Part shown: in pieces, positions 1-32,130 of the stretch
Layout: every line of letters starts with the position of its first letter
Position numbering within the stretch: the first letter of the stretch is position 1
Origin: Elusimicrobiota bacterium
GTDB taxonomy: Bacteria > Elusimicrobiota > Endomicrobiia > Endomicrobiales > Endomicrobiaceae
Assembly: GCA_031287735.1 (NCBI GenBank)
Contig: JAITSO010000058.1
Location: 1-32,130 of the forward strand
Reading direction: 5' to 3'
DNA length: 32,130 nucleotides
Position numbers and translations under genes: made by a program
Notes under the pieces: generated by a model
The model's database searches: none
Told to the model about the DNA's origin: nothing
The model's input: only the letters and a program-made list of their open reading frames with translations

Positions 1-1866
<1,866 letters not shown>

Positions 1867-1957
1867 TTTTTTATATCTTTTACACAAACTTCCACATTTG
1901 GCTTTCTATCGTAAACCGCTTGTGATAAAAGTTAAAAGCAACACAGGAGAGAAATAG

Positions 1958-3346
1958 ATGCAGCATTTTTTTTCAGTTGTTACTTTTTTAGTAGCCGCTG
2001 CGTTGTCTTATATAGCTTTTATATTATCGAAAAAGAATAAAAAGTTACAAGCACAACTTGATTCTTTAAATGTCGACTTAGAAAAAGCAAACGTTTATAT
2101 CAATTCTTTAAAAGTAGAGATTGGCAGCCGGTCGCAGTCAAGTGTGCAATTGTTGGAATATCAAGAAAAAGAAAAATCAAAACTTGAATATGAAAACAAA
2201 AATCTGACCGATAAAATAAATGAACTTTCAAGTGAAAATGGTGAATTGAAAGCAATAAAAGAAAATCTCTCAGAAAAACTTTCAGTTCAAAAAGAAGAGT
2301 TATCACAAATGAACAAAACTTTTCAGCTACAATTTAAAGAAACAGCCTCAACTGTTTTAGATGAAAAAGCCGAAAAACTAACTGAAACCAATAAATCAGC
2401 TTTAGAAAATATCTTAAAACCTCTTTCTGAAAACATAGCTAGCTTTAAAAAGAAAGTGGAAGAAACATACGACAAAGAATCAAAGCAAAGATTTTCTCTT
2501 GAAGAAAGGGTCAAAGAGCTTGTAGAACAAACAAACAAAATCAGCAGTGAGGCAAACAATCTTGCAACCGCTTTAAAAGGTAATTCAAAAAAACAAGGCG
2601 ACTGGGGTGAAATGATTCTCGAAAGTGTGTTGCAAAATTCTGGACTTGCAAAAAATAGAGAATATTTTGTTCAAAAAAGTGTTAAAGATGAAGAAGGTAA
2701 TAGCACACGACCAGACATCACAGTAAAACTACCGGATGATAAAATTGTAATTATAGATTCTAAGGTTTCTCTTACGGATTACGAAAGGTATTCAAACAGC
2801 GATGATACTGAACAGCAAAATCTTTTTTTAAAACAACACCTGTTTTCATTGAAAAAGCACATAGATGAGTTAAGTCAGAAAAAATACGACGACAATGAGA
2901 AATCTTTAGGGTTTGTTTTACTGTTTGTTCCAATAGAACCGGCTTATTTGGCAGCAATTCAAAAAGACTGTAATCTTTGGACATACGCCTATAAAAAAGG
3001 GATAGTTTTGCTAAGTCCCACTAATTTAATAGTTTGTTTAAAGTTAATTAACGATTTGTGGAGGAAAGAGCGTCAAAACAGAAATGCTTTAGAAATTGCA
3101 AGAATAGGCGGATCGATGTTTGATAAGTTTGTAAGCTTTGTAAATGCTATTGAAACTATTGGTAAAAATATAGCAAAAACTCAAGATGTTTATAACGAGG
3201 CTCTTTCTCAGTTAAAAACGGGTAGAGGAAATTTAGTAGATAAAGCTTTAAAACTTAAAGAACTTGGAATAAACTCCAATAAAGAAATGCCATTAACGAT
3301 GATACCGTTGGAATTTACATCACAAGAGCAACAAGAAGAAACGTAA
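1958..3346 (+). CDS. rmuC: RmuC-family DNA recombination protein
   Basis: 462 residues. An N-terminal membrane segment (about residues 5-24) is followed by a long Lys/Glu-rich coiled coil (about 27-135). The RmuC domain includes the conserved GNSKKQGDWGEMILE block near residue 207, PDITVKLPDDKIVIIDSKVSL, and LGFVLLFVPIEPAYLAA. RmuC proteins belong to the PD-(D/E)XK nuclease superfamily and are linked to limiting DNA inversions and rearrangements; the exact substrate is unclear. An AGGAGA ribosome-binding site lies 6-7 bases before the ATG. The gene follows gyrB on the same strand and precedes pheA by 60 bases. The order of membrane segment, coiled coil and nuclease-like domain is usual for the family. 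Confidence 0.93.
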   Translation: MQHFFSVVTFLVAAALSYIAFILSKKNKKLQAQLDSLNVDLEKANVYINSLKVEIGSRSQSSVQLLEYQEKEKSKLEYENKNLTDKINELSSENGELKAIKENLSEKLSVQKEELSQMNKTFQLQFKETASTVLDEKAEKLTETNKSALENILKPLSENIASFKKKVEETYDKESKQRFSLEERVKELVEQTNKISSEANNLATALKGNSKKQGDWGEMILESVLQNSGLAKNREYFVQKSVKDEEGNSTRPDITVKLPDDKIVIIDSKVSLTDYERYSNSDDTEQQNLFLKQHLFSLKKHIDELSQKKYDDNEKSLGFVLLFVPIEPAYLAAIQKDCNLWTYAYKKGIVLLSPTNLIVCLKLINDLWRKERQNRNALEIARIGGSMFDKFVSFVNAIETIGKNIAKTQDVYNEALSQLKTGRGNLVDKALKLKELGINSNKEMPLTMIPLEFTSQEQQEET

Positions 3347-3406
3347 ATCAAATTTTAAAAAAAACAAACAAAAAGTCCTTTAAATAACTCTATCCAACGG
3401 AATTTT

Positions 3407-4471
3407 ATGACTTCAAAATTAACTCAAATCAGAAAATCTATTGATAAAATTGACATAGAAATCGCAAAACTTATAGGTAAAAGAGCAGGTTTAGCTTTAG
3501 ATGTTGCAAAAACAAAAAAAACGCAAAATTTAGATATTTATGCTCCTTCACGCGAAAAAGAAGTTTTAAAAAATGTCGTTTGTGCTTGCAAAGGGCAACT
3601 AAGCGAAGAAACTATAAAAAACATTTATACCGAAATTATTAGTGCTTGCAGAAATTTAGAAAATCCTATAAAAATTGCATTTTTAGGTCCATTGTCTACT
3701 TTTTCTCATCAAGCTGCTATTAAAAATTTCGGCTCAACAAATTTTTTTGTTCCAGTAGATACTCCTCAAGAAACTATTGAAGAAGTTGAATGTTTAAGAG
3801 CTGATTTTGCTGTTGTACCTATTGAAAACTCCAATGAAGGTTCCGTCAACGCAACGCTTGATAAACTTGTAGAAAGCGACCTAAAAATCTGCTCAGAAAT
3901 TAGTTTGAAAATAATACAGTGTTTCCTTGTTAAACCTGAAAATTCAAAAATTTTAAAGATTTATTCCCACCCTCATGCTATAGCTCAGTGCAAAAAATGG
4001 ATTGCAAAAAATTATCCAGATGCAGAACTTATTCCTGTTTCTTCCACATCACAAGCCGCAAAAAAAGTATCTATGGAAAGTTGTTCGGCCGCTATCGCTT
4101 CTGAAGCTGCCGCAAAAATCTACAAATTAAAAATTTTACAAAAAGGTATTCAAGACAGCCGGGAAAATTGGACGAGGTTTTTTGTTGTAGGAAAAATTTC
4201 TACAAATCCTAGCGGCAACGATAAAACAAGCTTGGTTTTTACAGTCAAAAACAAAATTGGTGCACTTTACGAAATACTCGGGATTTTTAACAAAAATAAG
4301 GTGGACTTAACAAAAATAGAATCACGCCCTACGAAAAAGAAAGCTTGGGAATATATGTTTTTTGTAGATTTTAACGGACATATTAAAGACAAAAATATAG
4401 CTAAAACATTAGAAAGTTTAGGTAAATTTTGTGTTTTTGTAAAAAGTTTGGGAAGTTATTCTAAGGGATGA
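3407..4471 (+). CDS. pheA: Bifunctional chorismate mutase / prephenate dehydratase (P-protein)
   Basis: 354 residues, converting chorismate to prephenate and then phenylpyruvate in phenylalanine biosynthesis. Three domains are visible in order. An AroQ-type chorismate mutase (about 1-85) has IRKSIDKIDIEIAKLIGKR and SREKEVL. The prephenate dehydratase domain (about 93-265) has GPLSTFSHQAA, PIENSNEGSVNATLD and the catalytic-type TRFFVVG near residue 255. A C-terminal ACT regulatory domain (about 272-350) has GALYEILGIFNKNKVDL and the ESRP phenylalanine-binding motif near residue 305, so feedback inhibition by phenylalanine is expected from family knowledge. The length fits the P-protein. It is the last plus-strand gene before a convergent spacer with purM. 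No strong ribosome-binding site is obvious before the ATG. Confidence 0.96.
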   Translation: MTSKLTQIRKSIDKIDIEIAKLIGKRAGLALDVAKTKKTQNLDIYAPSREKEVLKNVVCACKGQLSEETIKNIYTEIISACRNLENPIKIAFLGPLSTFSHQAAIKNFGSTNFFVPVDTPQETIEEVECLRADFAVVPIENSNEGSVNATLDKLVESDLKICSEISLKIIQCFLVKPENSKILKIYSHPHAIAQCKKWIAKNYPDAELIPVSSTSQAAKKVSMESCSAAIASEAAAKIYKLKILQKGIQDSRENWTRFFVVGKISTNPSGNDKTSLVFTVKNKIGALYEILGIFNKNKVDLTKIESRPTKKKAWEYMFFVDFNGHIKDKNIAKTLESLGKFCVFVKSLGSYSKG

Positions 4472-4623
4472 AACTATTTTAACCTACGAAAGAAAAGAAA
4501 ACAAAGATTCCACACGTTGACTAAAAACGAAGCACAAAAAATATAATGTCTTACTTATTTTCACAGCGAAGTATAAAAAATTCATCTACATAAATCTACC
4601 AAAATAAAAATTTGACAACATTA

Positions 4624-4644
4624 CAAGCTTTGCATATAAGCTTG
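4624..4644. other. Inverted repeat downstream of purM, possible weak terminator
   Basis: A perfect 7-base inverted repeat (CAAGCTT, 7-base loop, AAGCTTG) sits in the convergent pheA/purM spacer, just past the purM stop. It lacks an immediate T-run in either direction, so a terminator role is only possible. The rest of the 185-base spacer shows nothing recognisable. Confidence 0.3.
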
Positions 4645-4656
4645 CCCTGCACAGCG

Positions 4657-5616
4657 TTAAACGATTTCAACCTTATTGTTGCCTTTTTTGATATACCCTA
4701 TCGTTTTTGCACCTTTAAAAAATTTCTCAATTTCCAAAGCTACTTGAGGTCTAACTATCAATACCATACCTATTCCCATGTTTAAAGTTCTATAAATATC
4801 TGCATCTGGTACACTGCCTTTTTTCTGAATAATTTTAAAAATTTCTGGAACTTCCCAAGATTTTTTTTCAACAACCGCTTTCAAGCCTTTTGGCAAGACT
4901 CTTGCAATTTTATCGTAAAAACTTCCACCTGTGATATGTGCAATTCCTGTTATATTTTGCTGATTAGAGTTAAATTTATCTATAGATTTCAATATATTTT
5001 TAACATAAATTATAGTTGGAGCCAGCAATTCTTTAGAATACATTTTCAATTCACGCTCATTAAAAACCTTTCGTATTAAAGAATATCCATTGGAATGAGG
5101 ACCGCTTGAATGCAAGCCTACCAAAACATCGTCTTTTTTTATGTTTTTCCCAGTTATTTCTTTTCCTTTTTTAATAATTCCCACTGAAAAACCTGCTAAA
5201 TCATATTCTCCATCATTGTAGAACCCTGGCATTTCGGCAGTTTCTCCACCTATCAGCTGGGAACCAGAAACCTGGCAACCTTTTATTATGCCACTTATTA
5301 CTTCCTGCGCTTGCAAAATTTTTAACTTTCCACAAGCAAAATAATCCAAAAAGAAAAGTGGTTTTGCCCCCACACATACTATATCATTAACATTCATAGC
5401 AACTAAATCTATTCCAATAGTGTCATGCTTGTTGTTGAGAAAAGCAAGCTTTAATTTCGTACCAACACCATCTGTAGAGCTCACAAGGTTATAATCAGTT
5501 TTATCAATAGGAAACAAAGAGCCAAAACCTCCTATTTTTGGCAATTTTTTCTTAATTCTCTTAATGAACTCATTGCTATTTTTTATATTCACTCCAGATT
5601 TTGCGTAAGTAATCAC
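4657..5616 (-). CDS. purM: Phosphoribosylformylglycinamidine cyclo-ligase (AIR synthetase)
   Basis: Fifth step of purine synthesis: ATP-dependent closure of FGAM to AIR. I place the start at the GTG at 5616, giving 319 residues beginning V/M-ITYAKSGVNI as in the family. A strong GGAGG lies 6 bases upstream. The in-frame ATG 27 bases further up sits in the tail of the cold-shock gene terminator and has no ribosome-binding site. Motifs include DGVGTKLKLAF, AMNVNDIVCVGAKPLFFLDY, GGETAEMPGFY, HSSGPHSNGYSL and ITGGSFYDKIARVLP. It follows the cold-shock gene on the minus strand across a strong terminator, so it probably depends on read-through or on a promoter I could not identify. A short UCCAA/UUGGA hairpin overlaps its ribosome-binding site. 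Confidence 0.95.
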   Translation of the reverse strand: MITYAKSGVNIKNSNEFIKRIKKKLPKIGGFGSLFPIDKTDYNLVSSTDGVGTKLKLAFLNNKHDTIGIDLVAMNVNDIVCVGAKPLFFLDYFACGKLKILQAQEVISGIIKGCQVSGSQLIGGETAEMPGFYNDGEYDLAGFSVGIIKKGKEITGKNIKKDDVLVGLHSSGPHSNGYSLIRKVFNERELKMYSKELLAPTIIYVKNILKSIDKFNSNQQNITGIAHITGGSFYDKIARVLPKGLKAVVEKKSWEVPEIFKIIQKKGSVPDADIYRTLNMGIGMVLIVRPQVALEIEKFFKGAKTIGYIKKGNNKVEIV

Positions 5617-5643
5617 AAAAAACCTCCAAATTGAATTGGACAT

Positions 5644-5692
5644 AAAAAAAACAAAACCCCAAAGTCGATAATAAGACTTTGAGGCTTTGTTT
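5644..5692 (-). terminator. Rho-independent terminator of the cold-shock gene
   Basis: On the minus strand, an 18-base stem (5675-5692 pairing with 5649-5666, two G-U pairs, 8-base loop) is followed by a run of T. It begins 12 bases past the cold-shock gene stop. The T-run ends at the upstream ATG of the purM frame, which argues against that ATG as the purM start. Confidence 0.85.
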
Positions 5693-5704
5693 AAAAGATC
5701 CAGG

Positions 5705-5911
5705 TTAGCTTATTTTTTTTATGTTTGCTGCTTTCGGACCTTTATCCGAATCTACAATTTCAAACTCCACTGCATCACCTTCAGCCAAAGATTTAAAACC
5801 ATCAGACTGAATAGAAGAATAATGAGCGAAAACATCACCTGACCCGTCGTCATTGGAGATAAATCCATAACCTTTTTGGTCATTAAACCACTTCACTTTA
5901 CCCTGTGCCAT
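5705..5911 (-). CDS. csp: Cold-shock domain protein (CspA family)
   Basis: 68 residues making one cold-shock domain: a five-stranded beta barrel that binds single-stranded RNA and DNA and acts as an RNA chaperone. RNP1 ([10 protein letters not shown]) and RNP2 (DVFAHYSSI) are intact, preceded by [14 protein letters not shown] lies upstream of the ATG. The gene has its own promoter (5999-6027) and terminator (5644-5692), so it is probably monocistronic. The 5' leader of about 80 bases is moderately structured (a CGAGG/CCTCG pairing), as is common for cold-regulated leaders, but the sequence alone does not show cold induction. Confidence 0.95.
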
Positions 5912-5998
5912 TACTACAACTCCTTGTTCTTTAAATTGCCCGCTTTATTCGCGAGGCATTACATCAAATCGACCTCGTCACCCTCTACACCGGCAGCG

Positions 5999-6027
5999 AT
6001 TCTACAAAATAGATTTATAAAAGTCAA
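5999..6027 (-). promoter_or_regulatory. Sigma-70 promoter for the cold-shock gene
   Basis: On the minus strand, TTGACT (6022-6027), a 17-base spacer and TAGAAT (5999-6004) give near-consensus -35 and -10 boxes. The expected start of transcription is near 5992, giving a leader of about 80 bases before the csp ATG at 5911. Confidence 0.75.
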
Positions 6028-6136
6028 GCACTTGGATAGCTTTTTGTTCTCTTGATAAAATCCCACCACGCATACCATCATATCACACATAACAAAAGCA
6101 AAAGTTTTAGTTTTTTTTTGAAGTCCAAATCTACTT

Positions 6137-6853
6137 CTACTGCACCGCTGTCCTCATTTCTGCATTATCCAAATTACATTTTTCTTTTGTAGGGATAGCA
6201 TACAAAACCAGCATAACAATGGTCCCAACTACAGGCAACAAGAAAAGCAATTGCCACCAACCAGACATGTTGATGTCATGCAGCCTTCTTGCACCAATAG
6301 CAAATGTGGGAACAGCGATTAATATTGGGTATATCCTTGAAGTTAGCATTCCAATGTTATCTACATTCGCAGCTATTGCACTTACTGCAATAGCAACCAA
6401 AATATTGATCAAATAAAATATCCAAAACGGTTTCCTTGAAACGCAACCGTTAAAGTTTGAATAGTGCTTTGTAATCACATTCCAAAAATATTCTACAAAA
6501 ATTTTAAATACCTCCTGCGTTTTCCAAAAATTGTTTTTTTCTTTACTAGGAATAGCAAACAAAATCATTAAAACAATAAGTCCAAACACAGGTACGATAA
6601 ATAGCAATTGCCACCAACCAGACATATTGATGTCATGTAGTCTTCTAGCACCAATAGCAAAAGAAGGAAGTGCAACCAATATCATATACAATTCATACAC
6701 CTGCGGAATTCCAGACAAAAAAGTTATTATAAAAGCAAACAAAATATTAAACAGGTAAAACAACAAAAACTGTTTCCTTGAAGCACAGCCACTAAAATCT
6801 ACATACTGCTTCGTAACTACATTAAAAAAATACTCTACAAAAAATCTTTTCAT
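6137..6853 (-). CDS. DUF805 membrane protein with two tandem DUF805 domains
   Basis: 238 residues made of two copies of the DUF805 (YhaH/YhaI-type) inner-membrane domain: about 1-112 and 117-232. Each copy starts with FVEYFxNVxTKxY and GCxSRK, has several hydrophobic membrane segments, and contains the identical core IGARRLHDINMSGWWQLLF followed by AIPxKEK. The cores also match at DNA level with few differences, 357 bases apart (near 6246 and 6603), which points to an in-frame duplication. AAGGAG precedes the ATG. The function of DUF805 is not known. It lies between the cold-shock promoter and dcd on the same strand, without obvious functional links. Confidence 0.88.
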   Translation of the reverse strand: MKRFFVEYFFNVVTKQYVDFSGCASRKQFLLFYLFNILFAFIITFLSGIPQVYELYMILVALPSFAIGARRLHDINMSGWWQLLFIVPVFGLIVLMILFAIPSKEKNNFWKTQEVFKIFVEYFWNVITKHYSNFNGCVSRKPFWIFYLINILVAIAVSAIAANVDNIGMLTSRIYPILIAVPTFAIGARRLHDINMSGWWQLLFLLPVVGTIVMLVLYAIPTKEKCNLDNAEMRTAVQ

Positions 6854-6884
6854 AATATCTCCTTATGCTTCTGCCTACGTTGGT

Positions 6885-7472
6885 CTAAATTTTTGCAAAG
6901 GCTATGTTTTTTTGATTATTGTATTTGCCTTTTCTATCAGAATAAGAAACTTCACAAACATCATCCGATTGTAGAAACAAAACCTGAGCAATACCTTCAT
7001 TAGTATAAATTTTAACTGGGATATTGTTTATATTTGATATTGCAAGAGTTACAAAACCCTCCCACTCAGGCTCAAGAGGTGTTATGTTCACAACAATACC
7101 ACAACGTGCGTACGTGGATTTTCCAAAAGATATTGCGAGAACATCTCTGGGTATATTAAAATATTCTATACTTCTTCCAAGCACCGTTGAATTAGGGTAC
7201 ACAGTTATAAAATCTATAACCTGAAGTTTTTCAAAAAAGCTTTCACAAGAATTCTTCGGGTCTAATACGCTACCATCCGGCAATTTACTCATGACCATAA
7301 ACTCATCGGACAAACGCATATCGTACCCATAAGACGAAGTGCCAAATGAAACAATTTTTTTCAAGCCGCACGAATTTTTATGTTGCACTTCTCTAATTTG
7401 CGTTTGGCAAAAAGGCGATATCATTCCTCTTTCTGTAGACATTTTTTTTATCCACTTATCGTTTTTAAGCAT
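6885..7472 (-). CDS. dcd: dCTP deaminase-like protein (expected catalytic Glu replaced by Ala)
   Basis: 195 residues of the dCTP deaminase family, which makes dUTP for thymidylate synthesis. I choose the ATG at 7472, with GAGGA 5 bases upstream, because MLKNDKWIKKM aligns with the family start; the frame continues 20 codons upstream without support. Recognised motifs: GTSSYGYDMRLSDEF, DPKN, GKSTYARCGIVVNITPLEPEWEG, and CEVSYSDRKGKY near the end. Oddity: the family has VTLEFSN, where the Glu is the general base (E138 in E. coli). Here the sequence reads VTLAISN, with Ala144 encoded by GCA at 7043-7041. The enzyme may be inactive or altered; family membership is clear. Confidence 0.9.
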   Translation of the reverse strand: MLKNDKWIKKMSTERGMISPFCQTQIREVQHKNSCGLKKIVSFGTSSYGYDMRLSDEFMVMSKLPDGSVLDPKNSCESFFEKLQVIDFITVYPNSTVLGRSIEYFNIPRDVLAISFGKSTYARCGIVVNITPLEPEWEGFVTLAISNINNIPVKIYTNEGIAQVLFLQSDDVCEVSYSDRKGKYNNQKNIAFAKI

Positions 7473-7629
7473 TTTTTCCTCAAACGTTTTTGCAAAAAAA
7501 TAATTTTTTGTAAATTTCAAAAATATTTTCACTGTATTCTAACGAAAGACCATTACCTGCTATTTTATCTCTCTAAAATCGCTCATAATAGGTTGCCAAC
7601 GTCACTATTGCACATTTAAAATCATCCAC

Positions 7630-7692
7630 TTACCAAACCAATTGACCGATTACTTCTAATTTTCCACCATCAATGTGCTTTGATATTAGCAT
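7630..7692 (-). other. Possible gene remnant or tiny ORF between purC and dcd
   Basis: The 275-base purC/dcd spacer holds a 20-codon frame (ATG at 7692, stop at 7630). Its product, MLISKHIDGGKLEVIGQLVW, and the codons before and after it look protein-like, with stops interrupting. I do not recognise a family. It may be a decayed gene or chance. Nothing else stands out in the spacer. Confidence 0.2.
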
Positions 7693-7747
7693 AATTTTGT
7701 TATATCCATCATTTTTATCAAAGTTGTATAATTGGGTTAATTAAAAT

Positions 7748-8659
7748 TTACAGGATCCTTTCATCTGTTAACTTTTCGTAGATATTGTCATATTTTTTCA
7801 ATATTTCCTCTACAATTTCATTAGGAAGTTCTGGCACCGGAGGCAATTTATCCCACCCGATTTGCTCCAAATAATCGCGAACATACTGCTTATCCAAACT
7901 ATTTTGCGGTTTTCCGTCTTCGTATTTTGAAACTTCCCAAAACCTAGAAGAATCTGGAGTAAAAACTTCATCAATCAGAATAATTTTATCGCCACAAAAA
8001 CCGAATTCAAGTTTAGTATCAGCCAAAATTATACCTCTATCAAACACATAATCGCTTACTTTTTTGTAAAGCTCGATTGAAAAGTTTGAGAGATTTTCAG
8101 CAGTATTTTTTCCAACTCTTTTTACCATTTCTTCAAAAGAAATATTTTCGTCGTGCTTTCCGTTTTCTTCCTTGCTTGAAGGAGTGAAAATCGGTTCAGG
8201 AATTTTAGAAGATTCCCTTAAACCTCTCGGCAACCTTACTGCACAAACAGTCTCTGACTTTTGATATTCTTTCCAACCAGAACCTGCTAAGTACCCCCTT
8301 ACAACACATTCTATATTTATGCGTTCAGCTTTTTTTACAAGCATTGACCTATCACGCAAACAATCGTATTTTTTTAATTCCACCGGAAAATCATCAAAAT
8401 TTCCACTTATTATGTGATTTGGAACAATATCTTTTACAAAATCGAACCAAAACATTGAAAGCTTATGTAAAATTTTTCCTTTATTTGGAATCAAAGTTGG
8501 AATAACATAATCAAACGCCGATATTCTATCAGATGCAACAATCAAATAGTCTTTTCTAAAAGAATAAACGTCACGAACCTTTCCACTACGAATCAAAGGC
8601 AAGTCTATTTTTTGTCCTTGAAAACCCATTTGTATCGCTTTCCTCCAATTCGTAATCAT
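7748..8659 (-). CDS. purC: SAICAR synthetase (phosphoribosylaminoimidazole-succinocarboxamide synthase)
   Basis: 303 residues, joining aspartate to CAIR with ATP in purine synthesis. Motifs: RSGKVRDVYSF, SDRISAFDYVIPTLIPNKG, CVVRGYLAGSGWKEYQ, PEPIFTPSSKEENGKHDENI, ADTKLEFGF and LIDEVFTPDSSRFW. It is the longer PurC type, with a C-terminal extension (about 245-303) after DSSRFW. The ATG at 8659 overlaps the dnaA stop (ATGA), implying translational coupling. A second in-frame ATG at 8629 has GGAGG 12 bases upstream and could be the real start (293 residues). Being co-transcribed behind dnaA is unusual. Confidence 0.95.
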   Translation of the reverse strand: MITNWRKAIQMGFQGQKIDLPLIRSGKVRDVYSFRKDYLIVASDRISAFDYVIPTLIPNKGKILHKLSMFWFDFVKDIVPNHIISGNFDDFPVELKKYDCLRDRSMLVKKAERINIECVVRGYLAGSGWKEYQKSETVCAVRLPRGLRESSKIPEPIFTPSSKEENGKHDENISFEEMVKRVGKNTAENLSNFSIELYKKVSDYVFDRGIILADTKLEFGFCGDKIILIDEVFTPDSSRFWEVSKYEDGKPQNSLDKQYVRDYLEQIGWDKLPPVPELPNEIVEEILKKYDNIYEKLTDERIL

Positions 8660-10014
8660 TCATGATTTTTAATTTTTTTTATTATTCCGTTGATTTTAGC
8701 ATTAAAGTATGGATCAGACGTAACCTTTTCTTTTATTTTATCGCAAGCATACATAACCGTAGCATGGTCTCTTCCACCAAACATTTCTCCAATTTTATTT
8801 GTTGAAAATTCATCAACAAGTGTTCTTGCCAAATACATAGCAATTTGACGGGGAAAAGCAATTGCATCAGTACGCCTTTTAGATTTCATATCTTTAAAAT
8901 CTATATTAAACTCATTGGCAACAATTTTTTGAATGGTTTCCACAGATATGTTTTTCCCATCTTCATTCCTTACTATGTCTTTTAATATATTTTTTGCGGT
9001 ATCAACATTTAGCGGAACGTTTGAATACAATGCCAGCGCCGCAATTTTTATAAGACAACCCTCAAGTTGTCTAATGTTTGATTTAACGTTTGTAGCAATA
9101 TAGATAATAACATCGTCTGGAATAAATAGCTTTTCGTCTTGAGCCTTTTTTCTTAAAATTGCAATTCTTGTTTCCAGGTCTGGCGGCTGAATGTCTGCCA
9201 AACATCCCCATTCAAAACGCGATATTATCCTTTCTTCAACTTTTTCAAGGTCCTTAGGCGGTCTGTCAGAAGACAAAACAATCTGTTTTTTCGAATTAAA
9301 AAGATCATTAAACATATTAAAAAATTCTTCTTGTGAACCCTCTTTTTTCATTAAAAATTGTATGTCGTCAACCAAAATACAGTCCAATTTTCTATATTTT
9401 CTTTTAAATTCTGAAGTTCTGTGTGATGCTATAGACTCTACGAATTCATTTACAAAAGTCTCGCAAGTAACATACAAAACTCTTAACTTTGGCATAAGCT
9501 GTTTTACACAATTGCCTATCGCATGCAATAAATGTGTTTTTCCAAGTCCCACACCGCTGTAAATAAATAAAGGGTTAAATTGTTTTCCAGGATTTTTGGC
9601 AACAGCTTCAGAACATCCACAAGCAAATCTATTTGAAGCACCGATTACAAAATTAGAAAAGAGATATCTTGGATTTACTTGATCGTTTGGTAAGTGTGCA
9701 AATACTTGCGGAAAAGTTTCTACCTCAATAGTTTCTTCAGTGTTTTTTATTAATTCTGGTATATTTTCCTGTGCTTTAAACTCTAATATCACTTTTTTTC
9801 CACAAGAATTAGACAAAATTTCTTCGATATCGCTTTGCTGATTATCTCTAACCCATTGAGAAAAGTAATCGTTAGGTACACTTATACAGAATATATTGTC
9901 TTCAAACGACAGTGGTTTTAAAGGCGAAAACCACAGATTGTATTTCTCTTGACCTATAGAATTTTTAACCTTATCCACAACTGCTTGCCACAAATTAGAA
10001 GCAACTTCAGACAT
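8656..10014 (-). CDS. dnaA: Chromosomal replication initiator protein DnaA
   Basis: 452 residues with all four domains. Domain I is at the N-terminus (LWQAVVDKVKNSIGQEKYNLWF), followed by a short linker. The AAA+ domain starts near residue 110 (NPRYLFSNFVIG), with Walker A GVGLGKTHLL (Lys159), Walker B CILVDDIQFL and arginine-finger region ISRFEWG. The C-terminal DNA-binding domain carries the DnaA signature GGRDHATVMYACDKI. GGAGGG lies a few bases before the ATG. A promoter candidate lies at 10121-10149, and an exact DnaA box lies inside the leader (10027-10035), which suggests autoregulation. The stop overlaps the purC start. The gene is intact. gyrB lies about 8 kb away; dnaN is not in the window. 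Confidence 0.98.
   Translation of the reverse strand: MSEVASNLWQAVVDKVKNSIGQEKYNLWFSPLKPLSFEDNIFCISVPNDYFSQWVRDNQQSDIEEILSNSCGKKVILEFKAQENIPELIKNTEETIEVETFPQVFAHLPNDQVNPRYLFSNFVIGASNRFACGCSEAVAKNPGKQFNPLFIYSGVGLGKTHLLHAIGNCVKQLMPKLRVLYVTCETFVNEFVESIASHRTSEFKRKYRKLDCILVDDIQFLMKKEGSQEEFFNMFNDLFNSKKQIVLSSDRPPKDLEKVEERIISRFEWGCLADIQPPDLETRIAILRKKAQDEKLFIPDDVIIYIATNVKSNIRQLEGCLIKIAALALYSNVPLNVDTAKNILKDIVRNEDGKNISVETIQKIVANEFNIDFKDMKSKRRTDAIAFPRQIAMYLARTLVDEFSTNKIGEMFGGRDHATVMYACDKIKEKVTSDPYFNAKINGIIKKIKNHE
9971..9979 (+). promoter_or_regulatory. DnaA box (inside the dnaA 5' coding region)
   Basis: An exact TTATCCACA, the high-affinity DnaA box, reading on the plus strand within the first codons of dnaA. 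It is 56 bases from the next exact box, in the same orientation. Confidence 0.6.
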
Positions 10015-10026
10015 AACCCTCCATCG

Positions 10027-10035
10027 TTATCCACA
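10027..10035 (+). promoter_or_regulatory. DnaA box in the dnaA leader
   Basis: An exact TTATCCACA lies 12 bases upstream of the dnaA start codon, between the predicted promoter and the ribosome-binding site. This is a suitable place for both origin function and repression of dnaA by its own product. Confidence 0.75.
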
Positions 10036-10120
10036 AGATGTAATGCTCCGCAATACTTGACGTAGTTTTAATATAAAAAATCCATATTTTTTGTAATTCC
10101 TTCCTAAAAACACGAGGTGG

Positions 10121-10149
10121 AGTGTATTTTTTTTTATATTTTTTGTCAA
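10121..10149 (-). promoter_or_regulatory. Predicted dnaA promoter
   Basis: On the minus strand, TTGACA (10144-10149), a 17-base A-rich spacer and TACACT (10121-10126). The -35 is consensus and the -10 matches four of six bases. The leader to the dnaA ATG would be about 100 bases and contains the DnaA box. Confidence 0.6.
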
Positions 10150-10193
10150 CAAATACAGAATACTGACACGCAAATCTGCTTAATCACAACCAT

Positions 10194-10222
10194 TTGCAGA
10201 CTTTTTGTAAGTTTCGTAACAT
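10194..10222 (+). promoter_or_regulatory. Predicted promoter of the LytR_C-rsfS-dusB cluster
   Basis: TTGCAG (10194-10199), a 17-base spacer and TAACAT (10217-10222), located 45 bases upstream of the LytR_C gene start. It is moderately close to the sigma-70 consensus. The -35 overlaps the right arm of an imperfect inverted repeat (CTGC...GCAG). Confidence 0.45.
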
Positions 10223-10266
10223 AGCACAAGGTTAACTTTAGGTGCAAAAAATTAAAGAACGTAAAA

Positions 10267-11367
10267 ATGTTTACAAAAAGACAAAACTTATTAAATCTTT
10301 TCAAATTTCGCATACGGCACAAGTTATGTGTTTTCCTTGTTTTTATCGCACTACTTTTTTCTTGTATTTTTATTGCATTTTGCCGTTCTAATTTGATGTC
10401 TATTAGAATGTCTGAAAACAATTCAATAAGCTTTTTAGTTATAATTTCAGGAAACGACGAATACTTAAAAGAAAGCATTCTCATCTGGACACTTACATAC
10501 AGCAAAGAAACTGGAGTTTTAAAAATTCTTTCCATAAATCCAGATATCGCAGTTAAGCATAAAACTCAAAAAGCAAAAACTTTAAAGCACTTGTTTTTTG
10601 AAAATCAATGCAATGTAAATGATTTTTATCCACATTTGAAACAAATAATAAATGAAGCCGTGCAAACCGATTTCTTTGTAAATATAAAATTTAGTGATTT
10701 TATAAATATTAGTAGCTCTGACGGTAAAAATATAGCTTCTGCAGTCACAAAAGCCAAAACGCAAGATTATATTTTGCAAAATTTAAATGAATTGGAAATT
10801 TTTGAACTAATTTTCAGTAAATCTACAAGCATTTTTTTTGAAATGATCAGACGCTATGACTCCAGTAAAACCAATATGTCTAAATTGTCTCTAATTTACG
10901 CTTCCTTGAGCTGCAGGTTTTTTAAACCTGCACTAATGTTTTGCTCAGTACCGGTCAAAGAAGCAAACGCAAGAATTGAACTTGATGAAAAAAATTTTGA
11001 TATGCTTTTAACTGAAACTTATTTTTCTAAAAAAACCGAAACAAACAATTATTTGAAAGTTGAAGTTAGAAATGCTTCTTTGAAAAAGAATGCAGCTAGC
11101 CAAGCTGTATGGTTTTTGAGAGAAAAAGGCTTTGACGTATTAGATTATGGCAACGCAAAAAACTATTATGACAAAACTTTAATAGTGGATTATAAAGGTT
11201 TCTTTCCGGATGCCTTAAAAATTGCAAAACTTTTAAAAGCTGATAAAATAATAACTGCTTTTAATAAAAGCAAATTTTACGATATAGGAATTTTCATCGG
11301 CGAAGATTTTAATTTAAGCTACAGCTCAAATGAAAATAATGGAGATACAAAACATGCCAAAGCTTGA
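10267..11367 (+). CDS. Membrane-anchored protein with LytR_C domain
   Basis: 366 residues. A basic N-terminus and one membrane segment (about 20-40) anchor an otherwise extracytoplasmic protein. The middle (about 50-240) faintly resembles the LCP (LytR-CpsA-Psr) fold, with SISFLVIISGNDE and LKILSINPD, but the usual LCP arginine-rich catalytic motifs are not evident. The C-terminus (about 262-350) matches the LytR_C domain: LKVEVRNASLKKNAASQAV, LREKGFDVLDYGNA, a conserved hydrophobic strand, then IGIFIGEDF. The role is probably in the cell envelope; the biochemical activity is unknown. It heads a plus-strand cluster, and its last 14 bases overlap the start of rsfS; LytR_C/LCP genes next to rsfS are a known arrangement. 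The ribosome-binding site is weak. Confidence 0.75.
   Translation: MFTKRQNLLNLFKFRIRHKLCVFLVFIALLFSCIFIAFCRSNLMSIRMSENNSISFLVIISGNDEYLKESILIWTLTYSKETGVLKILSINPDIAVKHKTQKAKTLKHLFFENQCNVNDFYPHLKQIINEAVQTDFFVNIKFSDFINISSSDGKNIASAVTKAKTQDYILQNLNELEIFELIFSKSTSIFFEMIRRYDSSKTNMSKLSLIYASLSCRFFKPALMFCSVPVKEANARIELDEKNFDMLLTETYFSKKTETNNYLKVEVRNASLKKNAASQAVWFLREKGFDVLDYGNAKNYYDKTLIVDYKGFFPDALKIAKLLKADKIITAFNKSKFYDIGIFIGEDFNLSYSSNENNGDTKHAKA
10626..10634 (+). promoter_or_regulatory. DnaA box inside the LytR_C gene
   Basis: A third exact TTATCCACA on the plus strand, within the coding sequence about 590 bases from the box in the dnaA leader. It could belong to the origin or be chance; such a 9-mer should be rare in this window. 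Confidence 0.4.
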
Positions 11368-11845
11368 TTTTTTAAAACTTGCAAAAAGAGCCGCAAAAAT
11401 CGCAGACAGCAAAAAAGCTTTAGATACAATCATACTAGATGTCAGAGAATTGACAACCACAACAAATTTCTTTGTAATCACCACAGCACAATCTAGCCCA
11501 CAAATCAATGCGGTAATTTCAGGAATTGACAAAACTTTCAAGGAAGATGGAATAATGTCTTTAAGAAAAGAAGGTTCAGCAAACGTTGCTTGGAAAGTTT
11601 TGGATTATGGCGGATTAATTATTCATGCTATGTCTTGTGATATAAGACAATTATACCATCTTGAAGCTCTTTGGAAAGACGCTAAAATATTGACCTTTTC
11701 AGACGAAAAAATAAAGCCTGCTGAAATTACCAATTTAAAAACTCTTAAAACTAAAAAGAAAAGTCTAAAAGTCCCAAAGCAAAAGAACAAAGCAGTTCCT
11801 GCAAAACATTTACCTAAAAAATCTAAACCCACAAAAGAGGTTTGA
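11354..11845 (+). CDS. rsfS: Ribosomal silencing factor RsfS
   Basis: 163 residues. RsfS binds ribosomal protein uL14 and blocks joining of the subunits when nutrients are low. The core (about 1-115) shows the family pattern: KKALDTIILDVRELTTTTNFFVITTA, KEGSANVAWKVLDYGGLIIHAM, and YHLEALWKDAKIL. I choose the ATG at 11354, with GGAG 9 bases upstream, so the start overlaps the end of the LytR_C gene. The C-terminal 45 or so residues form a Lys/Pro-rich basic tail (KTKKKSLKVPKQKNKAVPAK...) absent from typical RsfS of 105-120 residues. The stop overlaps the dusB start (TGATG). Confidence 0.93.
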   Translation: MPKLDFLKLAKRAAKIADSKKALDTIILDVRELTTTTNFFVITTAQSSPQINAVISGIDKTFKEDGIMSLRKEGSANVAWKVLDYGGLIIHAMSCDIRQLYHLEALWKDAKILTFSDEKIKPAEITNLKTLKTKKKSLKVPKQKNKAVPAKHLPKKSKPTKEV

Positions 11846-12807
11846 TGACAAAAGTCCGTATTGGAAGCATTGAATTAGAGAGCAACATAATTCTTGCTCC
11901 TATGGCAGATATTACGGATGTACCTTTGCGTCAACTTGCAAAAGATGGTGGTGCCGGGCTTGTCTATACCGAAATGTCTTCTGCGAAAGCACTCGTTTAT
12001 GGCAATGAAAAAACAAAAAAACTTACCAAAATATCCCATGAAGAAAGACCTGTTGCCATTCAAATTTTTGGATCTGATGTTAAAACTTTGGAAACTGCTG
12101 CAAAGGTAGCACAAGATTATGGTGCAGATATTGTGGATATAAACCTGGGATGTCCAGCAAAAAAAATAATAAAGTCAGGTGCTGGTGCGAAACTTTTAGC
12201 AAATACAAAGCTAGTTGCACAAATATTGTCTGCAACAGTAAAAAGTGTTTCAATTCCTGTAACCATAAAAACGCGAACAGGTCTTGTCCCTGGTGAAAAT
12301 ATAGCTGCTGAAATTGTTGAAATTGCACAGGACTGTGGAGTAAAAATGGTTGCAATTCATGCAAGAGCCGCATCTTTAGTTCATAGCGGTGAACCCGACT
12401 TGATTTCATTTAAAAAAGCTTGCGAAAAGTCAAAAATTCCGATATTTGCAAATGGAGGAATAATTGATGAAAAAACTGCCAAAAATTTTATGAATATAGC
12501 TAATTGTTCCGGTCTTATGATAGGTAGAGGTGCTTTAGGCAATTATTCAATATTTAAAAGGCTTAGCAGCTTCTTTAAAGATGGGCAAATTTTGCCACCT
12601 GCACCGAATAGTGAAAAAAAAGAATGGTTTAAACGTCATGTTTTGATGTCAGTAAATCATTATGGAGAAAAAAAAGGACTCACACTTGTCAGAAAAATCG
12701 TTCCTTACTATATAAAAGATTTTCCAAACGCTGCCAAAATCAGAACTGAGTTCAACGACATAAGCACAATATCTGAATTCTTGAACTTACTCACAAAAAT
12801 ACAGTGA
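11845..12807 (+). CDS. dusB: tRNA-dihydrouridine synthase (Dus family)
   Basis: 320 residues from the ATG at 11845, which shares one base with the rsfS stop (TGATG) and has AAGAGG just upstream. It is a flavin-dependent enzyme reducing uridine to dihydrouridine in tRNA. The TIM-barrel motifs are APMADITDVPLRQLAKDGGAG, YTEMSSAKAL, DINLGCPAKKIIKSGAGAKLL (catalytic Cys), PVTIKTRTG, PIFANGGI and MIGRGALGNYSIF. The usual HGRTRxQ motif reads HARAASLVHSGEPD: the first His and Arg are kept and the second Arg is lost. The subfamily symbol dusB is the best guess from overall pattern and context. Confidence 0.92.
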   Translation: MTKVRIGSIELESNIILAPMADITDVPLRQLAKDGGAGLVYTEMSSAKALVYGNEKTKKLTKISHEERPVAIQIFGSDVKTLETAAKVAQDYGADIVDINLGCPAKKIIKSGAGAKLLANTKLVAQILSATVKSVSIPVTIKTRTGLVPGENIAAEIVEIAQDCGVKMVAIHARAASLVHSGEPDLISFKKACEKSKIPIFANGGIIDEKTAKNFMNIANCSGLMIGRGALGNYSIFKRLSSFFKDGQILPPAPNSEKKEWFKRHVLMSVNHYGEKKGLTLVRKIVPYYIKDFPNAAKIRTEFNDISTISEFLNLLTKIQ

Positions 12808-12820
12808 AAAAGGTCTCTGA

Positions 12821-13540
12821 ATGAATGGAATTTTATATGTGATACCAACACCCATAGGAAATCTAGAAGACATAACTTTAAGAGCGTTAAGTGTCTTGGC
12901 AAGTTGCGATTTCATTGCCTGCGAAGATACTCGTCAAAGTTTAAAATTGTTGTCTCATTTTAAAATTTCAAAACCACTTATAAGCTTTTATTCATACAAT
13001 GAGCAAAGACGTGTTAAAGCTATTATTGAAAAGCTTTCAAACGGAGAAAAAGCTGCTCTAATATCTGATGCGGGTACCCCAGCAATATCTGATCCAGGTT
13101 ATGTTTTAGTTAAAGCAGCAATAGAAAATAGCATAAAAGTTGAAGTTTTGCCAGGTGCGAATGCGTTAACCACTGCACTTGTAGGTTCAGGACTTCCAAC
13201 CGACGGGTTTATTTTTTGCGGCTTTTTAAAAAGAAAAAGTGGTAAAATGAAAAAAGAATTAGAAGCTTTTTTAAATTTGGAAAAAACTGTAATTTTTTAT
13301 GAATCACCTCACAGAATTTTAAGAACGGTTGAAATGTGCGTTAACGTTTTTGGAAAAAATGCTCAAATGTGCCTTGCAAGAGAGTTAACAAAAAAATTTG
13401 AAGAGTTTATAAGAGGCAACGCAAACGAAGTTTTTGATATAATCTCTACACGAGCAAGAGAAAACGCAAAAGCAACTGTAGGCGAATTTGTCGTCTTGAT
13501 ATCGCCTACAAAAACAAAATATCCGGAGCGACATACATGA
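12821..13540 (+). CDS. rsmI: 16S rRNA (cytidine1402-2'-O)-methyltransferase RsmI
   Basis: 239 residues of the tetrapyrrole-methylase fold, methylating the 2'-O of C1402 in the ribosomal decoding centre. Motifs: LYVIPTPIGNLEDITLRAL at the N-terminus, CEDTRQSLKLL, ALISDAGTPAISDPGYVLV, VLPGANALTTALVGSGLP and YESPHRI. It starts 13 bases after dusB and its stop overlaps the argC start (ATGA), so it belongs to the same operon. The length is slightly below the usual 270-290 residues because the C-terminal extension is short. Confidence 0.95.
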   Translation: MNGILYVIPTPIGNLEDITLRALSVLASCDFIACEDTRQSLKLLSHFKISKPLISFYSYNEQRRVKAIIEKLSNGEKAALISDAGTPAISDPGYVLVKAAIENSIKVEVLPGANALTTALVGSGLPTDGFIFCGFLKRKSGKMKKELEAFLNLEKTVIFYESPHRILRTVEMCVNVFGKNAQMCLARELTKKFEEFIRGNANEVFDIISTRARENAKATVGEFVVLISPTKTKYPERHT

Positions 13541-14553
13541 TTAGAGCAGGTATAGTTGGAATTACAGGTTACACTGGCGAAGAGCTTTTAAAGATGCTTA
13601 TGCGTCATAGCGGTGTTAAGTTGTGTGCAGTTTATGGTCGCAATCATGGAAAAAATATTGCGAACGTATATCCAGCATTTAGTGGATTAAATTTAAAAAT
13701 ATGCCCGATTGACGCACAAGATATTACCAAAAATTGCGATGTTGTGTTTCTCGCACTGCCTCATGGTGTATCATTTGATATTGTCTCTCAATTGATTGAA
13801 AGTAATATTAAGATTATAGATTTATCGGCAGATTTTAGGATAAACGACGTCAAAATTTATGAGCAGTGGTATAACGTCAAGCATTGTGCTGGCAAATATT
13901 TAAGCAACGCTGTCTATGGTCTTTGCGAAATTAATGGCGAAAAAATTAGAAATGCAAAGCTTGTGTCAAATCCCGGTTGTTATCCAACATCAACTCTTTT
14001 AGCTTGTGCTCCGTCATTGAAAAATGAAATTATTGATTTTAATGGAATTATAATAGATTCAAAGAGTGGAATTTCCGGTGCTGGAAGAACTGCCGCAAAA
14101 AACTATTTTAATACGGAACATCCAAATTTTACTAGCTATAAAGTTGCAGGCACTCACAGGCATATTCCGGAAATAGAACAAGAACTTTCAAAAATGGCAA
14201 ATAGCAAGATTATGATAACTTTTACTCCCCACATAATGCCAGTAGAAAGAGGTATGTTTACAACAGTTTATTTGAATTTAAAAAGACCTTGCTGTTCTTG
14301 TGAAATTGTTGAAGCGTATAAAGATTTTTATAATGATACACCATTCATAAAAATTCTTGACGAAGATAAAATGCCATCAATAAAAAGTGTCATAAACACA
14401 AATTATTGCGAAATCGCACTGAAGGTAGACAAACGAACTAACAAGTTGATTATAGTTTCAGCTATTGATAATTTAGTGAAAGGTGCAGCTGGTCAAGCTA
14501 TTCAGAACATGAATATAATGTTTAATTTACCAGAATCAACCGGCTTCTTTTAA
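13537..14553 (+). CDS. argC: N-acetyl-gamma-glutamyl-phosphate reductase
   Basis: 338 residues, NADPH-dependent third step of arginine (ornithine) biosynthesis. It has the Rossmann start AGIVGITGYTGEELLKML, VVFLALPHGVS, catalytic Cys in SNPGCYPTSTLL, GISGAGRTA, GTHRHIPEIEQEL with the catalytic-type His, and IKGAAGQA-like VKGAAGQAIQN near the end. It overlaps rsmI by four bases. No other arginine genes are in the window, so it has been separated from any arg operon and joined to an rRNA-modification cluster. Confidence 0.96.
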   Translation: MIRAGIVGITGYTGEELLKMLMRHSGVKLCAVYGRNHGKNIANVYPAFSGLNLKICPIDAQDITKNCDVVFLALPHGVSFDIVSQLIESNIKIIDLSADFRINDVKIYEQWYNVKHCAGKYLSNAVYGLCEINGEKIRNAKLVSNPGCYPTSTLLACAPSLKNEIIDFNGIIIDSKSGISGAGRTAAKNYFNTEHPNFTSYKVAGTHRHIPEIEQELSKMANSKIMITFTPHIMPVERGMFTTVYLNLKRPCCSCEIVEAYKDFYNDTPFIKILDEDKMPSIKSVINTNYCEIALKVDKRTNKLIIVSAIDNLVKGAAGQAIQNMNIMFNLPESTGFF

Positions 14554-14567
14554 AAGTTAGACCTACT

Positions 14568-15140
14568 ATGGAACTCGCATTTATGAAAGCAAAAAACTCG
14601 CAAAATTACAAAAACTTAAATTTAATTAAAAAACAAGGCGGACAAGCTTTAATTGAAGCAGTTTTTTTTATTCCCATAATTCTGCTTTTTCTTGTAGCAA
14701 TAATATGGTTTTCTAGAGTTATGCTTACATATCAACAAATGCACACAGCCGCAAAATACGGTAGCGATTTGATAGCATACACTCCTTTTTCTCAAAAATA
14801 CATAAAGAGCGATATTGGCGACTACCTTTGCAATTCAAATAACATAGGACGAATCCTTGATCCGAACAAACTAGAGGTTTTAGTGGAACTAAACGACTAT
14901 ACACCGGTAGACTATAATTTTTCCATCCCAAATATTTCAGATTTTGACCCATCCAAATTCGCATCAGAACTTGGAGGATTTTCTTTTGACGAAAGCAAAA
15001 CTTCTTATGTTGAAGTCAAATATTCTTACGAAATTCCCAAACTTTTACAAATAACAGGTAGGCAAAATATCACACTAAAAGTTCGATTAGAACTATTGTC
15101 AGGATGTGGAAACAAAGGATACTCTGGAAGACAAAAGTAG
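14568..15140 (+). CDS. TadE-like pilin/pseudopilin protein
   Basis: 190 residues (or 185 if the second ATG at 14583 is used; neither has a clear ribosome-binding site). A short basic N-terminus leads into GGQALIEAVFFIPIILLFLVAIIWFSRVML. That is a TadE-type prepilin signature with a Gly-Gln-Ala-x-x-Glu start and one hydrophobic helix, followed by the helical continuation YQQMHTAAKYGSDLIAY. The rest is a small extracytoplasmic domain of no recognised family. TadE proteins are minor pilins of tight-adherence/Flp pili. No tad assembly genes are nearby. It is last in the plus-strand cluster, 14 bases after argC. Confidence 0.75.
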   Translation: MELAFMKAKNSQNYKNLNLIKKQGGQALIEAVFFIPIILLFLVAIIWFSRVMLTYQQMHTAAKYGSDLIAYTPFSQKYIKSDIGDYLCNSNNIGRILDPNKLEVLVELNDYTPVDYNFSIPNISDFDPSKFASELGGFSFDESKTSYVEVKYSYEIPKLLQITGRQNITLKVRLELLSGCGNKGYSGRQK

Positions 15141-15218
15141 ATTTTTGTTTTCAATTTACGCAAGAATATAATACCAATAACGAGAAATGCAAGTAAATAG
15201 TATAAATTTAAGGTGAAT

Positions 15219-17642
15219 TTACCAGTTGTTGTCCATTGGCAATAACGGCTTCTGCCATATTCTCATCAAAACTTCATGATATTCTTTTACTAAAAGCTTA
15301 TTTTTCTTGCTTTCAAAAACAACTTCACTACCTTCAATGTAACCTATATCGGAAATAGCACAACCTTTAAATATTTTTTCTATTTTTGACACATTTTTAG
15401 GCTTTACTTCTATTATAAACCTTCCGCTTGATTGCGAAAATAGTTTTTCCGCAGGCGTAAGTTTCTCATCTGTTCTAATAGCATCTATGTTTACAAAAAC
15501 ACCTTTTTGCCCGCTGAAAGACATTTCGCTTATTGCTGCAGACAAACCACCATCTGAAATATCGTGACAGCTTTCAACAAGTTTTCTATTTATTGCTTTG
15601 TGCATATCTTTCATGATTTTAAGTGATTCTTTTGGAAAAACATCAGGCACAATTCCATCTTTAATATTTTCAATGTCAGAAAAAACGGACCCACCAAGTT
15701 CATTTCTTGTTAATCCCAAAACAAAAACTTTATTGCCTTCCTCTTTAAAAGGCATTGTTACAGTATTTTCCACATTTTCAATAATTCCAATTACAGAAAT
15801 TAAAAGAGCCGGCGGAATAGAATATTTTTCCCCTCCAATGCAGTATTCATTGTGCAAACTATCTTTACCGGAAATGAAAGGAACACCAAACGCTTTAGAC
15901 ATATCATAACAGGCTTTCGCCGCTCTCACCAAACTTCCCAAAATCTTAGGATTATTCGGGTTTCCCCAACAAAAATTATCAAGTGCGGACATTCTTTCTA
16001 TGTTCCCACCGACGGCAACAGCATTTCTCAAAGCTTCTTCAATCGCATTTGCTGCCATTTTATAAGTATCTATTTTTCCATACTTAGGATTTAATCCATT
16101 TGATAAAACAATAGATTTTTTTGTGTTTTTTACAACTACAAACGGAAAAATCACGGCCGCATCACCAGGACCGGATACTTCTATTGAATTCCCTTGAAGC
16201 GGTTTTATAATGGTTTGTCCTTGAACTTCGTGGTCATATTGGCGAATAATCCATTCTTTTGAGCAAACGTTCAAATCAGAAAGAACACTTTTTAATGACT
16301 TTAGAATTTGTTCAGAATTCATTTTTACAGGTTTTTGTTTTCTTTCGGTAGAATTTTTATACACCGCCAGTCTTTTAGGTTTAGGAATTCCATTATGTAA
16401 AAAATCCATAGACATGTCTGCTACAATTTTTTTATTATAAGTTAGAGTAAGTTTTCTATCGTTTGTAAATTCACCTACAAAAACAGCATCCACATTTTCT
16501 TTTTTAAAAAGCTCTAAAATTCTATTTTTATTTTTAACAGGCACCGCGAAAACCATTCTTTCTTGAGCTTCCGATATCCAGATTTCCCAAGGCAAAAGAC
16601 CCGCATATTTTAATTGAACTTTTTCCAACTCAACTTTAACGCCTGTATTTTCGCCAAGCTCTCCTACTGCACTTGAAAGTCCGCCCGCACCACAATCTGT
16701 CACGGCTCTATAAAGCTTCAAATCTCTTGCTTTTAGCATAACGTCTAAAACTTTTTTCTCCACAATAGGATTTCCTATTTGAACTGCATTGACATCAGAT
16801 TCCTTATCAAGCTGAACTGAAGAAAAAGTAGCTCCATGAATCCCATCTCTTCCAGTCTTTCCTCCAACAACCAAAACTAAATCTTTAGGTTTAACATCTT
16901 TAGTGATTTTTGATTTAGGAATTATCCCCATCGTCCCACAATAAACGAGCGGATTTGCTATATACCCATCGTCAAAAAAAACCGCTCCGTTGACCGTGGG
17001 AATTCCCATTCTATTTCCATAATCTCTAACGCCTGATATTACGCCTTTTGCAATTCTTTTAGGATGATGCATTCCTTCAGGAATTTTTTTAGGCGAAGTA
17101 TTAGGAGAACCAAAACAAAAAACGTCTGTGTTTGCAAGCGGTTTTGCCCCAAGACCTACGCCTAAAATGTCTCTTATCACTCCACCAATTCCCGTCGCAG
17201 AACCGCCGTAAGGCTCTAAAGCCGACGGATGATTATGGGTTTCCACTTTAAAAGCTGCTCCAAATTTTTTATCAAATTCTATAATGCCAGCATTGTCTTT
17301 GAAAACTGACCAGCACCACTTTTTATTAAGTTCTGCAGTTGCTTTAAAAATAGTTTCTTTTAGTAGGTTTTTGTAAATTTTTTTTGTGATTTTGCCGTTT
17401 TTAATTTCATTGTATTCTATAATTCCAGTTAAAGTTTTATGCTTACAATGCTCGCTCCAAGTTTGTGCTATAGTTTCGAGCTCTACATCGGTAGGATTTC
17501 TTTTTTGTTTTTTGAAATGATTTTGAAGCACTTTCATCTCTTCAAGAGAAAGCGATAAGACATTTTTCTTGCTAATTTCTATAAGCTCTTTATCTGATAA
17601 ATTTAAAATCTCAATTGTTTTGCAGCTAATTTCTTCTTTCAT
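15219..17642 (-). CDS. purL: Phosphoribosylformylglycinamidine synthase, PurL subunit
   Basis: 807 residues, synthetase part of the FGAR-to-FGAM step. Motifs in order: QTWSEHCKHKT (about 62), VETHNHPSALEPYGGSATG, GVIRDILGVGLGAKPL, GRDGIHGATFSS, CGAGGLSSAVGELGENTG, SEAQERMVFAVP, PGDAAVIFP, SGKDSLHNEY and CHDISDGGLSAAISEM. No glutaminase domain follows, so ammonia must come from a separate PurQ with PurS as linker; neither is in the window. The QTWSEHCKHKT style recalls longer PurS-PurL fusions, but a stop lies 15 bases upstream of the ATG, so no PurS domain is fused here. The ribosome-binding site is poor. Confidence 0.96.
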   Translation of the reverse strand: MKEEISCKTIEILNLSDKELIEISKKNVLSLSLEEMKVLQNHFKKQKRNPTDVELETIAQTWSEHCKHKTLTGIIEYNEIKNGKITKKIYKNLLKETIFKATAELNKKWCWSVFKDNAGIIEFDKKFGAAFKVETHNHPSALEPYGGSATGIGGVIRDILGVGLGAKPLANTDVFCFGSPNTSPKKIPEGMHHPKRIAKGVISGVRDYGNRMGIPTVNGAVFFDDGYIANPLVYCGTMGIIPKSKITKDVKPKDLVLVVGGKTGRDGIHGATFSSVQLDKESDVNAVQIGNPIVEKKVLDVMLKARDLKLYRAVTDCGAGGLSSAVGELGENTGVKVELEKVQLKYAGLLPWEIWISEAQERMVFAVPVKNKNRILELFKKENVDAVFVGEFTNDRKLTLTYNKKIVADMSMDFLHNGIPKPKRLAVYKNSTERKQKPVKMNSEQILKSLKSVLSDLNVCSKEWIIRQYDHEVQGQTIIKPLQGNSIEVSGPGDAAVIFPFVVVKNTKKSIVLSNGLNPKYGKIDTYKMAANAIEEALRNAVAVGGNIERMSALDNFCWGNPNNPKILGSLVRAAKACYDMSKAFGVPFISGKDSLHNEYCIGGEKYSIPPALLISVIGIIENVENTVTMPFKEEGNKVFVLGLTRNELGGSVFSDIENIKDGIVPDVFPKESLKIMKDMHKAINRKLVESCHDISDGGLSAAISEMSFSGQKGVFVNIDAIRTDEKLTPAEKLFSQSSGRFIIEVKPKNVSKIEKIFKGCAISDIGYIEGSEVVFESKKNKLLVKEYHEVLMRIWQKPLLPMDNNW

Positions 17643-17737
17643 TTTTTTACCATAATCCTAAAATTTTACGCACAACACACGAAATACAACCCAAACACAG
17701 CTGGTTCGCCATCGCATCTAAACAGATTTAGTTTTTC

Positions 17738-17768
17738 ACAAACTGCAACAAATAAATAACAAACTGCA
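17738..17768. repeat. Pair of 10-base direct repeats upstream of purL
   Basis: ACAAACTGCA occurs at 17738-17747 and again at 17759-17768, 21 bases apart (two helical turns), in the purL/SpoIID-gene spacer about 100-125 bases upstream of the purL start. This could be a binding site for a dimeric regulator of purL. I see no purine riboswitch there. Confidence 0.35.
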
Positions 17769-17786
17769 TCTATAATAAAATTTGGC

Positions 17787-18956
17787 TTACTTATTGGAAA
17801 AATACTTTAACTTCGTCTTTGGATAATAATGCAATAATATCTGCTTGTAATCACTGCCATTTTCAGACATATCTTTTGCACCCCACTGACACAAACCAAC
17901 TTTATGTCCCCAGCCTTTTCCGGCAAAATAAAAATTGTTACCTAAATTTTTAATAGACGTAAACATATGGCTTTTGATTTTTGAAGGATCTATTGCAAGA
18001 CGAAACGCGTAAGCGTTTAGCAAAAGAATGCCTTTTGAGTGATTTATCTCAATTTTTTTGGCCGCACCTGTAGCAGTTGTTCCTTTAACCTTTATACTTC
18101 TGATTTTTCCTATTTTATGAGATGACAATTTATTCACAATAAAATTTTCAGGGACAGAAACTTCCCAGTACGTATGTGGCGAATTTGAATGATATTTGCA
18201 TTTGACACCTTTCAAATAAACCGGTGTTTCTTTCATATTCCAAATATATGATGGGTCATCTGTATGACCACCACAATTAGCGTGAAAAACTGTCTGAGCC
18301 AGCTCGCCTTCAAAAGTTAAAATTTCTCCAGAAGTCTCATCTACAGCTTCACTGCATGAACTCTTTTCACTGTTTGCGCCATCATAAACTTGACAGTGAA
18401 CTGTAGAACACAAATCAAACCCTTGTGCAGAATGCTTGCTTATATTCTTTATTGTGTAAGTTCTGCTGATTACAGCTTGAGCTTTTAATGCTTCTTTTTT
18501 CCAAGATGCCGATACTTCCTTCGGTAAAACACCCCTTAAATAATACTCAATAGGCAAAACATTAATGACATTTGCTTTGTTACCGGATCCCACAATACTT
18601 AAATGACCTCTGTAAATTTTGTTATTTACAGAAATCATTTGGTTTGAAGCTTTTATTTTAACTGGTGCATGCAAAATACTGTTGCCTACTTTTATTTTAT
18701 TGTTAAAAGCAGAAACGGTCGTAAAACCTTTTGAAAACCTTATTTTTTTGTTTTTGGCATCAAAAACGTAAAACTCTCTTGAAGCACCTACGGAAACAGA
18801 ATTTGTGTTCAAAACAATTCCTATTTTTACAGTGTCATTAGCATTTTTTTTAGAATAGATATGTTTAACTTTGTCAGAGCGATACAGGTTAGTAGTTTTA
18901 CAAGACGGCAATATGAGCAAAAACAGCACCAAAAACAACAAAGTTCTTTTAAACAT
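17787..18956 (-). CDS. SpoIID/LytB-domain lipoprotein
   Basis: 389 residues from the ATG at 18956. From this start the protein begins with a lipoprotein signal peptide (hydrophobic 5-16, lipobox LPSC with Cys19), so it is probably membrane-anchored outside the cytoplasm. The SpoIID domain shows INVLPIEYYLRGVLPKEVSASW, which carries the Glu that is catalytic in SpoIID lytic transglycosylases, and KKEALKAQAVISRTYT. It also has FHANCGGHTDDP and a C-terminal GKGWGHKVGLCQWGAKDM. SpoIID enzymes cut peptidoglycan stripped of stem peptides; LytB-type members occur in many non-sporulating bacteria. The start overlaps the 3' end of queH by 8 bases. Many Cys residues are present. Confidence 0.9.
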   Translation of the reverse strand: MFKRTLLFLVLFLLILPSCKTTNLYRSDKVKHIYSKKNANDTVKIGIVLNTNSVSVGASREFYVFDAKNKKIRFSKGFTTVSAFNNKIKVGNSILHAPVKIKASNQMISVNNKIYRGHLSIVGSGNKANVINVLPIEYYLRGVLPKEVSASWKKEALKAQAVISRTYTIKNISKHSAQGFDLCSTVHCQVYDGANSEKSSCSEAVDETSGEILTFEGELAQTVFHANCGGHTDDPSYIWNMKETPVYLKGVKCKYHSNSPHTYWEVSVPENFIVNKLSSHKIGKIRSIKVKGTTATGAAKKIEINHSKGILLLNAYAFRLAIDPSKIKSHMFTSIKNLGNNFYFAGKGWGHKVGLCQWGAKDMSENGSDYKQILLHYYPKTKLKYFSNK

Positions 18957-19473
18957 TTTTAAATCTTTCCCTGTATGATTTTGCACAGGCGCAATATTTT
19001 TGCATATAGTAATTTTCCCGTTTCAAAACATTTTTTTCTTCATAAAAATACGGTCTAAAATCTTCGTACAAAAATTCTATTCCGACTTTTTTAGAAATTT
19101 CTTGTGCAAGAGTCTTTATAACTTCATGATTTTGATGCGGGCTTGATAAAAGCGAAGTGGTAAAGAAATCGAAGTTGTTTTCCTTGGCAAAAAGAGCTGT
19201 TTTTTCAAGTCTTAATTCATAACATAAACTGCATTGTTCTAAAAAAAATTTTTTCCAATTCTCATAATCGTATTCAAATTGCGATTCCTCAAAAAAATCA
19301 AAACCCGAACTCACGCAATATCTTACGGCAGAAATTTTCCGGTTTTCGTATTCTGTTTTATCGTAAACGTTTGGATTGTGCCAAAAAAAAGAAATTTTAT
19401 ATTCTTCTTTTAACAACTTAACAGCACTTGCAGAGCAAGGCGCACAGCAAATATGCAATAAGATTTTTTTCAT
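18949..19473 (-). CDS. queH: Epoxyqueuosine reductase QueH
   Basis: 174 residues; last step of queuosine synthesis in tRNA, reducing epoxyqueuosine by an iron-sulfur enzyme unrelated to QueG. The expected metal ligands are present: HICCAPCSA near the N-terminus, QCSLCYELRLEKTA in the middle and KYCACAKS near the C-terminus. Family blocks FFWHNPNVYDKTEYENR, FFTTSLLSSPHQNHE and YEDFRPYFYE also match. The gene overlaps the downstream SpoIID-domain gene by 8 bases, suggesting coupled translation. No clear ribosome-binding site is seen upstream of the ATG. Confidence 0.95.
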   Translation of the reverse strand: MKKILLHICCAPCSASAVKLLKEEYKISFFWHNPNVYDKTEYENRKISAVRYCVSSGFDFFEESQFEYDYENWKKFFLEQCSLCYELRLEKTALFAKENNFDFFTTSLLSSPHQNHEVIKTLAQEISKKVGIEFLYEDFRPYFYEEKNVLKRENYYMQKYCACAKSYRERFKNV

Positions 19474-19551
19474 TTTATGATTAAACCACTGTAAATTCTT
19501 ACACTAAAAAAAAACTTTATATTACGGTTATTTTTTGTACCCTAAAAATTG

Positions 19552-20649
19552 CTATTCGCTTTCCGGTTTATAGGGAACCAAGTGTGCCGACCAACCACCA
19601 TCTCTAGCGTCCAAATAAGCATCTATCGGATTGTCTTGTGATAAGTTCTTATTTGCAGACGCTATAGCATCAGAGTTTACGCTAATTATTTCATTTATTT
19701 GCGACAAAACTTCCTTTGAAATTCCTAAAGTTTCCGCATTTACAGCAGCGTTTTTTAATAATTCTAACTGTCTTAAAGCGGATTGTTCAACTAATTCTTT
19801 GGTTCTTGCTGTAGCACCAGTCCAAGCATCTTCTTTTTGAGGAAACATTGAACCACTCACATTATAAGGCGAAGCAGCTGAATAGACAGTAATTTGTGGA
19901 AACTTTATGTTAAATATTTTTGCGAAAAGTGGTTTGTAATTAGATTTTTGCCGCAAAGTAATTTTAATTTTTTGACGGCTGAAGTCTGGACTTTCCACAA
20001 ACCATGAAAAAGCATCTTGTCCAATTTTATTTTTTGAAACTGTGTGAAAATGAATATTAGAGCTCATGTAAACACATTTGTTTTGCGTGGAATAATAATT
20101 TACTCCTTTTGAGTTACGCTTAAGACCTAAATTTGCAAGCGGTGTTTGAGGCGATAAAACAATTTCATAACCTTTATCATTATAATAATTGTTTTGAACT
20201 GCCCAATAATACGAAAAAAACTCATTCACAGCAGCAGATTGCAGACTTTGCAAAGCATTGACCGCAGATTGTATTTTCAATACACCAGAAGTTGAGTTAC
20301 CCGATGACGTCTTGTGAATAAAATCCGATGTTGGATTTTCGTTTAAAACATCCATTTCGGCGGGATATCCACCAATAACCTCTGTGGAAAAAGATGGAAT
20401 TTGCGTACCATCTGGGTTTAAACTAAGCGACAAAAGCACACCGATTAGATAGTTGGTTTCACCTAAAAAATTTAAAACTCGTGCTTTATAAATTGCGACA
20501 GACAGTACTATGTTATCAGCTTCAATTTGCATTCTCATCCTAGTTATTATGACTTTTGCAATATTTAACATCATAGCCCAAGAAATTAAAACAATAAGGC
20601 TAAAAATCAGGAAATAATATAAAGTTTGTCCTTTGTTACTTTTTAACAT
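19552..20649 (-). CDS. TadG/TadE-like protein with N-terminal pilin-type helix
   Basis: 365 residues. NKGQTLYYFLIFSLIVLISWAMML at residues 5-28 is a TadE/TadG-like start: a Gly-Gln motif followed by one hydrophobic helix and a helical continuation (TRMRMQIEADNIVLSVAIYKARVLNF). The remaining 300 residues, predicted outside the cytoplasm, do not match a family I know; they contain Ser/Asn-rich and aromatic stretches and end in YLDARDGGWSAHLVPYKPESE. The assignment rests on the N-terminus. A near-consensus promoter lies just upstream (20698-20725). Together with the gene at 14568 this is the second orphan Tad-type pilin within 5 kb. Confidence 0.6.
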   Translation of the reverse strand: MLKSNKGQTLYYFLIFSLIVLISWAMMLNIAKVIITRMRMQIEADNIVLSVAIYKARVLNFLGETNYLIGVLLSLSLNPDGTQIPSFSTEVIGGYPAEMDVLNENPTSDFIHKTSSGNSTSGVLKIQSAVNALQSLQSAAVNEFFSYYWAVQNNYYNDKGYEIVLSPQTPLANLGLKRNSKGVNYYSTQNKCVYMSSNIHFHTVSKNKIGQDAFSWFVESPDFSRQKIKITLRQKSNYKPLFAKIFNIKFPQITVYSAASPYNVSGSMFPQKEDAWTGATARTKELVEQSALRQLELLKNAAVNAETLGISKEVLSQINEIISVNSDAIASANKNLSQDNPIDAYLDARDGGWSAHLVPYKPESE

Positions 20650-20697
20650 TTCAATTTAGTCTGCAAGAATGAGAAGCTACCCATATGGTACGCACGC

Positions 20698-20725
20698 ATT
20701 ATACCATTTTCAAGTTATTTGTAAA
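20698..20725 (-). promoter_or_regulatory. Promoter for the TadG-like gene
   Basis: On the minus strand, TTTACA (20720-20725), a 16-base spacer and a consensus TATAAT (20698-20703), giving a leader of about 40 bases before the ATG at 20649. Confidence 0.6.
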
Positions 20726-20849
20726 CTAACCAAAGTCCAGACAAAAGCACGTTTAAGTTTCTGCTAAATTGATGTCAGACAAACAAACACGCAATGATTT
20801 GCCTTAAATTTTGGAAAATACACCTAACGCATGTTTTCTTCGCATTTTG

Positions 20850-20855
20850 TATAAT
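20850..20855 (+). promoter_or_regulatory. -10 box immediately upstream of the methyltransferase start
   Basis: A consensus TATAAT ends 6 bases before the ATG at 20862. Transcription from it would begin at or next to the start codon, giving a leaderless or nearly leaderless message. No good -35 box is visible at 16-18 bases, so confidence is limited. Confidence 0.4.
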
Positions 20856-20861
20856 AACTGC

Positions 20862-22454
20862 ATGCCAGAATGTAGAGATTGCTTAACCATCAAAGAAGCC
20901 AGTATTTGGGCTACTGATCATTTAGGAAAGAAAGTAACAACTTCTAATATTTCTTATCTTGTTCAATATGGACGTATTGCAAAAATTGGATATAACGGTT
21001 CAACTCATATTTCAAAATTTGATCTTGAAAAATATTACCGTTCATTAGGTAAATCAAAAGAAACTGCTTGGAAAGAAAAATTAGGACAAGATTTAAATTG
21101 GACTTTGTCTTTTGATAAATTAAAAGAATCCGACACCACTAAGCATATCCATAGGCTCCACCCGTATAAAGGCAAGTTTATTCCGCAACTTGTTGAGTAC
21201 TTTCTTGATAGCCATACCGACAATTTTAAAACCGCAACATATTTCAAAGAAGGAGACATAGTTTTAGACCCTTTTTGCGGCAGTGGTACTACACTTGCTC
21301 AGTCAAATGAACTTGGACTTCATGCCATAGGTATAGATGTTTCATCGTTTAATGTCTTTATTTCAAACTGCAAAATTGCAGATTACGACATCAAGCGGTT
21401 AGATGAAGTAATAAATCAAATAACAATCAAATTGTATTCTGAAGCAAAAATTTTGAAATCTGATTTTGAAAATACTCTTATAGAGAAATTAAAAATGTTT
21501 AACAACAAATACTTTCCTGCTACTGAATTCAAATATAAATTAAGACAAAATCTCATAGATGAAGATAAATACGGTGCAGAAAAAGAAAAATTGTTCTTGC
21601 CTATTTATGAAAAACTAATTTCAGAATATAAAATAGATTTACTCAAAAAAAATCCAAAAACTTTTTTAGAAAAGTGGTATTTTAAAAATATCCGCTACGA
21701 AATAGCTTTTGTGTTTAATGAAATAAAGCAGATACAAGATGCCAGCATTGAGAAAATTCTTGATTTAATTCTCAGCCGAACAATACGTTCTTGCAGAGCA
21801 ACTACACATTCGGACTTGGCAACGCTTGTAGAGCCGATTTCTACAACTTATTACTGCTCAAAACACGGCAAAATTTGTAAGCCTATTTTCTCAATTATGA
21901 AATGGTGGCGTACATATTCGAAAGATACTGTTAATAGGTTAAAGGATTTTGCAAAGTTAAAAACTAATACATATCAATATTGTTTAGCTGGAGATAGCAG
22001 AGTAATAAATATTCCTGTTGAGATATTAAAAAAACAAAAAAATCTTGCAAGTGTGCTACAGAAGCAAAAAATAGCAGGTATATTCTCAAGTCCGCCTTAT
22101 GTAGGTCTTATAGACTATCACGAGCAGCACGCATACGCTTATGATTTATTTGGTTTTGAAAGAAAAGATGAGCTTGAAATTGGTCCGTTATTCAAAGGAC
22201 AAACAAAAAATGCTCAAAAAAGTTATGTGGAAGGTATTTCAGCAGTTTTAAATAACTGTAAAAAATACTTAAAAGATGATTACAATGTCTTTTTGGTAGC
22301 AAATGATAAATACAATTTATACCCAACAATAGCAGAAAAATCCGGAATGAAAATAGTTAATCAATTCCGTCGTCCGGTGCTTAACAGGACGGAAAAAGAT
22401 AAAGGTGCATACTCGGAAACAGTGTTTCATTTGAAAAGAATGAAGGAGATATAA
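20862..22454 (+). CDS. DNA methyltransferase, N4-cytosine-type motif, with N-terminal HTH
   Basis: 530 residues from the ATG at 20862; the frame is open 17 codons further up, but those residues look unlike the family. The N-terminus (TIKEASIWATDHLGKKVTTS) looks like a helix-turn-helix of the MerR/excisionase type. HPYKGKFIPQLVEYFL leads into the SAM-binding motif I DPFCGSGTTLAQS (Asp136). About 270 residues later comes the catalytic motif SSPPY (409-413), then IDYHEQHAYAYDLFGF. Motif I before motif IV with a long insert in between, probably the target-recognition region, is an alpha-like order. SPPY suggests N4-cytosine methylation. The frame is intact. The HerA-like gene starts 2 bases after the stop, implying a two-gene unit. 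Target sequence unknown. Confidence 0.85.
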   Translation: MPECRDCLTIKEASIWATDHLGKKVTTSNISYLVQYGRIAKIGYNGSTHISKFDLEKYYRSLGKSKETAWKEKLGQDLNWTLSFDKLKESDTTKHIHRLHPYKGKFIPQLVEYFLDSHTDNFKTATYFKEGDIVLDPFCGSGTTLAQSNELGLHAIGIDVSSFNVFISNCKIADYDIKRLDEVINQITIKLYSEAKILKSDFENTLIEKLKMFNNKYFPATEFKYKLRQNLIDEDKYGAEKEKLFLPIYEKLISEYKIDLLKKNPKTFLEKWYFKNIRYEIAFVFNEIKQIQDASIEKILDLILSRTIRSCRATTHSDLATLVEPISTTYYCSKHGKICKPIFSIMKWWRTYSKDTVNRLKDFAKLKTNTYQYCLAGDSRVINIPVEILKKQKNLASVLQKQKIAGIFSSPPYVGLIDYHEQHAYAYDLFGFERKDELEIGPLFKGQTKNAQKSYVEGISAVLNNCKKYLKDDYNVFLVANDKYNLYPTIAEKSGMKIVNQFRRPVLNRTEKDKGAYSETVFHLKRMKEI

Positions 22455-22456
22455 CA

Positions 22457-24556
22457 ATGAACAGAAAAGCAAGACTAATATTTTTAGGACTTTCATTAAT
22501 CTTTTTGATTGGTGTTGGTTATTATGTGTCAAAAAACTTTGACTTTTTACTGAATGATTTTTGGTTTACGTCAGGTTTTTTATTGCTAATATTGCTTTCT
22601 TTGATTGACCAACCGTTTTTTTCCAAAGATTCAAATGTGTTTGTTAATGCCATTACTGCGGGAATATCTTTGTTGCTTGTTAATCCAGAATATCGTAGTT
22701 GTTTATTTTGGATATTTGGAGGAATTACGCTTTACTTAGCAATTAGCAGTTATGTTTTGATGTGGATAAGGAGTAAATCGTTGCCAAACGAGAATAAACT
22801 GACACAATTTATTTCAAAGATTAACAGAGAGATTGGGAAACCCCAAACACTTTTTTCTGCTTTTTTTCTTTGGGGTGCGATTAATAAGTTTGGTGTAAAC
22901 AGTTATGCTTTTAACGCATTAATGCTTTATTGGGCAATTTTTATGATATTGCGTATTGACGCTATTGCTATGATAATAAGCAGTTTGTTTGATAAAAAAG
23001 AAAACATTGAACAGGAATCAGCATTGGGTAAAATTTTTGGCGTTCAATCTAAAAATACTTTCCTTGTAAAACTTTTTCCAGAACGAAAAGAAACAACTAA
23101 AATATTTGATTTTGTTGAATTTTTATACTCAATTGACGAAAAGCAAACTGTTAGAAAAGGGTTGATACTAGACACTTATTTATTAAATGAGCAACAATGG
23201 GTTAAAGTGCTTACAACAAATGAGATAACCAGAATCTTTGAAAAAGGGAACTGCTTTGAAAATCATACCGCAGATGTTGTTTATAAAGTTAAAGAAGTCC
23301 CCGATACAAAATATCTGAATACATTTATTGGAATTGTAACTGAAAATTCTACAATTGAAAAAATCAAATTTATATACAACTCTAAAAATGAAATAACAGA
23401 AAGTAATTTGTTAGAAGTGAAAATTGGAAATCGTACAGTTTATTATCAGATAATTGAAGGTATGACTATAATTGAACAGTTGGAAAATAAAAATGAAACA
23501 GGTTTTATTATTGGCGAAGCCATTCAATTAGGTATTTGGGAACATGACAAAGTGAAATTTGAGCCTTTCGGTTGGGTGCCTGAAATTAATTCACCAGTCT
23601 ACATTGCTTCTCATATAGAAAACACGACAATAGGAACAGATGAACTTGAAATTGGTAAAATCCCAAATACTAATTTCCCAGTTGTCATTAAAAAAGATTT
23701 AGCGTTAACTCATCACACTGCAGTTATTGGTGTTACAGGAACCGGGAAGTCAGTTTTTTCAAGAAACCTAATTAGAGAATATCTCAAAGACGAAAAAGTG
23801 AAGGTGATTTGTGTTGATTTTACAGGTGAATATAAAGATAAATTTAAGGACTTAACTCCAGTTGATATAATTAATGATACAATGGAAAAAGAGCTGTTTA
23901 AAAAGATTGATGAAGTAGAAGCTATGCTTATAGCGTCATACGGAAAAGAGAATAATAAGACTAAAACCAAACGGCAAGAAATTTCCAAAAAAATGATTGA
24001 GCAAATATCTGTATTTCTGAAAGATAACAATTCAAAAATTTCAATAATAGATTTGCCTGAAATTGTAAATACTTCGGCAAATTTTGAATATATGAGGTTA
24101 TTTATTAAGTCAATATTCTATATTGCAAAAAAAGAAAAATCATTTGGAAATAAGGTTTGTTTAGTATTAGAAGAAGCTCATACAATTATACCCGAATGGA
24201 AATTTTCAGGAATTTCCGAAAAATCGGCGCAACCGTTATTAAATAGTATCGCTCAAATAGCCTTGCAAGGTAGAAAATATAATGTTGGATTGTTGGTAAT
24301 TGCACAACGAACAGCAAATGTTTCAAAAACAATCCTAACACAATGCAATACAGTTGTTGCATTCCAACAATTTGATAAAACAAGCAGTGAATTTTTAGCT
24401 AATTATTTTGGTGACGGTATCGCCAAAATCTTGCCAACTTTAAAATTTAGACAAGCGGTAGTTGCAGGGAAAGCATTGAAATCAAATATTCCAATGATTT
24501 TTGAAGTTCCTGAAATTGCAGAACAACAAGAAAGAACGGAACGTGAATATTTATAA
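22457..24556 (+). CDS. Membrane-anchored HerA/FtsK-like ATPase (DUF87-type)
   Basis: 699 residues. Four or five hydrophobic segments lie in the first 170 residues (about 5-25, 34-54, 65-110, 130-165). A soluble part with beta-rich character (about 200-410), possibly a HAS-barrel-like region, precedes a HerA-type RecA ATPase: HHTAVIGVTGTGKSVFSR (Walker A, Lys431), VICVDFTGEY, Walker B VCLVLEEAHTIIPEW (Glu572/Glu573), and GRKYNVGLLVIAQRTANVSK with the usual Gln-Arg sensor/finger region. HerA ATPases are DNA-translocating hexamers used in repair and in several phage-defence systems. Membrane segments are atypical for HerA. AAGGAGATATA precedes the ATG, 2 bases after the methyltransferase stop. 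No NurA or other nuclease partner is adjacent. The frame is intact. Confidence 0.85.
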   Translation: MNRKARLIFLGLSLIFLIGVGYYVSKNFDFLLNDFWFTSGFLLLILLSLIDQPFFSKDSNVFVNAITAGISLLLVNPEYRSCLFWIFGGITLYLAISSYVLMWIRSKSLPNENKLTQFISKINREIGKPQTLFSAFFLWGAINKFGVNSYAFNALMLYWAIFMILRIDAIAMIISSLFDKKENIEQESALGKIFGVQSKNTFLVKLFPERKETTKIFDFVEFLYSIDEKQTVRKGLILDTYLLNEQQWVKVLTTNEITRIFEKGNCFENHTADVVYKVKEVPDTKYLNTFIGIVTENSTIEKIKFIYNSKNEITESNLLEVKIGNRTVYYQIIEGMTIIEQLENKNETGFIIGEAIQLGIWEHDKVKFEPFGWVPEINSPVYIASHIENTTIGTDELEIGKIPNTNFPVVIKKDLALTHHTAVIGVTGTGKSVFSRNLIREYLKDEKVKVICVDFTGEYKDKFKDLTPVDIINDTMEKELFKKIDEVEAMLIASYGKENNKTKTKRQEISKKMIEQISVFLKDNNSKISIIDLPEIVNTSANFEYMRLFIKSIFYIAKKEKSFGNKVCLVLEEAHTIIPEWKFSGISEKSAQPLLNSIAQIALQGRKYNVGLLVIAQRTANVSKTILTQCNTVVAFQQFDKTSSEFLANYFGDGIAKILPTLKFRQAVVAGKALKSNIPMIFEVPEIAEQQERTEREYL

Positions 24557-24637
24557 GTTACATATAAAATACTACCCGCAAAATTGTGCAAAGTATAAAA
24601 GCTATAATTCTGAACGGTCGTCTGCGTAATACTAAAC

Positions 24638-25863
24638 ATGAAAAAACATATTTCAATTTTAGAAAGACTTTTTGATAAAAACTATCAACTCATTGATGGA
24701 ACTGATGAGATTTTTGAATTAGATTTAGCTTTGTGGTAGAGCGAAATTCTTTCTACAAACGAGCTAAAAGAAAGAAGTGCATATTTTAAGTTAATAGACG
24801 GTACTGAAACTACACATTATAAAATGTGTAATTTTCAAAACTTAGAAGAAGTTCACAAAGAAAGCTCTTTTAGAACTAAAAAATTTTTCATAAGTGGAAA
24901 ATATTCTACAGGCTACGCATGGGTTATTTCCATACAGAGGTAAATTTCACCCTCAATTAATTAGAGCGTTATTAAACATATTAAACGTTAAAAAGGGTAA
25001 TATTGTTCTTGATCCAATGGCGGGAAGTGCAACTGTCGCAGTGGAAGCTAATCTGCTTGGAATAGATGCTATTTCTATAGATATAAGTCCATTTTGCCGA
25101 CTTATAGGAAAAGTTAAAACATTTGTGCACTAAATTTAGATTGTGGAATTTTAGATAGCATTGTTAGCAAACCACAAACATTGTTTAAAAAACTTAACAA
25201 GAATAAAGTCACTGTATATTTTGAAAATAAGAAAAGGGACGATAATAAGCTTTATTATGAAATTTTATTGCTAGCTTATTTAGACAGTGTCGGTTTTGCT
25301 AAAAGGGCAGAAACTTCGTTAGAAAAACTCTTCCCAAGAGTGTTGATAGATATATTGCAACTATTAAGTATTTTCAAGCGGCAAGGGAAAAATTAAAATT
25401 GCAAATTGGGAAAACTAAAGTATTAGAAGGAAATGCTTTAAATTTATTGCTACCTGAAAATAGTATTGACGTAATTATAACGTCTCCGCCATACTCGTTT
25501 GCTATTGACTATTTAAAAAATGATAAAACGCAGTTAGAATACTTAGACGCGGATATTGAAAAATTATATTCTCAAATGATAGGACTGCAAGGCTACGGAA
25601 TAGATGAAAAATTGCAGATGTATTTTGACGCTATGGAAAAAGCAATTGCTGAAATGTATAGAGTGTTAAAGGAATCCTCTTCCCTTGTGATTGTTATAGG
25701 CACAAACGATATTCAAACTAAAGGAGTAAGATTAGAGACAAAAGTAATAGATATTGCGCAAAAAGCAGGTTTTGTTTTTGAACTAAGCTTAATAAAACCT
25801 ATTCGTGGATTGCAAAACTCAATGAAAGAAGAATTTGTATTATTTTTTAAAAAACAGAGCTGA
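24638..25863 (+). pseudogene. Broken DNA methyltransferase (N4-cytosine type)
   Basis: A methyltransferase of about 400 residues can be read only by joining frames. The ATG at 24638 opens a frame with an in-frame TAG at 24737-24739. A frameshift near 24900-24915 leads to THGLFPYRGKFHPQLIRALL and motif I, DPMAGSATVAVEA (normally DPFxGSGTT, so also altered). A second shift near 25110-25135 leads to CALNLDCGIL. A third near 25345 leads to RYIATIKYFQAAREKLKLQIGK and the catalytic motif TSPPYSFAIDY, ending at 25863. The YRGKFHPQ and SPPY pattern relates it to the intact gene at 20862. A TATAAT lies at 24603-24608. One stop plus three shifts makes sequencing error an unlikely full explanation. Confidence 0.85.
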
Positions 25864-25867
25864 TATT

Positions 25868-26864
25868 ATGAGCATAAAACCTATTGATACGAAGTTTAAA
25901 ACAGTCATAGAAAAAAAACACTTTTTATTTTTTTAATCAAAATTTTGAGGAAAAATATGAAGGATATATAAATTCTCTAAAAGAAATATTGCTTGTATTG
26001 AAAAATCAGGTAGAAACATGCGGTCTTAAAAAAGAACTTTTTGAACGAATGATTTTAGAGAAAGAAAACGGACTTAAAGCACTGCTTGCTTTAACAGGGT
26101 TTTCGCAGGAAATGTTTAAAAGATTAACTACTATTATGCGGATTATTGATGATGCCGAGCTAGATAAACTAACTTATAAAGATAAATGGCTAAACAAGAA
26201 AACTGCACTTGACTTTAATGAATGGCCCGATAAAATGATTTCTAAGTTAATAAAAGAAAATAAGTTTTTTAGAAAGGGTATTGTAAATATATTTTTTGAA
26301 GGTTCTACTGTACCGTTTCTTACAAAAACTATACCTCTTTTTGAATTAAAAAAATTAAGTATTTCAAAACTAAAATTTGAACTACCTGAAATGATAGATA
26401 CTTTAATAAGATACAAAGAAAAAGGCAGTCGTTCAGGTAAAAAAGAAAATAATGCTGAAATTTTAATAGAACAAATTTTAGAAAAATTAGGAATAAATTT
26501 TGAAAAAGGCGATTTAAAAGAACTTATTAAAAATACTCCTGACAACAAAAGAACAATGGACTTTATCATCCCTAACAAACAAAAACCTCTTATAATAATT
26601 GAAAGCTCGTTTCTTGCTACAACTTCATCAGGACAAGGCGATAAATCAAAAACTGAAATTTCTATAGATGCGCTTATAAAATCATATTATCCAAAAGCAA
26701 AGTTTATCGGGTTTGTTGACGGTATTGGATGGTATGTAAGAAGAGGTGATTTAAAAAGAATGATTGCTGCTTATGAAGATGTCTTCACTTTCCATAAAGA
26801 TGAATTACAAAGGTTTGAGAAGTTTTTAATGGATATAATAGTGCTAAAGGATAAGAAATGTTAA
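25868..26864 (+). pseudogene. DpnII-family restriction endonuclease, frameshifted near the N-terminus
   Basis: The ATG at 25868 begins MSIKPIDTKFKTVIEK and stops after 22 codons, just past an A8 run (25911-25918) and a T7 run (25928-25934). Removing one base there joins it to NQNFEEKYEGYINSLKEILL and the long frame to 26864, about 331 residues in all. The C-terminal part matches the DpnII-type endonuclease domain: RTMDFIIPN, IIIESSFLATTSSGQGDKSKTE (PD-(D/E)xK-like acidic residues and Lys), FIGFVDGIGWYVRRGDLKRM and DVFTFHKDELQRFEKFL. The rest of the frame is clean, so this could be recent loss, slippage-based switching or a sequence error. Its end overlaps the next methyltransferase by 7 bases. 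Confidence 0.8.
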
Positions 26865-27684
26865 AAAAATTTATAAACACCATTATAAACGACGATTGTT
26901 TAAACGTGTTAAGAGATATTTCCAGTAATTCAGTAGATGTGACTTTCGCGGATCCGCCTTTCAACTTAAAGAAAAAATATAATAAATACAATGATGCAAA
27001 GGAAACGCAGGACTATTTAATTTGGTGTCAGAAATGGCTAAACGAAATGGTGCGTATAACAAAGCCTACAGGTGCAATTTTTGTTCATAATATTCCGCGT
27101 TGGCTTTCTTATTTTTCAAATGATTTAAATAAAATTGCGTACTTTAAACATTGGATTGCTTGGGATTCACCAAGTGCTCCGCTTGGAAAAACCTTGTTGC
27201 CAAACCACTATGGAATCTTATATTACACGAAGGCAAAATCTCATAAAGATTTTAAATTTTTTGATATAAGATCACCTCATCCGCGTTGCAGAATTTGTAA
27301 AGAATTTTTAAAAGATTATGGAGGGAAAAAAGCGTTGGCACATGGTTTTGGTCCGTTAGTTTCAGATGTTTGGAATGACATACATAGAATAAGACATAAG
27401 AAAATCAATTGCCTATACCATTGCTTGAACGATTAATTTTAATGACTACAGAAGAAGGCGACATTGTTTTAGATCCTTTTATAGGAACAGGAACAACTGC
27501 TGTTGCAGCTAAAAGATTAGGAAGGAAATACATCGGCATAGAGCAAGACAAACAATATACGGCAATTGCACAAAAAAATATTGCAGCCGCACAGCAGACA
27601 AAAGCCAACGGTTGTTTTGTTTCACAATATCTTGGACAGATTAAAACAATAAGGAATAAAGATTTTAAAATGATTTTTAGCTAA
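26858..27684 (+). pseudogene. Beta-class DNA methyltransferase, disrupted by a small deletion/frameshift
   Basis: The first frame (26858-27436) carries INDDCLNVLRDI, the catalytic motif ADPPFNLKKKY and the conserved GFGPLVSDVWNDIHRIRHKK. It then runs out of frame into NCLYHCLND and stops. The expected continuation (QLPIPLLERLILMTT, motif I DPFIGTGTTAVAAKRLGRKYIGIE) is in another frame from about 27405. The family normally has a short RDxHPC segment between HRIxH and QLPI; it is missing here, which fits a deletion of roughly 20 bases. Order motif IV then motif I is beta class, and DPPF suggests N6-adenine methylation. It was presumably the partner of the DpnII-family endonuclease just upstream. 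Confidence 0.82.
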
Positions 27685-27822
27685 AAAAAACGAGCCGATC
27701 ATTGCTGATAAAATTTGGTTTTTTTATGAACCAACCACATCAAAAATTATAAAAAACAAAAAGGTGCTGCAAAACACAAAAAAACAAATGTTTTTATATT
27801 TTGCAAAAATATAAATCTAAAA

Positions 27823-29070
27823 ATGAAAGCATTAACCTTACAAATTGGAATTTTTGGACGGACAAACGTCGGAAAATCTTCTTTAATGAACTTTATTACT
27901 AACCAAAACACTTCCATTGTCTCTGAATTTGCCGGCACTACCACAGACGTCGTAAGCAAACAGATGGAGTTAAATCCTTTAGGACCGGTGACTTTGTTTG
28001 ACACTGCAGGTCTTGACGACACTTCTGTTTTAGGAAATGCACGGGTAGGAAAATCTAAAGCGTCTTTTGATGCATGCGATGTCGTTTTGCTTATGTGCGA
28101 AGCAAATACTTTTGGAAAATTCGAAGAGGAGATAGTTGAGGAGTCTCGCAAAAAAAACACTGTTTTAATAATTGTCATTGGAAAAGCGGATTTACACGGT
28201 ATTTCTGAAAATTTTTTAGACATTTTAAAAAACTACTCTAAAAACGTCCTTATATTTTCGTCTAAAAATTCAAATAGAGATGTTTTTTTGGACGCTTTAA
28301 AAAATTTTCTTATAGCTGAACTTCCCGACAATTATATTGAAAACTATTTGTCGTTAAGAAATATAATAAAGAAAAATGATACTGTTATATTAGTTATGCC
28401 GATAGATAAAGGAGCGCCACGCGGCAAAATTATTATGCCACAAATTCAAACTATCCGACATGTTTTAGATTTAAACGCTTGCTCGTTTACCGTGCAAGAC
28501 ACAGAATACGAAGCTGCTTTAAAAAATTTAAACGCTAACCCCGTCCTTGTAATTACCGATTCCCAAGCTATAGAACGTATCGCAAAAAAAACACCTTCAG
28601 ACGTTAAACTTACAACTTTTTCAACAATATATGCAGCAGATAAATCTGATATTGTTGAAATGGCAAAAGGTGCAGGTGCATTAAACAAGCTGAAAGATGG
28701 CGATAAAATTTTAATAGCCGAAGCCTGCACACATCATGCTTCAATAGATGACATCGGACGAGTTAAATTACCAAAATGGATTAGCAAATATTCTAAAAAA
28801 AACTTGGAGATTGACTACGTTTCAGGTCAAGATTATCCAAAAAACATAGACGAATACAGAATTATAATCCACTGTGGAGCTTGTACATTAAACAGGAAAG
28901 CAATGCTTTCAAGATTAAACAAAGCTTTGGAAAAAGGAATTCCAATAACAAATTATGGAATCGCAATTTCTGTTTTTCACAAAACCATAGAAAAAACACT
29001 TGAAATTTTCCCGCAAGCATTAGAAGCATACAAAATTGCTTCCGGAGCAAGTAAAAATGAACTATCTTAA
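27823..29070 (+). CDS. hydF: [FeFe] hydrogenase H-cluster maturation GTPase HydF
   Basis: 415 residues. HydF is the scaffold that assembles the diiron subcluster made by HydE and HydG and delivers it to the [FeFe] hydrogenase. The N-terminal GTPase domain has P-loop GIFGRTNVGKSSLMNF, FDTAGLDD and the G4-type VIGKADLHG. A dimerisation domain follows. The C-terminal iron-sulfur domain keeps the full ligand set: Cys302-Thr-His304 and His350-Cys351-x-x-Cys354. The length is normal. HydE, HydG and the hydrogenase are not in the window. Its presence implies hydrogen metabolism in an anaerobe. No clear ribosome-binding site is visible. Upstream (27685-27822) is A+T-rich with no recognised feature. 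Confidence 0.96.
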   Translation: MKALTLQIGIFGRTNVGKSSLMNFITNQNTSIVSEFAGTTTDVVSKQMELNPLGPVTLFDTAGLDDTSVLGNARVGKSKASFDACDVVLLMCEANTFGKFEEEIVEESRKKNTVLIIVIGKADLHGISENFLDILKNYSKNVLIFSSKNSNRDVFLDALKNFLIAELPDNYIENYLSLRNIIKKNDTVILVMPIDKGAPRGKIIMPQIQTIRHVLDLNACSFTVQDTEYEAALKNLNANPVLVITDSQAIERIAKKTPSDVKLTTFSTIYAADKSDIVEMAKGAGALNKLKDGDKILIAEACTHHASIDDIGRVKLPKWISKYSKKNLEIDYVSGQDYPKNIDEYRIIIHCGACTLNRKAMLSRLNKALEKGIPITNYGIAISVFHKTIEKTLEIFPQALEAYKIASGASKNELS

Positions 29071-29091
29071 AGTCATAAACTAATCAATGGT

Positions 29092-29120
29092 GACCACTAT
29101 AATATGCCGTGTGGTTTTTT
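29092..29120 (+). terminator. Possible terminator after hydF
   Basis: A six-base stem (GACCAC with GTGGTT, 13-base loop) followed directly by a T-run, 22 bases past the hydF stop. The stem is short, so this is weak. Confidence 0.35.
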
Positions 29121-29161
29121 CCGGCTACGATAAAATTTACCAACTCATAAATGGAGGAAAA

Positions 29162-30214
29162 ATGGACAACTTGCTTAAAAGTTTATTGATGTCGGATGGT
29201 ATTTCAGGCTACGAAGAAAATGCTGGTAAAATTATGACAGAAGCACTATCCAAGGTATGTATCGATGTGAAAACTGACAGTTTTGGAAATGTCATAGCAA
29301 AAGGTGGTAAAATTGGAGCAAAAAAGAAAATTCAAATTGCTGCTCATCTTGATGAAATTGGAATGGTTGTAAAACATATCACAAGAAAAGGATTTATATA
29401 TTTCATTAAAATTGGCGGCATTAGCGATACGATTTTGCCCGGAAAAACTGTTAATATTATAAACAGAAAAGGCAAGCACATCGTAGGAATTATAGGTACA
29501 AAACCTCCTCATTTAATGTCTGCAGAAGAAGCACAAAAACCGATAAAATATGAAAATATGTTTATTGATATAGGTCTTTCTTCAAAAGAGGAAGTTTTAA
29601 AAAAAGTTGAAATAGGCGACCAAATAATTTTTGAGCCAAGTGCCGGAGTTCTAAACGGCGATTTTTATTACGGAAAAGCTGCAGACAATAGAATTAGTTG
29701 TTATGCGATGGTAAAAGTTATGGAAGAGATTGCAAAAAAAAACATCGAAGCTGAAATTTTTGCTTGTGCTACTGCTCAAGAGGAAGTTGGCTTAAAAGGT
29801 GGAAAAACATCGTCTTTTAAAATAGATCCTGATTTTGCACTTGTAATAGATACGACTATTGCCGGCGATATTCCTGCAATAGAAGAAAAAGTTTCGGGTT
29901 TAAAACTTGGTCAAGGCGTTGCTATCACAATAATAGAAGCCTCCGGCAGGGGCACTATCGTTCCACAGAAAATTCGCAATCTAATTTTATCGGTTGCCCG
30001 CGAAAATAAAATTCCGCACCAAGTTGATATTATTGAAGGCGGAATGACAGATGCAGCTGTGATTTATACAAATCGGCAAGGAATTTTAACCGGCATATTA
30101 AGCATTCCCACAAGATATATTCATGCTCCAGCTTCCGTTTTTAATATAAAAGATGTAGAAGCTGCCGTAGCACTTTCTGCAAAAACCATAGAAAAAGTGG
30201 TAAAAGAACTTTGA
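29162..30214 (+). CDS. M42-family metallo-aminopeptidase
   Basis: 350 residues from the ATG at 29162, which has GGAGG 4-5 bases upstream; the frame continues 25 codons further up without family resemblance. M42 (TET-type) enzymes are cytosolic dinuclear-metal aminopeptidases that form tetrahedral dodecamers and trim short peptides. Metal and catalytic residues appear intact: AAHLDEIG (His62, Asp64), AADNRISC (Asp175), AQEEVGLKGG (Glu207, Glu208), VIDTTIAGD, and PTRYIHAPAS (His321). The PDZ-like insert (GIIGTKPPHLM) is also present. The substrate cannot be told from sequence. Its stop overlaps the start of the next gene. Confidence 0.93.
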   Translation: MDNLLKSLLMSDGISGYEENAGKIMTEALSKVCIDVKTDSFGNVIAKGGKIGAKKKIQIAAHLDEIGMVVKHITRKGFIYFIKIGGISDTILPGKTVNIINRKGKHIVGIIGTKPPHLMSAEEAQKPIKYENMFIDIGLSSKEEVLKKVEIGDQIIFEPSAGVLNGDFYYGKAADNRISCYAMVKVMEEIAKKNIEAEIFACATAQEEVGLKGGKTSSFKIDPDFALVIDTTIAGDIPAIEEKVSGLKLGQGVAITIIEASGRGTIVPQKIRNLILSVARENKIPHQVDIIEGGMTDAAVIYTNRQGILTGILSIPTRYIHAPASVFNIKDVEAAVALSAKTIEKVVKEL

Positions 30215-31038
30215 GCTTCAATTTTTGCATTCTTGCAAGCGGTTCTAGCGGAAATTGTGCAGTTGTATGGACAGAAAAAGCTGTTATTCTCATTGATTGT
30301 GGTTGCAGTGCAAGATATATTTTAGAAAATTTGCACAGTTTGAATTTCTCACCAAAAGATATCAATGCAGTAGTTATTACCCATGCACATTGCGATCACA
30401 TAGCTTCGTCAGCTATGAATTTTTTAATCGAAAAAAATATCCCTATTTACATAGATGACGATGTTTATTGCGACATTTTACCCAAGCACAAAGGAAAAAT
30501 AAAGGAATGCAAAACCAGAAACATTAGCGATTTTTTTAAAATTAAGGATATAGAAATTTGTGCTTTTAAGCTTTTCCATAAAGATAACAGCATTAACCGG
30601 TGCTTTGGTTTTACTTTTTCATCTGCTGTAAATCAAAAAAAATACAAAATAGGTTATATAACTGATACCGGTAAAATCACTTCGTCTATTGCAGAAAAGC
30701 TTGCAAATTCAAATATACTAGCTATAGAAGCTAACTATGACGAAAAACTACTTAGCGAAAGCTTCAGACCTGAAAAAAACAAAGAATGGATTTTAAGCAC
30801 TTATGGACATTTGTCAAACAAAAGTTGTGCAAAAGCTATAATTGAAATAAGCAAACTTTCAACAACAACCGACTCGCTAAAATACATTTTCCTATCTCAT
30901 TTGAGCCGTCATCACAACAATGAAAATCTTGCTATTAGAACTGTTTCTGAAATTCTTTTTAAGGAAAAAATCACCCCGTCTAAAATTTTAGCTGCAAAAA
31001 GAAATAAAAAAATGCCTGCTATTAAAATTACACAATAA
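30211..31038 (+). CDS. MBL-fold metallo-hydrolase, WalJ/YycJ-like
   Basis: 275 residues. The start is TTG at 30211, overlapping the M42 stop (TTGA), with only a weak upstream purine stretch. The metallo-beta-lactamase signature THAHCDH is intact, preceded by ILASGSSGNCAVV and LIDCGCSARYI, the typical N-terminus of YycJ/WalJ proteins. Later blocks are KIGYITDTG, ILAIEANYD, STYGHLSN and LSHLSRHHNN. The family is related to single-stranded 5' exonucleases linked to DNA repair and, in Firmicutes, to the WalRK operon; no walRK is visible here. The basic C-terminal tail is a little long. It is the last gene before the repeat-rich spacer. Confidence 0.88.
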   Translation: MSFNFCILASGSSGNCAVVWTEKAVILIDCGCSARYILENLHSLNFSPKDINAVVITHAHCDHIASSAMNFLIEKNIPIYIDDDVYCDILPKHKGKIKECKTRNISDFFKIKDIEICAFKLFHKDNSINRCFGFTFSSAVNQKKYKIGYITDTGKITSSIAEKLANSNILAIEANYDEKLLSESFRPEKNKEWILSTYGHLSNKSCAKAIIEISKLSTTTDSLKYIFLSHLSRHHNNENLAIRTVSEILFKEKITPSKILAAKRNKKMPAIKITQ

Positions 31039-31235
31039 CTCCATAGCGTTTAAGTGCTTCGATTCGCATTTTGAGGAGACAGCAATTTCACCTTTTCACG
31101 CAATAGCATGTACAGTTTGACTTTAATTTCCTATTTTCTTGCAATCAATATGCGGTATTGTTTTTAATCCCCGCATTTTGGGAACGCAGTTCACTGGTAA
31201 ATTCCACCTTTCCCTTGTGACAGTCACGTTGTTGC

Positions 31236-31450
31236 CTTTAATTCCCACTTTTTCAAGATAAGATCGGGCAGCTCGCCTTTAATTCCCACTTTTTTAAAGG
31301 GGGTGGGCGCCAACGGCGGCCGGGGGTTTTAAAACCTAAAATATAAAGTATACTCGTTAGTCACTTACCTAAAAGTAAATCCTGACATTTGAAAACCCCC
31401 GCACTTTACAAGCACACCCCCTTTAAAAAGTGCTGAATTAAAGACAAAGG
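31236..31450. repeat. Long direct repeat, copy 1 (215 bases)
   Basis: Matches 31603-31817 with 8 differences by eye (about 96%) and no gaps. It contains the palindromic element at 31277-31443. Confidence 0.9.
31277..31443. repeat. Palindromic MITE-like element, copy 1 (167 bases)
   Basis: Imperfect terminal inverted repeats of about 28 bases: the left end reads CTTTAATTCCCACTTTTTTA and continues to GGGGGTG, and the right end is its near reverse complement. Inside is a second inverted pair, CGGGGGTTTTAAA and TTTGAAAACCCCCG. The centre holds two copies of ACCTAAAA. There is no ORF. It looks like a small non-autonomous mobile element or a strongly folded RNA. Confidence 0.7.
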
Positions 31451-31602
31451 ATTGTGTGCCTATTACAAAGAGGAAGTTGCAATTCCACCTTCATTGTAGC
31501 AGACACGACTTTGCATTCAATTCCACTTTTTTCAAGATGGGTGTGGACAGTTTGCCGGAAAAATCTACTTTCCTAAAGTCCGGGACGGGCTTTAAACATC
31601 GG

Positions 31603-31817
31603 CTTTAATTCCCCCTTTTTCAAGATAAAGTCGGGCAGCTCGCCTTTAATTCCCACTTTTTTAAAGGGGGTGGGCGCCAACGGCGGCCGGGGGTTTTAAA
31701 ACCTAAAATATAAAGTATACTCGTTAGACACTTACCTAAAAATAAATCCTGACATTTGAAAACCCCCGCACTTTACAAGCACACCCACTTTAAAAAGTGT
31801 TGAATTAAAGACGAAGG
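31603..31817. repeat. Long direct repeat, copy 2 (215 bases)
   Basis: Second copy of 31236-31450, offset 367 bases, same orientation. Confidence 0.9.
31644..31810. repeat. Palindromic MITE-like element, copy 2 (167 bases)
   Basis: Same structure and length as 31277-31443. One substitution in the right arm (CCCACTT for CCCCCTT) slightly weakens pairing of the terminal repeats. Confidence 0.7.
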
Positions 31818-31909
31818 TGCAGCTCATCCGGTCTTTAATAAAATGTGGAATTAAAGGACAGAATGCATTTTTGAATTGGGAAAAATAAATTAAAGGAGTC
31901 AATTTCATT

Positions 31910-32130
31910 ATGGTAAACAAACTTATTCTTGGAGACAATCTCGAAATTCTAAGAAAATTAGATAGCGAAACAGTAGATTTAATCTATCTTGACCCACCGT
32001 TTTTCTCAAATCGCAATTACGAAGTAATCTGGGGAGACGCCGGCGAAATACGCAGTTTCCAAGATAGATGGTCAGGCGGGGTAGAACATTATATCGCATG
32101 GCTTAAAGAACGAGTTGTCGAAATGCACCG
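31910..32130 (+). CDS. DNA methyltransferase, N-terminal part (runs off window)
   Basis: The ATG at 31910, with AAAGGAG 11 bases upstream, opens a frame to the window end (73 complete codons). MVNKLILGDNLEILRKL, then DLIYLDPPFFSNRNYEVIWG, is the N-terminus and catalytic motif IV (DPPF) of a beta-class site-specific methyltransferase, probably adenine-N6. IAWLKERVVEMHR continues the fold. DPPFFSNRNY-type enzymes include modification subunits paired with separate restriction genes, so a partner may lie further right. The part seen is intact, unlike the broken methyltransferases at 24.6-27.7 kb. The palindromic repeats end about 100 bases upstream. Confidence 0.88.
   Translation, partial: MVNKLILGDNLEILRKLDSETVDLIYLDPPFFSNRNYEVIWGDAGEIRSFQDRWSGGVEHYIAWLKERVVEMH

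Follow-up and report, generated by a model that had tools for sequence, protein, structure and literature searches.

The intergenic repeat block at 31199-31857 of the window, by which we mean the whole 32,130-nucleotide stretch analysed here (contig C31, JAITSO010000058.1, of an Elusimicrobiota (Endomicrobiaceae) bacterium genome assembled as 1.36 Mb in 60 contigs and called G000 below), is probably a REP/MITE-like array in which paired copies of a 51-nt unit serve as the ends of non-autonomous addiction-module cassettes and also drive genome rearrangement. The array, to which no strand is assigned, lies between a metallo-beta-lactamase-fold gene (30211-31038, forward strand) and the 5' part of a multi-copy N6/N4 DNA methyltransferase gene (31910-32130, forward strand), whose frame is cut by the contig end.

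Two 215-nt direct repeats of one family (D1), at 31236-31450 and 31603-31817 on the forward strand, were present as the first-pass annotation had described them, with 96% identity and an offset of 367 nt, and each contained a 167-nt element without assigned strand (31277-31443 and 31644-31810) consisting of an inverted pair of 51-nt units. The terminal inverted repeats claimed for these elements were located in both copies as outer arms that are 78-81% complementary (31277-31308 with 31412-31443, and 31640-31675 with 31779-31814), as were the inner inverted pairs, at 93% complementarity (31321-31334 with 31388-31401, and 31688-31701 with 31755-31768). The first element comprises a left unit on the forward strand (31280-31330; 73.7 bits with model R1) that includes a forward-strand side hairpin (31305-31321), an unstranded AT-rich loop (31331-31391) and a right unit on the reverse strand (31392-31440; 47.2 bits); the corresponding left and right units of the second lie at 31647-31697 (forward; 73.7 bits) and 31759-31807 (reverse; 43.6 bits). 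A forward-strand leader (31818-31909), common to several other copies of the gene, runs from the second element to the start codon of the methyltransferase, which adjoins the block as had been stated. Half-sites of the form AATTCC(C)AC recurred in direct and inverted form, spaced around the elements at about 36-45 nt with variable spacers and often pointing inward from both sides, and the mosaic of sub-motifs noted earlier is produced by this recurrence of outer-arm half-sites. The block has no ORF of note, again in agreement with the earlier description.

The 51-nt unit reads AATTCC(C)AC..TTTAAAGGGGGTG, followed by a side hairpin and then CGGGGGTTTT. Across aligned copies of the element, the outer half ran from the arm AATTCC(C)AC(C)TTTTTTAAAGGGGGTG through a variable side hairpin to the inner stem CGGGGGTTTT, and the centre was an AT-rich loop followed by the mirror image of arm, hairpin and stem. 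The same structured units also occurred as single copies and at either end of gene cassettes. Side-hairpin sequences (in G000 mostly with stems of 3-8 bp and loops of 3-4 nt) differed widely among copies and between the two ends of a single copy. The mean stem of 46 distinct G000 hairpins was nevertheless 4.85 bp, compared to at most 4.04 bp after shuffling and 4.24 bp when arms were swapped between hairpins, and 83.7% of the hairpin cells in alignment A1 were paired (54.9% when shuffled) with a covariation score of 0.607 (0.143 when shuffled), neither value being reached in any of 500 shuffles. As the varying hairpins stay self-complementary beyond what shuffling gives, the fold of the unit is maintained, either as RNA or as single-stranded DNA. 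Folding of the whole element relative to shuffled sequence gave z = -6.1 as DNA and z = -4.5 as RNA. When the flanks were inspected by eye for target-site duplications, none stood out: the outer TTAATT was seen to belong to the repeat itself, and most copies were within arrays.

The block matched 141 stretches of its own genome, with E values down to 2e-160 outside the window, and the prospect raised in the first-pass annotation, that no copies would be found anywhere else, does not hold. A covariance model of the 51-nt unit gave at least 137 matches in G000 (a lower bound, with 148 candidates scored), 109 in G021, 25 in G001, 23 in G009, a relative in a single contig of 1,588,979 bases, and a few in some others, with no match in 29 of the 40 genomes searched by this model, including eight of genus g7. 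This genus is probably the lineage of Endomicrobium trichonymphae, a related endosymbiont in whose study by Zheng and colleagues no transposon structures were reportedly found. In G000, where the stretches surrounding matches were read, the arrays examined were intergenic, and units were found in both orientations between tandem, convergent and divergent genes, with no fixed position relative to them. At 22 of 43 arrays one side had no gene of at least 110 aa within the stretch read, mostly because the contig ends; as many arrays abut contig ends, the repeats evidently break the assembly and the array lengths are minimum values. The unit in G009 and G001 is mainly a single REP-like hairpin, often CGTC-tagged, and a CGTC tag beside the hairpin was present in G021 and G009 units and in a minority of G000 units. 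On G021 contigs (e.g. L081, L087, L114 and L142) a high-copy version of the unit, with the hairpin GGAGACAATGTCTCC followed by the shared stretch GCCGTATGCGCAAGG.., was seen near many contig ends. Outside Endomicrobiaceae, similar half-units appeared as single matches in some Bacteroidota and other bins, a match in Helicobacter labacensis being set aside as it looks like chance, while IMG/VR held no match to the unit pattern and a literature search by sequence letters returned nothing relevant. One contig binned to Christensenellaceae (L134, JAITQU010000097.1) carried a unit whose side hairpin matches one in G000 exactly, and is probably a mis-binned Endomicrobium contig, or else reflects transfer.

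The 5' end of the multi-copy methyltransferase was found at seven loci and its 3' end at eight, with both on contigs C7 and C56, and the repeat adjoined the gene at all seven of the former and all eight of the latter, the window's own locus included. Most copies have the leader ahead of the start codon in common, and an inverted unit lay approximately 65 nt past the stop codon at each of the eight 3' ends. The gene is whole in the C7 copy only, because contigs break inside it. In an alignment of all methyltransferase fragments the C7 copy was misplaced, and the comparison of the C16 and C48 copies alone was used; identity between these was 96-100% over the first ~150 alignment columns, fell to 30-40% in the central part and was again 90-100% beyond it, a pattern that exchange of recognition domains would be expected to give. 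A fused restriction enzyme was considered, the C-terminal part of the methyltransferase being nuclease-like by eye, and was rejected for want of Pfam support. The second cargo encodes a protein of 912 aa, in which N6-methylase, HSDR_N and specificity domains were recognised; on C60 it is immediately flanked by a left unit and a right one, making it an R-M gene bounded by inverted repeats, and a third, on C27 (L037, 3866-4813), is a pair of a Phd/YefM-like antitoxin (28.1 bits, just below the Pfam cut-off) and a YoeB toxin between inverted units. Further R-M genes (TaqI/Eco57I-like, and an EcoRI-type methylase) had an array on one side. Among 80 units in G021 there were five close inverted pairs; four enclosed no gene and the fifth surrounded ordinary metabolic genes, and as these pairs are mostly gene-free, the cassette arrangement is so far known from G000 alone.

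The AT-rich loop of the window element resembles the leader of the C26 methyltransferase copy, with an alignment score of 51 where the best of 1000 shuffles scored 32. A short element adjoining the 912-aa gene matched the leader of that gene with a score of 41, a weaker case that is barely above the best of 1000 shuffles (40), and the two crossed loop-leader comparisons (scores of 23 and 13) were within the shuffle range. As the loop of a short element resembles the leader of its cargo, we infer that the short elements may be internal-deletion (MITE-like) derivatives of cargo cassettes, although a short element that had taken in cargo would yield equal similarity. The cargo-bearing relatives of the short element held R-M or toxin-antitoxin genes and, in a search for PF01797, no recognised transposase. 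At L014 (C56, 3463-3827) a methyltransferase copy was seen reduced to short pieces between two arrays (about residues 1-38, 194-220 and 466-509), and is apparently intermediate between the cargo-bearing and cargo-less forms.

Gene order was also broken at the arrays. In G056 the metallo-hydrolase gene is followed by a 50-codon ORF and then ilvD; in G000 the metallo-hydrolase gene on C31 is followed by the array and the methyltransferase 5' part, and on C50 a methyltransferase 3' part and an array precede ilvD. On this arrangement C31 would continue into C50 across the contig break, with the inserted DNA placed between two genes that G056 has close together. Similarly, the RelA/SpoT gene adjoins RecG in G009, G052 and G056. 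In G000 an array, a methyltransferase, a second array and a different gene set stand before RecG (C7), and the RelA gene is on C43, facing arrays located at the start of that contig. These comparisons, which covered two loci in distant relatives, indicate that former neighbours have been separated at arrays in G000.

The first-pass annotation had offered a MITE-like element, a folded RNA or a recombination hot spot bringing in modification genes. The first was supported by a short, non-coding, dispersed, multi-copy element that has terminal inverted repeats and is apparently a deletion derivative, and the last by arrays associated with both modification genes and broken gene order; the folded RNA gained little from the analysis. 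Under the cassette reading, two inverted units of ~51 nt would form the ends of small cassettes that move as units with an R-M or toxin-antitoxin gene inside, the 167-nt elements would be cassette ends joined over internally deleted cargo, with part of the leader retained, and the arrays would be accumulated outer ends. Recombination between dispersed arrays would insert cassettes, exchange hairpins and break gene order. Our guess is that a transposase acting in trans, since lost or else not recognised, initially dispersed the units, and that they later spread by homologous recombination, perhaps aided by breaks made by cargo nucleases. The Y1 transposase (PF01797, Y1_Tnp) was absent from G000 and G021 in a search in which control genomes matched, and no unit-like pattern was found near twelve Y1 loci in other genomes with similar half-units, and a RAYT/Y1 link was rejected. 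A bolder proposal, which we offer tentatively and consider rather unlikely, is that these loci represent a transposase-less class of cassette, in which one 51-nt repeat would provide interchangeable inverted ends for unrelated addiction modules, yield MITE-like deletion forms and spread via folded single strands or cargo-induced breaks, with the selfish cargo driving the movement. A concrete DNA structure at both ends is common to the R-M genes here, a toxin-antitoxin pair and short deletion-like derivatives, and this suggests a testable way for addiction genes to multiply in a reduced genome, and to reshuffle it, with no recognisable transposase.

The arrays, folded sites, interchangeable ends and varied cargo would also suit units that are recombinase sites, attC-like or dRS3-like, which captured genes between them and never transposed, and dRS3 of Neisseria is itself made of CGTC-1 REPs in large clusters (PMC3733652). 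We consider such a recombination-site array unlikely, however, as in several genera single units occupy many intergenic positions where there is neither array nor cargo, and no dedicated recombinase was identified, PF01797 being the one transposase or recombinase family searched for. That the arrays act as RNA, for example as attenuators or bidirectional terminators, would account for the covarying hairpins, the strong RNA fold and the intergenic placement, but covariation is equally expected of single-stranded DNA, Rfam models at gathering score gave no match to the element, and units occur in both orientations between tandem, convergent and divergent genes; as two-sided bracketing of cargo and the deletion-like forms would also be left unexplained, we think this account improbable. 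Passive local duplication by slippage and unequal exchange, without mobility, fits the window's tandem periodicity and its 367-nt duplication, and a single local event may well account for the doubling there, but as a full account it is refuted by the presence of the unit at dozens of unrelated places and in further genera and sits poorly with the constant position of units beside cargo genes, so that it has next to no chance of being the whole explanation.

Returning to the cassette reading, the repeat was compared to four known systems. CGTC REPs are dimers of unlike units, clustered in some genomes, with no associated transposase, and are defined by a CGTC (or TGTC/CCTC) tag beside a stem of 8-9 bp with a loop of 4-5 nt (PMC3733652, Di Nocera et al. 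2013). The family studied here resembles this superfamily, Neisseria dRS3 included, in its short intergenic palindromic units, its dimers with different stems and its clusters, and G009 and G021 units have the CGTC tag beside the hairpin. In G000, by contrast, most units have other letters in place of the tag, an extra outer arm adds to the unit's length and the stem mostly falls under 8-9 bp, so that the G000 units mostly have neither the defining tag nor the defining stem and loop, and R-M and toxin-antitoxin genes lie between inverted units. REPIN/RAYT systems likewise have palindromic units in inverted dimers, with singlets and clusters in one genome, but identity with RAYT REPINs is excluded by the absence of a Y1 (RAYT-type) transposase from G000 and G021. 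R-M units with imperfect inverted ends and linked rearrangement are described in the available text on Furuta et al. 2010 (PMC3874152, PMC6361761), and the G000 loci are like these in having rearrangement-associated R-M genes bounded by inverted repeats; they differ in that cargoes unrelated to each other, a toxin-antitoxin pair among them, have one repeat in common, and that short deletion-like derivatives accompany the cargoes. R-M genes at rearranged places are likewise noted for Endomicrobium trichonymphae in the available account of Zheng et al. 2016 (in PMC11257099). We claim the G000 family only as a variant, which joins features of CGTC REPs to the inverted ends of R-M units and adds toxin-antitoxin cargo and deletion-like derivatives; the kinds are known and the combination is new. 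No earlier description of this repeat-cassette family was found in the literature covered, from which key papers are missing. It may offer a lead on the spread of CGTC-type REPs, which have no known transposase.

Other genes of note were observed near units on contig C32 and elsewhere in the window. At L051 (C32, 2153-4499) five units in a single orientation, and so not an inverted bracket, surround a PD-(D/E)XK nuclease-like ORF (262 aa) and a 291-aa ORF of unknown kind. A second N6/N4 methyltransferase at 26858-27684 of the window appears frame-broken, with two overlapping ORFs matching successive parts of one methyltransferase family, and is adjoined by a DpnII/BanI-like endonuclease ORF (25989-26864). 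Finally, at 20811-24556, a DNA methylase ORF is followed directly by a HerA-type (DUF87) ATPase ORF in a stretch without repeat units, and these are possibly another defence pair.
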